In this document: positions 1 through 64,000 of the stretch, one piece after another
Position numbering within the stretch: the stretch's first letter is position 1
Layout: each line of letters begins with the position of its first letter
NCBI GenBank assembly: GCA_016841445.1
Contig: JAENZD010000004.1
Coordinates: 62,001-126,000 of the forward strand
Direction of reading: 5' to 3'
Length of the DNA stretch: 64,000 bases
Origin: Anaerolineaceae bacterium
GTDB lineage: Bacteria > Chloroflexota > Anaerolineae > Anaerolineales > Anaerolineaceae
The notes under the pieces: generated by a model
What the model was told of the DNA's origin: nothing
The model's database searches: none
What the model saw: only the letters and a program-made list of their open reading frames with translations
Translations under genes and position numbers: made by a program

Positions 1-941
1 ATCTCAGAGTCAAATATCGTGTTCCAACTTTCCATGTTAAACACATGAAAACGTAATTCTAATGAATTTATATCAGTAACACCATTCTCTTCCAAATCAC
101 TTTCCATAAATGTGATTGTATCAAACGCCCTTTTCCCTGAAACCACATCTGAAGAAAATATTGGATCAACCATAAATCCATCAATTGATACATCTCGTGT
201 TTGTACAGTTACATCTTGATCTGAATTGTTTTCAATATATACATAAACATCAGCGCCCCAAAAGCTGTCTTGACTGTCAAGTTTCTTTACAATAATCTTA
301 ATTCCGTTTGACTCAACTGCCAAAAAGCCACTATCATCAATTTCCTGAACAAAATTTTTATCGACAGAAGTTTCGATGTGAATTACTTCAGAATCAATTA
401 TGTCATCCCACGATTCAGCATCAAAGATGTGGAATATAAACTCAATTTCCTTTATAGTAGTGATGCCAGCAACCTCTAGCTCTGAATCCATAAAAGTCAT
501 TCCGTCATTGATTTTCTTCCCCGTCGCTACATCAGCAGAGAATATGGGGTCTATCATAATATCATTTACTGATACCTTTCGAACTTGAACAGTGATGTCT
601 TTTTCATTGTTGTTTTCAATTAATAGTTTCAATTCGGGACCAAAAAAAGAGTCTTCAAGATCAAGAGATTTTATTGTTATGATTATTCCTTCCTGATCGA
701 AAACAACTTGCTCTTCCACGACGATTTCACTGGTCGAACTTTCAACTAAAGGTGAGTCATTTTGTGCTTCCTGGGTGGTTTGATCCACTACATCGGATGC
801 AACTTCTTGATCTTCAGTTACAACAACTGTGTCTTCAATTACAGGTTGCTTAGACTCTTCGGTAATTTCTGGTGTTCCACCGCAAGCTAATATGGCAAGT
901 AAGATTATGCAACAAATAGAATATACAGAAAACTTTTTCAT
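1..941 (-). CDS. Partial lipoprotein with two tandem homologous domains
   Basis: The gene runs off the left edge of the window, so its C-terminus is missing; 313 codons are visible. The start is the ATG at 941, preceded by a strong AGGAGG ribosome site. Residues 1-20 form a lipoprotein signal ending in ILAC, so Cys20 should be lipidated and the protein anchored outside the membrane. Residues 21-80 are an acidic, Ser/Thr-rich linker. Two copies of a domain of about 107 residues follow (about 84-190 and 207-313), sharing motifs such as IENN, TVQ, DPIFS-DV and ESW. The domain is probably beta-rich and resembles extracellular DUF4352-like folds, but I do not recognise it firmly. Function unknown. 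Confidence 0.8.
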   Translation of the reverse strand, partial: MKKFSVYSICCIILLAILACGGTPEITEESKQPVIEDTVVVTEDQEVASDVVDQTTQEAQNDSPLVESSTSEIVVEEQVVFDQEGIIITIKSLDLEDSFFGPELKLLIENNNEKDITVQVRKVSVNDIMIDPIFSADVATGKKINDGMTFMDSELEVAGITTIKEIEFIFHIFDAESWDDIIDSEVIHIETSVDKNFVQEIDDSGFLAVESNGIKIIVKKLDSQDSFWGADVYVYIENNSDQDVTVQTRDVSIDGFMVDPIFSSDVVSGKRAFDTITFMESDLEENGVTDINSLELRFHVFNMESWNTIFDSE

Positions 942-1223
942 TTTTCCTCCTGATCACAACTATGAATTTATTTATTCTGAGACTAATAGAGTTTTAATAA
1001 GAGAGTTGGAATTTCTTGTTGACTCAACTATATCATAATTTCTCCTAATAATTCTCGAGAAATATTTTTCTTGTTTACTGAAGAAGTGTCTTACGAAATA
1101 ATAGTGCGCAATTACTTCCGTCATCCTATGCTATAAATGGACATGATTTCTTGATTTGATGTAGTTGGTCGCAGAGCGAATATGGTTGTCACCTCGTCTG
1201 TTGTGATCACTACTACAGTATGA

Positions 1224-1787
1224 TCAATCGCTTTCGTATCGCTCCCATACCCAGGGAAACTTATCTTTCACAAACAAGGCATAAGAGCACTCTGGCGTGC
1301 GTATCATATCCTTCCCCCGGATGTATTCAAGAATATCTTTGTACCACCAATCTAATGCTTTTTGGGAATAGTTTTCAAACCTTGATATCACAAGCTTTCC
1401 CTGCTTTTCCATGGTCAGGAACCAATGGTAGCAGTTCGGGATGATCGTTTCGCTAGTGATTGCGATTGGTTCAGTGCCCAGCCACGCACCGGGGATATTC
1501 TTAAAGGGCTGTAGAATCGTTTCAGGTGGATCAACCTCGTAAATTACACCGCTCAATCCCTCTGAGACTTCTTGCAGCGCATTTGGGTAAATTTCGTGAT
1601 ATTGAGGGACTTTGTTTTCTGTGAAACCATAAGGGAACCAGTAATATGGCCTTTCCACGCCGTTTGCAAGGTAAAAGCCTGCCACAACCTGGTTATCTGA
1701 CAGGTAGATGTAAGGGTGGTCATGATCAGCAAGGCGCGGAACCAGGGTATGAAGATTAAATGTATTGCTGCCGTGGAATAAGTGCAT
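1224..1787 (-). CDS. Hypothetical protein, possible ADP-ribosyltransferase-like fold
   Basis: The product is 187 residues, soluble, with no signal peptide or membrane segment. It starts MHLFHGSNTFNLHTL, followed by IYLSDNQVVAGFYLA. An N-terminal 'LFHGS' strand, then a 'Y(L/A)(S/T)' strand and a helix beginning with Ala, is the layout of many ADP-ribosyltransferase-like proteins (for example DUF3990 and related families). The expected third catalytic motif is not clear, so this is a structural suggestion only. The rest is rich in Trp and Tyr. It stands alone between a lipoprotein gene and a MOSC gene, with no obvious operon partner. Confidence 0.6.
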   Translation of the reverse strand: MHLFHGSNTFNLHTLVPRLADHDHPYIYLSDNQVVAGFYLANGVERPYYWFPYGFTENKVPQYHEIYPNALQEVSEGLSGVIYEVDPPETILQPFKNIPGAWLGTEPIAITSETIIPNCYHWFLTMEKQGKLVISRFENYSQKALDWWYKDILEYIRGKDMIRTPECSYALFVKDKFPWVWERYESD

Positions 1788-1870
1788 TCTGGTTAACTTT
1801 ATTTTTTTGGGTCGCGAAAATTATGTGAAAATCTTCGTGGGCAATTAATTTTACCCTATCTTAAGAGGGG

Positions 1871-2284
1871 TTACTCAGTTGGCGTGACCATTGTCAATAG
1901 GTCTCCCTGGCATAACTCACCTGGATTCTCCACGGAGGCATATCGCACACCGTCAATTAACGAACAAGGCAGTTTCTTTTCGAGCAATTCACATTCTGGC
2001 CAGCAGCGCTTGCGTTCGGGGAGGATTTGCAGGACAAGATCACCGGATTTAAGCAATGCACCGGTTGGCGGCATTTGTTCACTGTCAACGGTGATATCCG
2101 CGACGAATTTCTTGAAGCAAAGCCCGCGTTCTGTAGCCTTGTCAACAGCCTGACGTGCTTGTAAGCTGATCAGGCTGACAGGTCGGTTAGGGTTCTTGCG
2201 CAAGACGCCTTCCACGCCCTCGGGGGTGAAATGGGCGCAGGGTTCTGTATGATCTAACGCAGCGACTGTGTAATCTGTACTCAA
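1871..2284 (-). CDS. MOSC-domain protein
   Basis: The product is 137 residues when started at the TTG codon at 2284, which has an AAGGAAA ribosome site just upstream. A longer reading frame begins at 2356, but its extra 24 residues (Pro/His/Lys-rich) look non-native. The C-terminal half carries the MOSC signature: KRCWPECELL, then PCSLIDGVRYASVENPGEL and GDLL. MOSC domains in moaA/moaC-type proteins and molybdenum-cofactor sulfurases bind sulfur carriers or the pterin cofactor. Small stand-alone MOSC proteins are common and usually of unknown substrate. No molybdenum cofactor genes are nearby. Confidence 0.75.
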   Translation of the reverse strand: MSTDYTVAALDHTEPCAHFTPEGVEGVLRKNPNRPVSLISLQARQAVDKATERGLCFKKFVADITVDSEQMPPTGALLKSGDLVLQILPERKRCWPECELLEKKLPCSLIDGVRYASVENPGELCQGDLLTMVTPTE

Positions 2285-2465
2285 TGGATTTCCTTTTGGT
2301 TTATGTTTGGGATGATTGTAACATAGCTGGTGGGTACGCGGGGGAGACAGCCTCAAGAAGTGGTTTTATCAGCCAACATTATTAATCTTTTAGTGACTAA
2401 GGTTATGTCTTGCCATTATTCTAGATGGAATTATAAAAAGCGCCTCAAAAGAGACGCTTTCGTTT

Positions 2466-2578
2466 TGGTGGGTCCAGAGAGATTAGAACGCTTGACCTTC
2501 TCAATGCCATTGAGACGCGCTCCTGAGCGACCATCGGGAAGCGAACCCCCGTCCAGGGGGCTACTGCGCTATGGGTTT
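2466..2578 (-). pseudogene. tRNA-Ala-like copy 1, degenerate, D-loop insertion
   Basis: Last copy of the array in transcription order. The anticodon arm (TCTCA, loop ATGGCAT, TGAGA) is kept. The T-arm is broken: the 5' side of its stem reads AAGCG where the intact gene has GAGAG. The 3' acceptor strand reads TGGACCC instead of TGGGTCC. The D-loop holds the same 37-nt net insertion as the other copies. It should not fold as a working tRNA. Confidence 0.8.
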
Positions 2579-2613
2579 AAACAAAAAGCGCCTCAAAAGA
2601 GACGCTTTGATTT

Positions 2614-2726
2614 TGGTGGACCCAGAGAGATTCGAACTCTCGACCTTCTCAATGCCATTGAGACGCGCTCCTGAGCGACCATCGGGAAGCGAACCCCCGT
2701 CCAGGGGGCTACTGCGCTATGGGTTT
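2614..2726 (-). pseudogene. tRNA-Ala(GGC)-like copy 2 with expanded D-loop
   Basis: The anticodon arm, T-arm, 3' acceptor strand and encoded CCA are identical to the intact tRNA-Ala(GGC) at 2910-2985. The 5' acceptor strand reads AAACCCA instead of GGGCCCA, leaving five of seven acceptor pairs. The D-loop is enlarged by 37 nt net between GCGCAGT and GGAGCGC. The insert can fold into a CCCCC/GGGGG hairpin and also contains a TTCG loop flanked by complementary bases. It is probably non-functional as a tRNA, but it is not randomly decayed. Confidence 0.75.
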
Positions 2727-2761
2727 AAACAAAAAGCGCCTCAAAAGAGACGCTTTGATTT

Positions 2762-2874
2762 TGGTGGACCCAGAGAGATTCGAACTCTCGACCTTCTCAA
2801 TGCCATTGAGACGCGCTCCTGAGCGACCATCGGGAAGCGAACCCCCGTCCAGGGGGCTACTGCGCTATGGGTTT
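2762..2874 (-). pseudogene. tRNA-Ala(GGC)-like copy 3 with expanded D-loop
   Basis: Identical in sequence to copy 2 as far as can be read. It keeps the GGC anticodon, the GAGAG/CTCTC T-stem and an encoded CCA, with the 5' acceptor strand altered to AAACCCA and the 37-nt net D-loop insertion. It sits immediately after the terminator hairpin of the intact tRNA-Ala(GGC), so its transcription would need read-through or an unseen promoter. Confidence 0.75.
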
Positions 2875-2878
2875 AAAC

Positions 2879-2904
2879 AAAAAGCGCCTCAAAAGAGACG
2901 CTTT
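2879..2904 (-). terminator. Intrinsic terminator of tRNA-Ala(GGC)
   Basis: On the minus strand a 10-bp stem (AAAGCGTCTC with GAGGCGCTTT, one G-U pair) with a TTTT loop is followed by TTTTTGTTT. The same element recurs once per 148-bp unit at 2435, 2583 and 2731. Confidence 0.8.
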
Positions 2905-2909
2905 GATTT

Positions 2910-2985
2910 TGGTGGACCCAGAGAGATTCGAACTCTCGACCTTCTCAATGCCATTGAGACGCGCTCCCAACTGCGCTATGGGCCC
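2910..2985 (-). tRNA. tRNA-Ala(GGC)
   Basis: A complete 76-nt cloverleaf including an encoded CCA. The acceptor pairs GGGCCCA with TGGGTCC. The D-arm is GCGC-AGTTGGGA-GCGC. The anticodon stem TCTCA/TGAGA encloses loop ATGGCAT with anticodon GGC. The T-arm is GAGAG-TTCGAAT-CTCTC. It is the intact parent of the three downstream tandem copies. Confidence 0.95.
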
Positions 2986-3005
2986 AAATATTTATTATTT
3001 TCTAT

Positions 3006-3058
3006 CTCATAGTCGCTCCCAATTCCCCAGAAGGGGACAAAGTGCACTATGAGCTCAA
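3006..3058 (-). pseudogene. tRNA 5'-half remnant interrupted by a GC-rich hairpin
   Basis: The minus strand reads as a tRNA-Ala-like 5' end (CTCATAGTGCA, compare CCCATAGCGCA), then about 18 nt carrying the palindromic core TCCCCTTCTGGGGA, then TTGGGAGCGAC, which matches the D-loop and 3' D-stem of tRNA-Ala. It ends ACTATGAG, complementary to its own start CTCATAGT, so the whole piece can fold as a long hairpin. No anticodon or T-arm is present. The same 14-bp core sits in the broken tRNA-Lys copy at 57334-57382. Confidence 0.7.
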
Positions 3059-3075
3059 AATTTTATAATGTGTGC

Positions 3076-3106
3076 CCTTGTGCCCTGCGGCTTACCGGGC
3101 ACAAGG
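3076..3106 (-). terminator. Perfect 10-bp hairpin at the 3' end of tRNA-Ala(CGC)
   Basis: CCTTGTGCCC at 3076-3085 is exactly complementary to GGGCACAAGG at 3097-3106. There is no clean T-run after it on the minus strand, so it may be a terminator or a processing signal. It overlaps the last two bases after the tRNA discriminator. Confidence 0.5.
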
Positions 3107-3179
3107 TGGACCTGGAGGGACTCGAACCCTCGACCTCCTCAGTGCGATTGAGGCGCGCTCCCAACTGCGCTACAGGCCC
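3107..3179 (-). tRNA. tRNA-Ala(CGC)
   Basis: A 73-nt cloverleaf without encoded CCA (the genome continues CCT). The acceptor is GGGCCTG with CAGGTCC. The D-arm is GCGC-AGTTGGGA-GCGC. The anticodon stem CCTCA/TGAGG holds loop ATCGCAC, anticodon CGC. The T-arm is GAGGG-TTCGAGT-CCCTC. It is the promoter-proximal member of the minus-strand alanine tRNA locus. Confidence 0.95.
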
Positions 3180-3199
3180 CTTTTTTCAGGGTGATGGGG

Positions 3200-3228
3200 A
3201 TTTTACCTTGGCGCAATAGGACTGTCAA
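3200..3228 (-). promoter_or_regulatory. Sigma-70-type promoter for the tRNA-Ala locus
   Basis: On the minus strand a perfect TTGACA (3228-3223) is separated by 17 bp from TAAAAT (3205-3200), about 20 bp upstream of the tRNA-Ala(CGC) 5' end. Confidence 0.8.
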
Positions 3229-3355
3229 GATACTTTCTACGATCATTAAAACCATTCGTTGGAAGACCTTCGCTCATTATAAAGGAAATGGGAATAGGCT
3301 ATAATATGAAGAACAGTCCTCAAAAATTGTAAATCATAATATTAGGGAGGTTGCG

Positions 3356-4051
3356 ATGACACGAGTCTTTGCGATTAATGGCAGTCCCCGTTTGGATAAG
3401 GGAAATACGGGGTTAATTCTTTCCACCTTTTTACAAGGTTTAGAGTTGAACGGCGCAGAAGTAGACTTGTTTTATTCAAGCCGGCTCAAAATCAGACCTT
3501 GCAACTGTGGACACCTTTATTGCTGGAACCGGACGCCCGGGGAATGTATTCATAAGGATAGCATGCAGGAAATCTATCCAATAATGAAGGCGGCAGACCT
3601 GCTCCTAATTGCCACCCCCGTGTATACTCCCCTGCCTGGTGACCTGCAAAATTTTATTAACCGTCTGACCCCGCTCCTGGATCCACAGATCCGGTTTCGG
3701 GAAGATCGAACGCGTGCACAATTTCGGGAAGATGTTCAGATCAGTAAGATCATTCTGGTGGCGGTCGGCGGTTGGTGGGAGCCAGAGAACTTTGACACCG
3801 TCATCCGTATTGTTCAGGAACTTGCTGAAGTATCGGGCGTAACTTATGGCGGGTCACTGATCCGGCCGCATGCACAATACATGCGTAAAGCAGGGCAGTT
3901 AACGGAAGAGGGCCAGGAAATTTTACGGATGATTGAACATGCAGCACAGGAATTGGTCCAATTCGGTGAAATAGGAATGGAAACGCTGGAATCAATCCGG
4001 CAACCACTTGTCACGAAAGAAGCATTTTTGGGAGATTGGTATCAGTCCTGA
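3356..4051 (+). CDS. Flavodoxin-fold NAD(P)H-dependent oxidoreductase
   Basis: The product is 231 residues with the FMN-reductase (flavodoxin-like) fold. The N-terminal AINGSPRLDKGNTG is the FMN phosphate-binding loop, and TPVYTPLPGDLQNFINR matches the second flavin loop of multimeric WrbA-like proteins. A Cys pair region (RPCNCGHLYCWNRTPGEC) lies at about residues 47-64, as in iron-sulfur flavoprotein relatives, although the cluster spacing is not canonical. It should reduce a small organic substrate or quinone in the cytoplasm. A clear AGGGAGG ribosome site precedes the ATG. It is transcribed alone and converges on the PIG-L gene. Confidence 0.85.
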   Translation: MTRVFAINGSPRLDKGNTGLILSTFLQGLELNGAEVDLFYSSRLKIRPCNCGHLYCWNRTPGECIHKDSMQEIYPIMKAADLLLIATPVYTPLPGDLQNFINRLTPLLDPQIRFREDRTRAQFREDVQISKIILVAVGGWWEPENFDTVIRIVQELAEVSGVTYGGSLIRPHAQYMRKAGQLTEEGQEILRMIEHAAQELVQFGEIGMETLESIRQPLVTKEAFLGDWYQS

Positions 4052-4079
4052 ATTTGGGAAGGGATAAGGGCGTAAAAAC

Positions 4080-4823
4080 TTAAGTTGTTGGGGCCTTTTG
4101 CCACAATCGCCCCCCACCACCAGCAGAGTAATTTCTCAATGCTAATTTGACTTCATTTTCATCGCGCCAGAACATGCTAAGTTGTGAGGCATAGCACAGT
4201 ACGGCTTCTTGCCACGCTTTAAGATCAGCTTCATCCAGTTGATTACTGACCTGAGACCATTTATTGGGATGGTTTTGTGGGTTATTTGGATCCCCAAGGA
4301 CATATGGATAATCGGCATAATAGAGATCAACTTGACCCGATAATTCACCAGCCTGCCGCACAGCACGATGGTCAATATGATTCCCGAGGCTGATAGGGAT
4401 TACCAGTTTGGCCCCATCAGTTATTTCCTGCAAAAGTATGTCGTTTATCTGCTGAACCAGCCCCGGTTCCGGGGATTTCCCAAACAGTTCATCGTCATTG
4501 TTGACCAGAGGCAAGCCGGTTGTAGGATCCTGGCGATAGATGGCATCCAGCCAATCAAAATGACGAGGTTGGGCACCCATCACCTGGCAGGCGGCGTTGT
4601 CTTCACCCCTGCGAACCTGGACAACCTCTGCGCCGGTCATACCCCATTCAAGGTGCATTTCCTTGGCGAAGTCTGAGAAGGTACCCTCTGGTGGGAAACC
4701 GCCCATGATGGTCCAGACCTCAATGGCGCGCCCTTGCCGGGATAGATGGTGCAGCAGCCCTCCGCAGGAAAGGGCAACATCATCGAAGTGGGGTGAGAGG
4801 AAGATGTAGCGCTGAGAAGACAT
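4080..4823 (-). CDS. PIG-L (LmbE) family deacetylase
   Basis: The product is 247 residues, the usual length for the family. The zinc-binding N-terminal motif is LSPHFDDVALSCGG and the later histidine pair is GNHIDHRAV. These enzymes remove acetyl groups from N-acetylglucosamine-type substrates, as in mycothiol, bacillithiol or glycolipid synthesis. The substrate here cannot be told from sequence. No thiol-biosynthesis glycosyltransferase or ligase lies beside it. No membrane segment is visible, so a cytoplasmic location is likely. Confidence 0.88.
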   Translation of the reverse strand: MSSQRYIFLSPHFDDVALSCGGLLHHLSRQGRAIEVWTIMGGFPPEGTFSDFAKEMHLEWGMTGAEVVQVRRGEDNAACQVMGAQPRHFDWLDAIYRQDPTTGLPLVNNDDELFGKSPEPGLVQQINDILLQEITDGAKLVIPISLGNHIDHRAVRQAGELSGQVDLYYADYPYVLGDPNNPQNHPNKWSQVSNQLDEADLKAWQEAVLCYASQLSMFWRDENEVKLALRNYSAGGGGRLWQKAPTT

Positions 4824-4854
4824 GAACCTATTTTATCATTATTGGGAGGGAGCG

Positions 4855-4953
4855 GTGAAGGGTGAATGGTGAGTGAGAAAGGGCAATCAGGCAACCAGGA
4901 AATCAGGGATCAGGTTTTCAGGGATCAGGTTATCAGGAATCAGGTGAGCAATA
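4855..4953 (+). repeat. Intergenic repeat: GTGAATGGTGAGT plus degenerate AATCAGG array
   Basis: A GGTGAATGGTGAGTGAG block is followed by about eight loose copies of a 7-11 bp word with the core ATCAGG or ACCAGG. The same two-part arrangement recurs inverted at 6261-6413 and direct at 57401-57490. It lies in the 395-bp gap between PIG-L and the DUF2812 operon. Confidence 0.75.
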
Positions 4954-5171
4954 GGATGGTTGATATGATAATTTGGGAAAGGATTGACATTAATATATCG
5001 TCAAACATACTAATAGCGCTGAAATCAGATATTAAACATATCATCTGATGCATTTTTGGTAGAGCAATAGGGATGTTAAAGCATAAAGAAGTGTCAATAA
5101 AGGTTGAAGATTCAAAAATCCGTCAACATTATAGCTTGAAATTGCTTGAAAAACCATTGCATTTATGTTAT

Positions 5172-5190
5172 TATATCGATATGCGATATA
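5172..5190. promoter_or_regulatory. Perfect inverted repeat, likely PadR operator
   Basis: TATATCG-ATATG-CGATATA is a perfect 7-bp dyad with a 5-bp spacer, 30 bp upstream of the DUF2812 start. Dyads of this TATC-GATA type are typical of PadR family operators, and a padR gene is the second gene of this operon, so autoregulation is inferred. Confidence 0.65.
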
Positions 5191-5218
5191 GTCTTGTTGA
5201 GAATTCTAAGGAGAAGTC

Positions 5219-5767
5219 ATGAAAGATGAAAAGGTAACGATATTTAAGTGGTTTTGGGGGTGGCAGGATGATAGACAAGAAGCTTGGCTGGAAGAAATGT
5301 CTCAAAATGGTTTGCATCTGGTGGATATAAAGGCTTTTGGACGCTACGTCTTTGAGGTAAATACCGATAATAGCTATATCTATCGAATGGATTTTGACCG
5401 GACTTCCAGAAAAAACACTGATTATTTCAGACTGATCGAAGATGCTGGCTGGGAAAGAGTTATTACAGTCATGGGATGGCAGTACTGGCGAAAAGATGCA
5501 TCGAATGGGAAAACCGCAGAAATTTTCACCGATAATGACTCGAAAATCAAGAAGTACAACCGATTTCTCACTAGCTTGTTGGTGTCGTCGCCTGTATCTA
5601 TGTTTATCATCGTGCTCGGCATGTTCAAGCGCTTTCCAGGTCGGCACCCGCAATGGGTTGTCATTATGACCATCTCGCTTTATATGGCGTGGTTCTTTTT
5701 CGTGGGTGTTAACATCATAAAAGTCATCCAGCGCATTAATGAACTCAAGCGCATGAGGGGATTATGA
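5219..5767 (+). CDS. DUF2812 membrane protein
   Basis: The product is 182 residues. The first 110 residues form the DUF2812 domain: FKWFWGWQDDRQEAWLEEM, GLHLV, YIYRMDF and EDAGWERV are typical of it. Two membrane segments follow at about 118-138 and 146-166, and the tail is basic. The function of the family is unknown, but it is very often paired with a PadR regulator, as here, where the PadR gene follows after 33 bp. The ATG is preceded by AAGGAGAAGTC. A perfect dyad in the promoter suggests control by the neighbouring repressor. Confidence 0.85.
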   Translation: MKDEKVTIFKWFWGWQDDRQEAWLEEMSQNGLHLVDIKAFGRYVFEVNTDNSYIYRMDFDRTSRKNTDYFRLIEDAGWERVITVMGWQYWRKDASNGKTAEIFTDNDSKIKKYNRFLTSLLVSSPVSMFIIVLGMFKRFPGRHPQWVVIMTISLYMAWFFFVGVNIIKVIQRINELKRMRGL

Positions 5768-5800
5768 TCGGGAATTATCGAATACAAGCAAGGTAATGAT

Positions 5801-6148
5801 ATGGCCAACGAAAAAGACATTGAAAAATATCTACCCTTGAGTGAAAGCACCTATTACATTATGCTTGTACTGGTGAATCCGATCCATGGCTATGGGGTCA
5901 TGCAGAAGGTTGAAACATTAACGGACGGTGAGGTCAGTATTGGGCCGGGAACGTTGTATGGCGCATTCTCAACCTTAGAGAAAGAGGACCTGATTGAAAT
6001 GGTCCGGGAAGAGGACAGGCGGAAATATTATACGCTTACTGAAAAGGGAAGAGAGACACTCAGGGCTCAGCTAATGCGGTTGAAGATCATGACACAAAGC
6101 GCCCGGCAGACCATGATTGAATCGCGTGATTCGCTCCTGGCGATGTGA
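5801..6148 (+). CDS. PadR family transcriptional regulator
   Basis: The product is 115 residues, a minimal PadR winged-helix protein. The motifs LSESTYYIMLVLVNPIHGYG, IGPGTLYGAFSTLEKEDLI and EDRRKYYTLTEKG are diagnostic. The short C-terminal helix (about 90-110) should mediate dimerisation. It follows the DUF2812 gene on the same strand after 33 bp, and the operon promoter carries a fitting dyad at 5172-5190. It likely represses its own operon until a membrane or drug stress signal appears; that signal is inferred from the family only. Confidence 0.9.
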   Translation: MANEKDIEKYLPLSESTYYIMLVLVNPIHGYGVMQKVETLTDGEVSIGPGTLYGAFSTLEKEDLIEMVREEDRRKYYTLTEKGRETLRAQLMRLKIMTQSARQTMIESRDSLLAM

Positions 6149-6260
6149 GCGGATATGACATAATAAGCTTATGAATTCCCTCATCCATCACACTTTCAGC
6201 GTACCACCTTCCCCGGTAGCACCTAAAGGTGTTTCGCTTCGCTTCAGGGAGGGCTTTTCC

Positions 6261-6413
6261 CTTACCTGATTGCCTTATTGCCTGTTTCCTAATTCCCTGA
6301 TCACCCACTCACCATTCACCATTCTCCATCCTTAAATCATAACTGCCCCAAGAATCTTCCTGGGGCAGCTGAATTATTTTCCTAATTGCCTGATTACCTA
6401 TTCCCCTGGTTGC
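6261..6413 (-). repeat. Intergenic AATCAGG/GTGAATGGTGAGT repeat, inverted copy
   Basis: The minus-strand reading gives GGTGAATGGTGAGTGGGTGATCAGG and then several spaced AATCAGG-like words. A second cluster of the words lies at 6381-6413. The block fills the space between padR and the 3' end of the EF-G-like gene. Confidence 0.7.
6343..6368 (-). terminator. Hairpin downstream of the EF-G-like gene
   Basis: CTGCCCCA and TGGGGCAG form a perfect 8-bp stem with a 10-nt loop, about 45 bp past the stop codon. No long T-run follows, so it is only terminator-like. Confidence 0.45.
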
Positions 6414-8486
6414 CTACTCTTCCTTCTCCTCATCTTCGCGCTTCTTGGCTTCGATGATTTCCTGGGTCAGGTGCGAAGGCACCATTTCATAGTGGTCAAA
6501 TTCCATCGTGAAGTAACCACGTCCGCCGGTCATGGAGCGCAGGATCGTCGTGTAACGCAGCATTTCCGACAGCGGAACGTTAGCTGTGACGGTGGACCGG
6601 CCTTTTTGGGTATCCATCCCCTGCACGCGAGCTCGGCGTGAGTTCATATCGCCTAAAACGTCACCCATGTTACTTTCGGGCACGACCACTTTAACACTCA
6701 TGATCGGCTCAAACAGCACCGGGTTAGCGCCTTTGAAAGCAAGCTTGAAGGCTTCACGTCCAGCGATTTCGAAAGCAATCGGCTTTGAGTCGACCGGGTG
6801 TTCTTTACCATCGAAGACAGAAATTTTCACGTTATGTACGGGGTAACCGGCAACAACGCCGTCTTTCATCACGTTGCGAATGCCTTTTTCAATGGATGCC
6901 ATGTAGTTGTTTGAAACTGAACCGCCGAAGACGTCATTTGAAAACTCAAAATCCTCATCTGCCAGCGGGATCACCCGAAGGTGAACCTCACCGAACTGGC
7001 CGGCACCACCGGTCTGTTTCTTATGGCGGTACATGGCCGCGTTTTCTCGGGTGATGCGTTCCTCGTAGGGGACTTTTGGTTCTTCAGTGTTCAATCCAAG
7101 CTGGAACTTATTTTCAGCACGGCGGATCGCAACGTCAATGTGCTGGTCACCCATACCCTGCAGGATGGTTTGCCGGGTGGCGTGCTCATTATGCCACGAG
7201 AGGGTCATATCCTCTTCACACAGCCGTGAAAGCGTGGTGCTGAGCTTTGCTGCATCGGACTGCGTCTTGGGGAACAGGGCAACCTGGTACAGGGCGTTTG
7301 GATAATCCGCTTGGGGCATGGTTAATGGGTTGTCTTTGTCGCATAAGGTGTCACCAGTCGTAGTGACACTTAATTTAGCGACTAAACCAATATCTCCGGG
7401 GTGCAACTGGCTGACAGGGGTACCTTCTTTTCCACGAGGGACCGCCATACCCGCCAGGCGTTCTTCTTCCTCTTTGTTGGCGTTCCAGACCCGGGTATCA
7501 GCTTTAATCGTGCCGGAGTAAACCCGGAAAAAGGTCTGCTTACCCACAAAGGGGTCTGCTGTGGTTTTCCAGACATAGGCTGCCAGGGGGCCATCGCCTT
7601 TGGGTTCAAGTATGACCGTTTCGCCCTTCTCATTGGTGGCTTCAGCATTGCCTACGTCAGCGGGGGAAGGCATCAGGTTTGAGAGAACTTCAAGCAAAGG
7701 GGTCAGGCCAACCTTATGAGCACCTGCAGCAACCATCACAGGGATAAACTCACCTTCCCATATGATGCTGCGAAGGCCTCGCATGATTTCCTGATCGGTC
7801 AGATCGCCGTTTTCGAAATATTTCTCCAGCAGATCATCCTCACCCTCAGCAGCGGCTTCAACCAATGCCAGGTGGGCTTCTTCTGCCTGGTCTTTGAATT
7901 CAGCCGGGATCTCAACGCCTTCCTTTTTATCACCTTCGAAGGCTTTCATGGTCAACAGGTCAATAACCCCTTTGAAATCAGATCGTTCACCCCAGGGTAT
8001 CTGGAGGGGGATCAGGCGAGTTTCGATATGGTCCTGTACAGATTGAAGAGCTTTTTGGAAGTTGGCATTCTCCCGCTCCATCTTATTGATCAGGATCATT
8101 TTTGGCAGGTTGAACTGCTCGCTGTATTGAAAAGCCATCTCCGTGCCGACTTCCAGTCCAGCGACCGAATCGACAAGGACTAAAACGCCATCCGCAACGC
8201 GCATGGATGCGATGACTTCCCCGATGAAATCGGTATAACCGGGGGTGTCGAACAGGTTGAGCTTGACGTTTTTATACTCAATGGGTACGACAGATGTGAA
8301 AAGGGAAATACCACGACGAGTTTCTTCCTCGTCAAAATCGGAAATGGTTGTTCCGTCTTCCACCTGCCCCATACGAGTGGTGATACCGGTGAAGTTCGCC
8401 AGGGCTTCCACCAGCATCGTTTTTCCGGCACTGCCGTGAGATGCCAGCACAATGTTTCGAATTGCTTCGGTTTTATATTCTTTCAT
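6414..8486 (-). CDS. Elongation factor G-like GTPase
   Basis: The product is 690 residues, full length for EF-G. The GTPase domain shows the P-loop LASHGSAGKTMLVEAL, the RRGISLFTS switch-I region, DTPGYTDF and a guanine-specificity motif NKMERENAN. The usual NKMD aspartate is Glu here. Domains II-V follow, including GGAGQFGEVHLRV and GGRGYFTMEFDHYE. The P-loop and sequence place it in the EF-G-like (fusA2-type) paralog group rather than the canonical str-operon EF-G, and no rpsL, rpsG or tuf is adjacent. It probably acts on ribosomes, though paralogs of this group can be weak translocases. Confidence 0.9.
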   Translation of the reverse strand: MKEYKTEAIRNIVLASHGSAGKTMLVEALANFTGITTRMGQVEDGTTISDFDEEETRRGISLFTSVVPIEYKNVKLNLFDTPGYTDFIGEVIASMRVADGVLVLVDSVAGLEVGTEMAFQYSEQFNLPKMILINKMERENANFQKALQSVQDHIETRLIPLQIPWGERSDFKGVIDLLTMKAFEGDKKEGVEIPAEFKDQAEEAHLALVEAAAEGEDDLLEKYFENGDLTDQEIMRGLRSIIWEGEFIPVMVAAGAHKVGLTPLLEVLSNLMPSPADVGNAEATNEKGETVILEPKGDGPLAAYVWKTTADPFVGKQTFFRVYSGTIKADTRVWNANKEEEERLAGMAVPRGKEGTPVSQLHPGDIGLVAKLSVTTTGDTLCDKDNPLTMPQADYPNALYQVALFPKTQSDAAKLSTTLSRLCEEDMTLSWHNEHATRQTILQGMGDQHIDVAIRRAENKFQLGLNTEEPKVPYEERITRENAAMYRHKKQTGGAGQFGEVHLRVIPLADEDFEFSNDVFGGSVSNNYMASIEKGIRNVMKDGVVAGYPVHNVKISVFDGKEHPVDSKPIAFEIAGREAFKLAFKGANPVLFEPIMSVKVVVPESNMGDVLGDMNSRRARVQGMDTQKGRSTVTANVPLSEMLRYTTILRSMTGGRGYFTMEFDHYEMVPSHLTQEIIEAKKREDEEKEE

Positions 8487-8790
8487 GAAAGAGACCTTCC
8501 TTGCTCCTTAAATAATGATTCCTTGCATTGAGACATGCAACCCTCAATTTTAAGACAATCACAGTTAAAAGTCAAAGCAATTGCTGATTTGGTTGATGAA
8601 TCATCCGGTAGTGATTCCAGCAGGATTTTCTGGATGCATGAAGGAAGAATGATCTTTCAAAACCGAAGGTGCATGTTAAGCCTGTTAATTATATCAGGCT
8701 TAGCAAGCCCACTCCCATGGCTTTTTTGGTTCTTAATCATCAATTAAAAAACTGTCCCGGGGAAATCCGCGCCTGAAGTAAACGAAAAAA
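8487..8790. other. Intergenic gap, nothing recognised
   Basis: This holds the promoter region of the EF-G-like gene and the space behind the radical SAM gene. A 70-codon plus-strand frame at 8535-8747 has no ribosome site or recognisable sequence and is probably chance. Confidence 0.5.
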
Positions 8791-8820
8791 ACCAGCCCTT
8801 AACTGTGAGGGCTGGTTTTT
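8791..8820 (-). terminator. Bidirectional intrinsic terminator
   Basis: ACCAGCCCT and AGGGCTGGT form a 9-bp stem with T-runs on both strands. It lies just beyond the radical SAM stop codon on the minus strand. Confidence 0.8.
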
Positions 8821-8843
8821 CTTGGTTATAGCTATTTATTCAT

Positions 8844-10325
8844 TTAGGCAACATGCAGTTCGTTGACCTTCCTGAAGTGGTAGCCGTAAATCGTAAATGT
8901 GATAGCCAGCGGGAATTTCTTTGGATGATGGAAAAGCGTCCAGAAAAACAAGCGCCAGTAGTGCTTTCGTTCCTTGCTTTTGATCCCAATTTCAAAAACC
9001 GATGACATGAAAGCGGCGATTTCCTGCCACTGCATCGTGACGGGATGGCGGGCAGGTTTGTAGTCGTTGAGGAAAGTCTTGACCCGATCATAAAAACCTT
9101 TGGCGGAATAAATGGAATCGAGAATCTTGCGGTAGCCCTTTTTGAGGATTTGGGGATCCATTTTTGGAATGATGTTGGATTCACCATCGACATTGTCGCC
9201 CGAGTAGGCATGGCTGATGCGACCTTCCCGCAGCATTCGCTGGTAGAGCTGGGTCCCGATGGGTGCCTGAAGCAAGCCAACCATAGCGGTCACGATTCCG
9301 GTCGCCTGGATGAAGGTGATCATCCGTTCGAAGATGGTTTCATCATCGCTGTCAAAACCCACGATAAACCCACCCATCACCTGGAGTCCCATCCGCTGCA
9401 GTTTTTTGACCGAACTGACCAGGTCCCTGTTGCGGTTCTGGCTCTTTGAGCACTCTGCTAATGCTAAGTCGTCCGGGGTTTCGATGCCCACGAAAACCTG
9501 TGTGAAACCAGCCCTGACCATCAAATCAATCAGTTCATCATCATCCGAGAGATTGACAGAGGCTTCGGTGGTGAATAAGCAGCCCCTTTTCCCCTTCCGC
9601 CACTCAATCAACGCAGGTAGAACTTCTTGTTTAAGGATTCGTTTGTTACCGATAAAATTATCATCAACGATGAAAATCCCTCTGCGCCATCCGAGAGCGT
9701 AAATCTTGTCCAGTTCAGCGACTAACTGCTGGGTAGTTTTATGACGCAAACGATGTCCAAGTAATGCGGTTACATTGCAGAAATCACAATTGTAGGGGCA
9801 GCCGCGTGTGAACTGCAAGCTCAGGGAGTCATAATGTCGTAAATCAATCAATTCCCATAATGGGACAGGGGTTTGGGTCATATCCGCAAACTCATCGGTC
9901 TGGTAGACTCGCTTGGTTTTCCCGCGCCCCAGGTCTGAGAGGAATAAAGGAAGGGTGATCTCGCCTTCATTCAGAATGAGATGATCGACTTCCGGGAAGC
10001 CTTCTGGTTCTGCTGTGAACAACGGCCCCCCAGCGACGATCATTTTGCCAGCCGCCTTGGCGCGATTGATGAATTCAATGACGGATGTTCGCTGAACCGT
10101 CATGGCGCTGATAAAAACCATATCTGCCCACTCGAGGTCTTTATCGCGTAATTTTTGAACATTAAAATCCATAAGGCGTTTCTCCCAGGTGCTGGGCAGC
10201 ATGGCAGCTATCGTCAGCAACCCTAGCGGCGGGGAGGATGACTTCTTGCGTACGAATTTTAATGCGTGCTTGAAGCTCCAAAAAGTATCCGGGAATTCAG
10301 GGTAGACCAGTAAAATATTCATCAA
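8844..10325 (-). CDS. B12-binding domain radical SAM protein (DUF4070-type)
   Basis: The product is 493 residues. Residues 1-140 form a cobalamin-binding Rossmann-like domain (ILLVYPEFP, SPPLGLLTIA, VAGGPLFTAEPE). The radical SAM core follows, with CPYNCDFC (Cys176, Cys180, Cys183) binding the 4Fe-4S cluster. The C-terminal 150 residues match the DUF4070-type extension. Such enzymes often methylate or rearrange lipids, hopanoids or peptides; the substrate here is unknown. The gene starts 5 bp after the stop of the TetR gene and is surely cotranscribed with it, so TetR probably controls it. A terminator lies at 8791-8820. Confidence 0.88.
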   Translation of the reverse strand: MMNILLVYPEFPDTFWSFKHALKFVRKKSSSPPLGLLTIAAMLPSTWEKRLMDFNVQKLRDKDLEWADMVFISAMTVQRTSVIEFINRAKAAGKMIVAGGPLFTAEPEGFPEVDHLILNEGEITLPLFLSDLGRGKTKRVYQTDEFADMTQTPVPLWELIDLRHYDSLSLQFTRGCPYNCDFCNVTALLGHRLRHKTTQQLVAELDKIYALGWRRGIFIVDDNFIGNKRILKQEVLPALIEWRKGKRGCLFTTEASVNLSDDDELIDLMVRAGFTQVFVGIETPDDLALAECSKSQNRNRDLVSSVKKLQRMGLQVMGGFIVGFDSDDETIFERMITFIQATGIVTAMVGLLQAPIGTQLYQRMLREGRISHAYSGDNVDGESNIIPKMDPQILKKGYRKILDSIYSAKGFYDRVKTFLNDYKPARHPVTMQWQEIAAFMSSVFEIGIKSKERKHYWRLFFWTLFHHPKKFPLAITFTIYGYHFRKVNELHVA

Positions 10326-10330
10326 AACCT

Positions 10331-11134
10331 CTATTCTTTGTCCTCTTCAATATCAATTTCAATCTCACCTGTAATTGGTTCATCTACAGGTGTTAACGCA
10401 TTTTGATCTGCTTCGTTATCAATACCATTACTCTTCTCTTCATCAGGCTTTGTTTCTGGTTTGCCCTTCTTTTGACCATCCTTTTCCTTAGCCCGTTTTT
10501 TATCTTTTGGCTTACCTTCTTTATCTTGCTCTTCCCCAGCTTCTTCCTGAACACCCATTAATGATTTTCTATCCAGCTGGTTGACCATCTGAAACATCTC
10601 TGCCATTTCTTCCGCTGAATTGGGAAGATCACTATCCAACCACCAATAGATGATGGACAGTAAGGAACCCGCAAAATGGTTTGCAATGAATTCAACAGGG
10701 ACGATAGGCTGGGCACCCGACTCGTCAATGTCCTTCTGGATGCAATCTTTTATATTGCTGGCAATCGTCTGGTGCAGCTGGCGTGACGCTGTGATTGCTC
10801 CAGAGCTGATGGTCAGGATGCGGTATAGATCATAGTGATCTGCGGCAAAATCAAACAGCTTAGCAATGTTTTTGGTATCTTCCAGGCGCCATTGGATTTC
10901 TGCTAACTGCGGAACCTGCGCAAGGATATCCTCCATGAACTGGTCCATCACATCCATCAAGAGCTCATCTTTATCCTTAAAGTGCAGGTAGAACGTTGCC
11001 CGGCCGAGGTTGGCTTTATTGGTGATATCCTGGATGGAGAGGGCATCAAAACCTTCCTCGAGGATAAGCGCCAACATGGCTTCCCTTAATAATTTACGAG
11101 TGCGTTGAACGCGGCGATCCATGCGCCTTGCCAT
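10331..11134 (-). CDS. TetR family regulator with long charged tail
   Basis: The product is 267 residues. The TetR helix-turn-helix occupies residues 10-60 (DALSIQDITNKANLGRATFY, then HFKDKDELLMDVMDQF). A ligand-binding helical domain reaches about residue 195. The last 70 residues are low-complexity Lys/Glu/Asp with no hydrophobic core and end in an acidic stretch, which is unusual for TetR. It is the first gene of an operon with the B12/radical SAM gene and is divergent from the ROK gene. An upstream GTACT-13-AGTAC dyad at about 11217-11239 is a possible operator. Confidence 0.88.
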   Translation of the reverse strand: MARRMDRRVQRTRKLLREAMLALILEEGFDALSIQDITNKANLGRATFYLHFKDKDELLMDVMDQFMEDILAQVPQLAEIQWRLEDTKNIAKLFDFAADHYDLYRILTISSGAITASRQLHQTIASNIKDCIQKDIDESGAQPIVPVEFIANHFAGSLLSIIYWWLDSDLPNSAEEMAEMFQMVNQLDRKSLMGVQEEAGEEQDKEGKPKDKKRAKEKDGQKKGKPETKPDEEKSNGIDNEADQNALTPVDEPITGEIEIDIEEDKE

Positions 11135-11398
11135 GAGATTCTCCTTTTTATAATAAGACAGAAAAATTAGAAGGTGTAAAATAATAGACAGGTGTATAAA
11201 TGTACTTTAATTGTATTACAGTACGAACTGCTGTCAATAGTGGGTTGGGGTAAAAACGAATATTTTAAGGTTTTGATTGGGATATTAAGTTACATGTGGA
11301 GAGCATTTCAAGAATTGATCGGATGATTGAAATTGTCTGATTTGGTTTGGCGTATAATTAGGTCATCCTGCAATAAAAATTAGGAGAACCTGCCCCTG
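11135..11398. promoter_or_regulatory. Divergent promoter region, tetR and ROK genes
   Basis: AT-rich. A TATAAT hexamer at 11353-11358 faces the ROK gene, and AGGAG lies about 12 bp before its ATG. An imperfect dyad GTACT...AGTAC sits toward the tetR side. Confidence 0.45.
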
Positions 11399-12385
11399 AT
11401 GGTTTCAAAGCAATTAGCAAGTGTGGTCGAAGACCTCAGTATTTCAACGAAGATCCTCGGTATTAATATCACCGGTACGAAAACCATTGCCGTCTATGGG
11501 GATATGAACGGCATGATCTATGAACGGATGCAATTTGAAACCCCCTCCGAGCTGCCTTTTCCGGAGGGTTTTGACGCGGTTTGCAGCATGGGGGACAAGC
11601 TGTTGAAAATCTGCCGCGCCCAGGGGTTAGCAAGCCCGGAAGTCATTTCTTTGGCTGTCAGCGGTCCGGTTGATCTATTAAAAGGGTTGATGCTCGCGCC
11701 GCCTGATCTGCCGACTTGGATTGATGCGCCGCTCAAGGGGCGATTGGGCGTTCGTTATAATCTCCCAGTGTTTATGGAACACCGCTCGAACGCGGCTGCC
11801 CTTGCTGAAATGCATTTTGGTGCGGGTACGAACGTATCCGATTTACTATTTTTGGATTTAGAACCGGTTGTTTCCACCGGTTTCATCGCGGGAAGATCGA
11901 TCTATCACGGTGCGAATGATGCCGCTGGTGAAATTGGCCGGATGCGGATGACGAAAGTTGGTCCTGCGGGGTTGGGGAAAGCCGGTTCTCTCACTGGATA
12001 TGCCAGTGGACTTGGCATGGCGGACCTGGCACATCTCCGGTTCCCGGGAAAGTGGCCTGCACCGCCGAACCCTTACGAACTGGTACAGGCAGTCAACCGT
12101 GGTGATGCGGATGCAATCCAGGTCGTTAATGAAGCTGCGGATCACCTAGGAAAAGCCTTATTGTGGCTGATCTTCACGCTTGACCCCGACATGGTGGTTT
12201 TTGGCCACCCGGGCGATGTGCTGGGAGAGAATTTACTGACTCCCCTCCGTGATGCAGTACTTCGCTTTGGCGGTGGTGAGGCGCGCCAGCTGCCGCTTTT
12301 ATCTTTGGTTAAATTAGGGGCTAAACTCGACGATACAGCCGCCTTGATGGCTGTGATTGACGCATTCAAACACCGCAGTGATTGA
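11399..12385 (+). CDS. ROK family protein lacking catalytic and zinc residues
   Basis: The product is 328 residues, glucokinase-like ROK length, with no N-terminal helix-turn-helix. The fold is clear: LGINITGTKTIAV (phosphate-1), SLAVSGPVDL, SNAAALAEMHFGAG, GEIGRM and the C-terminal DPDMVVFG. The key residues have changed. The phosphate-1 Asp is Asn23, the catalytic NDAN motif reads HRSN (128-131) so Asp becomes Arg, and the GH plus CxCGxxGC zinc site reads GR and GLGKAGSL. It is unlikely to phosphorylate sugars and may bind a sugar or another protein instead. It is 47 bp upstream of murI on the same strand. Confidence 0.85.
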   Translation: MVSKQLASVVEDLSISTKILGINITGTKTIAVYGDMNGMIYERMQFETPSELPFPEGFDAVCSMGDKLLKICRAQGLASPEVISLAVSGPVDLLKGLMLAPPDLPTWIDAPLKGRLGVRYNLPVFMEHRSNAAALAEMHFGAGTNVSDLLFLDLEPVVSTGFIAGRSIYHGANDAAGEIGRMRMTKVGPAGLGKAGSLTGYASGLGMADLAHLRFPGKWPAPPNPYELVQAVNRGDADAIQVVNEAADHLGKALLWLIFTLDPDMVVFGHPGDVLGENLLTPLRDAVLRFGGGEARQLPLLSLVKLGAKLDDTAALMAVIDAFKHRSD

Positions 12386-12432
12386 CCAGGACCTGATTCA
12401 ATCACTACCACCCTCGTGATACAATTTATCAT

Positions 12433-13269
12433 ATGGATGAAGCATATTCTCCCCTCCAACCGATAGGCATCTTTGATTCAGGGGTGGGCGGGCTTTCCGT
12501 CCTCAAAGCGATCCGAAAAGAACTCCCGAACGAATCAATCCTTTATTTCGGTGACCAGGCCCATATCCCTTACGGACCCCGTCCCAAAGAAGAAATCCAG
12601 GCTTTTTCGGTTGCTATTACTCGCTTCCTGCAACGAAAATCGGCAAAACTAATTGTGGTTGCCTGCAACACGGCTTCTGCGGCAGCCTTGCGTCACCTGA
12701 GGGATTTATTTCCTGAAATACCGATTGTGGGGATGGAACCCGCCGTTAAACCAGCGGCTGAGATGACGCAAACCGGTAAAATGGGGGTGTTGGCGACTCC
12801 AACAACATTTGCTGGTGAGCTTTACGCTTCGGTTGTTGAACGGTTTGGTCAAAATGTGGAAATTTTTACCAGTACGTGCCCGGGGATGGTGGAGCAAATC
12901 GAAGCAGGTGAGCTTGAATCAGTAAAAACACGTGAAATTTTAGTAACAGCCCTTGAACCGATGCTTGAAGCGGGGATTGATACGGTTGTGATGGGCTGCA
13001 CCCATTACCCATTTGTGATCCCCGTGATCCAGTCTATTACCGGATCCGAGGTCCGGATCATCGATCCGGCACCAGCGATTGCCAGGCAGGTAGGGCGACT
13101 GCTGGATCAGAGAGACCTATTAAACACCAGAAATGATCGGGAAGTACTGCAGTTTTTCACCAGTGGTGACCCGGATCGATTCGCTGATATGGTTTTGACT
13201 CTCATTGGGGAAACAGCAGATGCTTTGCCTGTCCATTGGGAAGGGCACTCAATCATTCCGGAGACTTAA
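12433..13269 (+). CDS. murI: Glutamate racemase
   Basis: The product is 278 residues, a normal length. It converts L-glutamate to D-glutamate for peptidoglycan in the cytoplasm. The two catalytic cysteines are in VVACNTASAAA (Cys78) and MGCTHYPF. The N-terminal GIFDSGVGGLSVL and YFGDQAHIPYG are also diagnostic. The ATG has no obvious ribosome site and a TACAAT hexamer at 12420-12425 lies just upstream, so a very short or absent leader is possible. It follows the ROK gene by 47 bp. Confidence 0.95.
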   Translation: MDEAYSPLQPIGIFDSGVGGLSVLKAIRKELPNESILYFGDQAHIPYGPRPKEEIQAFSVAITRFLQRKSAKLIVVACNTASAAALRHLRDLFPEIPIVGMEPAVKPAAEMTQTGKMGVLATPTTFAGELYASVVERFGQNVEIFTSTCPGMVEQIEAGELESVKTREILVTALEPMLEAGIDTVVMGCTHYPFVIPVIQSITGSEVRIIDPAPAIARQVGRLLDQRDLLNTRNDREVLQFFTSGDPDRFADMVLTLIGETADALPVHWEGHSIIPET

Positions 13270-13278
13270 GTCTATGTA

Positions 13279-13391
13279 GGTCACGATTCCATCGTGACTC
13301 TTTTTCTAATGTCACTTAGGTTGATGGTGCAACCATACTTGACCCTACGAGTCTCGGGTTATTGGCTAAATTACCCGAATGATCAGTTGCC
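13279..13391. repeat. Intergenic repeat, copy A
   Basis: About 113 bp that repeats in direct orientation at 13487-13600. It begins with a perfect dyad GTCACGAT-TCC-ATCGTGAC, then AATGTCAC and GGTTG...CAACC. Its end, read on the minus strand, gives codons for Leu-Ile-Ile-Arg, matching the C-terminus of the neighbouring M23 gene, so the unit includes a copy of that gene's tail. Confidence 0.8.
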
Positions 13392-13486
13392 TGCCCACCT
13401 TGTGTGATCTGCAAACTTTGGAATAAGAATAAACAAAACCAGTTTTTACATCAAAACAGAATATATTTGAAATGATTACCCTTGGC

Positions 13487-13600
13487 GGTCACGATTTCAT
13501 CGTGACACTTTTTTCTAATGTCACCTAGGTTGCTGGTGCAACCATACGTGACCTACGATTCTTGGGATATCGGCTTAATTATCCCGAATGATCAATGACC
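13487..13600. repeat. Intergenic repeat, copy B, overlapping the M23 gene 3' end
   Basis: This copy starts with GTCACGAT-TTC-ATCGTGAC, then GTCACCTAGGTTGCTGG and CAACC, and runs 26 bp into the minus-strand CDS ending at 13575. It differs from copy A at roughly one base in six. The 305-bp gap between murI and the M23 gene is mostly these two copies. Confidence 0.8.
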
Positions 13601-15131
13601 CGGACATCCCATTTGGGCTAGCTGTGATGATACCCTCGCCTTTTTGCAGGTAGCCTTCATAGCGACCTTCACCGGCGAAAGCCTGCCAACCGCTCAGCAC
13701 CAGTGGGAAGGGACCACCCACCCCCAGCCATTCCCCATTCCATTTGCGTGTGAAATGCAGGTGGGTACCGCTGGCTTGACCGCCTTCACAAGAGGGGTGG
13801 CCTACCGAGTCATCCTGGTTTAACCAGGTGCCAACAGCTGCACGATCCTGTTCAGCCATATGCTGGTAGATCAACACCCAGCCAGTGGACTCATCCCCAT
13901 CACCGTCCAAATCGATGGCAACGACGCTGTTTTCAGAGCGTACAACAAGCCCGGGTGCAGCTGCGGTGGCCCACCAACTGGAAACAGCACAGGCGAGTTC
14001 ACCGGTGATCGGTGCAAAATCAACAGCGCCGCGCGGCGTACCGGTTTGCCAGCTTATGTGCGGCCCACCGGTCAGGCTCCAGGCGCTACCGAGGGGAAAT
14101 GGTAAGACAAGGAGGGGCTGCTCAACAAGAATGAGGCGCTCTGGATCAACCGCATTTGCTCGCTCCCAATAATTTCCGAACATCTCCCAGAAAAATGTCA
14201 GGAAAGAAGGCTCGCCGTAGAGCTGAACCTCCCAATAGGGCCTCTCACTGGTCGCAGCAAACAGGTGCATGATAGCTGCACTGCCAGCGTTCAACTCAGG
14301 AGAAAGCCTGCCGGATTCGCCATCAGAAAAAACCAGGCTCTTGAATGATCCATCGCGCCAACCATAGAAGCCCTGTGCCAGGAGTTTTGCCGTGATCATC
14401 AGTTCTTTATACAACCCGGTATCCGAACCCGCGTTGTAGCCGATGGGATAAGGGTCAACTTCTGCACCAGCGGGGAATCCCCGTACCCAACCTGAACGGT
14501 ATTCCAGGAATGCCAACAGCAGGCGCGGGTTGGTGCTGGTTTCAACCGCTACCCGATCCACAATCTCGGGTCCGGTCAGCCATTCGTCATTGACCTGCTC
14601 AGAATAAGTCGCCAGGAATCCGTCAGCAGAAATGCTGTAAGCTTCTGCATCAAAATCCCCAACGGAGGGGCCGTAAACCACCTCGACATCGGGAAAAATA
14701 ATTTCCATATAGGGGAGGTCATTCTCAATTACATCCGGGATTTGCAAGGGTGTACCGATTGGCAGGAAACCTTCATAAGGCAGTGCAATCAGGGATTTGA
14801 TCTCTGCCGGAGGCACTTCGAATCGCTCAGCCAACCCCAGCAGGGTATCCCCGGCTTGTGTGGTGTAAAGGAGATAGCCCTCCGGGAGGTTCTCGAGAGC
14901 AGCCGGTGTAAACTGAGCTTCTGCTGTTGGGTCAAAGCGCTTCATTTCATCCGGGTTGAGAATGCCCGCGACCTCGGTCTGGCGCTGGCTGGAGCGCGGA
15001 GAGGATGTGGGGAGTGATCCCGGGAAGTTGCACCCTGCCAGCAGCGCAGCCAAGACGAACCCCACCCCAAGGCGGCCCAATACGATACGCAACTTTTTCG
15101 CCTGTCGATCAATGCTGTTTAATTTCTTCAT
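13575..15131 (-). CDS. LysM and M23 peptidase-domain lipoprotein
   Basis: The product is 518 residues. A signal peptide ends in a lipobox (AALLAGC), so it is anchored on the outer face of the membrane. A LysM domain lies at about 90-140 (YTTQAGDTLLGLAERFEVPP, then LPIGTPLQIPD) and should bind glycan. The C-terminal LytM/M23 domain carries PHISWQTGTPRGAVDFAP (His and Asp ligands) and SGTHLHFTRK (HxH). It probably cleaves or remodels cell-wall peptide bridges, although Chloroflexota walls vary, so the substrate is inferred. The middle region is a large unassigned domain. It lies downstream of the subtilase on the same strand. Confidence 0.85.
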   Translation of the reverse strand: MKKLNSIDRQAKKLRIVLGRLGVGFVLAALLAGCNFPGSLPTSSPRSSQRQTEVAGILNPDEMKRFDPTAEAQFTPAALENLPEGYLLYTTQAGDTLLGLAERFEVPPAEIKSLIALPYEGFLPIGTPLQIPDVIENDLPYMEIIFPDVEVVYGPSVGDFDAEAYSISADGFLATYSEQVNDEWLTGPEIVDRVAVETSTNPRLLLAFLEYRSGWVRGFPAGAEVDPYPIGYNAGSDTGLYKELMITAKLLAQGFYGWRDGSFKSLVFSDGESGRLSPELNAGSAAIMHLFAATSERPYWEVQLYGEPSFLTFFWEMFGNYWERANAVDPERLILVEQPLLVLPFPLGSAWSLTGGPHISWQTGTPRGAVDFAPITGELACAVSSWWATAAAPGLVVRSENSVVAIDLDGDGDESTGWVLIYQHMAEQDRAAVGTWLNQDDSVGHPSCEGGQASGTHLHFTRKWNGEWLGVGGPFPLVLSGWQAFAGEGRYEGYLQKGEGIITASPNGMSGSLIIRDN

Positions 15132-15183
15132 ATCAATCTCTGGACGTTATTGTACTGTGTTAAGTTCCAGCTTGTATTGGTAA

Positions 15184-17445
15184 TTAACGAATAAATTGGG
15201 GAAAATAAAACTCGAAAATTTGGTCATATGGTTCGATATAGATGACCAGCGCAAAATCCTGATCCGTCTCGTCACCAAAATCAGGGATGCCATCGCCTGC
15301 GATATTGGCTGCGCTCACGGTGAATGTATAGCTGCCGGACGGTGCATCCTCTAGAAAAATTCCTTCGGTGTTATTCATGCCATCCGGTGTGCCACCGCTG
15401 ATGGATAGGCCATCGGTTCCAAATTGATTACCAAGATAAGTTTGACCGTTCACAAACAACGATAGATTGAGGTCATTGACCCAAGCTGAAGTTGCACCGC
15501 CAACCCCAAGCCCTGGCGCGTCCGTCCACACCAGCATAGCGCGCAAGCTCTTGAACATTTCGGGGATTGCTAATGATGTGCTCCATGTTTCACCTGTGTT
15601 GCTGAATGTGACCAGCTGGTCATAATAATAAACGTTTCCATCAGGCGATAGCACAGATGCTGCGTTCAAGCGTCCCCAACCCTGTTTGGAATCAAAGGGG
15701 TGCCCCATCACCAAACCATCTGCATCGAGATGTCCAGCCAGTTCATGAGCCACTGGCAAGAAGGCTGCTTTTACAAGGGCAGGGCTGGGATCTACAGCAA
15801 ATAAATTCCGGTAGCGTTCGTAGAACAATGCCGCTGCCCCGCTTACCTGGGGGGAGGCCATGCTGGTGCCGCATAGAAGGCCATAGCTTGTTCCTGGTGT
15901 GGTCGAGTCAACATAGCACCCTGGTGCGACCATATGAGGGATCGTGCGCCCATCCAATGCGGGGCCGTGCGCTGAATTGCTGGAGATATTATTGATCGCC
16001 AAATTTTGAGCACCCGTGCTGTACTGCAAGCTGGTGGAGCCAATGGTGAATATATTCTTTCCTTCATCAGGTGTACCCTGGGTGGAGGTTCCCCCGTAAC
16101 CGTTCATGATCGACAGGATATATGTAAGGGGCTGGTTTCCTGGGCTGACCGGGTCAGCATCCCGTACGCCGGTATCAACAAGGCGGGTATCCATGTCATA
16201 TCCCAGGGCTGTGCTGGATGGCCCCCAACTGTTACCAGAGATAACGGCATTGTTTTGATAAGACTCGCTCATTAATATCAGCATACCGTTTTCCTGTAAA
16301 AAGGTCGGGCTGTAAATTTGTTCAACCAGGTTAGCCCCGGGTGCCATTCCCAGGCCCCGAAGGAAACCGTTCGAATCGATAACCCCGGAACTGCCATCCG
16401 CAGCCATAATGCCGGCTGTGTGAGTGCCATGCGTGGATGAAACACCGCCGCCGCAAGTTGACCCAACACAGGGCAGGATACGGCTGACCAGATCAGGATG
16501 ATTCTGGTCGATCCCGCTGTCCACGTTAGCGATGACAACCCCATCGCCTGAGAGGCCGATGCCGTCCAGCCAGGCAAGGTAGCCTGTGAAGGCCTGGTTC
16601 AGGTTGTTGATGTTTCCAGCATTGACCTGGCTGCTCATCTCGCCCCGGTCTCCGCCATCCATCGAAACGGGCTGGAGGGTGACCACACCGGGCAGGGATG
16701 CCACCGACTGGAATCGATCTCCCGGGATCATCACTGTGATCAGGTCAAAAACGGGGTCAACCCCGCTGGACGTGCTGATAACCACTCCGCCAAGGGCTTC
16801 AATCGCAGAAATCGTGTTCGATAAGCCTGCCTCCGGGGTGAGCATGATCCTGGTCAGGATGGGTTCACCGCTCAGGGTGCGGTATTGAGGGAGGACAGCA
16901 TAAGCCGGCAGGAAATCCCCTGACCAGCGGATCAGCGGATTTTGTGCCTGACTGCTTTCTAAAGCGCTGCTGGTGCCCCAAACGAGATAGGTGTAGGGAT
17001 GAATGTACTGTAGCACAGCCAGGCCGTTAGCTGTTAAACCATCCAGCCAGATTTGCTTCGTCGGTCCCTGGAACTGCACCAGGTGGAGGGCAGAACTTGC
17101 GGCGTCTGGGTATTGGCCCCAGGCAGCGTTGAATGGAGGCGCCGCATAGAGGGGATCAAAAGTTTGACCACCCAATGTGATCGAGAAAGGATTTTCCAAC
17201 AGCTGGTAATCGACGCTGCTTGCGTCTAATTGAGGCAGATCCTGAGGAGAGAGGACCAACCATGTAAAAGAGTCGTAATCAATAACAATCGCGTCAGCCT
17301 GAATGGATTGGGCGAGATATTCGGATTTGTCTTTGGGAATCCGTACGGCAATTTGAGCCCCTGCACTGCTGGCTGTGTTTGAAGCAGATAGGAGAACAAA
17401 AAAGCTAACGAAGAGAAGAATGACCTGGATGATTTTTCGAGACAT
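15184..17445 (-). CDS. Secreted subtilisin-like serine protease (S8)
   Basis: The product is 753 residues. Residues 1-28 are a signal peptide. A propeptide-like region precedes the catalytic domain. The triad is complete: VIANVDSGIDQNHPDL (Asp), GTHTAGIMAA (His) and GTSMASPQVSGAAALF (Ser). After it comes a beta-rich C-terminal domain of about 150 residues typical of extracellular subtilases (NDLNLSLFVNGQTYLGNQF). It is likely secreted and digests protein outside the cell. It is transcribed ahead of the LysM/M23 lipoprotein, and the two may share a transcript over a 52-bp gap. Confidence 0.92.
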   Translation of the reverse strand: MSRKIIQVILLFVSFFVLLSASNTASSAGAQIAVRIPKDKSEYLAQSIQADAIVIDYDSFTWLVLSPQDLPQLDASSVDYQLLENPFSITLGGQTFDPLYAAPPFNAAWGQYPDAASSALHLVQFQGPTKQIWLDGLTANGLAVLQYIHPYTYLVWGTSSALESSQAQNPLIRWSGDFLPAYAVLPQYRTLSGEPILTRIMLTPEAGLSNTISAIEALGGVVISTSSGVDPVFDLITVMIPGDRFQSVASLPGVVTLQPVSMDGGDRGEMSSQVNAGNINNLNQAFTGYLAWLDGIGLSGDGVVIANVDSGIDQNHPDLVSRILPCVGSTCGGGVSSTHGTHTAGIMAADGSSGVIDSNGFLRGLGMAPGANLVEQIYSPTFLQENGMLILMSESYQNNAVISGNSWGPSSTALGYDMDTRLVDTGVRDADPVSPGNQPLTYILSIMNGYGGTSTQGTPDEGKNIFTIGSTSLQYSTGAQNLAINNISSNSAHGPALDGRTIPHMVAPGCYVDSTTPGTSYGLLCGTSMASPQVSGAAALFYERYRNLFAVDPSPALVKAAFLPVAHELAGHLDADGLVMGHPFDSKQGWGRLNAASVLSPDGNVYYYDQLVTFSNTGETWSTSLAIPEMFKSLRAMLVWTDAPGLGVGGATSAWVNDLNLSLFVNGQTYLGNQFGTDGLSISGGTPDGMNNTEGIFLEDAPSGSYTFTVSAANIAGDGIPDFGDETDQDFALVIYIEPYDQIFEFYFPQFIR

Positions 17446-17544
17446 AGAATTTCCGGCGTAATGGTCTGGTCACATAATCATACAGGCAAAACCATGCGCT
17501 GGCAATATAACCTGATCCCACTGGATAAAATGACGGTCCGAACG

Positions 17545-18858
17545 CTACTGTGTTGCGCAGGCGATGCAGGGATCAAAGGCACGCACCACCCGCCCAACGG
17601 CTTTTTCCAGTTCCAGGTTGATGCCTTCCGGGGTGACGTAACGATCTCCGGCCACCTTCAGAGCGCGTTCAATGGCGAGCATATTATGGGTGGTTGGGAT
17701 GATGAATTCTGCGTCCGTGATCAGACCTTCTTTAACAGTGTAGTGATGGATCAGCGGGCCGCGCGGGGCTTCAACCAATCCGAAGCCTTCACCGTCTTTG
17801 AGGGCGTAAGGCAGGGAGGGATCTTCATATTCAAGGTCCTGGGAGAGCATCTCGATGGCGCGTTCGAAGGCATACACTAACTCAATGCCACGGCACAGGT
17901 CAAACAGCAGGATGGGGTGAGCAGGCTTGCCGAAGGCATGGGTCAATTTTTGCATGTATTCATCCGCCAATGGGGTACCCGTGGCATTTGCCAGGTTAAT
18001 GCGTGCCAGGCTGTTAGCTCGCATGACCTCGCCCTGGTAGCTGGTTTGCCCGGCGTAGCTGTATTCGGTGTCCTGGTAGTCGAGGTAAGTCCGAAACTGC
18101 CTGGGTGGGAAGCTTGCCCGTTCCGTCCCGTTTGGTCCCAGGATGCGGATCATATCGCTGTTTAGCTCAAGTCCGGTACGCCCCGTCGAGGCGATGTAAT
18201 AGGCAGGTTGATCATCACCCCAGGTGCCGATGCGCTCCTTCATTTTCAAGGACATTTCCCAGTATTCGTCAAACAAGGTGCAGACCACCGGCAGGAGCGC
18301 TTCCATTTCTGCAAGCATCTTCTGGGCTGGCTCGGGCTTGATGCCGCTGGTCACGCCGCCGATGATCGCTTTAATGGGATGGATGAACTGCCCACCGGCC
18401 AGGGTGATCAGGTTGGTGCCGGCCTGGCGGACTTTCAGCGCACGCTGCGCCAGGCTGAGCTGCTGTTCAGGGTCAGCTTCGGATTCATCCATGTGGAAGA
18501 TGCTGCTGGCACCGACGCGGTCAGGCATGGTGAAGATGAACAGGGAGGTTGCCTGGTTTTGGATGAGCTGGCCAAGCAGCAGAAGCTCGCGGATCTCTTT
18601 TGCCAGCTTTGGGGGTTCAACTTCAAAAATATCCTCAAGGGCTTTGACGGATGCGACATGATGGGCGGTGGAACAAACACCGCAGATACGGGGCACGATC
18701 ACAGGCATCTGTTCGGCAGGCGTGCCCAGCATGAAATAGCGAAAACCGCGCATCTCGATCGCCTGGAACTGGGCGGATACCACCTTGCCATCCTGGACTT
18801 CCATTTCGACCCGGGCGTGGCCTTCGATCCGGCTGAGGGGGAATCTGAGGGTTGTCAT
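17545..18858 (-). CDS. NiFe hydrogenase large subunit, group 3-like
   Basis: The ATG at 18858 (MTTLRFPLSRIEGHARVE) is chosen over one at 18897, because it follows the small-subunit stop by 1 bp and has AAGGTG upstream. The product is 437 residues. Both Ni ligand motifs are present: RICGVCSTAHH near the N-terminus and DPCIACATQ at the C-terminus. EAPRGPLIHHY is the conserved Arg region. The protein ends at ATQ, with no extension to be removed by a maturation peptidase and Gln in place of the usual His or Arg. It pairs with the small subunit and should oxidise or produce hydrogen in the cytoplasm. Confidence 0.9.
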   Translation of the reverse strand: MTTLRFPLSRIEGHARVEMEVQDGKVVSAQFQAIEMRGFRYFMLGTPAEQMPVIVPRICGVCSTAHHVASVKALEDIFEVEPPKLAKEIRELLLLGQLIQNQATSLFIFTMPDRVGASSIFHMDESEADPEQQLSLAQRALKVRQAGTNLITLAGGQFIHPIKAIIGGVTSGIKPEPAQKMLAEMEALLPVVCTLFDEYWEMSLKMKERIGTWGDDQPAYYIASTGRTGLELNSDMIRILGPNGTERASFPPRQFRTYLDYQDTEYSYAGQTSYQGEVMRANSLARINLANATGTPLADEYMQKLTHAFGKPAHPILLFDLCRGIELVYAFERAIEMLSQDLEYEDPSLPYALKDGEGFGLVEAPRGPLIHHYTVKEGLITDAEFIIPTTHNMLAIERALKVAGDRYVTPEGINLELEKAVGRVVRAFDPCIACATQ

Positions 18859-18859
18859 C

Positions 18860-19729
18860 TTAGAGCACCTTCTCTTTCGGTCGTGGCGGACGGTCACCGC
18901 CCTGGTAGTCGGTGAACTGAAACAGGAACATGGAAAGCTGTGGTGAATGGAGTGCTTCTCTGATTTCTTCCGGCGGGATATCAGTCATATTCTCAAAGAC
19001 CTTCTGAACTCGGTCAAACCAGACCGAGGATTCTTTTTCAATATATGCATTGGATGGCCCCCGGCAGCCCACGCAGGGATGGCCAGGCCGGGTACAGATC
19101 GCACGGCAGCCGCCGCGGGTGGAAGAGCCAACGCACAGGTAGCCCTGGTTGATCAGGCAGATATCGGGCAGCACCTCGCCTTGCTGGAAGCCCACCAGAT
19201 GGGTGGGTCGCATATCCTTTAATTTCTTGCGGCCGCATTCCTGGCAGACGATGCTGCTGGCTTCGAAATTTTCCGGCCCGGTCAGGGCGCCCATGAAGAG
19301 CTCCGGGGTTGGCGGACAGCCAGGGAGGTACAGGTCAACATCCACAAAGGCATCGATCGGGTGGCTTTTGGGGAGCAGGTGTGGGACATGATGGCGGCTG
19401 GCCTGGGACATGAACATAGCTCGAACGTCATCCCTGTCACCCAGGTTGGCGACCCCGCCCGAGATGGCGCAGGTTCCGACCGCGATCACACGGTCAACAA
19501 TTTCAGCGGCGTGTCGCAGGTTCCAGACATCTTCGTCATTGCGCACCCCACCGCTGACCAGCAGGATCTCGGTATCTTCCGGGACGGCATGGGTAGAGAC
19601 CACCAGGGGCATATATACCAGCTGGTATTTCTCGACCCATTCACTGGCGTTGATCAGGGAAACCTCACACCCCGCACAGCCTGAGAGCTGGAGCACAGCG
19701 AAACGGGGAAGGGTTGGATTTAAGGACAT
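18860..19729 (-). CDS. NiFe hydrogenase small subunit, group 3-like
   Basis: The product is 289 residues, without a Tat signal, so it is cytoplasmic. The proximal cluster ligands are in SGCAGCE, GTCAISGG and PGCPPTPE. Further Cys residues in the C-terminal half (CQEC, GYLCVG, GGCRAICTRPGHPCVGC) should hold two more Fe-S clusters, as in MvhG- and HyhS-type subunits. No diaphorase, MvhD, HdrABC or ferredoxin gene is adjacent, so the electron partner must be encoded elsewhere. The gene is cotranscribed with the large subunit. A DnaA-box-like cluster lies about 35 bp upstream of its start. Confidence 0.9.
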   Translation of the reverse strand: MSLNPTLPRFAVLQLSGCAGCEVSLINASEWVEKYQLVYMPLVVSTHAVPEDTEILLVSGGVRNDEDVWNLRHAAEIVDRVIAVGTCAISGGVANLGDRDDVRAMFMSQASRHHVPHLLPKSHPIDAFVDVDLYLPGCPPTPELFMGALTGPENFEASSIVCQECGRKKLKDMRPTHLVGFQQGEVLPDICLINQGYLCVGSSTRGGCRAICTRPGHPCVGCRGPSNAYIEKESSVWFDRVQKVFENMTDIPPEEIREALHSPQLSMFLFQFTDYQGGDRPPRPKEKVL

Positions 19730-19761
19730 TTTGTGTTGGTCCTTTCTGGATTAGGTGCAAG

Positions 19762-19803
19762 TTATCCACATTTATCCTCAGGTGTGGAGAAAATCGTGTG
19801 GGA
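19762..19803. promoter_or_regulatory. DnaA-box-like cluster upstream of the hydrogenase operon
   Basis: TTATCCACA (19762-19770) is a perfect consensus DnaA box. TTATCCTCA (19772-19780) has one mismatch. TGTGGAGAA (19783-19791) is one mismatch on the other strand, and a weaker TGTGGGATA follows. The surrounding 341-bp gap (19730-20070) holds nothing else recognisable. Confidence 0.6.
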
Positions 19804-20070
19804 TATAAGTCTATTTTACTGCAAACCTGGTATTCGGTAGCTTACAGATAATGAGCTTTGCTTTAGAAAAACCATTTCAAATAATGAGGTCAATATGAGC
19901 ATTATTCCTCAGAAGGAGCTGCGTCGTCCTGATTCGTTATGGTTACGACGGAGACTGACCTGATGGGGAGCCTAGGGCCAGCTCCGCCCTACCATGAAAA
20001 ATCAGTTTATCCGAATTCAAATCAGGTATGCTAAAATGGTAGTTTGATTGACAATGAAAAAGGACAACTT

Positions 20071-20865
20071 ATGCAACCTACGCTAGCGTACATCCAGCAA
20101 ATCGCTTTACAGGCTGGCGAAATCTTACAATCATTCGTTGGCGAAAATTTCAGCAGGCAGCACAAGAGCCGCACGGACCTCGTCACGGAAGCGGACGAAG
20201 CAGCAGAAAAGTACCTGATCGATGCCATTCGCCAAGGTTTCCCAGATCATGCGATTAATGCTGAGGAATCCGGTCAACTGACTGGAACTCCTGAGCACCA
20301 ATGGTACCTTGATCCGCTGGACGGCACTTTGAACTTTGCACACGGCATCCCGGTCTATACTGTCTCGGTGGGGTATGCATTCCAGGGAGAGATGACATTG
20401 GGTGTGGTCTATGACCCCACGCGAAATGAGATGTTCAGTGCGGAAAGGGGGAATGGCGCGACGCTGAATGGGAAAGCCATCCACGTTTCGAAGCATACCG
20501 ACCTGGTGGACTGCATGCTGGCGACTGGCTTCCCACCGGACTTGTTTGAGACGCTCTCGGATAATACGGCATATTTCAGGGAATTTCGTAAGCTCTCCCA
20601 GAGTATCCGCCGGATGGGATCCGCCGCGCTGGATATCGCTTACGTGGCTTGCGGTCGGTTAGATGGCTACTGGAAGACCGACCTGTTCCCCTGGGATGTG
20701 GCTGCCGGCGCATTGATTGTGCAGGAAGCAGGGGGCGTTGTGACGGACCTGCTGGGGAAACCGGATTATATTCAGGAGCCAATCAGCCTGGTGTGTGCGA
20801 ACCCAACGATCCACGCCAAGATGATGGATGTGCTGGAAGGTGTCAGGGCTGCTAATCGAGATTGA
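20071..20865 (+). CDS. Inositol monophosphatase family protein
   Basis: The product is 264 residues when started at the ATG at 20071, which has AAAAAGGA upstream; an upstream TTG at 20044 is less likely. Metal-site motifs are TEADEAAEKYL, NAEESG, DPLDGTLNFAHGIP and WDVAAGALIVQEAGG. The family hydrolyses inositol-1-phosphate, fructose-1,6-bisphosphate or PAP. The substrate is not settled by these motifs, but inositol lipid synthesis is plausible. A strong terminator follows at 20889-20926. Confidence 0.92.
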   Translation: MQPTLAYIQQIALQAGEILQSFVGENFSRQHKSRTDLVTEADEAAEKYLIDAIRQGFPDHAINAEESGQLTGTPEHQWYLDPLDGTLNFAHGIPVYTVSVGYAFQGEMTLGVVYDPTRNEMFSAERGNGATLNGKAIHVSKHTDLVDCMLATGFPPDLFETLSDNTAYFREFRKLSQSIRRMGSAALDIAYVACGRLDGYWKTDLFPWDVAAGALIVQEAGGVVTDLLGKPDYIQEPISLVCANPTIHAKMMDVLEGVRAANRD

Positions 20866-20888
20866 TCGAGAAGGGTTTGATTAAAACA

Positions 20889-20926
20889 AAAACCGCTGGA
20901 CAGATAATATAGCCACCAGCGGTTTA
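20889..20926 (+). terminator. Intrinsic terminator, shared by two converging genes
   Basis: AAACCGCTGG and CCAGCGGTTT form a perfect 10-bp stem with an 18-nt loop, followed by ATTTTTTT on the plus strand. It lies between the inositol phosphatase and DUF2892 stops. Confidence 0.8.
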
Positions 20927-20939
20927 TTTTTTTGTGATC

Positions 20940-21149
20940 TTAATTTTCTGATTTCTTGCGGGTTGAAAGACCAAAAGGCATATACAGGGGGCAAACACCT
21001 ACCAGGCTGGTGACCAGGAAGATTAGCGCAACCACACCCAGGATGATGGACCATGTCAGATTGAGGACGCCGGTGAAATAAAGCACAGCAATCACAATCA
21101 CTGCTGCGAATCGGATAATCCGATCAAGAATTCCCATATTTTTCTTCAT
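20940..21149 (-). CDS. DUF2892 small membrane protein
   Basis: The product is 69 residues. Two membrane helices (about 12-30 and 33-52) are followed by CPLYMPFGLSTRK, the typical tail of DUF2892 proteins, which is also found at the end of rhodanese YgaP. MGILDRIIRF at the N-terminus fits the family. AAGGAG lies upstream of the ATG. Function unknown; some members sit with sulfur or thiol metabolism, but no such neighbours are present. Confidence 0.9.
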   Translation of the reverse strand: MKKNMGILDRIIRFAAVIVIAVLYFTGVLNLTWSIILGVVALIFLVTSLVGVCPLYMPFGLSTRKKSEN

Positions 21150-21251
21150 TTGATAAACTCCTTTTTATTTATTTTGATGCAGGTGGGGACAAGAAAGTTA
21201 CATTTAACGCCAAAGAGGTATTTTCTGTTTGCATGTTTGATTTTGATTTGA

Positions 21252-21378
21252 CCATCCCCTCACCTCAATCCTCTCCCCTTTGGGGAGAGGAGGCTGGCGT
21301 CCCTCGATGTTGCTATCCAATAAATATTGATCAGTATAGTCCTATCCCTTTTGAAAAGGGAGCGGGTTGGGTGAAGGT
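21252..21378. repeat. Intergenic inverted repeat with CTCTCCCC/GGGGAGAG arms
   Basis: CTCTCCCC-TTT-GGGGAGAG forms a hairpin. CCCTCACCTCAATCC at the left end is loosely complementary to GGGTTGGGTGAAGG at the right end. CCCTTTTGAAAAGGG is a second hairpin. This is the look of a mobile-type intergenic repeat. It lies in the 500-bp gap before comEC, whose remainder is AT-rich with nothing else recognised. Confidence 0.6.
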
Positions 21379-21649
21379 TTTTAATTTGTTATATTTCAGC
21401 TAATATCAAAAATAAATTTTAAATTCTTTTGGGCAAAAAATTTTTTTGCGATATTCTCCTCCCTCACCTTAGTAGTTTTCAAACAACTCTTCTGGAAATC
21501 CTCTTTTTTATTATGGGATTGGGTAAAAAATGGAGTTAAATTGGATATAAATATTGGTTTTATCGAATTTCCTTTCATCAACATCTCTCTTCTTTTTGTA
21601 AAAAAGAAGATATCTTGATAAAATTCAAGTAATTGCGGAAGGCTTCTGC

Positions 21650-24061
21650 ATGGCAACCACCTCCGAACCATCCAATAATACACGCTCACCCTTCCGGGGA
21701 TTTTTGCCTTTCTTCTGGCTGGCTTTGGGGGGTACCGGGGGAATCATTATCGCTGATATCATAAACTTACCAGCATGGACTTGGGGAATTTCAATGGGTC
21801 TATGTATTGCTTTATGGCTGGCGAGCATTACCCTTCCTAAGTCCTGGATATTCACACACCGATTAATAGAATTGACGCGGTCTGACCGGCGATTGCCTAT
21901 TGTAATCGTCCTGGCATTTGGCTTCCTGGGTGGGTGGCGAATGGCGGCTGTTCAACCTGATTTCAGTCCGGCGCATATCGCCTATTATAACGAGCGAGGT
22001 ACTGTTGAGATGGTTGTGCGGGTGATCGAACCACCTGACCCGCATGACAGCCATACCAACCTGAAGGTTGAAGTAGAAGAACTGCTGTCTCTTGATTCAA
22101 ATACCATCTCGGCAGACGAGCAACAGGTCGAAGGCAAAGTCCTGTTACAGGTGCAATCATGGCGGGTGTACGCTTATGGCGATCGCTTGAAAGTAAAAGG
22201 AAGCCTTGAGACACCATTTGAAGCGCCGGATTTTTCCTATCAGGATTACCTATCAAGGCAAGGCATCTTCAGTATTATCCAATATGCCCGGATTGAAACC
22301 AGCCAACAGGATCAGGGCAACTGGTTGTTATCGGCTATTTACAAAGTCGGCGAAAAGGGATATGAAACCCTGCAATCCTTGTTCCCCTCACCCGAATCAG
22401 ACCTGTTGGCTGGCATTTTGCTTGGCAGAGATTTTGGAATTTCAGATGAACTGCAAGAAGCCTTCCGGGTGACAGGGACGACCCATATCATCGCAATTTC
22501 CGGGTTCAACATGGCGGTGCTGGCAGGACTGTTTTCTGGGATCTTCACTCGTCTTTTTGGAAGGCGGTGGGGCGTCTTTACAGCAGTTATTGGCATCATC
22601 CTTTACACGGTGCTGGTTGGGGGCAGCGCAGCGGTGGTACGGGCAGCGATCATGGGCTGTCTGGGTGTCTTGGGCGGGATGTTTGGCAGGCGGCAGAATG
22701 GTTTGAACAGCCTGGGATTGGCATCCCTGGGGATGATGTTAGTGAACCCCAACGTGCTTTGGGATATCGGGTTTCAATTATCTGTTGCGGCGACATTGGG
22801 GTTGGTACTCTATGCCCAGCCCCTGGAGGAATGGTTCATAAAACGGGCACAACGACGGATGAGCGAAGAACGGGCTAAGATGATTGTAGGCCCTGTCAGC
22901 GAGTTCTTCTTGTTCTCATTGGCAGCACAGGTTATGACATTGCCAATTATTGCTTATCACTTTAGTAACTTTTCTTGGCTGGCATTAATTGCCAATCCTT
23001 TGATCCTCCCGCCGCAGTCTTTGGTGATGATCCTTGGCGGCCTGGCTTTGCTGGCCGGCTTGATACTGCCCGGCGCGGGAAAAATATTTGCAACGGCTGC
23101 CCAACCATTTGTCACATATACGATACGCATGGTGGAATGGATTGCAGAGTTACCCGAGGGTGATCTCGTATTACCTGCGTTCCATTTTCTATGGATATTC
23201 CTTTTTTATGGTGTTTTATTTTTTGTGACCCTTGTGCCAAAGGATCAACGCCAGGTTTTAATGAAAAAAGTCTTTTCCTTTGAAGTTGGTTTAGTCATAT
23301 TGGCATCAGGGATCTTCTTCATTTGGAATCGCGCCCTGGCAACCCCGGATACGTACCTGTACCTGACTTTACTGGACTCGGAAGGGACGATTTTGATCCA
23401 AACACCAGGAAAGAAAGCGGTTTTAGTCGGCGGCGGTGCAAGTCCCTCTCATCTAAATCATATGCTGGGTCAATTTCTCCCACCTGGTGGCCATGTGCTG
23501 GATGTGGTGATCGTGGGCAGCAATATGAAAGATGACCTTAATGCCCTAAGCGGGGGCTTGAAAAAAATGCCGGAAAACATGGTTTTATGGTGCGGCGTCC
23601 CTGATTTTAACCAGACGGCAGAGGCTGCTTTTGAGGCCTTCGCAAATGTGGGCATAGCCATCAATCAGCTTGAAGCAGGCCAGGTGCTTGAAATGGGTGA
23701 TGCGATAACGTTGGAAGTGCTGTGGGTGGGGGATAGAGGTTCCGTCTTTTGGCTGTCCTCGGGAGATTTTTCGGCGCTTTTACCAACGGGCAAGGTTGAG
23801 GATCACTGGCAGGAAGTTCACATTGCACCGGATTTGATACTATTGCCGGATGGAATTCAGGCGGATCAATTTCCATTAAGGTTGGTCAACACTTGGGCAC
23901 CTTCATTGGTGCTGCTGGCTTTAGATGATGCAGACCTGCCATTAACGGGTGAACATGAAATGGTGCAAATTTTGACTGGCTACCCATTCGTGACAACCCT
24001 GGACCATGATTGGGTGCAGGTGAAAACGGACGGCAGGCAGATGTGGGTTACTGGTGAGTAA
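21650..24061 (+). CDS. comEC: ComEC/Rec2 DNA-uptake channel, degenerate nuclease domain
   Basis: The product is 803 residues. Residues 1-190 hold two or three membrane helices and the DUF4131 OB-like domain. The Competence channel domain (about 240-520) has TGTTHIIAISGFNMAVLAG, the signature of the family, and about ten helices. The C-terminal region (about 555-803) matches the place and length of the metallo-beta-lactamase nuclease domain, but the HxHxDH motif is not there; the matching place reads VGSNMKDDLNALSGGL. It should form the inner-membrane channel for single-stranded DNA in transformation. ComEA and pilus genes are not in the window. Confidence 0.88.
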   Translation: MATTSEPSNNTRSPFRGFLPFFWLALGGTGGIIIADIINLPAWTWGISMGLCIALWLASITLPKSWIFTHRLIELTRSDRRLPIVIVLAFGFLGGWRMAAVQPDFSPAHIAYYNERGTVEMVVRVIEPPDPHDSHTNLKVEVEELLSLDSNTISADEQQVEGKVLLQVQSWRVYAYGDRLKVKGSLETPFEAPDFSYQDYLSRQGIFSIIQYARIETSQQDQGNWLLSAIYKVGEKGYETLQSLFPSPESDLLAGILLGRDFGISDELQEAFRVTGTTHIIAISGFNMAVLAGLFSGIFTRLFGRRWGVFTAVIGIILYTVLVGGSAAVVRAAIMGCLGVLGGMFGRRQNGLNSLGLASLGMMLVNPNVLWDIGFQLSVAATLGLVLYAQPLEEWFIKRAQRRMSEERAKMIVGPVSEFFLFSLAAQVMTLPIIAYHFSNFSWLALIANPLILPPQSLVMILGGLALLAGLILPGAGKIFATAAQPFVTYTIRMVEWIAELPEGDLVLPAFHFLWIFLFYGVLFFVTLVPKDQRQVLMKKVFSFEVGLVILASGIFFIWNRALATPDTYLYLTLLDSEGTILIQTPGKKAVLVGGGASPSHLNHMLGQFLPPGGHVLDVVIVGSNMKDDLNALSGGLKKMPENMVLWCGVPDFNQTAEAAFEAFANVGIAINQLEAGQVLEMGDAITLEVLWVGDRGSVFWLSSGDFSALLPTGKVEDHWQEVHIAPDLILLPDGIQADQFPLRLVNTWAPSLVLLALDDADLPLTGEHEMVQILTGYPFVTTLDHDWVQVKTDGRQMWVTGE

Positions 24062-24179
24062 GGATTCAGGTCGGTTTAGTAGATAATCTTGTCAAGTCGC
24101 AAACAAATTCATAAAATAAAGATCATAGTGGTCAAGCGTAAAATCCATTCAATACTCTTATGATGTAAAGGAAGTTCAG

Positions 24180-25118
24180 ATGGCATTTCTCCAATTATCC
24201 CAGCAATACCACTTCTCAAAAGATGTTCAGCAAGCCCGTAAGTTCGGCGCGCCAATCGTCGCACTGGAGTCGGCAGTGATCACCCACGGACTGCCCTACC
24301 CCGAAAACCGGCAGACGGCTTTGGCTATGGAAGCAGTGGTGCGAGAGAACGGGGCAATCCCAGCCACGATCGCCCTTTTAGTTGGGAAGGTTCATATCGG
24401 GCTAACCGCTGAAGAGGTGGAATCTCTCTCTTCGGATCAAGCCACCCGCAAGATCAGCCTGCGGGATATCGGTCTTGCCCTGGCAAACGAGCTGAGCGGC
24501 GGCACAACGGTGGCGGCGACCCTGTTTTTTGCTGCGCAAGCCGGCATCCGGGTGTTTGCCACAGGCGGGATCGGCGGTGTGCACCGTGATGCGCCGTTTG
24601 ATATCTCGGCTGACCTGTCCCAGCTTGGGAAGTCACAGGTCCTGGTAGTTTGTGCAGGGGCCAAATCCATCCTGGACCTGCCGGCAACGCGCGAGGTACT
24701 GGAGACCCAGGGCATCCCGCTGATTGGGTACCGGACGGATGAATTCCCCGCGTTTTATTCGCGCGAGAGCGGTCTGAAGGTGGATTGGCGGGTCGATGAT
24801 CCAAAGGATGCTGCAAAAATTGCCCAGGAAGCCTGGTCTGCCGGGTTAAAGCGCGCGGTGCTTCTGGTTGTCCCGCCACCGGAGGCATCAGCTTTGCCCG
24901 GGGATAGGATGGAAGCGGCGATCCGGGAGGCGCTTGAAGATGCCAGGCAAGCGGGTATTCATGGTGCGGATACTACACCGTTCTTGCTGCGGCGGGTGAG
25001 TGAACTGACGGGTGGGGAGAGCCAAAAAGCTAACCTGGCACTGCTCAAGAGCAACGCATTAGTTGCCGCCCAGGTGGCAGCCGCCATGGGTGGAATTAAG
25101 AAAATCGGACCGGTTTAG
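24180..25118 (+). CDS. psuG: Pseudouridine-5'-phosphate glycosidase
   Basis: The product is 312 residues, normal length. It splits pseudouridine 5'-phosphate into uracil and ribose 5-phosphate in the cytoplasm, in pseudouridine breakdown. Diagnostic motifs are ALESAVITHGLPYPEN, SGGTTVAAT, FATGGIGGVHR and VVCAGAKSILD, with the catalytic Lys near the last. AAAGGAAG precedes the ATG. No psuK kinase is adjacent, which is unusual because the two are often neighbours or fused. Confidence 0.94.
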   Translation: MAFLQLSQQYHFSKDVQQARKFGAPIVALESAVITHGLPYPENRQTALAMEAVVRENGAIPATIALLVGKVHIGLTAEEVESLSSDQATRKISLRDIGLALANELSGGTTVAATLFFAAQAGIRVFATGGIGGVHRDAPFDISADLSQLGKSQVLVVCAGAKSILDLPATREVLETQGIPLIGYRTDEFPAFYSRESGLKVDWRVDDPKDAAKIAQEAWSAGLKRAVLLVVPPPEASALPGDRMEAAIREALEDARQAGIHGADTTPFLLRRVSELTGGESQKANLALLKSNALVAAQVAAAMGGIKKIGPV

Positions 25119-25139
25119 AACCAATCAGGAGATCAGTGC

Positions 25140-26012
25140 TTATGGGGGCGTCGGCGTTTGGGTCGGCCAGCGGGTTTGAGAGGGGGTGATGGTTGGGGTT
25201 GCCGAAGGCGTGCGGGAAGGTGTGTAGGTATTGCTGGGCGTGGGTGTAATTGAAGGCTCTGGCGGAGAACCGGTCACTGAAAAGAACCCTGAGGTGACCC
25301 ATTCTGTCCCCACAAAAATCTGTATTTCATATTGTCCAGGAAGCCACTGCTCGCTGGAAGGATTCCAGTCTGTATATCCATAGCCGCCTGAGCCCCCGTC
25401 CCAAGGTTTGGTTTCATAAAAAACCAGGTCGTCCTCATGATACCAGAGTGCGCTCCACTGAGACCCATTGACCATGTTATTGTAGCTAAATGTGCCAAAT
25501 ACGTGCCCTACCGGGTTGGTAAATTCCTGGCTGGGGTTAATCGGCTGGCGCTCGTCATCAATGCGAAGTGAAAACTGGAGGGTGCTGAAGACGGCTTCGG
25601 GATTTGGTGTGACCTCACCCTCAAAATCATTTTCAACTTCTTCAGGCATGCTGGGGGTGCTGGTGATCGAAGGGGTATTGGTGATGGTAGGGGTCAGCGT
25701 GATAGTGGGTGTCAGTGTAATAGATGGTGTTATGGTGATTGATGGTGTAATGGTAATAGTAGGTGATGGCGAAACAAATTGGTAAATGACGGGTTCAGAA
25801 AAATCCAATACAACCCAGACTAAAACGGCCAGGATGATGGCAATCATGAGCATCCGCCAGCCCCTGACCACCCGGTCATGACGTTTTTTATAAAAGGGGA
25901 TCTTTCTGCTTTTGATGATTTGTTTGATCCCGAAAATGATCGTTAATAGCGCAGCAACCCCAAGGATAATTGCTGTCATTATAATGGTTGAATGTATGTC
26001 AATTTGTGGCAT
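25140..26012 (-). CDS. Thr/Pro-rich membrane-anchored protein
   Basis: The product is 290 residues. Two hydrophobic helices at about 9-31 and 50-70 precede a tandem run of TPTITLTPSIT-type repeats (about 80-118) and a globular domain of about 120 residues with Trp-rich strands, then a second TPSNTYTPS repeat tail. Such Thr/Pro repeats serve as stiff, probably glycosylated, extracellular spacers. The gene is divergent from the Ser/Thr kinase gene across a 106-bp region. Role unknown; membrane association and external display of the central domain are inferred. Confidence 0.7.
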   Translation of the reverse strand: MPQIDIHSTIIMTAIILGVAALLTIIFGIKQIIKSRKIPFYKKRHDRVVRGWRMLMIAIILAVLVWVVLDFSEPVIYQFVSPSPTITITPSITITPSITLTPTITLTPTITNTPSITSTPSMPEEVENDFEGEVTPNPEAVFSTLQFSLRIDDERQPINPSQEFTNPVGHVFGTFSYNNMVNGSQWSALWYHEDDLVFYETKPWDGGSGGYGYTDWNPSSEQWLPGQYEIQIFVGTEWVTSGFFSVTGSPPEPSITPTPSNTYTPSRTPSATPTITPSQTRWPTQTPTPP

Positions 26013-26118
26013 AATATAAATTCCGAGTAACTCTCAGGAATTATAGCGTATTTTTGATCCGACTATAAGCCCTGATAGGATAAAATGAGGGCAGGTTTAT
26101 AATATTAGTGATGGATTT

Positions 26119-28194
26119 ATGCCTTTAGAAAACGGGTATCTCTTAAATCAGCGGTATCGCATTCTTGACATCCTTGGACAGGGGGGCATGGGTGCTGTTT
26201 ATCGCGCAATGGACGAGAACCTGGAGATCAGTGTTGCAATCAAAGAGAATGCATTCAGTTCAGAAGATTATGCCAGGCAGTTTGAACGTGAAGCAAAAGT
26301 CCTGGCGTCTTTGCGTCATCCAAACCTGCCCAGGGTATTTGATACGTTCATGGTCGACCCTCAGCTTCAGTATTTGGTCATGGATTATATTGAGGGAGAA
26401 GACCTGCGGCAGTGGATAAACAGGCATGAAGAGATTTCTGAATATGAAGCGCTTCAAATTGGTATTGAAATCTGCAATGCCCTGATCTATTTACATTCTC
26501 GAACGCCAGCCATTACCCATCGGGATATTAAACCCGGGAATATTAAAATCACCCCTCATGGTGAGGTCATCCTGGTTGATTTTGGCCTTGTTAAAGTGAT
26601 GGATGGGAAGGATATCACCACAACTGCAGCACGTGCGATGACACCAGGCTATTCACCGCCCGAGCAATATGGAGACTCGCCAACAGAACAGCGGTCTGAC
26701 ATTTTTTCATTAGGTGCGACTTTGTATGCTGCGCTGGCAGGCTACTTGCCTGAAGACAGTCTGAGCCGGGCAACAGGCAAAGCACAATTAACACCGCTGA
26801 AGAGCTATAACCCTAAGATATCAAATATCACTACCGAAACCATCGAGAAAGCCCTGGAACTGCGTTTTGAAGACCGGTGGCAAACAGCTGTGGACTTTAA
26901 GGCAGCGCTTCTGGCAGCACGTGAACAAATTCCCCCTGAACTTCAATTAAGCGACAGGATCATTTCCGCTACAAAAGATGGATCACAAAATGGACAGGAC
27001 ACCACCAATGAAATTCAACAGGGAAAGCCAATCCGGAATCTTTATTCAATGTTTAGAAACAAGGGTTTTGATTCTGTATGGATCATTTTCGGGGTCGTGA
27101 TCATCGTTCTTTTAGGACTGCTTGGGACTGCATTATTTTGGCCGGAAGGAATGCAGGCAATGTTCCAGGGCGGTGTGACCCGGACTCCCACAGTCACTTC
27201 TTTTTGGAACCAGGAGCAGACGCAAGAAACAAGTACGCCAACGCCGCTATCCATTGAGGTGCAGCCATCTCAGACTGTTGAACAAAATTCAGTCGTGGCG
27301 CAAATCACTAACAATACGATTAATTCACCAACGCCGGTGGGGGGCGGATCAGGTGTTTTGGCTTATGTTTCAGAAATGAGCGGTATTCCCCAAATCTGGC
27401 TGCTTAATGTCACCAACAGGGAATCTTCTCAACTCACTGATATTGAGGACGGTGCATGCCAGCCCGATTGGTCTCCTGATGGCTCAAAGATTGTTTTTAC
27501 TTCGCCCTGTTCGGGTGTAAACCAGCTATACCCAAGGTCAAGCTTGTACATCATGGATATTGAGAACGAAGAAATTCAAGCGCTGCCAGCCTCTTTTGAA
27601 GGCGATTTTGATCCAGATTGGTCACCTGATGGTCGATGGATTGCTTATACCCGTCTAATAAATGAGCAGATGCAGATTTTTAAAATCGATGTAAATAATC
27701 TCGAGACGATCAGATTGTCAGATGGTTATTACAACGATTTTGATCCTGATTGGTCCAATGACAGCACCAGACTGATCTTTGTCCGGGAGAGGGGCTACCA
27801 GCAAATTTGGATAATGGACGGTGTAGGTCTCAACCCAGTCCAGTTCACCTTATCGGGCGCAATCAACAACTCAAACCCTATCTGGTACCTGGAAAAGGAC
27901 CTGATCCTGTTCACCCAGGAATTAGGACTGCGGAGCCCATCCAGGCAGGTGTTTGGGATGCGATTGGAAGATATCGGGAAGGATGAAGAATATGCATTGA
28001 TCGAGGGGAATTACCAAAACTATATTCCCCTATCAGATCATGTCGATGTCTCCACCGACGGCATCTGGCTGGCTTTTGATTTCTGGTACCATGATGTTCT
28101 TTCTGATATTTACATCATGACCTTTCCGGGGGCAAATTTACATCAGCTAACGGTTTTTCCTGGAGAAGATTACGACCCGGTATGGCGACCGTAA
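26119..28194 (+). CDS. Transmembrane Ser/Thr protein kinase with TolB-like propeller
   Basis: The product is 691 residues. The kinase domain (about 10-270) is complete: GQGGMGAVYRA glycine loop, ITHRDIKPGNIKI catalytic loop and VDFGLVKV metal loop. A transmembrane helix lies at about 315-337. A Thr/Pro/Gln linker follows, and then a WD40-like PD40 propeller (about 420-691) with DWSPDGSKIVFTS, DFDPDWSPDGRWIAYTR and DFDPDWSNDSTRLIF. The outer propeller probably senses a wall or carbohydrate ligand and drives cytoplasmic phosphorylation. A TATAAT at 26098-26103 lies just upstream. Confidence 0.92.
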   Translation: MPLENGYLLNQRYRILDILGQGGMGAVYRAMDENLEISVAIKENAFSSEDYARQFEREAKVLASLRHPNLPRVFDTFMVDPQLQYLVMDYIEGEDLRQWINRHEEISEYEALQIGIEICNALIYLHSRTPAITHRDIKPGNIKITPHGEVILVDFGLVKVMDGKDITTTAARAMTPGYSPPEQYGDSPTEQRSDIFSLGATLYAALAGYLPEDSLSRATGKAQLTPLKSYNPKISNITTETIEKALELRFEDRWQTAVDFKAALLAAREQIPPELQLSDRIISATKDGSQNGQDTTNEIQQGKPIRNLYSMFRNKGFDSVWIIFGVVIIVLLGLLGTALFWPEGMQAMFQGGVTRTPTVTSFWNQEQTQETSTPTPLSIEVQPSQTVEQNSVVAQITNNTINSPTPVGGGSGVLAYVSEMSGIPQIWLLNVTNRESSQLTDIEDGACQPDWSPDGSKIVFTSPCSGVNQLYPRSSLYIMDIENEEIQALPASFEGDFDPDWSPDGRWIAYTRLINEQMQIFKIDVNNLETIRLSDGYYNDFDPDWSNDSTRLIFVRERGYQQIWIMDGVGLNPVQFTLSGAINNSNPIWYLEKDLILFTQELGLRSPSRQVFGMRLEDIGKDEEYALIEGNYQNYIPLSDHVDVSTDGIWLAFDFWYHDVLSDIYIMTFPGANLHQLTVFPGEDYDPVWRP

Positions 28195-28227
28195 AAGACG
28201 ATATCGACGCGTTTCCATTCACTTAAA

Positions 28228-30198
28228 TCATTCAATAATTTCCAACCAAACGAACTGGAAAGGGGCTAAGACCAGGCTTTCCTTGATTTTGACCATTTGG
28301 GCTGTGACAAGGTCCTGACATTGATATCCAGCACCCAATAGGCGCAGGACATTTCCAGAGACGGTTTGGGGATCATCGCTGAAGTTGTTCAAAAAGAGGA
28401 TTTGTTGGCTTTTGCTGCGGCGAATAAATCCAAACACGTGTGAATTTCCAGTTTTGATGAACACCGGATCTTCACCACCTACCGCGGGTGTGGACTTACG
28501 AAGGTCAGCTAATAATTGGAAACCCTGCAAAATACGGCCAGGTATGGACGCGGTATTGTTCCTTTGTGCATAGCGCTTGGGATCCGCTGGGGGTCGATGC
28601 GCCCACCTGCTGTCATCCATTTTTTTGGGGTTGTCCTTGTAGTCGTAATCATTGAGTGTACCGATTTCATCACCGAGATAGATCAGTGGGATACCGCCAA
28701 TCGAGAAAATCACGTTGTGGATCAGTAGAATTCGGCGAATCGCCAGGTCCACCTCTTTTTTCGTCTCTTCACGAAGCGCTTTCTCAAGACCCGCCAATGA
28801 AGCACAGGTGCCGGAAATCCGGGCGTCTCCTGTTTTGGGGTTCTGCTGGAAGGTTAATCCCCGGGCAAAGCTTCCTTCAAAACGGCCAGTATAAAATTCA
28901 TTTAAGAAGCGTCGGTGGTCGTAGGCATTGATACCCAGTTCGGCTGCATCTTCATCGGAAAATGTCCAGCCAATATCATCATGACAGCGGACATAATTGA
29001 CCCAGGTACATCGGTTGGGGATGTTATAGCGCTTATCCATTGAATAGGTCAGCAAATTCACTTCTCTTGTGGCGAGGGTGTTCCACAATAGCGCCATCAA
29101 AAGGGGATTATAAGAAAGCTGGCATTCCTCAGGATGAATATATTTGGCAACGTCATCAGGGTGGACAATCGCCTCTGATTTGAAGAGCAAGGTAGGGGCA
29201 GCAATGCGGGCGATGGCATTGTAAGCCTGGATGATCATATGCGCTTCAGGGAGGTTTTCGCAGGAGGTCCCCATTTCCTTCCAGATAAACGCAACAGCAT
29301 CTAACCGCAGGATTTCCACGCCCTGGTTGGCCAGGAACAGCATCTCGCCGGCCATTTTGTTGAACACCTCTGGATTGGCATAGTTCAAATCCCACTGGTT
29401 GCTGTGAAAGGTCGTCCATACCCATTTCTCGATATCAGGGAAATAAGTGAAAGCGCCGGGGTGTTCCTCCGGGAAGATCTCGCGTAAATTTTTCTCATAA
29501 GCATCAGGAAGCGACCGGTCAGAAAACATACGGTAGTAGTTCTGGTAATCCTCATCTCCTGCTTGAGCTTTCTTTGCCCAAATATGCTCGTTTGATGTAT
29601 GGTTGAAGACAAAATCAAGCACCAGGCTGATGCCTTCCAGGCGCAGTGCGTCGGTTAGCTGTCGAAGCTGATCCATGGTTCCCAATTTGGGATCAACCTC
29701 TCGATAGCTGCTGATGGCATACCCGCCATCATTTTCTCCCTCAGGGGACTTAAAGAGCGGCATCAGGTGCAGATACGTCAGCCCTAATTCTTTGAAATAA
29801 GGAATTTTATTGAAGATTCCTGTAAGGTTTCCTGCGAACAGATCCACGTAACAAACGCCGCCCAGCATTTGATGGTCTTGAAACCACAGCGGATTGTTTT
29901 CCCGATTCGAATCAAGAGATTTAAGGGTTCCTGACCGTTCAATCCACGATTGGGTGATGATTTTCAAAAGTGATTCAAGGTGGTAGAAAAAATCGTAATG
30001 ATCCCCATATAAGTGGTGCAAGATTGTAAATAATTGTGTGAAATTCTCTTGCAGGCGGATTAAGAATGCCTGCCAATCAGCTTGAGATTCTTTTGTGTAA
30101 GCTAAAAAACTGGTTGTAAGGCGGGGGATTAACCTTTCCAGTGTGCGGGAAGCTTCTTTCTCAAAATTCACAGGGGATTGGTTAATTTCTGCAAGCAT
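28228..30198 (-). CDS. Amylosucrase (GH13 subfamily 4)
   Basis: The product is 656 residues. The GH13 barrel is complete: LVLDFVFNHTSNEH, EILRLDAVAFIWKEMGT (nucleophile Asp), LLFKSEAIVHPDDVAKYI (acid/base Glu) and YVRCHDDIGW. The run KSEAIVHP...YNPLLMALLWNT closely matches Neisseria amylosucrase, which builds alpha-1,4 glucan from sucrose and releases fructose. An N-terminal helical domain of about 95 residues and a C-terminal beta domain agree with it. No signal peptide. The gene follows lacI after 27 bp in one operon, so it is likely sugar-controlled. Confidence 0.85.
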   Translation of the reverse strand: MLAEINQSPVNFEKEASRTLERLIPRLTTSFLAYTKESQADWQAFLIRLQENFTQLFTILHHLYGDHYDFFYHLESLLKIITQSWIERSGTLKSLDSNRENNPLWFQDHQMLGGVCYVDLFAGNLTGIFNKIPYFKELGLTYLHLMPLFKSPEGENDGGYAISSYREVDPKLGTMDQLRQLTDALRLEGISLVLDFVFNHTSNEHIWAKKAQAGDEDYQNYYRMFSDRSLPDAYEKNLREIFPEEHPGAFTYFPDIEKWVWTTFHSNQWDLNYANPEVFNKMAGEMLFLANQGVEILRLDAVAFIWKEMGTSCENLPEAHMIIQAYNAIARIAAPTLLFKSEAIVHPDDVAKYIHPEECQLSYNPLLMALLWNTLATREVNLLTYSMDKRYNIPNRCTWVNYVRCHDDIGWTFSDEDAAELGINAYDHRRFLNEFYTGRFEGSFARGLTFQQNPKTGDARISGTCASLAGLEKALREETKKEVDLAIRRILLIHNVIFSIGGIPLIYLGDEIGTLNDYDYKDNPKKMDDSRWAHRPPADPKRYAQRNNTASIPGRILQGFQLLADLRKSTPAVGGEDPVFIKTGNSHVFGFIRRSKSQQILFLNNFSDDPQTVSGNVLRLLGAGYQCQDLVTAQMVKIKESLVLAPFQFVWLEIIE

Positions 30199-30225
30199 GA
30201 AATATCCTTTGAATAAATCAAGGCA

Positions 30226-31239
30226 TCATGTGGATTGGCGTTCGATGATTTTCAATGGCAGACGTACATGCCGGATAGGGCGGTCTGGATCCTTAAGGCG
30301 AGAGAGTAAGATCTCTACGGCCAGGCGACCTGACTCATCTAATGACTGGTGGATTGTGCTTAACCCGACGTATTCCGCTACATCCAGATCATCAAATCCA
30401 AGTACGGCTAAGTTTTCCGGCACGCGGAGACCCATTTGCCTGGCTTTATTGATCACGCCGATGGCTTGCAGATCGGTTGCTGCAAAGATCGCTGTGGGTG
30501 GGTCAGGGAGGGCAAGGATCTTTTCGATTTGTTCCTCGGCATCACTAACCTGATATCGGGATGTGCACAGGTACTGATCCGGCAGGTTCAATCCTGCCTG
30601 TTCTATCCTCGTTCGGAACCCCTTCAGACGCTGGGTGATCGGCAAGATCGCGTAAGGACCCAGGTCAGATGTGTCGCCGATAAAACCCAGCCGGCGGTGA
30701 CCTTTGTTCAAAAGGAATTCAGCAGCCATTTTGCCGCCTGAAATATCGTCGATCTCCACTGTGTTTAAATCAGACCGGGGATACTCAATCAGAACTGTTT
30801 CCAGTTTATTTTCATTGAGTTTTTGAGCTGAGTCATCATTCACACGAAGGGAAAGGAGGATCAAGCCTTCAAGGTGCCCTGTGACAGGGAGAGTCGCCAG
30901 GTAATGATTGAGATGTTCCAGGGACTCAACCGTGTAGATGGTCAATTCGTAGCGTGTGGAAAATAATGCTCCAGCAACACCTCTCAGTCTTTGAACGAAT
31001 GCTGGTTCGGTAAAGAAGGGGGTGATCACGCCGATTCGGGCAAAATCTTTCATGGCACGGGCACGTGCTTCGGCTTTTGGGACGAAATTTAACTCACCAA
31101 TCACCTCCAGGACGCGATCCCGGGTTGCATCGCTGACATTTGGATTGGCATTGATCACACGCGAAACCGTAGAGATGCTGACACCAGCAATTTTAGCGAC
31201 ATCATAGATGGTGTAGGGATGGTGCGATTTAGGCGGCAT
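30226..31239 (-). CDS. LacI family transcriptional regulator
   Basis: The product is 337 residues. The N-terminal helix-turn-helix with hinge is TIYDVAKIAGVSISTVSRVI. A periplasmic-binding-like sugar domain follows (RIGVITPFFTEPAFVQRL, LDDLDV-type region AVLGFDDLDVAEYVGLSTIHQ). The last residues are unusually divergent, but the fold is complete. It heads the operon with amylosucrase and probably responds to sucrose or a related sugar. A LacI-like dyad TTGAAACTGCTTCCAA lies at 31264-31279 in its promoter. Confidence 0.93.
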   Translation of the reverse strand: MPPKSHHPYTIYDVAKIAGVSISTVSRVINANPNVSDATRDRVLEVIGELNFVPKAEARARAMKDFARIGVITPFFTEPAFVQRLRGVAGALFSTRYELTIYTVESLEHLNHYLATLPVTGHLEGLILLSLRVNDDSAQKLNENKLETVLIEYPRSDLNTVEIDDISGGKMAAEFLLNKGHRRLGFIGDTSDLGPYAILPITQRLKGFRTRIEQAGLNLPDQYLCTSRYQVSDAEEQIEKILALPDPPTAIFAATDLQAIGVINKARQMGLRVPENLAVLGFDDLDVAEYVGLSTIHQSLDESGRLAVEILLSRLKDPDRPIRHVRLPLKIIERQST

Positions 31240-31263
31240 ATTTGATATTCTTATAACCTGCTA

Positions 31264-31279
31264 TTGAAACTGCTTCCAA
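31264..31279. promoter_or_regulatory. Possible LacI-family operator
   Basis: TTGAAACTGCTTCCAA is an imperfect 16-bp dyad in which five of eight half-site positions match. It sits 25 bp upstream of the lacI start, where autoregulation would act. Confidence 0.4.
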
Positions 31280-31487
31280 AAAAGTATTTTCATTAAAATA
31301 TTAACATAGAGTAAAGGGTGTGTCAACTTGATCAACCAGCAGTTTAATCGCAGAATCATTTATTGATCACGCTTGGTTCTATTTATGGGCTCTCAGATAG
31401 GTGAGATTTTTGATTCGGGTAAAATAAATGTAACGCAAATCATGATTTTGCATCGGATTAATAAAGATAAAGAATTAAGGAGATTTA

Positions 31488-32456
31488 ATGGAATATCTAC
31501 ATTTAGGTAAAGCTGGCATAAAAGTATCTGAACTATCACTCGGCGCCTGGGTAACTTATGGCCACCAGTTTGGCGTGGAAGAAGCAAAAGAGATCATGAC
31601 TGCGGCTTATGACGCAGGTGTCAATTTCTTCGACAATGCAGAAGCCTACGCCAGCGGTCAGGCAGAATTGATCATGGGTAAGGCGCTGAAGGAGTTGGGC
31701 TGGGCAAGAAAAGATTACCTGATCTCTACGAAAATTTTCTGGGGCGGAGAGGGTCCGAATGATCGCGGCCTCTCTTATAAACACATTGTTGAAGGCGTGA
31801 ACAATTCCCTTAAAAGGCTTCAGCTTGAGTATGTTGACCTGCTTTTTGCTCACCGACCTGACCCTGAGACACCCATTGAAGAGACGGTGTTTGCCTTCAA
31901 TCAGGTCATACGGGAGGGCAAAGCTTTCTATTGGGGCACCTCGGAGTGGTCTGCAGCGGAGATCATGCGGGCAGCTGATTTTGCCAGGCGGAATAACCTC
32001 AGGCCCCCATCCATGGAGCAGCCCCAGTACAACCTCTTCCATCGCAGGCGGTTTGAGAAAGAATATGCACCGCTTTATAAGGAGTTGGGATACGGCACGA
32101 CAACCTGGAGCCCGCTGTATGGCGGTGTTCTCACAGGCAAATATAATAAGGGCGTCATCCCCGAAGGCAGCCGTGCAAGCCTGGACCATTATGCATGGAT
32201 GAAGGAGCGTGTTCAGAACGAAGCAAAAATTGCTGTGGCAAAGCAGTTGGCAGAAGTAGCAGATGATTTGGGGGTCAGTCTGGCGCAGATGTCATTAGCC
32301 TGGCTGCTCAAGAATCCTAATGTGAGCACGGTGATCACAGGCGCAAGCAAAGTCTCGCAAGTAGAAGAAAATATGAAAGCAGTGAATGTCAAAGATCAAC
32401 TGACCGGCGATGTGATGGATCGTATCTCTGAGATTGTGAAGGATGTTGAAGATTAA
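31488..32456 (+). CDS. Aldo/keto reductase, Kv-beta-like
   Basis: The product is 322 residues. The TIM-barrel AKR signature is clear: NFFDNAEAYASGQAE, YLISTKIFWGG, VDLLFAHRPDPETPIEETV and YWGTSEWSAAEIMRA. The catalytic tetrad Asp, Tyr, Lys and His can be placed in these motifs. It matches the potassium-channel beta-subunit-like group of NADPH-dependent reductases, which reduce aldehydes or carry methylglyoxal. AAGGAG precedes the ATG. A strong terminator follows at 32479-32514. Confidence 0.93.
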   Translation: MEYLHLGKAGIKVSELSLGAWVTYGHQFGVEEAKEIMTAAYDAGVNFFDNAEAYASGQAELIMGKALKELGWARKDYLISTKIFWGGEGPNDRGLSYKHIVEGVNNSLKRLQLEYVDLLFAHRPDPETPIEETVFAFNQVIREGKAFYWGTSEWSAAEIMRAADFARRNNLRPPSMEQPQYNLFHRRRFEKEYAPLYKELGYGTTTWSPLYGGVLTGKYNKGVIPEGSRASLDHYAWMKERVQNEAKIAVAKQLAEVADDLGVSLAQMSLAWLLKNPNVSTVITGASKVSQVEENMKAVNVKDQLTGDVMDRISEIVKDVED

Positions 32457-32478
32457 TCTGGCAAGGCTCTAAAAACTT

Positions 32479-32514
32479 AAAGCTGTGGGTCATTCACGAC
32501 CCACAGCTTTTTTT
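32479..32514 (+). terminator. Intrinsic terminator after the aldo/keto reductase
   Basis: AAAGCTGTGGGTC and GACCCACAGCTTT form a perfect 13-bp stem with a 6-nt loop, then TTTT. Confidence 0.9.
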
Positions 32515-32622
32515 ATTGGGGCTTGAGAGAGGTTTTGTTTTTAGAAAGATAAAGGTTTGGATGAGGTATGATTCAGGTTAAAATAGAAGTAATTCAATTC
32601 GACAGATACAAAAGGACTGCTT

Positions 32623-35412
32623 ATGCCACCCATTTTATATTTACTGGACGGACACGGACTGGCTTATCGGGCGTATTTTGCCCTCACGGCAGGCGGTACC
32701 CGGATAACTACTTTCCAAACCAGCAGTGGTGAGACAACGGCTGGTGTATATGGGTTCACCAGCATCTTGCTGCGGATCTTTGAGCAGGAACACCCGGATT
32801 ATTTAGCGGTGGTTTTTGATAAGGGTAAGACCTTCCGCCATGAAATGTATAAGGACTACAAGGGTACCCGCGCAAAAATGCCGGATGATCTTCGCTCCCA
32901 GGTTGAACGCATGCGGGAGATCGTGGACGCCTTCAACATCCCCAGGCTTGAGCGGGAAAATTATGAAGCAGATGATGTGATCGGCAGTGTGGCTCGCTGG
33001 GCATCTGAAGAGCAGGGCCTGGCTGTTAAGATCGTCACCGGTGACAAGGATTTACTACAACTGGTGACCGACCAGGTGGTCGTGAATCTGGCCGGCAGCA
33101 AGTTATCCGATGCCAAGGATTATTTCCCGGAGGACGTGAAAACAAAAATGGGTGTAACCCCGGCACAGGTCGTGGATTATAAAGCCCTGTGCGGCGATTC
33201 CTCGGATAATATTCCCGGTGTGCGAGGTATTGGTGATAAAACAGCTGTCAAACTCTTAGATGAATATGGAACACTGGATAATATTTATGACCATCTGGAT
33301 GTTATCACCGGTAGGCCAAAATCAGCCCTGGAAGGGAGCAAGGAGGATGCCTACCTGAGTCAGAAGCTAGCCAGGATCGTGACTGACCTGGATGTCAAAA
33401 TAGACCTGGAGCAAGCCAGGATTGACCGTTTTAACCCTAAGGCGGTGGAAGACCTGTTCCGGGAACTGGAATTCCGATCGCTGACGGATCAGCTTAATGT
33501 CTTGGTGGGGAAAATGAAGCCTGTCCTGCCCCAGGATGAGCAGATGAACCTATTCTCAGGTTCTGAAATGGAATCCTTGGCAAGTGAATCCGATGATACC
33601 GTTGAAACGATAATCGTGGACACACCAGAATTGTTAGCGAAATTGGTTGAAACCCTGAATAAAGCTAAAATGATTGCCTTCGATACTGAAACAACTGATG
33701 TTGATGTGATGAAGGCAAAATTGGTCGGGATCTCGCTGGCGGTTAGGCCCGGACGTGGATATTATATTCCCCTTGGTCATGGTGCCGGAAAACAGCTTGC
33801 ATTGGATGATGTCTTCAAAGCACTTTCTGAACCCATGACAGATCCGAAAATCGGGAAAGTCGGGCACAATCTCAAATATGACTTCCTTGTACTGAAACGT
33901 GCCGGGTTGACTGTTGCCCCTTTGATGTTTGATACGATGATCGCTGAATGGCTGATCAATCCCGGTTCGCGCAACCTGGGGTTAAAAAACCTGGCATGGG
34001 TACGGTTGGGATACGAGATGACCCACATTGATGCGTTGATCGGCAAGGGACGCGCTCAAAAGACAATGGATCAGGTGCCCATCGCTGAGGCGGCAAAATA
34101 TGCAGCTGCGGATGCAGCCATCTGCTTGAGGCTCCTGCCTCAATTAAGTGAGGAACTAAAAGAACATAAAGAACAGGATCTCTTCGAAACAATGGAAATG
34201 CCGTTGATCCCTGTTTTGGCAGACATGGAAGAAGCAGGCATCACGTTGGATAAGGCATTCTTCAGCCGGTTCTCTAAAGAACTTGAGGAACGGCTGGGAG
34301 AAATCGAGACAAAAATCCAGGAGACAGTAGGATATGCGTTCAATCTGAACTCAACCCAGCAGCTTTCACAAGCGTTGTTTGAGAAATTAGCCCTTGAATC
34401 GCCTGATAGGGCAAGGAAGACATCTTCCGGGTATTACTCGACAGCAGCAGATGTACTGGACGCAATGGCGGGACAGCACCCGGTGATTGATTGGGTGCTT
34501 GAATATCGTGAGATGGAAAAACTACGCTCGACCTATGTGGATTCGCTGCCCCTTCAGATCAATCCTGAAACCGGCCGCGTGCATACCTCTTTCAACCAGA
34601 CCGGTACAGTGACTGGAAGGATAGCGTCGTCAGACCCCAATTTACAGAATATCCCCACCCGGACAGAAATGGGTCGCAGGGTAAGGAATGGCTTTATTGC
34701 AGAGGATGGCTGGCAGCTCTTGGCAGTGGATTACTCCCAGATTGAACTGCGGATCGTCGCGCACATGGCAGATGATGAAGCGATGCTGGCAGCTTTCCGG
34801 GCTGGGCAGGACATCCATGCGACCACAGCCGCGGCTGTTCATGGGATTGACCTGGCTGATGTGACGCCTGAAATGCGCCGCCATGCGAAGGCGATCAATT
34901 TTGGCTTGATTTATGGGATGAGCCCGTATGGGCTGACCAATGCTACCGACCTCACCCTGGCAGAGGCTGAGAATTTTATTGATACTTACTTTAAGAAATT
35001 CCCTGGTGTCAAGAAATACCTGGATGGGATCAAAGAGAAAGCCGCTGAACAGGGTTTTGTGGAAACACTGTTGGGCAGGCGCCGTTACTTCCCCGGTCTA
35101 GAACGGGGGGCGTCCTATGCCGTCCGGCAACGGGAAGAAAGGGAAGCGACCAACTCTCCGATACAGGGGACCGCAGCCGATATCATCAAACTGGCGATGC
35201 TGAAGCTCCCTGATGCGCTGGATATGGCTGGGCTGAAAGCCCGAATGTTGCTGCAGGTGCATGACGAACTGATGTTTGAGGTGCCTGAGGAAGAACTGGC
35301 TGAAACAAGCGATTTGGTGCAGGACGAGATGGAAAACGCTTATAAGCTGGCAATTCCCCTCAGTACGGAAGCAAAATCGGGAAAAAGTTGGGGCGAAATG
35401 AAAAAACGCTAG
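32623..35412 (+). CDS. polA: DNA polymerase I with active proofreading domain
   Basis: The product is 929 residues. The 5'-3' exonuclease domain is residues 1-300. The 3'-5' exonuclease (about 325-520) keeps all ligands: AFDTETTDVDV (Exo I), GHNLKYDFLVL (Exo II) and KYAAADAAICL (Exo III), so proofreading should work, unlike in some Bacillus and Thermus forms. The polymerase carries SDPNLQNIPTRTEMGRRVR, DYSQIELR (motif A), RRHAKAINFGLIYGM (motif B) and QVHDELMF (motif C). It fills gaps and removes RNA primers and damaged strands. It is transcribed alone. Confidence 0.97.
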   Translation: MPPILYLLDGHGLAYRAYFALTAGGTRITTFQTSSGETTAGVYGFTSILLRIFEQEHPDYLAVVFDKGKTFRHEMYKDYKGTRAKMPDDLRSQVERMREIVDAFNIPRLERENYEADDVIGSVARWASEEQGLAVKIVTGDKDLLQLVTDQVVVNLAGSKLSDAKDYFPEDVKTKMGVTPAQVVDYKALCGDSSDNIPGVRGIGDKTAVKLLDEYGTLDNIYDHLDVITGRPKSALEGSKEDAYLSQKLARIVTDLDVKIDLEQARIDRFNPKAVEDLFRELEFRSLTDQLNVLVGKMKPVLPQDEQMNLFSGSEMESLASESDDTVETIIVDTPELLAKLVETLNKAKMIAFDTETTDVDVMKAKLVGISLAVRPGRGYYIPLGHGAGKQLALDDVFKALSEPMTDPKIGKVGHNLKYDFLVLKRAGLTVAPLMFDTMIAEWLINPGSRNLGLKNLAWVRLGYEMTHIDALIGKGRAQKTMDQVPIAEAAKYAAADAAICLRLLPQLSEELKEHKEQDLFETMEMPLIPVLADMEEAGITLDKAFFSRFSKELEERLGEIETKIQETVGYAFNLNSTQQLSQALFEKLALESPDRARKTSSGYYSTAADVLDAMAGQHPVIDWVLEYREMEKLRSTYVDSLPLQINPETGRVHTSFNQTGTVTGRIASSDPNLQNIPTRTEMGRRVRNGFIAEDGWQLLAVDYSQIELRIVAHMADDEAMLAAFRAGQDIHATTAAAVHGIDLADVTPEMRRHAKAINFGLIYGMSPYGLTNATDLTLAEAENFIDTYFKKFPGVKKYLDGIKEKAAEQGFVETLLGRRRYFPGLERGASYAVRQREEREATNSPIQGTAADIIKLAMLKLPDALDMAGLKARMLLQVHDELMFEVPEEELAETSDLVQDEMENAYKLAIPLSTEAKSGKSWGEMKKR

Positions 35413-35433
35413 CCTATCATTGAAACAACGCAG

Positions 35434-36498
35434 TCAATCATGTTCGTGGCGGTGATGTAGATCAGGCCAATGGGGGTGGCTGTGTTCTTCCTCCTGATGT
35501 TCGTGTTGGTGGCTGTGACGATAGGTCCCTGCTGGATTTTCGGGGTGACTGTGAGTGTGGTGAATATCGGGATGATAGTGAACATGGATATGTTCAACCG
35601 GTAAATGGGTGTGACGGTGCGCGTGACTTTCCTTGAACAAGAAAAATGTAGAGATCGCAAATAACAGGAAAGCCAGCCCCTGGAATAAGGAGAGGGGTTC
35701 ACCCAGTGCCAGGGAAAGCAGCAGGCCAAAGAAAGGTGCGCTGGAAAAGATCAACTGTGACCGGGTCGCACCTAGGTTTTGAGCGGATGTGATGTACAGC
35801 AAGATCGAAATACCGTAGGAGAAAATGCCAAGGATAAGCGCGCCGCCAATATGTAGGGCATTACCTATTAATGGGCTTAAAATCAGGCCAATGGTCAGGT
35901 TGACAGTACCTGCCACGATGCCTTTCCAGAAGGTGCTCTGAGCAGGTGTAATCCCGTCGATCAAGGCGGTCAGGTGGTTATCAATGCCCCACGAGACACA
36001 GGCCAGGGCGATCAAACCACCAGCCTTGAAACCCGCAGAACCGCCCTCCCAGGCCAGCAATGTGGAAGCAGCTAAAATACCCAGGGCGGCAAGCCAGCCT
36101 TTGACTGTGAGATGGTCCTTAAAAAGGAAGAAACCGAGTAGAACGGTCGCAACCATTTCCATATTTAACCAGAGGGACACAGATGCTGCCGCAGCAATTC
36201 TTAATCCAGCCAGCAAGAAAACCGGGCCAAGGATCCCTCCGAACAAGACAGCACCCAGTAATTTTAATGAGTCCTGGCGGGTCATCTTCCAGGGCCATTT
36301 GAAGGATTTTTCGCGAATTATGATGATGGTGACGCCCAAAGCCGCACCAAGATAAAGCAATCCGGCAAGTTGAAAATTATTCAGAAAAGACAAGAGGGGT
36401 TTGCTGAGCGGCGTTGATGCCCCAAACAGGGCGGCTGCCAGGATGGCAGCAAGGATTCCAAATCGTTTTTGCTTATCCATACTTGGATTATAATGCAT
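35434..36498 (-). CDS. EamA/DMT permease with histidine-rich tail
   Basis: The product is 354 residues. Ten predicted helices in two EamA halves (PLSKPLLSFLNNFQLAGLLY; second half LALACVSWGIDNHLTALIDG region) fill residues 1-290. The last 63 residues hold 23 histidines in HxH patterns (HAHRHTHLP to HHRHEHD), a cytoplasmic metal-buffering or sensing tail like that of ZIP and NikA/Cnr-type transporters. This makes a transition metal (Zn, Ni or Co) the likely cargo, although DMT proteins normally carry organic metabolites. It is convergent with polA. Confidence 0.85.
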   Translation of the reverse strand: MHYNPSMDKQKRFGILAAILAAALFGASTPLSKPLLSFLNNFQLAGLLYLGAALGVTIIIIREKSFKWPWKMTRQDSLKLLGAVLFGGILGPVFLLAGLRIAAAASVSLWLNMEMVATVLLGFFLFKDHLTVKGWLAALGILAASTLLAWEGGSAGFKAGGLIALACVSWGIDNHLTALIDGITPAQSTFWKGIVAGTVNLTIGLILSPLIGNALHIGGALILGIFSYGISILLYITSAQNLGATRSQLIFSSAPFFGLLLSLALGEPLSLFQGLAFLLFAISTFFLFKESHAHRHTHLPVEHIHVHYHPDIHHTHSHPENPAGTYRHSHQHEHQEEEHSHPHWPDLHHRHEHD

Positions 36499-36587
36499 CA
36501 GTGTTTAGAAATGAACCACTGACATCAAATTAAAATCAGTAGCTTCCCACAAAATTCCATGAATGACAGATTTATTAAGATTGGAAG

Positions 36588-37934
36588 TTAAGCCATCAAT
36601 GCCACGCGGCCATAGAGCTTTTCACGAATTTGACGCACCTGGCGCCGAAGCCGTTCATCGGTTTCCATCAGGTTGTTGATCTTATCACAGGCATAGATAA
36701 CCGTTGAGTGGTCTCGCCCACCGATCATTTCCCCAATCTGAGGCAAAGAGACGCCGCCTTCCTCACGCAGGAGGTACATGGCAATCTGGCGGGGAAGTGC
36801 AACTTCGCGAGTCCGTTCTCTACCTAAAAGCCGCTCGTTCGAAACCCCGAAACTCCTCGAGACAGCCTCAAGAACATCACCAGGTTTCAGGTCAACACCT
36901 TGCGGGAGAAAATCCGCTAAAGCAGTGTGCGCCAGCTCAATGGTGAGTGGGATGCCGCTGAGGTCTGAATATGCCAGTACACGGTTGAGGGCACCTTCCA
37001 GTTCCCGGATATTCGATTGGACCTGGCGAGCGATCAGTTCCAGGATTTCAGCAGGGACAGTTCGGCCTGCACGGTCAGCCTTGGCACGCAGGATTGCCAG
37101 GCGAGTCTCTACATCAGGTGCCTGGACGTCTGCTGTTAACCCCCATTCGAACCGTGAGCGGAGACGTTCTTCCAGGGTGACCAGGGCTTTTGGGGGTCGG
37201 TCTGAAGAGATCACGAGCTGTTTGTTCTGTCCATGCAAGGTGTTAAAAGTATGAAAAAACTCTTCCTGGGTTGATTCTTTGCCGGCGATAAATTGAATGT
37301 CATCGATCAGCAGAACATCAACATGGCGGTATTTCTCACGGAAAGCTGGTGTTGTGTGCGTGCGAATTGCACTGATCAGGTCGTTTGTAAATTCCTCAGA
37401 GGAGACATACAGCACGTTCAGATTGGCTGGCTGGCAAGCATGTCCGATGGCATGCAGCAGGTGGGTTTTCCCCAGCCCAACACCACCGTAAAGAAAGAGG
37501 GGGTTATATGCACGAGCGGGACTTTCAGCAACAGCCATACATGCGGCATGTGCCAGGCGGTTGTTGGCGCCCACCACGAAATTGTCGAAGCGGTAACGTC
37601 CATTGACGGTTGGGTTTTCAACCATTTCGGGAAGTTCTGGATGGCTGTCGTTAGGACTTTCAACGGGTTTCCTGGCAGATTGAGTTGACCAGACTTTAAA
37701 TTCAACAGTAACGGGATTGCCCATCATGCCTGTCAGCATCCTGGTGACAGTTGCGCTCAGACGGTCAGCGAGCCAGTCCCTGGCGTATGCATTTTTGACA
37801 CCGATCTCAAAACAGCCTGTCTCTTCGTTGTAGCTAATCAGCTCAGCATTGCTGACCCATGTATCAAAAGATGCTTTCGACATATCCAATTGTAATTGCC
37901 CAAGGGTAGCCTGCCAGGCCTGTTCTGAGTGCAT
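36588..37934 (-). CDS. dnaA: Chromosomal replication initiator DnaA
   Basis: The product is 448 residues, a normal length. Domain I (1-85) is followed by a short linker. The AAA+ domain III has FLYGGVGLGKTHLLHAIG (Walker A), VDVLLIDDIQFIAG (Walker B) and ELEGALNRVLAYS. Domain IV ends with GGRDHSTVIYACDKI, the DnaA-box recognition helix. It melts the origin and loads DnaB. AGAGGAA lies upstream of the ATG. dnaN and recF do not follow; polA and a permease precede, so this is not the usual dnaA-dnaN locus. Confidence 0.97.
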   Translation of the reverse strand: MHSEQAWQATLGQLQLDMSKASFDTWVSNAELISYNEETGCFEIGVKNAYARDWLADRLSATVTRMLTGMMGNPVTVEFKVWSTQSARKPVESPNDSHPELPEMVENPTVNGRYRFDNFVVGANNRLAHAACMAVAESPARAYNPLFLYGGVGLGKTHLLHAIGHACQPANLNVLYVSSEEFTNDLISAIRTHTTPAFREKYRHVDVLLIDDIQFIAGKESTQEEFFHTFNTLHGQNKQLVISSDRPPKALVTLEERLRSRFEWGLTADVQAPDVETRLAILRAKADRAGRTVPAEILELIARQVQSNIRELEGALNRVLAYSDLSGIPLTIELAHTALADFLPQGVDLKPGDVLEAVSRSFGVSNERLLGRERTREVALPRQIAMYLLREEGGVSLPQIGEMIGGRDHSTVIYACDKINNLMETDERLRRQVRQIREKLYGRVALMA

Positions 37935-38375
37935 TGATTATTCCTCTCTGCTTTGTTAATCAAAAGCCCACCATTAATGAATGATAATGAATAAAGATAT
38001 GAGACCACAATAGATGGGATCAGCGGCGTCATTTAGATCGTCCAGCGACTTCATTATAAATATGAAACCCGCTGAGTACTGATGTGATTTATGATTCTAA
38101 CTGATATGTGGAATCCCCTCAAGCCGTTTCAGTCATTTTTTGCTAAAAATACGTGAAATTTTAAGACTCCCTAATCTTAAAATTTATGAACATTTTGATA
38201 AGTATTAAAGCATCTATTCACCGACAAAAGCTAACCTGCTTATAGGGATCTGTCACAACAAAACCCCCATATATAGGGGTGAGCAGCAATAAATGCAGTT
38301 AAATCCCATATTTGGGGGGTTGTTTTGCGAGGTATGTTTGTGAGAAAATGCTCATATGTTCGAAGAACTGATTCA
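37935..38375. other. AT-rich gap upstream of dnaA, possible origin, no consensus DnaA box
   Basis: Of the 441 bp, no TTATCCACA or single-mismatch box could be found by eye; CTATTCACC is the closest. A perfect 11-bp dyad, AAATTTTAAGA/TCTTAAAATTT, lies at 38156-38185, and an imperfect dyad of CAAAACCCCC and GGGGGGTTG with stretches CCCCATATATAGGGG lies at 38252-38325. These could be the dnaA promoter or origin elements, or unrelated structure. Confidence 0.4.
38156..38185. repeat. Perfect 11-bp AT-rich dyad upstream of dnaA
   Basis: AAATTTTAAGA-CTCCCTAA-TCTTAAAATTT. No T-run follows. Confidence 0.6.
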
Positions 38376-39716
38376 TTATTTGGAATCAAGCATTTTTTCA
38401 TTTAACATTAGCTTTGCAGCACGCCGGCCAATCTCAACCGCGAAATTTGTACCGCGGTCCCAGGGATAAACCTGGCTCATGCTGGCAAAATACAGCCCAT
38501 GTAAAGGTGTTTTTATCTCGGGGATGTTCTTTGAGTGATTCACAAGCGGAACCGGTTGGGCATATTTCGTACGGGAGAGCCATGTTTTTTTTACCCAATC
38601 CGGTTTGAAATTTGGATTGAATTTGTGAAAGTGGGGGATGAACTTCTGGGCGATCTCCTCCTGTGACAGATCAAAATTCTCATGGTCCTGGGGGAGATAG
38701 TCGCCAACATAAACCAGGTGGTCCCCACCAAAGTAATCCGGTGATAAGAAGTTTGTATGCTCTACAAGTGAGAGGAAGGGGAAGCCAGCATTTTTAGGGA
38801 TGTTATACCAGTAGTACCCCTCTGTGGAGAGTTTGTGCTTTAATGAGAAAGTCATCACCACAGCACCCATGCTTTTCAACGAGAGCAGCCCTTTGAGGTA
38901 GTTTTCTGGGAGACCTGGCGCGAGCCGGGCCAGAAGAGCGGGTGAGGTGGTTGCCAGAACCTGGTCGAAAGTTTTCGTTTCAGTCGGTTGAGAAGGACTG
39001 CTTATCATGAGTTCTAACTTGCTAGACTTGGTTGACTGGATCGATTGGATCCGTGTATTTAAGTAGATGCTCACGCCCATTTGGCGCAAGCGCTCTGCAA
39101 ATTTATCTGCAAAGGTTTGGAAGCCGCCCTCGAATGTTCCCAGCCGTGTTGTCCGCGCGTGAAGGCGTGCCCACAGCCAGGCCATGTTGACGGTCTTGGC
39201 AAATTCTTCGCCGAATTTGCCGATCATCATTGGCTCCCACATTGATTCGTAGACCTTATCCCCTGCCCATTTGCGCATCCAGGTATCTACAGTTGTTTTT
39301 TCAAGGGCTTGCCAATTCTTGGTCATGCGTAAAAACAGCCCAACCAGGCCGAAGCGAATTTTGTTGATGCCCCACCCTAACCCGGGATAAATCAAGGCAG
39401 CCGGGATGGAGTCAAATGGGTAGAACTTCCCCTGGTGATACATCACGGTCACCGGGCGAGGAAAAAGCACTTTGTCAGACCATCCCAATTTATCGATCAA
39501 CCCCAGCATATATTGGTCAGAGGCAAACCAGTGATGGTAAAAACGTTCAACGGTCCAGTCCCAATGTGGTTCTTTGAAACCTGCAGCCAACCCCCCGACA
39601 TGATCCGCCGCTTCATAAATAGTTACCGTTTTACCGGCTTGTATGAGGTCATATGCAGCTGACAATCCACCGATGCCCGCCCCAATGATTGCGATGTTTT
39701 GGTTTTGGATTGTCAA
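38376..39716 (-). CDS. FAD-dependent amine oxidase-like oxidoreductase
   Basis: The product is 446 residues. The N-terminal Rossmann motif IAIIGAGIGGLSAAYDLIQA is a textbook FAD site, followed by VTIYEAADHVGGLA. The rest fits the protoporphyrinogen oxidase/phytoene desaturase-like superfamily; the substrate is unclear. Its ATG overlaps the stop of the flippase-like gene by 4 bp, so the two are translationally coupled and probably act in one lipid or cell-surface pathway. Confidence 0.85.
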   Translation of the reverse strand: MTIQNQNIAIIGAGIGGLSAAYDLIQAGKTVTIYEAADHVGGLAAGFKEPHWDWTVERFYHHWFASDQYMLGLIDKLGWSDKVLFPRPVTVMYHQGKFYPFDSIPAALIYPGLGWGINKIRFGLVGLFLRMTKNWQALEKTTVDTWMRKWAGDKVYESMWEPMMIGKFGEEFAKTVNMAWLWARLHARTTRLGTFEGGFQTFADKFAERLRQMGVSIYLNTRIQSIQSTKSSKLELMISSPSQPTETKTFDQVLATTSPALLARLAPGLPENYLKGLLSLKSMGAVVMTFSLKHKLSTEGYYWYNIPKNAGFPFLSLVEHTNFLSPDYFGGDHLVYVGDYLPQDHENFDLSQEEIAQKFIPHFHKFNPNFKPDWVKKTWLSRTKYAQPVPLVNHSKNIPEIKTPLHGLYFASMSQVYPWDRGTNFAVEIGRRAAKLMLNEKMLDSK

Positions 39717-40735
39717 CCCTGCTCCTTTTTGCTTGTTTCTTTCAATTTTTCAACATCCATCGTCCATTTCAGCCCCTCTCGAAGGAAGAAGATCACACCG
39801 ATGAGGGTAACCGGCACCCAGAGCGCAAGCCGCAAGACAAGGGTATAACCCAATGCAGGTTCGGGGGGAATGGCATAGGCTTCTAACATCGCACGACCAG
39901 CGGCGTCAAAAGTGCCCAGACCCCCTGGTGCTGCCGGGATGAGCAAAACCATGTTGACCACACCGTTCAGCAGCATCAACTGCCTGAAATTGAGGTCCAT
40001 CCCCAAAGCCAAGCTGACGCTCCAATAAAGACCTGTTTCGAAGAGCCAGATCAAAATGGAAGTCAGGAAGATCATGAGGGCATCTTTTGGTGAGCGCAGG
40101 CTCATCAGGCCGTCTAAAAAGCGGTCAGCGATATCGATCGCTGATTTACGCCAGCGTTCAGGAATGATTTTGTTGATCACGGTGTGGATGACGCCAGCGG
40201 CAGTCTTCGGAAAAATTGCGATCAGGATAAACACACCCAGCCCCAGGAGGAAGATCACCGCCGCCCATTTGGCTAACCCGCTTAATTGCAATATCCCTGC
40301 AAGGCTGGAGAGCTGCCCCAGGTTGAGCAAGACAAAGCCGAGAATCACCACGGCATCGAAGATGCGCTCAACAACGATGGTTGCCAGGCTGGCAGAAATA
40401 GACACGTCCTCACGCCTTTTCAGGACGAGTGATCGTAAAATTTCACCCATCCGGAGCGGGAAGACGTTATTGCCCATGTAGCCGATAAAAATGATGGGTA
40501 ATAAGGTGCTGTTCGGGACTTTTTTGAGAGGTTTAAGCAGGTACTGCCAGCGCCAACTTCGTCCCAGCATACCCAGGAAGTAGATGGCCAGTCCGGGAAC
40601 CAGCCACCATAAGCGAACTTCTTTGAGTACGACCCAAAGTTCACTATAATCGATTCTACGAAATGCAAAATAAAGGAAAACGCCGGAAATGACCAATCCC
40701 AGCCACATGATCCAGCGCCTCAGGTTTTTATTCAT
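39713..40735 (-). CDS. Flippase-like/lysylphosphatidylglycerol synthase transmembrane protein (UPF0104)
   Basis: The product is 340 residues with about eight membrane helices. The family motif PGGLGTFDAAGRAML and the N-terminal RRIDYSELWVVLKEVRLWWL region place it with the UPF0104/AglD-like integral membrane domain. Members without the soluble aminoacyl-transferase domain, as here, are thought to move or sense lipids in the membrane. It is the first gene of a two-gene operon with the FAD oxidoreductase. Confidence 0.88.
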   Translation of the reverse strand: MNKNLRRWIMWLGLVISGVFLYFAFRRIDYSELWVVLKEVRLWWLVPGLAIYFLGMLGRSWRWQYLLKPLKKVPNSTLLPIIFIGYMGNNVFPLRMGEILRSLVLKRREDVSISASLATIVVERIFDAVVILGFVLLNLGQLSSLAGILQLSGLAKWAAVIFLLGLGVFILIAIFPKTAAGVIHTVINKIIPERWRKSAIDIADRFLDGLMSLRSPKDALMIFLTSILIWLFETGLYWSVSLALGMDLNFRQLMLLNGVVNMVLLIPAAPGGLGTFDAAGRAMLEAYAIPPEPALGYTLVLRLALWVPVTLIGVIFFLREGLKWTMDVEKLKETSKKEQG

Positions 40736-40808
40736 AGTAAGAATTTTACCATGTGACCCTCCGGATTGCGCGTTATCTTTACAGTTATAAGGTGATTATT
40801 TTTACCGG

Positions 40809-40837
40809 GTGACCAACGTTTACCTAAATGGTATACT
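40809..40837 (+). promoter_or_regulatory. Promoter of the ABC-F gene, leaderless type
   Basis: GTGACC (40809-40814) is separated by 17 bp from TATACT (40832-40837). The ATG is 8 bp beyond the -10 box, so the transcript probably begins at or beside the start codon. No Shine-Dalgarno sequence is present. Confidence 0.55.
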
Positions 40838-40844
40838 ATCCAGC

Positions 40845-42776
40845 ATGTCGTTAATTACTGCTCAAAACCTGGCAAAATCATTTGGACCGGATGACATTTT
40901 TGAAGGCATCTCCCTATCTATCCCAAAAGGGGCACGGATTGCGGTTGTCGGCGCGAATGGCGTAGGGAAAACCACACTGCTGCGGATATTGATTGGGCAG
41001 GATTTTCCCAATAGAGGGTCTGTTCAGCAAGCCAAAGAATTAACCATTGGTTATTTGCCGCAGGAAGCCACCCTGGTCAGTGAGGGCACGCTCTGGGAAC
41101 ACTGTCTGGCGGTTTTCCAAGACATTCTTGAGATGCAATCAGCATTGGATGACTGCATGCTGGCGATGTCTGATCCTGAAAAGGGAGAAGAAGCCGTCGC
41201 CAGGTATGGGATTTTAGAAGAGAAATTTGAACAGCGCGGCGGTTATACCTACGAAGTACAGATCAAGCAAACTTTATCCGGTTTGGGTTATGAAGAAGGT
41301 GATTACCACCGTCCCATCACGCAGCTTTCAGGCGGACAGCGTACCCGTGCCATGCTGGCAAAACTGCTGTTGGAAAGCCCTGATGTGATGATGTTGGATG
41401 AGCCGACCAATCATCTCGATATCCAGGCAGTTGAGTGGTTGGAAGCTTTTTTCAAGGACTGGGAAGGCGCGCTGGTGGTTGTCTCCCATGACCGCTATTT
41501 CCTGGACCAGGTCGCAGATACGATCTGGGAAATGACGCCATCTCTTGAGACATACCGCGGTAATTATTCCGCCTATTTACAACAGCGTGAAGAGCGCTAT
41601 GCCCGACGCCTGGCTGAATATGAAGCACAAACAGCTTTTATTGAAAAAGAGCAGGAATATATCCGAAGGAACATCGCCGGGCAAAATACCAACCAGGCCA
41701 AGGGACGCCAACGCCGGTTGGAAAGACTGCTGGAAGAATCACGTTTGGCACCGCCCCCCAATGAGCCGCGCCGGATGCATATTCACCTGAATACCCGGGG
41801 ACGCTCCGGCGATCTCGTGCTGCGTACTCATAATTTACAGGTTGGTTACCACGATGAAGGTAAACCCCTTTTTGACTGCCCGGATTTATTGCTGCAGCGG
41901 CAGGAGTGTGCTGCCATCATCGGCCCCAACGGTGCAGGCAAGACCACCTTTCTGAAGACGATCCTTGAAAAGATCCCGCCTTATACCGGGAAGGTACAGA
42001 TGGGTGCCAGCCTGGTGGTCGGTTATTTTGCCCAGGCACATGAAGGGCTGAACCCGGAGAAATCTCTGATGCAGGAGATCAGCAGTATTGCCCCAAATAT
42101 GCTGCCCGCAGAGGTCCGGCATTACCTGGCGAAATTCCTTTTCACCGGGGATTCTGTGTTTCGGAAAGTCGGGACATTATCAGGGGGTGAGCGCGGCCGC
42201 CTGGCATTGGCCAAACTTTCCCTGACGGACGCCAACCTGCTGCTGCTGGATGAGCCGACCAATCACCTTGACCTGCCCACCCAGGAAGTGCTGGAATCGG
42301 TGCTGTCGAATTTCCCGGGGACGATTTTGCTGGTTTCGCACGACCGCTACCTGATCGATTCGCTGGCATCACAGATCTGGGAGGTTGAACCTCAGGGGAA
42401 GAGCCTGGTGGTGTTCAAAGGATCTTACACCCAGTACAAAGCTTACCAGCTGAGTATTCAAGAGCGAGAGAAGGATGCTCTTTCAGCAAAACCTGAAAAA
42501 ACGCAGCAGCAGCACAAGGGTGAAAAAGAAGTGATAAACGATAAAAAGCTTTCTAAATTTGAAATGAAGAAGAAGCGGAAAAGGCAAACTGAAATCGAGA
42601 ATTTGCTGCAAGACCTTGAGGCACAATTAGGATTGATCGCCAGTGAATTGGAAAACCCGCCATCACAGTCAGATGCTGTTTTGGCATTGGGAGAGCAATA
42701 TGTGGATGTGCAGGAACAGATTGAGTCCCTGACAACCGAATGGGATGAGATTGAACGGCAATTGGGGGATTCATAA
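40845..42776 (+). CDS. ABC-F family ribosome-associated ATPase
   Basis: The product is 643 residues. The start at 40845 (MSLITAQNLAKSFG) is preferred to a GTG at 40809, which lies in the promoter. Two ABC cassettes are complete: GANGVGKTTLL, LSGGQRTRAMLAKLL and MMLDEPTNHLD in the first, and GPNGAGKTTFL, LSGGERGRLALAKLS and LLDEPTNHLD in the second. An arm and linker region lies between them, and a charged coiled coil of about 110 residues ends the protein. No membrane helices, so it acts on the ribosome rather than as a transporter. Its closest type could be Uup/EttA-like. Confidence 0.92.
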   Translation: MSLITAQNLAKSFGPDDIFEGISLSIPKGARIAVVGANGVGKTTLLRILIGQDFPNRGSVQQAKELTIGYLPQEATLVSEGTLWEHCLAVFQDILEMQSALDDCMLAMSDPEKGEEAVARYGILEEKFEQRGGYTYEVQIKQTLSGLGYEEGDYHRPITQLSGGQRTRAMLAKLLLESPDVMMLDEPTNHLDIQAVEWLEAFFKDWEGALVVVSHDRYFLDQVADTIWEMTPSLETYRGNYSAYLQQREERYARRLAEYEAQTAFIEKEQEYIRRNIAGQNTNQAKGRQRRLERLLEESRLAPPPNEPRRMHIHLNTRGRSGDLVLRTHNLQVGYHDEGKPLFDCPDLLLQRQECAAIIGPNGAGKTTFLKTILEKIPPYTGKVQMGASLVVGYFAQAHEGLNPEKSLMQEISSIAPNMLPAEVRHYLAKFLFTGDSVFRKVGTLSGGERGRLALAKLSLTDANLLLLDEPTNHLDLPTQEVLESVLSNFPGTILLVSHDRYLIDSLASQIWEVEPQGKSLVVFKGSYTQYKAYQLSIQEREKDALSAKPEKTQQQHKGEKEVINDKKLSKFEMKKKRKRQTEIENLLQDLEAQLGLIASELENPPSQSDAVLALGEQYVDVQEQIESLTTEWDEIERQLGDS

Positions 42777-42840
42777 GCATTTATTCTCAATGAAGATCAT
42801 TGTGATGAAAACGTGATCACAAGGTAGAGGGAATCGGTAG

Positions 42841-42860
42841 GGGCTCGGCACGCCGAGCCC
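42841..42860. repeat. GGGCTCGG-CACG-CCGAGCCC dyad
   Basis: A perfect 8-bp stem with a 4-nt loop, lacking a T-run, between the ABC-F and ADP-ribosylglycohydrolase stops. The flanking GTAGG...GTATG suggests an intergenic repeat family rather than a plain terminator. Confidence 0.5.
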
Positions 42861-42913
42861 GTATGACATTTGGCTTATTAATTTATCTGTAATTTTACTG
42901 GGATAAACTTTAA

Positions 42914-43684
42914 TTACTTTTCCTTACACCATCTACGAAAATCGTCAATGATCTGCAAAAACTCATCCGGCAGGTAGGTGCGCCCTTTTTTTGCGATGTG
43001 ATCCGGGATACCGTAGCAGGCTTCGGCAATCCCGCCGGTGATGCAGGCGATGGTGTCGCTGTCACCCCCAATGGAAATCGCTTTGCGGATCGCATCTTCA
43101 AAATCCTCCGACTCAAGGAATGCAATGATCGCTTCGGGCACGGATCCCTGGCAGGAGACATCAAAGCTGTAGTCCGGTCGGATCTCAGCCAGGCTGCGGT
43201 CCAGGTTGTAGCCAAAGCGATGGCTGATCTCTGCGCGGATGTCTTCATGGGATGCTTCCTGGCGCGCCATCAGGATCGCCAATGCCGTGGATTGGGCACC
43301 TTTGATGCCCTCCGGGTGGTTGTGAGTCACCGCGGCACAGCGCTCAGCTTCAGATAGAACTTCTTCTACCGTATCAAAAGCAAACCCTACCGGGCTGACC
43401 CGCATGGCGGAGCCATTGCCCCAGCTGTTGTAGGGCTGCGGATCTTTATTCCAAATCCACTTTCGAAAATGACCGCCGTAGCCCCTGCCAGGATAGCGAC
43501 GGGCAAAATCCTGGAAAGCTTGGGTGTAATCCCCGTCCGTCATCAGCGCTTTGGCAGCAGCCGCTGTCAGGACGGTGTCATCTGTGAAGAAACATTCTTC
43601 TTTGAGAAATTTAAATTCTGTGGTCTTGATATTATGCCATTCATACACGGAGCCAACAATATCACCGATCATTGCACCAAGCAT
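42914..43684 (-). CDS. ADP-ribosylglycohydrolase family protein
   Basis: The product is 256 residues when started at the ATG at 43684, which has AGGAGGGA just before it; a longer frame back to 43777 would overlap the next gene. Metal ligands are present in MIGDIVGSVYEWHN, FTDDTVLTAA and ISIGGDSDTIACITGG. The family removes ADP-ribose from proteins or small molecules. It could reverse ADP-ribosylation in the cell, but its own transferase is not linked here. It is downstream of the WecC-like gene and may be transcribed with it. Confidence 0.93.
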   Translation of the reverse strand: MLGAMIGDIVGSVYEWHNIKTTEFKFLKEECFFTDDTVLTAAAAKALMTDGDYTQAFQDFARRYPGRGYGGHFRKWIWNKDPQPYNSWGNGSAMRVSPVGFAFDTVEEVLSEAERCAAVTHNHPEGIKGAQSTALAILMARQEASHEDIRAEISHRFGYNLDRSLAEIRPDYSFDVSCQGSVPEAIIAFLESEDFEDAIRKAISIGGDSDTIACITGGIAEACYGIPDHIAKKGRTYLPDEFLQIIDDFRRWCKEK

Positions 43685-43728
43685 ATTCCCTCCTGAAAGG
43701 AACCTTTTCTTATGGACTAAAATCTTGC

Positions 43729-45003
43729 CTAATACTTCCTGGCGAGTCCGTTGAACCGGAATCCGGCTGTTTCCCACGCCTCTTTTTTCCAGCCCCGGAC
43801 AGCATCGAATACCAGGTCTGCGTGGGTTTTATCCTGAATTTGCAAGGGATCAAGGGCCTTGAACTGGTCATGACCCACCGCCAAGACAACCACGTCGGCA
43901 TCAACCAGGGCGGATTCCAGGCTGTCAACTTGCGTGATCCCGGGCAGGCCTGCATTCAAACGATAAGGCTCGTAAGAATAGAGTGTCGCGCCGGCATTGA
44001 TGAGATGTTGCGCCAGTTCCACTGCCGGGCTCTCCCGCAGGTCATCCACGTTGGGTTTAAAAGCCAGCCCCAAAAAGGCGACTGTTTTTCCTTCCAGCCC
44101 CCCAGCAGCTTTTTGGATCAATCCCGCCACAAATGCCGGTTGTTCGTCATTAACCTGCCGGGCTTGCTTGATAAGCTGGGCATCTTCCGGGTCGACTTCT
44201 ACCAGGAACCAGGGGTCCACGCTGATGCAGTGGCCGCCCACCCCCACACCGGGGTTCAAGATCTCAACCCGCGGGTGCAGGTTGGCAATCCCGATCGCTT
44301 CCCAAATATCCACATCAAAAGCCTGTGCCAGTCTTGAAAATTCATTGGCGATCGCGATGTTGATATCGCGTGAGGTGTTCTCCATCAGCTTGACCATTTC
44401 AGCGGTGGTGGCATCGGTCAGGATGATATCGCCCTTAACAAATGTGCGGTAAAGATCCCGTCCTGCTTCGGCTGATGCCCGGTTCACACCACCGATGACG
44501 CGCGGGTTGTCGACCAGCTCACGCAGGATCCGACCCGGCAGCACTCGTTCCGGCGAATAAGCCAGCAGGAAGTCCTCACCGCTTTTCATCCCGCTTTTCT
44601 CCAGGATCGGCGCAACAATATCGAGGGTTGTGCGAGGGGGAGAGGTGGATTCAAGGATCACCAGGTTGCCTGGCTTGAGATGAGGCAGGATGGATTCTGC
44701 AGCACTAACAACTGCCCTGAGGTCAGCGCGTTTATCCTCATAGAAAGGGGTTGGGACGGCGATGATAAAAGCGTCAGCAGGTTTGACCGATTCGGATGCC
44801 GACAGGTGGCCGCTGCCAACTGCACTGACATATAAATCCTGCAATCCGGGTTCAAAGATATGCAGCTTTCCGGCTAGCAGTCCCTTGATAATAGCTGTGT
44901 TAATATCCATGCCGGTCACCTGCACGCCTTTGCTGGCAAAGACGCTGGCTGTCGGCAGACCGATGTAACCCATCCCAATCACACACAGTGTGTTAAATTT
45001 CAC
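43729..45003 (-). CDS. UDP-N-acetyl-D-mannosamine dehydrogenase-like protein
   Basis: The product is 424 residues. The NAD-binding motif is VIGMGYIGLPTASVFASKG. The family motifs are LVILESTSPPRTTLDI, YSPERVLPGRILREL and GVGVGGHCISVDPWFLVE, where the Cys is the catalytic thiol. It oxidises UDP-ManNAc to the uronic acid for surface polysaccharide, in the cytoplasm, assuming WecC substrate preference. It lies next to a polyprenyl-phosphate sugar transferase and a GT2, all on one strand, forming a capsule or glycan group. Confidence 0.9.
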   Translation of the reverse strand: MKFNTLCVIGMGYIGLPTASVFASKGVQVTGMDINTAIIKGLLAGKLHIFEPGLQDLYVSAVGSGHLSASESVKPADAFIIAVPTPFYEDKRADLRAVVSAAESILPHLKPGNLVILESTSPPRTTLDIVAPILEKSGMKSGEDFLLAYSPERVLPGRILRELVDNPRVIGGVNRASAEAGRDLYRTFVKGDIILTDATTAEMVKLMENTSRDINIAIANEFSRLAQAFDVDIWEAIGIANLHPRVEILNPGVGVGGHCISVDPWFLVEVDPEDAQLIKQARQVNDEQPAFVAGLIQKAAGGLEGKTVAFLGLAFKPNVDDLRESPAVELAQHLINAGATLYSYEPYRLNAGLPGITQVDSLESALVDADVVVLAVGHDQFKALDPLQIQDKTHADLVFDAVRGWKKEAWETAGFRFNGLARKY

Positions 45004-45092
45004 TGTTAGAATCCTTTTATTAAATAAATGAATGGTATTTCAACTTGAGCAGAATTTTACCTTAAATCCGGGGAAGCATTTGATAAACAGGT

Positions 45093-46535
45093 TTATAATC
45101 CATTTCCGCTGATAATGACCCAAACGGTTTTGATCATAATATAAATATCCAGCCAAATCGACCAGTTGCTGATGTAATATTCGTCCAACTGCAGGCGTTC
45201 CTTGAAGGACGTAGCATTTCGCCCCATCACCTGCCACCAGCCGGTGATCCCGGGTTTGACCTTCAGGATGATTTGCGCGTATTCACCCATGGCGGTCAGC
45301 TCCCGAGGGAGGAAACTACGCGGACCTATCAGGTTCATATCGCCTTTCAGGACGTTGAAGAATTGAGGCATTTCATCCAGGCTGTAACGACGAAGGAATC
45401 TACCGACCCGTGTGACCCTGGGGTCTTTGCTGAGCTTATGGAATTCCTCGAATTCCTGGTTTGCCTGGGCATCACTGTCAAGCAAGTTTTCAAGCATTTG
45501 TTCCGAATCATGGTGCATTGTCCGAAATTTTAGGCTGTCAAACAGCTCACCATTCTCGCCCAGACGTTTTTGCTTGTAAAAAATGGGACCTTTCGAATCG
45601 ATCCTGATCAGCAGTGCAAGAAGTAAGAAGACTGGCCAGGAAACCAAAAGCAATAAGATCGTAAGGAACATATCCAGGACGCGTTTAATGATGGTTTCCT
45701 GTTTGTTTAAAAGGTGGTAGTTTGTCTCAATGGCCAGTGTGCCATGCAGGTCAATTGTCCTGACCCATAAAGATCCAAAGGGGGATGTTTTCAGGACGAA
45801 CATGATATTGGGGAAAACATCTCTCATCCAGTGGAAATTTGAAGAGGTTACCTCCTCCATGGAATCGGTAAAGACCACATGTTTGATATTCGATTTTGTG
45901 GCCAGGTTCTGAAGTTCCTCTTTGGAAGGTACGACCTGAACGCCTTGAATAGGCTGGGTCGCTTTGAGGTTTGGATCAAAATAGAAAACCGGGCGGAAAC
46001 CTAACCGTCGGTTCTGGAATAATTTGTCAATCACAGGAGCGGCGCGTTCTTCTGATCCGATGACGACCATGGGGATTCCCCACCAATTGAAACGGGAAAA
46101 TCGGTTGCGTAAAGCAAACCGGCCCAACATCATGAGGAGGATGGAAAGCGGCCAACTTAAAAGGAAAATGAAACGGGAATAAGCTTCACCGAGCTGCTGC
46201 AAGAAAAGGAAAACGCCCAGGAAGACAGATGCCAGCGAGACGACATATAAAATTTTCTGCATTTCATGGACAGCTGCCAATCCGAACCCGGGATATAAGC
46301 CGTTCATCCAGGTCAGGACGATACTGAAAATCAGAAATAAGATCAATCCATTCAGAATGAGAGACCAATGGATAACACCCCCCATGACGGGTATCAGTAA
46401 AAACCTGACGCTGGTTGCCAGCAAAACTGCCATGCTGATGGTGATGATATCCACCAGGACCAGCAGTAAATTGACAACCTGGTTCCGGTTATGCAGGAAA
46501 GCAGTCCTTAATTTAGGTTTTCCATTACCTGCCAT
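45093..46535 (-). CDS. Polyprenyl-phosphate sugar-1-phosphate transferase (WbaP/CpsE-like)
   Basis: The product is 480 residues. Four or five N-terminal membrane helices (about 20-135), a Rossmann-like CoA-binding-type domain, and a further helix at about 290-310 precede the catalytic domain. KRVLDMFLTILL, FYKQKRLGENGELFDSLKFR, RRYSLDEMPQFFNVLKGDMN and LIGPRSFLPRE are diagnostic. It puts the first sugar-1-phosphate on undecaprenyl phosphate to start a glycan repeat. It lies between the WecC-like and GT2 genes on the same strand. Confidence 0.93.
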   Translation of the reverse strand: MAGNGKPKLRTAFLHNRNQVVNLLLVLVDIITISMAVLLATSVRFLLIPVMGGVIHWSLILNGLILFLIFSIVLTWMNGLYPGFGLAAVHEMQKILYVVSLASVFLGVFLFLQQLGEAYSRFIFLLSWPLSILLMMLGRFALRNRFSRFNWWGIPMVVIGSEERAAPVIDKLFQNRRLGFRPVFYFDPNLKATQPIQGVQVVPSKEELQNLATKSNIKHVVFTDSMEEVTSSNFHWMRDVFPNIMFVLKTSPFGSLWVRTIDLHGTLAIETNYHLLNKQETIIKRVLDMFLTILLLLVSWPVFLLLALLIRIDSKGPIFYKQKRLGENGELFDSLKFRTMHHDSEQMLENLLDSDAQANQEFEEFHKLSKDPRVTRVGRFLRRYSLDEMPQFFNVLKGDMNLIGPRSFLPRELTAMGEYAQIILKVKPGITGWWQVMGRNATSFKERLQLDEYYISNWSIWLDIYIMIKTVWVIISGNGL

Positions 46536-46547
46536 ATGATTTATATC

Positions 46548-47360
46548 CTAATTGCTTTTTCTATTATCATAACACCGAGTGATATTTCCGCGATATTTGA
46601 CCAGCATTTTTACCGCACTCAGGATATGCTGGAAATTCGCTCGACTGAAAAGTTGATTGCGACCAGCTGCAATATGGGCATGATAAGCCTGGGCTTCAGG
46701 CACATAACATACTTTCCAGCCCTTCTGCCACATCCGGCAGCACAGATCCTCATCCTCAAAGTACATCCTAAAGCGCTCATCCATCAAGCCAACCTCGTCA
46801 AGGGTTTTCTTACGCAGGAGTAAAACCGCGCCGGTCAGCCAGTTGACATTCGTGATACCTTCGAACATGGTGTCTGTCATCAAGTACTGCGCAACGAGGG
46901 ATGATCGCGGAAACAAACGATCAATATGAAAGGCTCGCATGATGAGAACCGGGAAGGAAGCAAAGCGGCGTCGTGAAGGCTGGACGGACCCATCCATATT
47001 GAGCAGTTGGGGGCCTGCTGCGCCAATCTTTTTGTCGGCTTCCATGGCTTTGACCAGGGTTTTCAGCATACCCGGGAGGCAGACAACATCCGGGTTGAGG
47101 AGTAAGTAATAATCAAAACCGGCGTGTTGCCGTATCACATGGTTGATATTTTCAGCAAATCCCTTGGGGTGCTGGTTTTCAATAAGATGAATATCAGGAG
47201 CGTGCTTAAGGATCCATGCTTTGACAGCATCATCCGGGAGGTTGTTAATGACAAACACCTCTACGGGTTGATCATTTGATATCACCGAAAATGACTCGAG
47301 GGCTTTCCTGATCATCTCACCGTGTGCATGGTTGATGGTTATTGCAGCTATTTTGATCAT
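46548..47360 (-). CDS. Family 2 glycosyltransferase
   Basis: The product is 270 residues. GT-A fold motifs: TINHAHGEMIRKALESF, VFVINNLPDD, NQHPKGFAENINHVI and YYLLLNPDVVCLPGML, with the Asp of NPDV as the metal ligand. WLTGAVLLLRKKTLDEVGLMDE and YFEDEDLCCRMWQKG fit rhamnosyltransferase-like enzymes. It probably adds a sugar to the lipid-linked glycan begun by the neighbouring transferase. Its stop lies 12 bp before the transferase start. Confidence 0.9.
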   Translation of the reverse strand: MIKIAAITINHAHGEMIRKALESFSVISNDQPVEVFVINNLPDDAVKAWILKHAPDIHLIENQHPKGFAENINHVIRQHAGFDYYLLLNPDVVCLPGMLKTLVKAMEADKKIGAAGPQLLNMDGSVQPSRRRFASFPVLIMRAFHIDRLFPRSSLVAQYLMTDTMFEGITNVNWLTGAVLLLRKKTLDEVGLMDERFRMYFEDEDLCCRMWQKGWKVCYVPEAQAYHAHIAAGRNQLFSRANFQHILSAVKMLVKYRGNITRCYDNRKSN

Positions 47361-47510
47361 TATTTATTTTTAGATGCTGTATAACTAAAATATTTCACCC
47401 CTGCGAAGTGCTTGTTGGAACAATGCATAAGGCTTGGTTTTATCATTGACCCGGATAAAGCTATTTTACCGTTTTGAGGTGATAATTCAATTTTACCATA
47501 GCGAGGAATT

Positions 47511-48158
47511 TCATCGCTCACCGCGCACCTCGGCTTGAAGCTGCGCATAAAACTTCACCAGGTAATTATGGCGTGCTTCTGCAAAGGATTTCCCGGTGTT
47601 GGTGAACATCCGGCTTTTGACCTTCTGCAGTTTGAAGAGGAATTCATGATATGAGGAATGGGGTTCACCGGGTTCTTTGATTCCTGTTTTAATGAACTGC
47701 TCGGAGGGTTCAGCATAGGCTGGCTCACCATCCAATGCAGCGTACGCAATCGTCCTTGCAGCACCGATAGCCCCTAAAACATCTAATTTATCTGCGTCAA
47801 ACAGGACTTTTGCTTCAATTGTGTGAGGTTTATCCTCTTTTCCACGGAATCGGTGGGCCCGGATGCAGTGCTGTACAGCCAGGATTTTCTCATCCGGCCA
47901 GCCTTTTTCAATCAATATTTCACGGGCAAATATGGCAGAGGCAATATGATGTTCAGCGCGGGCGTTTCCCTCAGCGCCGGGAGCACTCCCCACAGCGTCA
48001 TGGAGGAGGGCTGCAGCCCGGATGATCTCCAGATCAGCACCTTCTACAGTACCGATGCGTTCTGCAAGGCGGTAAACCCGCAACACGTGATCGAAGTCAT
48101 GGACCGGGTCAGCCTCTGCATACCACTCGCGCGCCTCATCAATTGTGATCATTTCCAT
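47511..48158 (-). CDS. HD-domain phosphohydrolase
   Basis: The product is 215 residues. The metal motif is HDFDHVLRVYRLA...IIRAAALLHDAVG, with a further Asp in VLFDADKLDVLGAIG. This matches small HD proteins related to YedJ-type hydrolases; the substrate is not known. It lies upstream of the GT2 gene and downstream of a small membrane protein on the same strand. Confidence 0.9.
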   Translation of the reverse strand: MEMITIDEAREWYAEADPVHDFDHVLRVYRLAERIGTVEGADLEIIRAAALLHDAVGSAPGAEGNARAEHHIASAIFAREILIEKGWPDEKILAVQHCIRAHRFRGKEDKPHTIEAKVLFDADKLDVLGAIGAARTIAYAALDGEPAYAEPSEQFIKTGIKEPGEPHSSYHEFLFKLQKVKSRMFTNTGKSFAEARHNYLVKFYAQLQAEVRGER

Positions 48159-48186
48159 TGAACGATGTCTCCAATGCTCGTAATGC

Positions 48187-48372
48187 TCAGCGGAATATAA
48201 TATCTAAAAATCCAAATAAATAGCCTGCTATTAAGAAAGCTGCCAGGGTGATCAAGACCACCCGCATAATTTTCCAGGCGAACTTGAGGATAAACCGCAG
48301 AAAGAAAACCCCGCCGAAAAGGAGCGCGCCTGCAGCGATCCAATAAAAGAAATTTGGTACATTTGCCATCAT
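48187..48372 (-). CDS. Small hydrophobic membrane protein
   Basis: The product is 61 residues, with hydrophobic helices at about 7-25 and 37-58 and basic residues between them (KFAWKIMR). It fits between the HD and hutI genes with tight spacing on both sides (28 and 39 bp), which argues that it is a real gene in the run. No family recognised. Confidence 0.6.
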   Translation of the reverse strand: MMANVPNFFYWIAAGALLFGGVFFLRFILKFAWKIMRVVLITLAAFLIAGYLFGFLDIIFR

Positions 48373-48411
48373 GGTTGCTATCCACCAGTCTTAATTATTA
48401 CCAGGCAGCGT

Positions 48412-49683
48412 TCAGTTAACCGGAAAAATGCTGCCCCGTTTGACCACTATGGATACAAGATTGGTGCCGAAACGATAACCAAGATGGCGAAAATTGTTAA
48501 CGTTTAAAATGAGCAAATCAGCTTGTTTGCCTTTTTCAATTGACCCGACCTGTTGATGGCGGTTGATTGCAGCTGCAGCGTTAATTGTTGCTGCTGCGAT
48601 AGCCTGGGCAGGTGTCAGGCGCATCTTGCGGCAAGCCAATGCCAGGATGAACTGCATCGATTCGCACCAGGCTGTGCCAGGGTTGGTATCTGTGGCCAGG
48701 GCAAGCAGTCCACCTGCTTCAAGGATCGCTCTGGAGGGTGTGTATTCTTCTTCACCCAATCCAAATGGTGTGGCAGGGAGAGAAACCGCTACCGTATCAG
48801 TGTGTGCTAATGCCTGGATGTCCTGGGATGGTGTTTTCACCAGGTGATCTGCTGAGGTTGACCCCAATTCTGCCGCCAGGGAAGCACCACCCAGGTTCTC
48901 GAATTCATCGGCATGGATCTTGGTGGGAAAACCTAATTGATGTGCAGTTTGGAGGATCAGTCGGGACTGGGCCAGGTTGAATGCACCTTTCTCACAGAAA
49001 ACATCCACAAACGGAAGCGGCCGATCAACCTTTCGCTCCTTCCACCAGGTATGCAGGTCAGGCAGCATTTGATAGCAGATCAATTCAACATAGGCATCGG
49101 TGCGTCCTCTGAATTCTGGCGGGACAGCATGAGCAGCCAGGAAAGTAGGGACCAATTCCAGGGGTCCTTCCCGGTCTAAAGTGAGGATTGCCTGGAGCTG
49201 CTTTAGTTCAGTTTCGAACGTAAGCCCATATCCGGTTTTGACTTCAGCTGTTGTGGTGCCGTGATAGAAAGCATTCTGAGACCGCTGGCGGGTTTGGTGA
49301 AGCAGATCATCCATAGATGCTGCCCGGGTTGCATCTACGGTTGAAAGGATCCCACCACCTGCTTGCAGGATTTCCATGTAGGTTTTGCCCTTTAGACGCA
49401 TTTCAAATTCAGCAGCCCGGTCCCCTGCCCAAACCAGATGGGTATGGGGGTCGACAAAGCCGGGCATGACGACATGTCCCTGCGCATCGAAAGTATTAAA
49501 CCCCTTATATTTTTCGAGTAAGTGTTCTCCAGGTCCAACATCGATGATTGTTTCTCCCTGGACTGCCACTGCGCCTCCAGGAATAATACCAAGGTTTCCC
49601 AGGTTGTTTCCCCGCTGTGGGCCACCAGCCAGCGTTAACAGCTGGGAAGCGTTATGAATGAGGAGTTGATGATCGTTTGACAT
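48412..49683 (-). CDS. hutI: Imidazolonepropionase
   Basis: The product is 423 residues when started at the ATG at 49683; a TTG frame at 49695 is also possible. The amidohydrolase zinc motif is VMPGFVDPHTHLVWAGDR, with KIHADEFENLGGA, SADHLVKTPS and LALATDTNPGTAW as further signatures. It opens the imidazolone ring in histidine breakdown, giving N-formimino-glutamate. hutH, hutU and hutF or hutG are not nearby, so the gene is away from the rest of the pathway. It lies directly downstream of the SCO1664-like gene. Confidence 0.95.
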   Translation of the reverse strand: MSNDHQLLIHNASQLLTLAGGPQRGNNLGNLGIIPGGAVAVQGETIIDVGPGEHLLEKYKGFNTFDAQGHVVMPGFVDPHTHLVWAGDRAAEFEMRLKGKTYMEILQAGGGILSTVDATRAASMDDLLHQTRQRSQNAFYHGTTTAEVKTGYGLTFETELKQLQAILTLDREGPLELVPTFLAAHAVPPEFRGRTDAYVELICYQMLPDLHTWWKERKVDRPLPFVDVFCEKGAFNLAQSRLILQTAHQLGFPTKIHADEFENLGGASLAAELGSTSADHLVKTPSQDIQALAHTDTVAVSLPATPFGLGEEEYTPSRAILEAGGLLALATDTNPGTAWCESMQFILALACRKMRLTPAQAIAAATINAAAAINRHQQVGSIEKGKQADLLILNVNNFRHLGYRFGTNLVSIVVKRGSIFPVN

Positions 49684-49695
49684 GATTGTATCCAA

Positions 49696-50421
49696 TTATA
49701 CCAATGGCCAGGGATAGGCACGCCGGTCTTCTGGCGGCAGGGGAAATTGAGCGGTTTTTACAAGGATCTCTGCACGTGTTTTCAGCGCCTCAATTTCTTG
49801 GTCCGACAGGTGGGGCTGCAGGGGTTGGTATAAAGCAGATGACTGATTAAGATCATTGATAAGTCTCTGAACATCCGATAAAAGGTTATCAGGGATGGGC
49901 TGGCCGGCATGATCCCAAACGACAGTGCGCAGCTTTTCTTCGGTATGGAAGCTAAGCCCATGATCTATCAGCCATAATTTCCCATCGGGATCAACCAAGA
50001 GGTGGCCCCCTTTGCGGTCTGCATTATTGATCAACAGGTCAAACAACATCACTTTTGATAATAATCCCCGATGCTTTTCTGTAAATGTAAAATAATGAAC
50101 TTCCGGATCATGCTCAATGAAATATTGGAGAGATCCTGCGCCCATAGGGCACTTACTGGTTCTAAACACGGTTGGTGGCACCAGATCCCATGACATATGG
50201 TCACTCAGCAGATAGGCTGCTACTTCCCTTCTCGACAGGGTTTGGACTGGAAAATCCCATAAGGGTCGCTCTCCCTGCAGCGGTTTATAGACCGCTTTGA
50301 AATGCATTTCCTTGTATTGACAGTCAGCTAGAAAGGTATAGTTGGAGCCATACAGGAATCGCCCCTCTATTTGCAGTTTGCCTTCACGAAGTGCCGAAAT
50401 GATGGCCTGCTTATTGATCAT
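49696..50421 (-). CDS. SCO1664 family (PI3/4-kinase-like) protein
   Basis: The product is 241 residues. LLSKVMLFDLLINNADRKGGHLLVD and LWLIDHGLSFHTEEKLRT match the catalytic and metal loops of the phosphatidylinositol 3/4-kinase-like fold seen in the SCO1664 family of Actinobacteria. Its biochemical role is unknown. It follows the DUF3090 gene by 8 bp, the same pairing seen in Actinobacteria, where it stands beside mshC and a histidine phosphatase. Confidence 0.8.
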   Translation of the reverse strand: MINKQAIISALREGKLQIEGRFLYGSNYTFLADCQYKEMHFKAVYKPLQGERPLWDFPVQTLSRREVAAYLLSDHMSWDLVPPTVFRTSKCPMGAGSLQYFIEHDPEVHYFTFTEKHRGLLSKVMLFDLLINNADRKGGHLLVDPDGKLWLIDHGLSFHTEEKLRTVVWDHAGQPIPDNLLSDVQRLINDLNQSSALYQPLQPHLSDQEIEALKTRAEILVKTAQFPLPPEDRRAYPWPLV

Positions 50422-50429
50422 GCTGGTTT

Positions 50430-50969
50430 TCAGGGTGTGGTTTTATGGCCGTTGTTTTTAGGTGAAAATTCACCTGGCGGCAGAATTGGTTCGCCTGTTG
50501 ACGGCCAAACAGGGCGGCCGCGGCTGGATAGTTCAATTCCCCACCTTCCCAAAGCCCAGAGTTGGGAGCGTGTGCACCAAAACCGGACTTCCCCCAACGC
50601 ATTTTCATCCTCATCGGGTTCACCGCTGGGGATTTCACGAGCGATCAGGATCAAGAGATCCTGGGTCGGGTCGTAACCCAGGCTTAATTCACCCACACGG
50701 AATAAAGGGTCCAGGGGCGGTTCAAGGGTCATATCGTCTTCCACAAAGCTGGGAGAGGCTTCCAAAAGGTCTGGTTTTTTCTCACGTAATTCAGACATGA
50801 GGTTTTCAATGGCCAATGCAAGTGTCTGGATCTGGAATTTCTCGACCAGGAGGGTGATCACCTGGTCATCACCTTTACCCTGCAAATAAAAGACGCGATC
50901 ACCGGGCTGCCCAATGGCATCCACTGTGATATGTGAAGTGGGTTTAAGATCAACATCAATAGGTGACAT
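50430..50969 (-). CDS. DUF3090 family protein lacking zinc-ribbon cysteines
   Basis: The product is 179 residues when started at the ATG at 50969 (MSPIDVDLKPTSHITVDAIG), with AGGA upstream. The body fits DUF3090. The end, GRPVWPSTGEPILPPGEF then SPKNNGH, lines up with the family's usual zinc ribbon RPLCPxCGxPLxPxGHxCPRxNGH, but the cysteines and one His are gone. It is in one operon with the SCO1664-like protein. Function unknown. Confidence 0.8.
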   Translation of the reverse strand: MSPIDVDLKPTSHITVDAIGQPGDRVFYLQGKGDDQVITLLVEKFQIQTLALAIENLMSELREKKPDLLEASPSFVEDDMTLEPPLDPLFRVGELSLGYDPTQDLLILIAREIPSGEPDEDENALGEVRFWCTRSQLWALGRWGIELSSRGRPVWPSTGEPILPPGEFSPKNNGHKTTP

Positions 50970-51102
50970 ATCGTAATATCCTGTTGTGTTTATGAATTCC
51001 AATGGATTTTACCCGAATTCAATCAAGATAGTTAAGCAGAGATCACACCGTCAAGAAATTTGATGGCTCATAGAGGGTGTTATATGTTTTATATGGGAGA
51101 TT

Positions 51103-54100
51103 TTACGTTAGTTGGGTGATTTCGATGTTGTTAGAACCCATCAAGTTTTCCAGCTTTTGGATCAGGATTTCTGTTAGCCCGGTAGTGACATTTGGAAAAT
51201 CGATCTCGTACCAGAATCCATGTTCCCTGACGCGAAAAACAAACTGGTCACGTCCTGGACGGGAGACGAGGATGTCATGAAGACGCTTGAGGCGAAGAAC
51301 GTCCTGAATCTTATTACCGCTCGTATCAAGTGTAATATAAATGCGGCGGGGGTTCTGATCAGGCCGGGGCAAAGGTTCGGCTTTGGGCAGGGTCGGTGTG
51401 AAAATATGGAAGGGTTTTGGTGAAGCTTCCTGTACCTGTACATCCGGTGAATTCGCAGTTGATTCGTAAAAGGTGCCCGTTGTTTGAGCATTTGATTCAG
51501 CCGGAATTGGGCTAGAATGAGCAGCTTTTATGTTCTCGTTGTCACTGGTTGTTGGAACATGAGATGGTTCAGGATGGATAATAGAATCAGCAGGCAGTTT
51601 ATTTTCTGGTGGTTCCTGCGTGGTGTGCTGCTGTGGAGGTTCTGGATTCTCTTGATCATCAAATGGGAGATCCGGTAGAAAATCTTCCAGCATGCTATCA
51701 TCAAAAAAATCATCTGGTACTCCCTGATTGGGAGTGTTCTCCGTGTTAAGCTTTTCAAGCGTAACCGGTTTGATCTTATTCACCAGTACCTTAGGGTCAC
51801 CCTGGGCTGTATCCACTCGTCCCTCTGCCTGCAGCACTTTATCAACTTCGATCAGGTGGTAGCTGCTTTCCCACACCTGGGGGAAAATAACCAGATCCAT
51901 CTTGCCATACATATCCTCGAGGGTTACAAAGCCCATGTTATTGCCGTTTTTAGTAAGGTGCGGACGGAAGCGATCGACCATACCGGCGACCGTCACGATT
52001 TCATTTTCATTCACTTCAGCCAATTGATGTGAGAAGTGCGAGACCCGCTCTGATAGGACTTTCTGAAAAGCAGAAAGGGGATGATCTGAAACGTAAACAC
52101 CCAGCAGTTCTCGCTCCCAGTTTAATGCCTGGCGCTGGTCGAAATAGGTGGGTTCATCGATGGTGATATTGTCGTTGATCTTTTCGGAGGCCTGGAAGAG
52201 GGTCATTTGCCCGGCTTCTTTTGCCCTGAAGATACTGGTGCTGACCCCGATGATCCTGTCCATTGATTGAAGGAGAGCAAGACGTGAACCGAAGCGGTCC
52301 AGGGCGCCTACTTTGATCAAACATTCCAGGGGTTTACGTCCCAACTGGCGCAGGTCTACTCTTGAAGCGAAGTCCGAAAGGCTTGTAAAGGGTCCTTCTT
52401 TCCGGGCTTCCATGATCAGCGTGACAGGGTTTTCCCCAACATTTTTAATAGCACCCAACCCAAACCGGATTGCAGGCCCCCCAACCTCACGGTCTTCAAT
52501 GTTAAAGTCGAAGCAGGCGTTGTTGACGTCAGGCGGTAAGACCTCGATATCCATTGAACGGCAGTCAGCCACATAGGTTGCTACTTTATCAGAATTATTC
52601 TTCCATGCCGAAAGCAGGGCAGCCATGTATTCGATTGGGTAATGGTATTTGAGGTACCCGGTTTGAACTGCAATCACGCCATAATCAGCAGCATGACTCT
52701 TATTGAAACCGTAACGGGCGAAGTTCTCCCAATCGGTGAAAATTAATTCAGCATCCTGCTGGCTGATCCCGCCAAAAGTCTTAGCACCCTCTATGAACTT
52801 CTTTCGATGTGCGTGTAGTTTTGTTATTAACTTCTTAGCGATGGCTTTGCGCAGGCTGTCTGCATCTCCGGCTTCATATCCCGCGAGCGACATCGCTGCT
52901 TGCATGATCTGTTCCTGGTAGATCGGGATGCCAAACGTGTCCCTGAAGATGGGCTCCAGGGCTGCGTGTCTGTATGAAGGTTTTTTCTTTTCGTGCAAGC
53001 ACTCAATGTACTCAGGGATAAACTGCATTGGGCCGGGGCGGTAGAGGGCGATCATGGCGATGACGTGCGCCAGCTCGCGGGGCTGCATTTCCATGATGTA
53101 GCGGGTCATACCCGTACCTTCAAGCTGGAACATGCCCGTGGTATGCCCCTGGCTGATGAACTCAAATACATTTTGGTCATCGGTTGGGATTGAGCGAAGG
53201 TCGAAAAATTTTCCATGGCGCTTTTCGATCAATTCACAGGCTTTAGCCATGATCGTAAGGGTGGTGAGACCGAGGAAGTCCACTTTAAGCAAACCGAGGT
53301 GGTCAACAACCGACATTTCGTACTGTGTGACGGTCTTGATCGGAATCTCTTCTGTGTGACCGGTCGGGCGGTGGAGCGGAACATATTCAATGATGGGTTT
53401 GTCGGTGATGATCACGCCAGCGGCATGCGTTCCGGCGTTGCGAACGGTGCCTTCCATTTTGCTGGCTGTATCTATGAGATCACGGTAATACTCGGCTGAT
53501 TTATAAACCTCTTGAAGTTCGGCTGACTCCTTCAGAACTTCATTGATGGTGACGGGTTTGCCTGGAATAGCAGGGATGAGTTTTGCAACTTTGTCCACTT
53601 CCGAGATAGGGATATCCATCACACGTCCAACATCTCGGATTGAAGCACGAGCTCCCATCGTTCCAAACGTGATGATTTGGGCAACCTTGTCATCGCCGTA
53701 TTTTTCAGCACAATACTGCATCATTTCTGCCCGGCGGTCATCCTGGAAATCAAGGTCGATATCAGGCATGTTGACACGTCCCTTTTGAAGGAAGCGTTCG
53801 AACATCAGGTTGTGTTCCAGGGGGTCTATCAGGTTGATATCGAGGGCATAGGCTACCAGCGACCCAGCAGCCGAACCGCGGGCATTGTACCAGATACCGC
53901 GTTCCTGAGCGTAATTGCACAAGTCCCAAACGATCAGAAAATAGGCGTCAAAGCCCATGTCATGGATCACTTCCAGTTCGTAATTCAAACGGTCCTGGAT
54001 TTGTGGATCATTTGCCCGGTCGCCGTAGATCCGTTCAAGGCCGCTCACACATAATTCCCGAAGGTAAGATTGGACTGTGGCATTTTCTGGGACGGTGAAA

Positions 54101-54951
54101 AGCGGCAGGTGGTAGCCATGCGGCGTGAGATCCACCTGGCAGCGCTCTGCGATCATGAGGGTATTTTCAATGGCACCAGGAACATGACCAAACAGGTTTT
54201 TCATTTCTTCAGGTGTTCTTAAGTAATAGGTGTCGTCCCCCATGCGCATCCGTTCGGGATCTGCCAGCAGGCTGCCGGTTTGGATCGCCAGCAGGATATC
54301 CTGTAAGCGTGAATCCTCCTTGTTGATGTAATGGACATCATTGGATGCAATGAATTTGACGTTGTTGCGGTTTCCCAAATCAACCAGACGCTGGTTGGTC
54401 TGCTCCAACCCCTGGATATTGTGAGATTGGAGTTCTAAAAAGAACCTGTCACGACCAAAAACATCCAGGTACCACGCAAGGGCTTTTTCAGCACGTCCGA
54501 TATCATTGTTGTGCAAGGCGCGGGGGATTTCCCCGGAAAGACAGCCCGATGTGACGATCAACCCATCGCTGTGATTTTTCAGATACTCCCGATCAATCCG
54601 AGGCCGGTAGTAAAAGCCTTCTAATTGGGAGGCTGAAGCAATTTTAAGCAGGTTCTGATAGCCATCCATATTTTCAGCCAGGAGCAGGAGATGGAATGCA
54701 CGTTTATCCCGTCGTGGGTCCCGGTCGGTCATTTTGCGGGGCGACAGGTAAGTTTCAAGTCCGATAATGGGCTTAATGCCTGCTTCGATAGCGCTGTTAA
54801 AAAATTCCACGGTACCAAACATGGTGCCGTGATCCGTCAATGCCAGGGACGGCATCCCCAATTCTTTAGCCCGCGCAATCAGAGGTTTGATCTGGCTGAA
54901 GCCATCCAAAATGGAATAGGTTGAGTGGACATGAAGATGAACAAATGACAT
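51103..54951 (-). CDS. dnaE: DNA polymerase III subunit alpha
   Basis: The product is 1282 residues. The PHP domain (1-210) begins FVHLHVHSTYSILDG. The polymerase palm has PDIDLDFQDDRRAEMMQYC and GSAAGSLVAYALDI. Helix-hairpin-helix and OB domains follow (EIVTVAGMVDRFRPHLTKNG). After the OB fold, a Pro/Glu/Gln-rich linker of about 100 residues joins a final domain of about 75 residues; this insertion is longer than usual. It is the main replicative polymerase. Transcribed alone, with RNase J next on the same strand. Confidence 0.97.
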   Translation of the reverse strand: MSFVHLHVHSTYSILDGFSQIKPLIARAKELGMPSLALTDHGTMFGTVEFFNSAIEAGIKPIIGLETYLSPRKMTDRDPRRDKRAFHLLLLAENMDGYQNLLKIASASQLEGFYYRPRIDREYLKNHSDGLIVTSGCLSGEIPRALHNNDIGRAEKALAWYLDVFGRDRFFLELQSHNIQGLEQTNQRLVDLGNRNNVKFIASNDVHYINKEDSRLQDILLAIQTGSLLADPERMRMGDDTYYLRTPEEMKNLFGHVPGAIENTLMIAERCQVDLTPHGYHLPLFTVPENATVQSYLRELCVSGLERIYGDRANDPQIQDRLNYELEVIHDMGFDAYFLIVWDLCNYAQERGIWYNARGSAAGSLVAYALDINLIDPLEHNLMFERFLQKGRVNMPDIDLDFQDDRRAEMMQYCAEKYGDDKVAQIITFGTMGARASIRDVGRVMDIPISEVDKVAKLIPAIPGKPVTINEVLKESAELQEVYKSAEYYRDLIDTASKMEGTVRNAGTHAAGVIITDKPIIEYVPLHRPTGHTEEIPIKTVTQYEMSVVDHLGLLKVDFLGLTTLTIMAKACELIEKRHGKFFDLRSIPTDDQNVFEFISQGHTTGMFQLEGTGMTRYIMEMQPRELAHVIAMIALYRPGPMQFIPEYIECLHEKKKPSYRHAALEPIFRDTFGIPIYQEQIMQAAMSLAGYEAGDADSLRKAIAKKLITKLHAHRKKFIEGAKTFGGISQQDAELIFTDWENFARYGFNKSHAADYGVIAVQTGYLKYHYPIEYMAALLSAWKNNSDKVATYVADCRSMDIEVLPPDVNNACFDFNIEDREVGGPAIRFGLGAIKNVGENPVTLIMEARKEGPFTSLSDFASRVDLRQLGRKPLECLIKVGALDRFGSRLALLQSMDRIIGVSTSIFRAKEAGQMTLFQASEKINDNITIDEPTYFDQRQALNWERELLGVYVSDHPLSAFQKVLSERVSHFSHQLAEVNENEIVTVAGMVDRFRPHLTKNGNNMGFVTLEDMYGKMDLVIFPQVWESSYHLIEVDKVLQAEGRVDTAQGDPKVLVNKIKPVTLEKLNTENTPNQGVPDDFFDDSMLEDFLPDLPFDDQENPEPPQQHTTQEPPENKLPADSIIHPEPSHVPTTSDNENIKAAHSSPIPAESNAQTTGTFYESTANSPDVQVQEASPKPFHIFTPTLPKAEPLPRPDQNPRRIYITLDTSGNKIQDVLRLKRLHDILVSRPGRDQFVFRVREHGFWYEIDFPNVTTGLTEILIQKLENLMGSNNIEITQLT

Positions 54952-55139
54952 GTTAATAAATAGTTTCTTCGATGCGTAATTATGACAAAAATCGCGCCCT
55001 TAAAAATAATCTCCCGGACACATTTATTGAATTATAGCATGCCGAATCACCCCATGGTTATTTAAGCCTTAAAAAAAGGAGAATTTTAAGGAACTTTAAC
55101 AAATCGTTCCTCAGATGAACGCTGTAAACGACCAAAAAA

Positions 55140-55169
55140 AAGAGCGAAGTGTCATGACACTTCGCTCTT
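55140..55169 (-). terminator. Perfect palindromic terminator after RNase J
   Basis: AAGAGCGAAGTGTCA and TGACACTTCGCTCTT form an uninterrupted 30-bp palindrome with a T-run on the minus strand, 18 bp past the RNase J stop. Confidence 0.85.
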
Positions 55170-55187
55170 CCAATCTCAAGTTATCGT

Positions 55188-56834
55188 TTAATTCTCATTG
55201 ACATTTACGAAAATGAATGGATTGCGTTTGGTTTCCTGGTAGATGTAGGCTTTCAGATCACGCATAACATCATTTTGCATGTTACCGTTTGATTTATCAA
55301 TCGCACGCTGAAGCCGGCTGTGCACACCGTCAATGACCAGGTCTAATTCCTCTGGCAGTATAAAGCCCCGGGTAATGACCTCGGGTTTGTTTCGTAACTG
55401 TCCAGTTTTCTTATTGATATCAATGTTGACCAGGACAATGCCATCATGCCCAAGGGATTCGCGTTCCCGGACGATGCTCTGATCCACATCACCAACGCCG
55501 ATGCCATCGACGAAGACGTAGCCTCCAGGTATTCTTTCACCGAGGCGCATTTTCCCATCAACGAATTCAATGACCTGTCCGTTTTCGACCACAGCGATAT
55601 TCTCTTTTGGAACGCCAACTTCCTCAGCCAGTTTTGCGTGATGCTTCAACATGCGAAGTTCGCCATGGATCGGGATAAGGTGCTTTGGCCGCACCAGGTG
55701 AAGCAGGAGTTTTATTTCTTCCTGGCTGGCATGGCCTGAAACGTGAACAGGTGCGATGGATTCGTAAACCACATCCGCTCCGCGCCGGAAGAGATTGTTA
55801 ATGGTGCGATAGACTGATTCTTCGTTACCGGGGATGGTATGTGAAGAGAGGATGATCGTATCACCATCGCGCACATCAAACTTGCGGTTTGTACCGTTGG
55901 CGAGCCTGCCCATGATTGAGCGGGGTTCGCCCTGTGATCCGGTCGCCATGATGACCACCTGGTCATCAGGTAATGAAAATGATTTCTCAAGGGATATCAC
56001 CAGGCGTTCAGGGAAATCCACGTAGCCCAGCTCACGAGCCATTTTCATGTTATCCACCATACTTCTGCCGGTGAATGCTATCTTCCTGCCGTTCCGTTCG
56101 GCAGCGTTTGCGACCTGCTGCATCCGGGAAATTAAAGAAGCGAAAGTGGCAACCAGGATTCGTCCCTCTGCCTTTTCGAAAATCTCATCCAGAGCCCCAT
56201 CGATGATCCGTTCGGATTGTGTCCATCCGGGATCTAAAGCATTGGTTGAGTCTGACAGCAGGGCTAATACACCCCTTTGAGCAAACTCTGCCAGTTTGGC
56301 ATAATCGGTTGGCCAGCTATCCACGGGTGTATGATCGAACTTATAGTCACCGGTGTGAACGATTAACCCTGCTGGGGTATCAATGCCCAACCCTATGGCA
56401 TCCGGGATCGAATGGCATACATGGAAAAAGTCGACCTTGAAAACCCCTAATTGGAGATTTTCTCCGGCTTTGATGGTGTGCAAATCAGCTTTTCCAGCCT
56501 TGCCATACCGGTTGAGTTTGACCTCAATCAAACCGCGGGTTAGTTTAGTGGCATAGATGGGCGCGCTGACTTCCTCCAACAAGTGTTGGATGGCACCAAT
56601 GTGATCTTCATGGCCATGGGTGATGATGATCCCGCGTACGCGGTTTTTCTTATCTTTAATATAATCAACAAAATCAGGGATGATGTAATCAATCCCGATC
56701 ATGTCGTTTTCGGGGAACATGAGACCTGCATCCACAATCAGCAAATCATTGCCATATTCATAAATGGTCATGTTCTTCCCAACCTCGCCGAGGCCCCCGA
56801 TTGGGACAATTCGTAATATTTTATTGTTTTTCAT
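55188..56834 (-). CDS. rnj: Ribonuclease J
   Basis: The product is 548 residues, normal length for RNase J. The metallo-beta-lactamase motif is IITHGHEDHIGAIQHLL, with further motifs VHTGDYKF, SDSTNAL and the beta-CASP motif IPIHGELRMLKHHAK. It degrades and matures RNA as both endo- and 5'-exonuclease. RNase E is not seen in the window. AGGAG lies about 15 bp upstream of the start, and the leader contains three hairpins, one of them terminator-like. Confidence 0.96.
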   Translation of the reverse strand: MKNNKILRIVPIGGLGEVGKNMTIYEYGNDLLIVDAGLMFPENDMIGIDYIIPDFVDYIKDKKNRVRGIIITHGHEDHIGAIQHLLEEVSAPIYATKLTRGLIEVKLNRYGKAGKADLHTIKAGENLQLGVFKVDFFHVCHSIPDAIGLGIDTPAGLIVHTGDYKFDHTPVDSWPTDYAKLAEFAQRGVLALLSDSTNALDPGWTQSERIIDGALDEIFEKAEGRILVATFASLISRMQQVANAAERNGRKIAFTGRSMVDNMKMARELGYVDFPERLVISLEKSFSLPDDQVVIMATGSQGEPRSIMGRLANGTNRKFDVRDGDTIILSSHTIPGNEESVYRTINNLFRRGADVVYESIAPVHVSGHASQEEIKLLLHLVRPKHLIPIHGELRMLKHHAKLAEEVGVPKENIAVVENGQVIEFVDGKMRLGERIPGGYVFVDGIGVGDVDQSIVRERESLGHDGIVLVNIDINKKTGQLRNKPEVITRGFILPEELDLVIDGVHSRLQRAIDKSNGNMQNDVMRDLKAYIYQETKRNPFIFVNVNEN

Positions 56835-57212
56835 GTTAATTCTTTTTGTACTCCTAATTATTCGTGTTTAATTGTTATTAAAAAATATTCTTAAAATGGG
56901 TATTCCCATTTGAGTTCAATTTTATATTTTCCAGGTTCAATACATTAAAAACGCTCTGAAGCACGAGGCTGGTCAGAGCGAAATCATTCTGTTTGTGATC
57001 AATAATTCCAAAATTATTACCTCAGGTTGCTGGCAACCTGTAAACCTGCTTCTTACTGTGGATGATTCTAGCATCTGAAAAGGTTAAAGTCAAACATTGT
57101 GCCAATCATTAATGAGGTTCTTATAAAGGCTTCTTCGATCAGCTGAAGTAGTCGGTGTGCTAAAAAGCGATGAATTTTGCGGAAAAAGCTTAAATTAACC
57201 TTCCGATTGTGC
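56835..57212 (-). promoter_or_regulatory. Hairpin-rich leader of RNase J
   Basis: On the minus strand, in transcription order: CAGGTTGC/GCAACCTG (57023-57040), AATAATT/AATTATT (57001-57018), then the CGCTCTGA/TCAGAGCG stem (56952-56980) with a TTTTT run directly after it. The last is an intrinsic terminator about 110 bp before the start codon. No other minus-strand gene lies upstream, so it probably acts as an attenuator of rnj. Confidence 0.5.
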
Positions 57213-57218
57213 TATAAT
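57213..57218 (+). promoter_or_regulatory. -10 box of tRNA-Lys
   Basis: Perfect TATAAT 15 bp upstream of the tRNA 5' end, with a weak -35 (TTAAAT, 57190-57195) at 17 bp spacing. Confidence 0.65.
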
Positions 57219-57233
57219 AAACACCTCAAAAAT

Positions 57234-57306
<73 letters not shown>

Positions 57307-57333
57307 TTTTCCTTTTAATCCCAATGTAAAAAG

Positions 57334-57382
57334 TTGGTTCGGAGTCCCCAGAAGGGGAGGATCTTCGAGTCTCCGGAGGGTC
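57334..57382 (+). pseudogene. Partial tRNA-Lys 3'-half with hairpin insertion
   Basis: The sequence repeats the tRNA-Lys 3' half (TTGGTTCGGAG...TTCGAGTCTCC to GGGTC), but a 19-bp insertion TCCCCAGAAGGGGAGGATC separates GGAG from TTCGAG, cutting the T-arm. Bases 57345-57358 are the palindromic core TCCCCAGAAGGGGA, identical to the core inside the tRNA remnant at 3024-3037. Confidence 0.85.
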
Positions 57383-57400
57383 ATTTTTCATTTAAAGCAT

Positions 57401-57490
57401 GTGAATTGTGAATGGTGAGTGGTGAATGGTTGATCAGGTAATCAGTTAGCAGGTAATCAGGTAATCAGGTAGCAGGAAGCAGGAATCAGG
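57401..57490 (+). repeat. Intergenic AATCAGG/GTGAATGGTGAGT repeat, third copy
   Basis: GTGAATTGTGAATGGTGAGT is followed by about six AATCAGG or AGCAGG words. It belongs to the family at 4855 and 6261. Confidence 0.75.
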
Positions 57491-57587
57491 AGAGATTAGT
57501 CAATCTTGATTTACTGATTGTTTGGTTCCAAAATAAACGAGTTACTAGGTGCTTGATCATCTGGTTGCCTAATAGCCTGATTTTCTA

Positions 57588-58133
57588 CTATTCCAACACC
57601 CCGGCATCCTCGAGTGCCTGCCTCAACTGTGGGTTGCTTCTCGGATCTTCACCAGTGAAAAAATCAGGCCCTGGGTAACCGAGATTGATGAATAGCGACA
57701 TCCCGGCAGGGTCTACGGGCTGGAGGATGACCACACCGTCAAAACTCAGGGAGGAAGCTAAAGACCAGAACGCGCCAGCATAGATCCTTTCGCCTTCGGA
57801 GATGATCACAAACGGAACGCCGCTCGTGCGGATTGATCCTGAGAACAGGGACAGTACTTTTTGATAGGCTTCATCCGTCAGGTCGATCCTATGCGTGTCC
57901 CAATGATAGCTGTCTATGTCTTTTACCGATATCAGGGGTTCCGACGCCAGAGGCAGTTCGCTTAATTCATAATTTTGGATATCCGCCCCCGATATTTGCG
58001 AATCAGAGACCAGGAATAATTCAAAAGCGTTGCCTCTTGAAGTTTGAGGCTCGGGCGTTTGTGTGGTTTCAGTTTGACAACTGCTTAAAAATAATACGAT
58101 TACGATCAGCAGGAAACTTAATTTCTTGATCAT
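57588..58133 (-). CDS. Hypothetical lipoprotein
   Basis: The product is 181 residues. The signal MIKKLSFLLIVIVLFLSSC ends in a lipobox, so Cys19 is lipidated. A short Gln/Thr/Pro spacer precedes a globular domain of about 150 residues (SYHWDTHRIDLTDEAYQK, FVIISEGERIYAGAFW). I do not recognise the family. It is transcribed in the run with the GNAT and CCA-transferase genes. Confidence 0.8.
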   Translation of the reverse strand: MIKKLSFLLIVIVLFLSSCQTETTQTPEPQTSRGNAFELFLVSDSQISGADIQNYELSELPLASEPLISVKDIDSYHWDTHRIDLTDEAYQKVLSLFSGSIRTSGVPFVIISEGERIYAGAFWSLASSLSFDGVVILQPVDPAGMSLFINLGYPGPDFFTGEDPRSNPQLRQALEDAGVLE

Positions 58134-58220
58134 GATTCACACCTCATGTTCTCAGGTCTTTTTAAAATTGATCCAGTTTAAATAATCTAGAATTTTAAAA
58201 GATTTGGCTGGTTCTTGTAT

Positions 58221-58760
58221 TTAGCCGTTAGAAAGCTTTTTCATCATTCGCCATGAGGGTTCATTGACTTGCTGCAGGTTTCCCTCATGGTCTCTGTAGG
58301 ACCAATTGCCGGACCGCGAACCGGTTATTTTATAGCCCAGGTGTTTGTATAAACGCAAGGCATCCGGGTTATCCTTTGCGACATTCAGAGTGGCATATTT
58401 GTATCCACGCTCCTGCAGGTCTTCTTCGATAAATGCCATCAAATATGAGCCAACACCGCGGTTTCGCCAGCGCGGTTTGATACGAAAGGCGAAGATATAA
58501 GCCCGCGATTCGCCATCCGCTGCAGCCCAATCAGCGCTCTTGAACATGACGAAGGCTTGACCGATGATCTCCGAATTGGGCAGGGTCACGACCCACATGA
58601 TATTTTTGTCAGAGAGCGAATCCCGGTAAATGCTGCCATACATTCGCCTGTACTTGGTGAATTCACCGCCCCATTCCAGCGCTGGTAAATCGTCTTTTAC
58701 TACCTCCCGGATAATGAGGTCTTTTAACTCCATTGGTTTTGCATTATTTGGGGTATCCAT
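58221..58760 (-). CDS. GNAT family N-acetyltransferase
   Basis: The product is 179 residues. The acetyl-CoA binding motif is AFRIKPRWRNRGVGSYLMAF, followed by ATLNVAKDNPDALRLYKHLGYK. It moves an acetyl group from acetyl-CoA to an unknown amine. Its start lies 27 bp after the stop of the DHH-CBS-CCA transferase. Confidence 0.92.
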   Translation of the reverse strand: MDTPNNAKPMELKDLIIREVVKDDLPALEWGGEFTKYRRMYGSIYRDSLSDKNIMWVVTLPNSEIIGQAFVMFKSADWAAADGESRAYIFAFRIKPRWRNRGVGSYLMAFIEEDLQERGYKYATLNVAKDNPDALRLYKHLGYKITGSRSGNWSYRDHEGNLQQVNEPSWRMMKKLSNG

Positions 58761-58787
58761 CTTTATTCTAGCAATCGTTTGGCGAAC

Positions 58788-61445
58788 TTATTCAACTTCC
58801 GATATCAGCTCAGCAAGCATTGCCTTTTCCTCTTGAGGGGTATTGATCTTTCCATCCAACCAGGCATCACGCAGCGCAGTCAGTATCCGGCTGTATGCCG
58901 GGGATGGCTTCAGTCCCATATTTCGCAAGTCTTCTCCGGAAGTGCCTGGTTCAATCTTTGCCCACCGGTTGATATACTGCCATAGAACGTGCCGTAAATT
59001 CTCCTGGGAATTGACGAGATAAGCAGCATAGATTGCAAGGTTGGGGGCAGGGTCCAATGCATGAACCACTTTGCTGGGCGGTGCATCGGATAGCTGTGGT
59101 AGGGTACGGTTGATTTTGCTTGTGGCGATCAGCAATTTTTTAATATCACTTTTGAACCGCAGCCGGGATACCAGAGAACGGAGTGTGCTCTCCGGCAGAT
59201 TTACAAACCAGATGAGGTAGCCCAGTGTCTGCCGCAGGTCCATATGGTCTGTTAGCGCTGGCAGATCCCATTGTGGGTCGATATGGTCTGTGTCTAATTC
59301 GCGAAGATGCATCGCGATGGTCTGGTCCCAGGGGAGCGCTGGATGGATTGCGGAAAGAATCCCCAGTTCATCCAAACGGGACAGCATCCTGTGGGCTTTC
59401 GGTTCTGAGAGGATCAGGTTGATCTCATGGCGCAAGCGCGCACCGGTCAGTTTATTTAGAAGCGGCAAGCTTTCTTCCAGGAGAGCAAGGGTGCGCGGTT
59501 CGATTTCAAAATTAAATCGCTGCTCAAACCGGACTGCTCTCAACAAGCGTGTTGCATCATCGACAAAGGAAAGTGCGTGCAATACACGAATATGGCCTTT
59601 TTGCAGGTCATTCAACCCACCCCAGTAATCGTGAACCTTACCGAAATGTTCGCCATCCAACCGTAATGCGAGTGTGTTGATTGTAAAATCCCGCCGGTGC
59701 AGGTCCATTTTGATGCTGCTGCTTTCAACAGTCGGCAGGGCAGCAGGCTGTTCATAAAATTCTGTCCTGGCTGTGATCAAATCCAGGCTCTCCGGTAGTT
59801 GTGATGCGTCGGCACCTTCCTCAGGTGCAATTTCATCCAATAATTCCCTCCGGATGGGGTTGATATTCCATTTTGCTGTTCCAAACCGCTGATGCATGAG
59901 TACCTTGCCGCCAAAACGGTCGGCTAACCGCTTTGCGAAAAAGATGGCATCACCCTCGACAACGATATCAAAATCAAGGCTGGGTCGGTCCAGCAGCAGA
60001 TCGCGGACAAACCCGCCAACAACGAAAATTGGGAGGTTGATCTTATCCGCTTCGTCTGCCAATGTTTGCAAGAGGGCTAAACGAGCAGGGGGCACAGCCT
60101 TTACCAGTTTTTGGACGATTTCGTCCTGAGATGGGATATTTGGTTGAGGGGTCAGGGTTTTCAGTAAGTCGGTTCGGGTGACAATCCCTACAATTTCACC
60201 GTTTTCGGGAGACACGACCGGGATTTGCCCCCAACTGCTGGTTCCCATAAGCGATTGGAGTGCATCCAGAGAGGCAGCAGGTGAAATGGTCACATCCCCG
60301 GCCGACATCAGGGATTCGACAGTCAGCTCCAGGCCATGGCTGAGTGCACGGTCAACTTCACGACGGTTGAGGAGCCCCACAACAGACCCATCCTGGACGA
60401 CCGGATAGCCTTCGTAGCCATAGCGCTGCATCAAACGGTGCGCTTCCTGAACGGAGGTGTCAGGTGAAAGGATCAACGGATCTTTGGACATGATCGCCGA
60501 GACGGTCAACTGCGGGCTGACGTACTGACCTAAATTACCAATCATTTCCTGGTATTGCTTTTTCATGAACTTTAGGATCTGGGTTTCATCCAGATGTTTA
60601 TCCGGGCGAATGAGGGCGGATGCGGCGCGTTTGTGGCCTCCGCCGCCCATTTTCTCAGCGATGGCGGAGACATCCACCTGGTCACTGGTGGAGCGGGCCA
60701 CCAGGCGAATGCCCTGCGTGGTTGCAACCAGGATCAGAAGGGCATCGGGATTGAGGACATCCCGCATTTTATGGGCGACACTTGAAATTTCATCCTGGAT
60801 ATCAAGCGCATCAGTCATGGCTGCCAGGATGGTCTGGTCTTCAATATGAAACGTCTCAACGTTTTTCATTAATCTATCGTACAGCGTCATTTGTTCAGCA
60901 GTAAGCGGCGGATAGAGGTATTGACTGATCACATCCAGGTCAGCACCATGAGAAAGGCAGTATCCTGCGGCTGAGAGGTCTTCTTTGGTTGTGGACCCGT
61001 AGGTGAACGAGCCCGTATCCTCATACAAACCCAATGCCAGTGTCGTGGCTTGAATGGGCGTGAGGGTAATATCTTGTTTTTTGATCCTGGAGATCATCTG
61101 GCTGGTGTTCGATCCGGATTCGACCATGTGCAGTTCCCAGTTTGGATCCAGGTCGTCTCGTAAAGGATGGTGGTCATAAACGATAACCTGAGTATCCTTC
61201 CGCATCCCGCGTAAAGTCACCAGGGACTGCGTATCGACCAGGTAAACCGTTTCTATCTCTTCCCTGGGCAGCGCTTTATATTCGATATGCGGCAAATCCT
61301 TGCCGTAAACCTCAAGGTAGCGAGTCCCGTTCCGGTTGATGTTATAAGGCAATACCGGGATGGCATCAGGGAACAACAACCAGGCACCTAACTGTGATGC
61401 CAGCGCATCCAGGTCTGCTTGTTCGTGAGTCAGGATCACTTTCAT
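58788..61445 (-). CDS. DHH-CBS-CCA-adding nucleotidyltransferase fusion
   Basis: The product is 885 residues. A DHH domain (1-150; THEQADLDALASQLGA, VIVYDHHPLRDD) and DHHA1 (MGGGGHKRAASA) are followed by two CBS motifs (about 315-430) and the tRNA nucleotidyltransferase head FVVGGFVRDLLLDRPSLDFDIVVEGDA, with its RNA-binding tail. The last module adds or repairs CCA on tRNA; the DHH part may be a phosphoesterase such as one for oligonucleotides. Two of the three intact tRNAs in this window lack an encoded CCA, so such an enzyme is needed. Confidence 0.92.
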   Translation of the reverse strand: MKVILTHEQADLDALASQLGAWLLFPDAIPVLPYNINRNGTRYLEVYGKDLPHIEYKALPREEIETVYLVDTQSLVTLRGMRKDTQVIVYDHHPLRDDLDPNWELHMVESGSNTSQMISRIKKQDITLTPIQATTLALGLYEDTGSFTYGSTTKEDLSAAGYCLSHGADLDVISQYLYPPLTAEQMTLYDRLMKNVETFHIEDQTILAAMTDALDIQDEISSVAHKMRDVLNPDALLILVATTQGIRLVARSTSDQVDVSAIAEKMGGGGHKRAASALIRPDKHLDETQILKFMKKQYQEMIGNLGQYVSPQLTVSAIMSKDPLILSPDTSVQEAHRLMQRYGYEGYPVVQDGSVVGLLNRREVDRALSHGLELTVESLMSAGDVTISPAASLDALQSLMGTSSWGQIPVVSPENGEIVGIVTRTDLLKTLTPQPNIPSQDEIVQKLVKAVPPARLALLQTLADEADKINLPIFVVGGFVRDLLLDRPSLDFDIVVEGDAIFFAKRLADRFGGKVLMHQRFGTAKWNINPIRRELLDEIAPEEGADASQLPESLDLITARTEFYEQPAALPTVESSSIKMDLHRRDFTINTLALRLDGEHFGKVHDYWGGLNDLQKGHIRVLHALSFVDDATRLLRAVRFEQRFNFEIEPRTLALLEESLPLLNKLTGARLRHEINLILSEPKAHRMLSRLDELGILSAIHPALPWDQTIAMHLRELDTDHIDPQWDLPALTDHMDLRQTLGYLIWFVNLPESTLRSLVSRLRFKSDIKKLLIATSKINRTLPQLSDAPPSKVVHALDPAPNLAIYAAYLVNSQENLRHVLWQYINRWAKIEPGTSGEDLRNMGLKPSPAYSRILTALRDAWLDGKINTPQEEKAMLAELISEVE

Positions 61446-61448
61446 AAC

Positions 61449-62942
61449 TTAATCAAACCACCAATACTGTTGGTTTTCAAGATTAAAGAAATTATAAACC
61501 GTTTGAGAGAGACGTGTGATCAACCGGTTGCCCTGGTCAAAATCCAACCGTTCCGGGTCATAAATAAATAGACAAAGCACATAATCACCGCCGGGTGAAA
61601 AAACGATGGCGACATCACTCATGGAATGTAATAAGCCGTCGAGTTCTTGAACCCAGCCATGCTTATGCGCCACGGTCGTGTCCAGACCCAGTCCGCCTTC
61701 GATTAACAGGCCAATCTTGTTGGCGGAGAGGATGTCGATCATCAATTGACATTCAGATTGTGTGATCTCTCCAGGAAAGGTATCTGTTAATAGACCGCTG
61801 CCATCAGCAGCGCAGGTATAGATCCCTGCTAAAAGCTGCCCTACCTCTGAGGGAACGGTTTGGTTGTAGATATCAGGGTCAAGGGTGATATCAGAGCGAG
61901 AGTTGGCAGGTGTCTCAAAGACCTGAAGAAGCGGTGCGCCGAGGTCGAAGTAGCCTGCCAGGAAGGTGTTTTCCATCCCAAGAGCAGCCAGGTCTTCGCT
62001 GACGATCAGCGGCCCGACCAGATCATCCAGATAGGTAGACATCAGGGTGTCCGCAGGTGGGTTTTCTGAGAATACGATCATTCTTTCAAACAGGTCGATT
62101 ACTTCATCCTGCGTGGGTTCTGACGTCCGCCTTAAAACGGAGAACATAATCGGAATTTTTATGGTGCTGGCAGCTGTGTATGCGATATCCGGATCAACAA
62201 GAATTCCATTGTCCACGGCAAAGTGAAGGATCTGACCGCTTTCCATCGATTGGAGATACACTTCAGCTAAGTTATCAAATCCGGTCCAATTGATATTGTG
62301 CTGCAAAAACGCCTGCAGCATTGTGATGTCAGGTTCTGAGAATGAGGACTCTGTTGGTATAAGCTTTACAGAATGCGTTTCCGGAGAAAGCAGTGCCGCG
62401 GTGATAGCTTCCACGGCTTGTTCTATATCGAGGTGCTGTTCTCCCTGGCTTTGTATAAAATTGGTTGTGCCCATGATAGGTTGAACAGGCGATCCCGGCT
62501 GGGCGTACCTGGGCGCAATTTCATTTGTAATGTAATCCCTGAGCCTGTTTTCAGAAACTGCTGCATCCAACGGGATTTGAACAGGCTGGGTTGTCAGACG
62601 TCCCCATAAGTAATCCCAAAAGTTCCCGCTGCTAACTTGCTGGAGAGCATCCTCTACAAGATCGGCTTCCCGGATTCTAAAACCCAGATCACCTGGATCT
62701 ACCTGGATAGTTGTATTATTTATCTCCAATTCCAGCGGCAGACGATAATAATCCTGAATACGATCAACAGCATTGTCTTTATCTAAGCCGCCCACCGGCA
62801 CACCTGCGATGGTGCTGTCTACAGGAAAAACAATCGATCTATTTTTGAAGCGGTTATATTCCACAAAGCCGATAGCCATGCTGCTGATGAGAAATAGAGC
62901 AGCAAGCGCAATCAGACCCCAGCGCAGCAGCTTAACTTTCAT
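61449..62942 (-). CDS. Secreted beta-lactamase-fold serine hydrolase with YoaR-like N-terminal domain
   Basis: The product is 497 residues when started at the ATG at 62942, which has GGAG at the right distance; a longer frame runs to 62969. A transmembrane or signal helix (LIALAALFLISSMAIGF) is followed by a peptidoglycan-binding-like domain of the VanW/YoaR type. The beta-lactamase/transpeptidase fold shows ASTIKIPI (SxxK), SENPPA (SDN-like) and HKHGW (KTG-like). It may act on cell-wall peptides rather than antibiotics. It lies 3 bp upstream of the CCA transferase start. Confidence 0.85.
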   Translation of the reverse strand: MKVKLLRWGLIALAALFLISSMAIGFVEYNRFKNRSIVFPVDSTIAGVPVGGLDKDNAVDRIQDYYRLPLELEINNTTIQVDPGDLGFRIREADLVEDALQQVSSGNFWDYLWGRLTTQPVQIPLDAAVSENRLRDYITNEIAPRYAQPGSPVQPIMGTTNFIQSQGEQHLDIEQAVEAITAALLSPETHSVKLIPTESSFSEPDITMLQAFLQHNINWTGFDNLAEVYLQSMESGQILHFAVDNGILVDPDIAYTAASTIKIPIMFSVLRRTSEPTQDEVIDLFERMIVFSENPPADTLMSTYLDDLVGPLIVSEDLAALGMENTFLAGYFDLGAPLLQVFETPANSRSDITLDPDIYNQTVPSEVGQLLAGIYTCAADGSGLLTDTFPGEITQSECQLMIDILSANKIGLLIEGGLGLDTTVAHKHGWVQELDGLLHSMSDVAIVFSPGGDYVLCLFIYDPERLDFDQGNRLITRLSQTVYNFFNLENQQYWWFD

Positions 62943-63096
62943 CGAGACTCCAGTCATAATCCACCCCATGATTCTACCAGACAGTGGATTTAATTTGATA
63001 TCAGGCTGTGCGCCACGCAGCGGGGTAGAATGTGTTATAGATATCAGGATGGATGTTTTTCTAAGATCTTATTTGTGCTATCCTGGGAGGTCAAAG

Positions 63097-64000
63097 ATGT
63101 TAAAAACAATGAAATCAATTGGAAAGGGACTGCTGTGGTTTATAACAGCTCTTTTTTCAACCGTTATTGCCGCTGTTGCAGGCTGGATTCTTTACAGCCG
63201 AAAATATATTCGTCACCACATGAAACTGAATCCTGCTGTCGATGCTGATCTCAAGGCGTACACATCCGAACATGCGGGACGGATCAACTATTACAGTGAT
63301 CTACGCGGTGAGGGCGTGCCATTGGTCCTGCTGCACAGCATCAATGCTGCCCCGAGCGCCTTCGAGATGAAGCCGATTTTTGACAATTTCAGGGGTGAGC
63401 GGCCGGTCTATGCTTTGGATCTGCCCGGATTTGGATTTTCTGAGCGTTCGGATCGAATCTATAATCCAATGCTTTTTCAGATAGCCATTACTGAATTCCT
63501 GGAAGACGTTGTCGGTGAGCCAGCGGATATTGTTGCCCTATCGCTTTCGTGTGAGTTTGCCGGGCTTGCATCTAACCATAAACCGGACTTGATCCGGTCC
63601 CTGGTGATGATCTCTCCAACTGGATTTCGACCACCCAGACTGTCCTCGGCTGCAGAGGCAGCCCGTAAGCGGGGTGGAAAGGATGCGGTTTATTCCGGTT
63701 TATCCGTTGGTGTTTGGAACCGGCCGTTTTATGACCTTGTCTCCAGCCGACCCAGCATAAAATTCTTTTTGAACAAGAGCTTCGAGGGATTGGTTCCTGC
63801 GGAGTTGGTAGATTATGCCTATATGACGTCTCACCAGACCGGCGCGCAATTTGCGCCGACTTATTTTCTGAGCGGCAAGTTGTTCACGCCTGCGGTGCGA
63901 GAGACGGTCTATGCTGTCATTGAACAGCCAGTCCTTGTGATTTATGACCGGGATCCCAATACCAATTTTGAGATGCTGCCCATGATGCTGCGGGATCATG
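63097..64000 (+). CDS. Partial alpha/beta hydrolase
   Basis: The frame is open to the right edge, giving 301 codons. GGGAGG lies just upstream of the ATG. An N-terminal membrane helix (about 12-31, LLWFITALFSTVIAAVAGW) is followed by LVLLHSINAAPSAFE, VYALDLPGFGFSERS and DIVALSLSCEFAGLA. The nucleophile elbow reads ALSLS instead of GxSxG, an allowed small-residue variant. The catalytic Asp (LVIYDRD) is visible, while the His lies past the edge. Probably a membrane-anchored hydrolase of unknown substrate. Confidence 0.85.
   Translation, partial: MLKTMKSIGKGLLWFITALFSTVIAAVAGWILYSRKYIRHHMKLNPAVDADLKAYTSEHAGRINYYSDLRGEGVPLVLLHSINAAPSAFEMKPIFDNFRGERPVYALDLPGFGFSERSDRIYNPMLFQIAITEFLEDVVGEPADIVALSLSCEFAGLASNHKPDLIRSLVMISPTGFRPPRLSSAAEAARKRGGKDAVYSGLSVGVWNRPFYDLVSSRPSIKFFLNKSFEGLVPAELVDYAYMTSHQTGAQFAPTYFLSGKLFTPAVRETVYAVIEQPVLVIYDRDPNTNFEMLPMMLRDH

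Follow-up and report, generated by a model that had tools for sequence, protein, structure and literature searches.

Why should the same short palindrome lie inside partial copies of two different tRNA genes some 54 kb apart? tRNA genes are classic docking sites of mobile DNA, and the fate of the fragments left over beside them has been little studied. The window analyzed here is a whole stretch of 64,000 nucleotides from an Anaerolineaceae genome of 3,345,903 bases (G000 below). As an earlier note on this DNA had pointed out, the 14-mer TCCCCAGAAGGGGA occurs exactly at window positions 3024-3037 and 57345-57358, both sites lie within partial tRNA copies beside intact tRNA genes (in the D-loop of a tRNA-Ala copy and the T-arm of a tRNA-Lys copy), and the hairpin is oriented oppositely relative to the tRNA at the two sites. 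Two parts of that description have to be adjusted. At each site it is a copy that is interrupted and not a functional tRNA, and the 14-nt hairpin, although exact, is better regarded as part of a 19-nt unit, at 57345-57363 and at about 3024-3042. The features, by window position and strand, are the following.

57233..57307, + strand: intact tRNA-Lys(CTT) (ARAGORN; Rfam, 68.3 bits)
57333..57344, + strand: left piece of a partial tRNA-Lys copy, comprising the variable region and the 5' strand of the T-stem (from sequence)
57345..57363, + strand: 19-nt insert, hairpin TCCCC-AGAA-GGGGA (57345-57358) and 5-nt tail GGATC
57364..57384, + strand: right piece of the partial tRNA-Lys copy, T-loop to 3' end, 21/21 identical to the gene
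3105..3179, - strand: intact tRNA-Ala(CGC) (ARAGORN, Rfam)
3006..3056, - strand: degenerate 5'-part tRNA-Ala(GGC) copy, interrupted in the D-loop; outer stem CTCATAG/CTATGAG
3024..3042, + strand: 19-nt insert, antisense to the tRNA, hairpin 3024-3037 and tail (length by reading against tRNA-Ala; ends ambiguous by 1-2 nt)
2910..2985, - strand: intact tRNA-Ala(GGC) (ARAGORN, Rfam)
2762..2873, - strand: downstream tRNA-Ala(GGC) copy 1, 37-nt D-loop insert at 2820-2856
2614..2725, - strand: downstream tRNA-Ala(GGC) copy 2, 37-nt D-loop insert at 2672-2708
2466..2577, - strand: downstream tRNA-Ala(GGC) copy 3, 91% identical, 37-nt D-loop insert at 2524-2560

The Lys copy as a whole (57333-57384) is the 3' part of the gene, broken at the border of T-stem and T-loop, and lies 25 nt downstream of the intact gene. 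Just beyond it, window positions 57433-57490 hold a short tandem repeat resembling ATCAGGTA, and similar gtgaatgg/aggtatt repeats follow tRNA-Lys in several relatives. The degenerate Ala copy is located between the Ala(CGC) and Ala(GGC) genes, and the three further Ala(GGC) copies (2466-2873) stand in tandem downstream of the Ala gene.

That the 14-mer might be frequent across the genome, an objection that the earlier note had raised against itself, is not borne out. The two window sites are its only forward matches in G000 (reversed control, 0), and it is present in 4 of 61 genomes, with 5 matches in all. Three of the five lie in tRNA copies, the third being the equivalent Ala copy of genome G003, and the matches in G016 and G037 have no tRNA gene within the fetched 3 kb. 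With two mismatches allowed, dinucleotide shuffles of the window averaged 0.73 matches and 16 of 100 shuffles reached 2; for this relaxed pattern the match count alone is weak evidence. The weight rests on the exactness of the match, its scarcity in the genome and its position within tRNA copies. The more general form TCCCC-NNNN-GGGGA has seven sites in G000 (reversed control, 1), four of them in broken tRNA copies and the remaining three in stop-to-stop frames of 124, 239 and 358 codons.

Broken copies accompany the Ala, Lys, Val, Glu, Gly and Pro tRNA genes of the genus, as 5' parts upstream or 3' parts downstream. Such copies hold, in one of their loops (D, anticodon or T), a hairpin rich in GC. 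In G000, 8 of 47 tRNA genes (Ala ggc, Ala cgc, Glu ctc, two Glu ttc, Lys ctt, Val cac and Met cat) have a partial copy no more than 400 nt downstream that scores above the 99th percentile (12.0) of non-cognate comparisons, where chance would give about 0.5 genes. Non-cognate scores, 4108 in number, ran up to 22.5, and the Glu ttc, Val and Met matches do not exceed every null score; the Ala cgc match is to the neighboring Ala ggc copies. Pattern search and reading also located broken copies of Gly(CCC) and Pro in G000. Among the 32 and 35 tRNA genes examined in G010 and G013, a subset of those in each genome, Val and Glu copies scored above the null maximum in both genomes and an Ala copy did so in G013; the Ala copy of G010, recognized by reading, falls under the 99.5% level. 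Weaker matches to Arg and Lys ttt are probably chance, and the Gly(CCC) match of G013, near a recombinase-like frame, looks like an ordinary attachment fragment. A copy typically begins with the far strand of one of three arms (D, anticodon or T); the copies contain downstream trailer DNA, including copied terminators, and are mostly partial. Near-full tRNA copies exist in G013 and G004, and exact, recent tandem copies also exist. By reading, a terminator-like hairpin or a T-run often comes ahead of the 3' copies.

The inserts were compared in a copy search over 154 tRNA genes, which is a non-random set in that loci outside G000, G010 and G013 were mostly picked because they matched. It returned 71 matches at 35 genes with a score of at least 14 (null, n = 1256: 99% at 13.6, maximum 18.4); the degenerate Ala copy at 3006..3056 lies below this cut-off. 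Inserts that contained masked bases or exceeded 60 nt were removed, which left 65 distinct inserts of at least 6 nt, 26 of them exactly 19 nt and 39 of other lengths, with smaller groups at 13 and 37 nt. Between 15 and 22 nt, with Ala duplicates merged, 32 distinct inserts divide into 23 of 19 nt, 4 of 20, 3 of 18 and 2 of 17; when the Ala(CGC) and Ala(GGC) matches are counted separately, the number is 35. Outside the table of 32, the T-loop inserts of Pro, Gly(CCC) and Gly(TCC) copies are also 19 nt long. The usual insert is a hairpin of about 14 nt (YCCC-loop-GGGR) followed by a 5-nt tail. Stems in the inserts average 4.1, against 2.8 in letter shuffles of the same inserts, and none of 500 shuffles reached the observed value. 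Stems covary while loops vary: in the Ala hairpin helix, 98.5% of cells are paired and two of the five pairs have changes on both sides, in a set of 13 related sequences for which shuffles overstate the significance.

Position and orientation are also regular. Of 35 inserts, 28 touch a loop, where 49% would be expected, and seven map to stem positions: five Val at the D-stem edge, one Ala in G006 and one Lys in G002, where the placement of the gap is ambiguous. The insert is antisense in D-loop copies and sense in most anticodon- and T-loop copies; the hairpin center falls in the 3' half of the insert in 13 of 15 D-loop cases and in the 5' half in 8 of 8 anticodon and 7 of 9 T-loop cases. The hairpin thus mostly points towards the broken end, with the tail against the retained tRNA end. 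A T-loop insert in Glu(CTC) is a real exception to this rule, and three other exceptions look like effects of gap placement or weak stems. Of 26 cases with a stem of at least 4, 17 have a loop with a purine at its first position and A at its last when read on the strand that carries hairpin and then tail, and these include both directions of the unit relative to the tRNA; the loops of Val copies depart from this form. In G012, a Gly(TCC) copy carries TACCCATCAGGGTAGGATC, and a neighboring copy carries the same hairpin with a further 40 nt, rich in palindromes, in its loop. This is one clear case of a second palindromic sequence nested inside the loop of the 19-nt hairpin (59 versus 19 nt), and similar nesting is seen in G013. 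Direct repeats flanking the insert, judged by eye, are at best suggestive, and by eye no template for the insert was noticed in the flanks.

The pattern reaches unevenly through the genus and beyond it. Ala loci were compared by reading in 13 genomes of the genus, and a D-loop-type copy stands between the two Ala genes in 10 of them, strongly degenerate in G014; none was seen there in G005, G010 and G011. The relative UBA5404 has two D-loop-type copies between its Ala genes. Matches to named organisms put the group in Anaerolineaceae, one of them being a Brevefilum sp. Copies of Lys(CTT) are present in G000, G004, G012 and G015, with a piece of one at a contig end in G009, and copies of Lys(TTT) in G002 (two) and G003 (at least one); eight other genomes of the genus have no Lys(CTT) copy within the 320 nt inspected, and in G008 the contig ends at the Lys(CTT) gene. 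The four complete Lys(CTT) copies beside their gene have an identical stem and the loops AGAA, ATAA, ATTA and GTGA. In reverse orientation, the Ala and Lys loops match in G000, G004 and G002 and mismatch in G003 and G015. Such sharing, in three of the five genomes with both loops readable, was equaled by 4 of 120 permutations and is suggestive only. When the Lys form was searched for as a pattern across the family, 3 of 147 genomes matched, each of them a member of this genus. In two other genera, Lys copies stand in threes: those of G024, in tandem, carry an 18-nt T-loop insert, and those of G023, tandem and identical, show by reading a lengthened T-loop for which the aligner called no insert. 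Among 48 outgroup tRNA genes, all Ala or Lys, three matches exceeded the highest null score (13.1), one of which (L102) is a plain fragment without a hairpin.

The near-constant length, the loop preference, the orientation tendency, the covarying stems, the occurrence with six tRNA species and the Lys copies in two further genera bear out the earlier note in suspecting a specific process, and the three processes it offered fare differently. Repair of cleaved tRNA genes is disfavored because the copies include trailer DNA and are mostly partial rather than interrupted whole genes. A hairpin-directed recombination site draws on the single genes and small ORFs found between such copies at tRNA-Val and tRNA-Pro, and it stays a rival rather than the preferred process. 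A miniature insertion fits best, with the presence of the inserts being a matter of observation and their mobility something we infer.

Our preferred reading, which we hold tentatively and at somewhat less than an even chance, is that tRNA fragments derived from attachment sites have been invaded by a mobile palindrome of fixed length acting on DNA. One tRNA end would first be duplicated locally, as a 5' part upstream or a 3' part downstream. Integrative elements place their crossovers in anticodon and T arms, which is why the copies may most simply be read as old attachment-site fragments and their tandem duplications; the tRNA ends, the arm breakpoints and the plain copies that bound cassettes likewise suggest attachment-site duplication as their source. 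A palindromic unit of near-constant length, usually 19 nt, would then enter the loop of the retained arm, spreading as a single-strand hairpin element that acts on DNA and may be tolerated only in dead tRNA copies. A fixed-length mobile palindrome is favored because the near-constant insert, the nesting and the loop variability resemble organellar hairpin elements. The most plausible mobilizer, we infer, would be a Y1 (IS200/RAYT-type) transposase. Matches to Y1_Tnp occur in 15 of 16 genomes of the genus, 14 of them over the cut-off, and Y1 transposases are so widespread that their presence proves little.

Several observations stand against this reading. The strongest is that TCCCC-N4-GGGGA in G000 occurs only in tRNA copies and open frames; such confinement to tRNA copies, in a count that covers only the TCCCC/GGGGA stem, is unlike ordinary mobile palindromes. 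D-loop breakpoints are not usual integrase sites, and 39 of the 65 inserts are not 19 nt long. No integrase gene was seen in the short Ala and Lys arrays, and only a broken recombinase fragment lies between the Glu(TTC) genes. Seven inserts fall at stem positions, the Glu(CTC) insert breaks the orientation rule, loop sharing fails in G003 and G015, and the presence of Y1 transposases says little.

The tRNA-derived part of the preferred reading can be compared with the Islander catalogue, which, as far as its account goes, lists displaced tRNA fragments of integrative islands, with 5' fragments the rarer kind (159 versus 3760 islands; PMC4383910). The copies described here are alike in having a co-oriented tRNA-end fragment near an intact gene, breakpoints in the anticodon and T arms, and rarer 5' fragments. 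They differ from the fragments so described in carrying a hairpin, usually of 19 nt, in the loop where a crossover would be, in having no integrase that could be seen in most arrays, and in forming tandem copies with trailers and terminators (PMC4383910). A co-oriented fragment of the adjacent tRNA is thus present, and only the plain Val and Gly copies run uninterrupted to the tRNA end, as the hairpin copies do not. In G000, tRNA-Gly(CCC) has a phage-type integrase ORF beginning 13 bp from it; at a distance of 57 kb, next to two hairpin copies, is a 44-nt 3' copy of that gene.

As a separate observation, the stretch from tRNA-Gly(CCC) to that 44-nt copy (G000:C3:848785-905967, L223 to L226) is a putative 57-kb integrative island. 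Elsewhere in this genome, two full tRNA-Glu(TTC) genes lie 8 kb apart (G000:C3:1519782 and 1527783, L219), with a broken tyrosine-recombinase fragment between them.

Two rivals to the mobile palindrome are strongest: that the copies are recombination sites selected within cassette arrays, and that duplication and decay alone are at work. According to the former, which we consider somewhat unlikely, the copies would be working recombination sites of tRNA-anchored, integron-like cassette arrays, the arm with the hairpin loop serving as cassette site and the intact tRNA as entry site. Both strands of the arm are typically kept in the copies, as such a site would have it, and the slot between tRNA-Val(CAC) and a plain 3' tRNA copy holds different genes in three genomes.

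L218:8535-9176 (G000): Rce1-like protease in the Val slot
L230:7469-8551 (G013): RsgA-like GTPase in the Val slot
L228:14504-16225 (G010): PIN_8 protein and a small ORF in the Val slot

The small ORF beside PIN_8 reads as HTH-like; its Pfam match was weak and unrelated. Two hairpin copies at tRNA-Pro enclose small ORFs that match nothing in Pfam, which again would suit cassettes; five cassette proteins submitted to PADLOC gave no convincing defense match. However, the Val slots are closed directly by plain copies, which have no insert and look like attachment sites, and none of the ORFs listed in the Val slots of the three genomes is an integrase. The Ala, Lys and Glu copies, by reading, are too close together for genes to lie between them, and T-stem pairing, also by reading, is lost in at least two of the three G024 copies. 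As to integrons proper, whose attC sites have the core boxes RYYYAAC/GTTRRRY, no consistent match to these boxes was found in the copies by eye, and integron integrase (TIGR02249) was over the cut-off in 0 of 16 genomes, by which an integron origin was rejected.

Joining both ideas, one may picture a 19-nt hairpin that moves site-specifically as single-stranded DNA, only into tRNA-like arm loops and with its orientation governed by the tRNA end, and that, throughout Anaerolineaceae, either marks the places where single-gene cassettes are captured next to tRNA genes or drives that capture. So complete a scheme, which would amount to a class of element without earlier description, we regard as doubtful.

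Plain duplication and decay would require neither a mobile element nor a function: tRNA ends would be duplicated in tandem, and template switching at palindromes would then lengthen the loops. Simple tandem duplication accounts for the 5' parts upstream, the 3' parts downstream and the copied terminators, and the recent exact tandem copies and the insert lengths besides 19 nt also speak for it. Yet it would not lead one to expect that six tRNA species share a 19-nt mode in their D, anticodon and T loops when the flanks, inspected by eye, showed no template, and we judge it unlikely.

A role as RNA, in which transcribed tRNA-like leaders or trailers act as decoys or sponges and the hairpins are under selection, is less likely and in our estimate improbable. 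The covarying stems agree with it, as do an Ala copy at the same place in 10 of the 13 compared genomes of the genus and promoter-like sequences seen by eye ahead of the Val copies in G013. Against it, the loop form with purine start and A end keeps to the hairpin-and-tail strand whichever way that strand faces the tRNA, which points to an identity of the DNA strand; 3' copies often come after a terminator-like hairpin or T-run; several genomes have no copies; and only tRNA reached Rfam gathering scores in the window and, with a lax threshold, at 12 loci, so that a known RNA family was rejected as well. Pairing of the Ala and Lys hairpins as kissing loops, their loops being complementary as RNA, was set aside in favor of the simpler shared DNA unit, which in G002 extends to a 19/19 match including the tail.

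Other origins can be dismissed briefly. Retroposition of mature tRNA is rejected because the copies hold trailer DNA and no added CCA, and a virus-borne element found no support in one viral-contig scan with one Lys pattern (0 matches). A CRISPR origin was rejected: of 73 TCCCC-N4-GGGGA sites in G010, 37 in L129 sit in CRISPR-like repeats (four repeats inspected), outside tRNA copies, and by reading the tRNA-copy arrays do not have identical repeats with unique spacers of constant size. The L129 array itself, with a repeat ending in TTTAACTAATCCCCTTCGGGGGATTGAAAC at about 3757-8375 (G010:C1, about 1331756-1336374), has a similar stem and is unrelated to the tRNA copies.

Returning to the mobile palindrome, we compared it with known repeats. 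The rtT repeats of E. coli follow tyrT in tandem and include the 3' end of this tRNA gene, in which respect they resemble the copies here; we know of no hairpin insert in a tRNA loop in rtT. The foot of REP hairpins carries a conserved GTAG/GGAG tag. In the genus, GGAG precedes the hairpin in Lys(CTT) copies and not in Lys(TTT), Gly or Ala copies; the tag thus appears not to be constant. TCCCC-N4-GGGGA, whose seven sites in G000 fall either in tRNA copies or in open frames, is not a dispersed, high-copy extragenic palindrome. REP/RAYT systems, as far as the accounts in PMC3733652 and PMC8049555 extend, are alike in having short GC-rich hairpins of about 20 nt, and Y1_Tnp proteins are present here too. 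A limited literature search, in which subscription journals were thinly covered, found no description of hairpin inserts in broken tRNA copies. The system may therefore combine known kinds of element, remnants of tRNA attachment and small palindromes, in a recurring 19-nt hairpin pattern that is apparently undescribed. A hairpin that keeps a near-constant length in the loops of dead copies, with several tRNA species and beyond one genus, would be either a new minimal mobile element with extreme target specificity or a new kind of recombination site.

A further likeness is to organellar hairpin elements, in which, according to the parts of their description drawn on here, the stems persist, the loops differ and palindromes have inserted into other palindromes (PMC2800124, PMC2670323). 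The hairpins described here share the conserved stems, the variable loops and the nested palindromes, clear in the one G012 case and similar in G013, and the Volvox plastid motif TCCCCTTTAGGGA is similar to them in form (PMC2800124, PMC2670323). They differ in lying on a bacterial chromosome, in their near-constant 19 nt, in being found only in tRNA-derived loops and in having an orientation tied to the tRNA end. Nor does the same hairpin occur at unrelated dispersed sites; the palindrome that is dispersed in genomes of the genus is a different one, resembling TCCCCGAAGCGNAGCGGAGTGGGA (e.g., L237, L253 and L236), sometimes inside simple repeats such as ccattcac. A query containing this palindrome gave 24 matches in G012, not all of them to the palindrome itself, and a related sequence is present in the Val array of G013. 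By reading, REP-like palindromes of the form CTTCCCC..GGGGAAG-CTGTC..CTGATGAGG also occur in genomes of the genus (L249, L181, which is G013:C1 near 410596, and L186).
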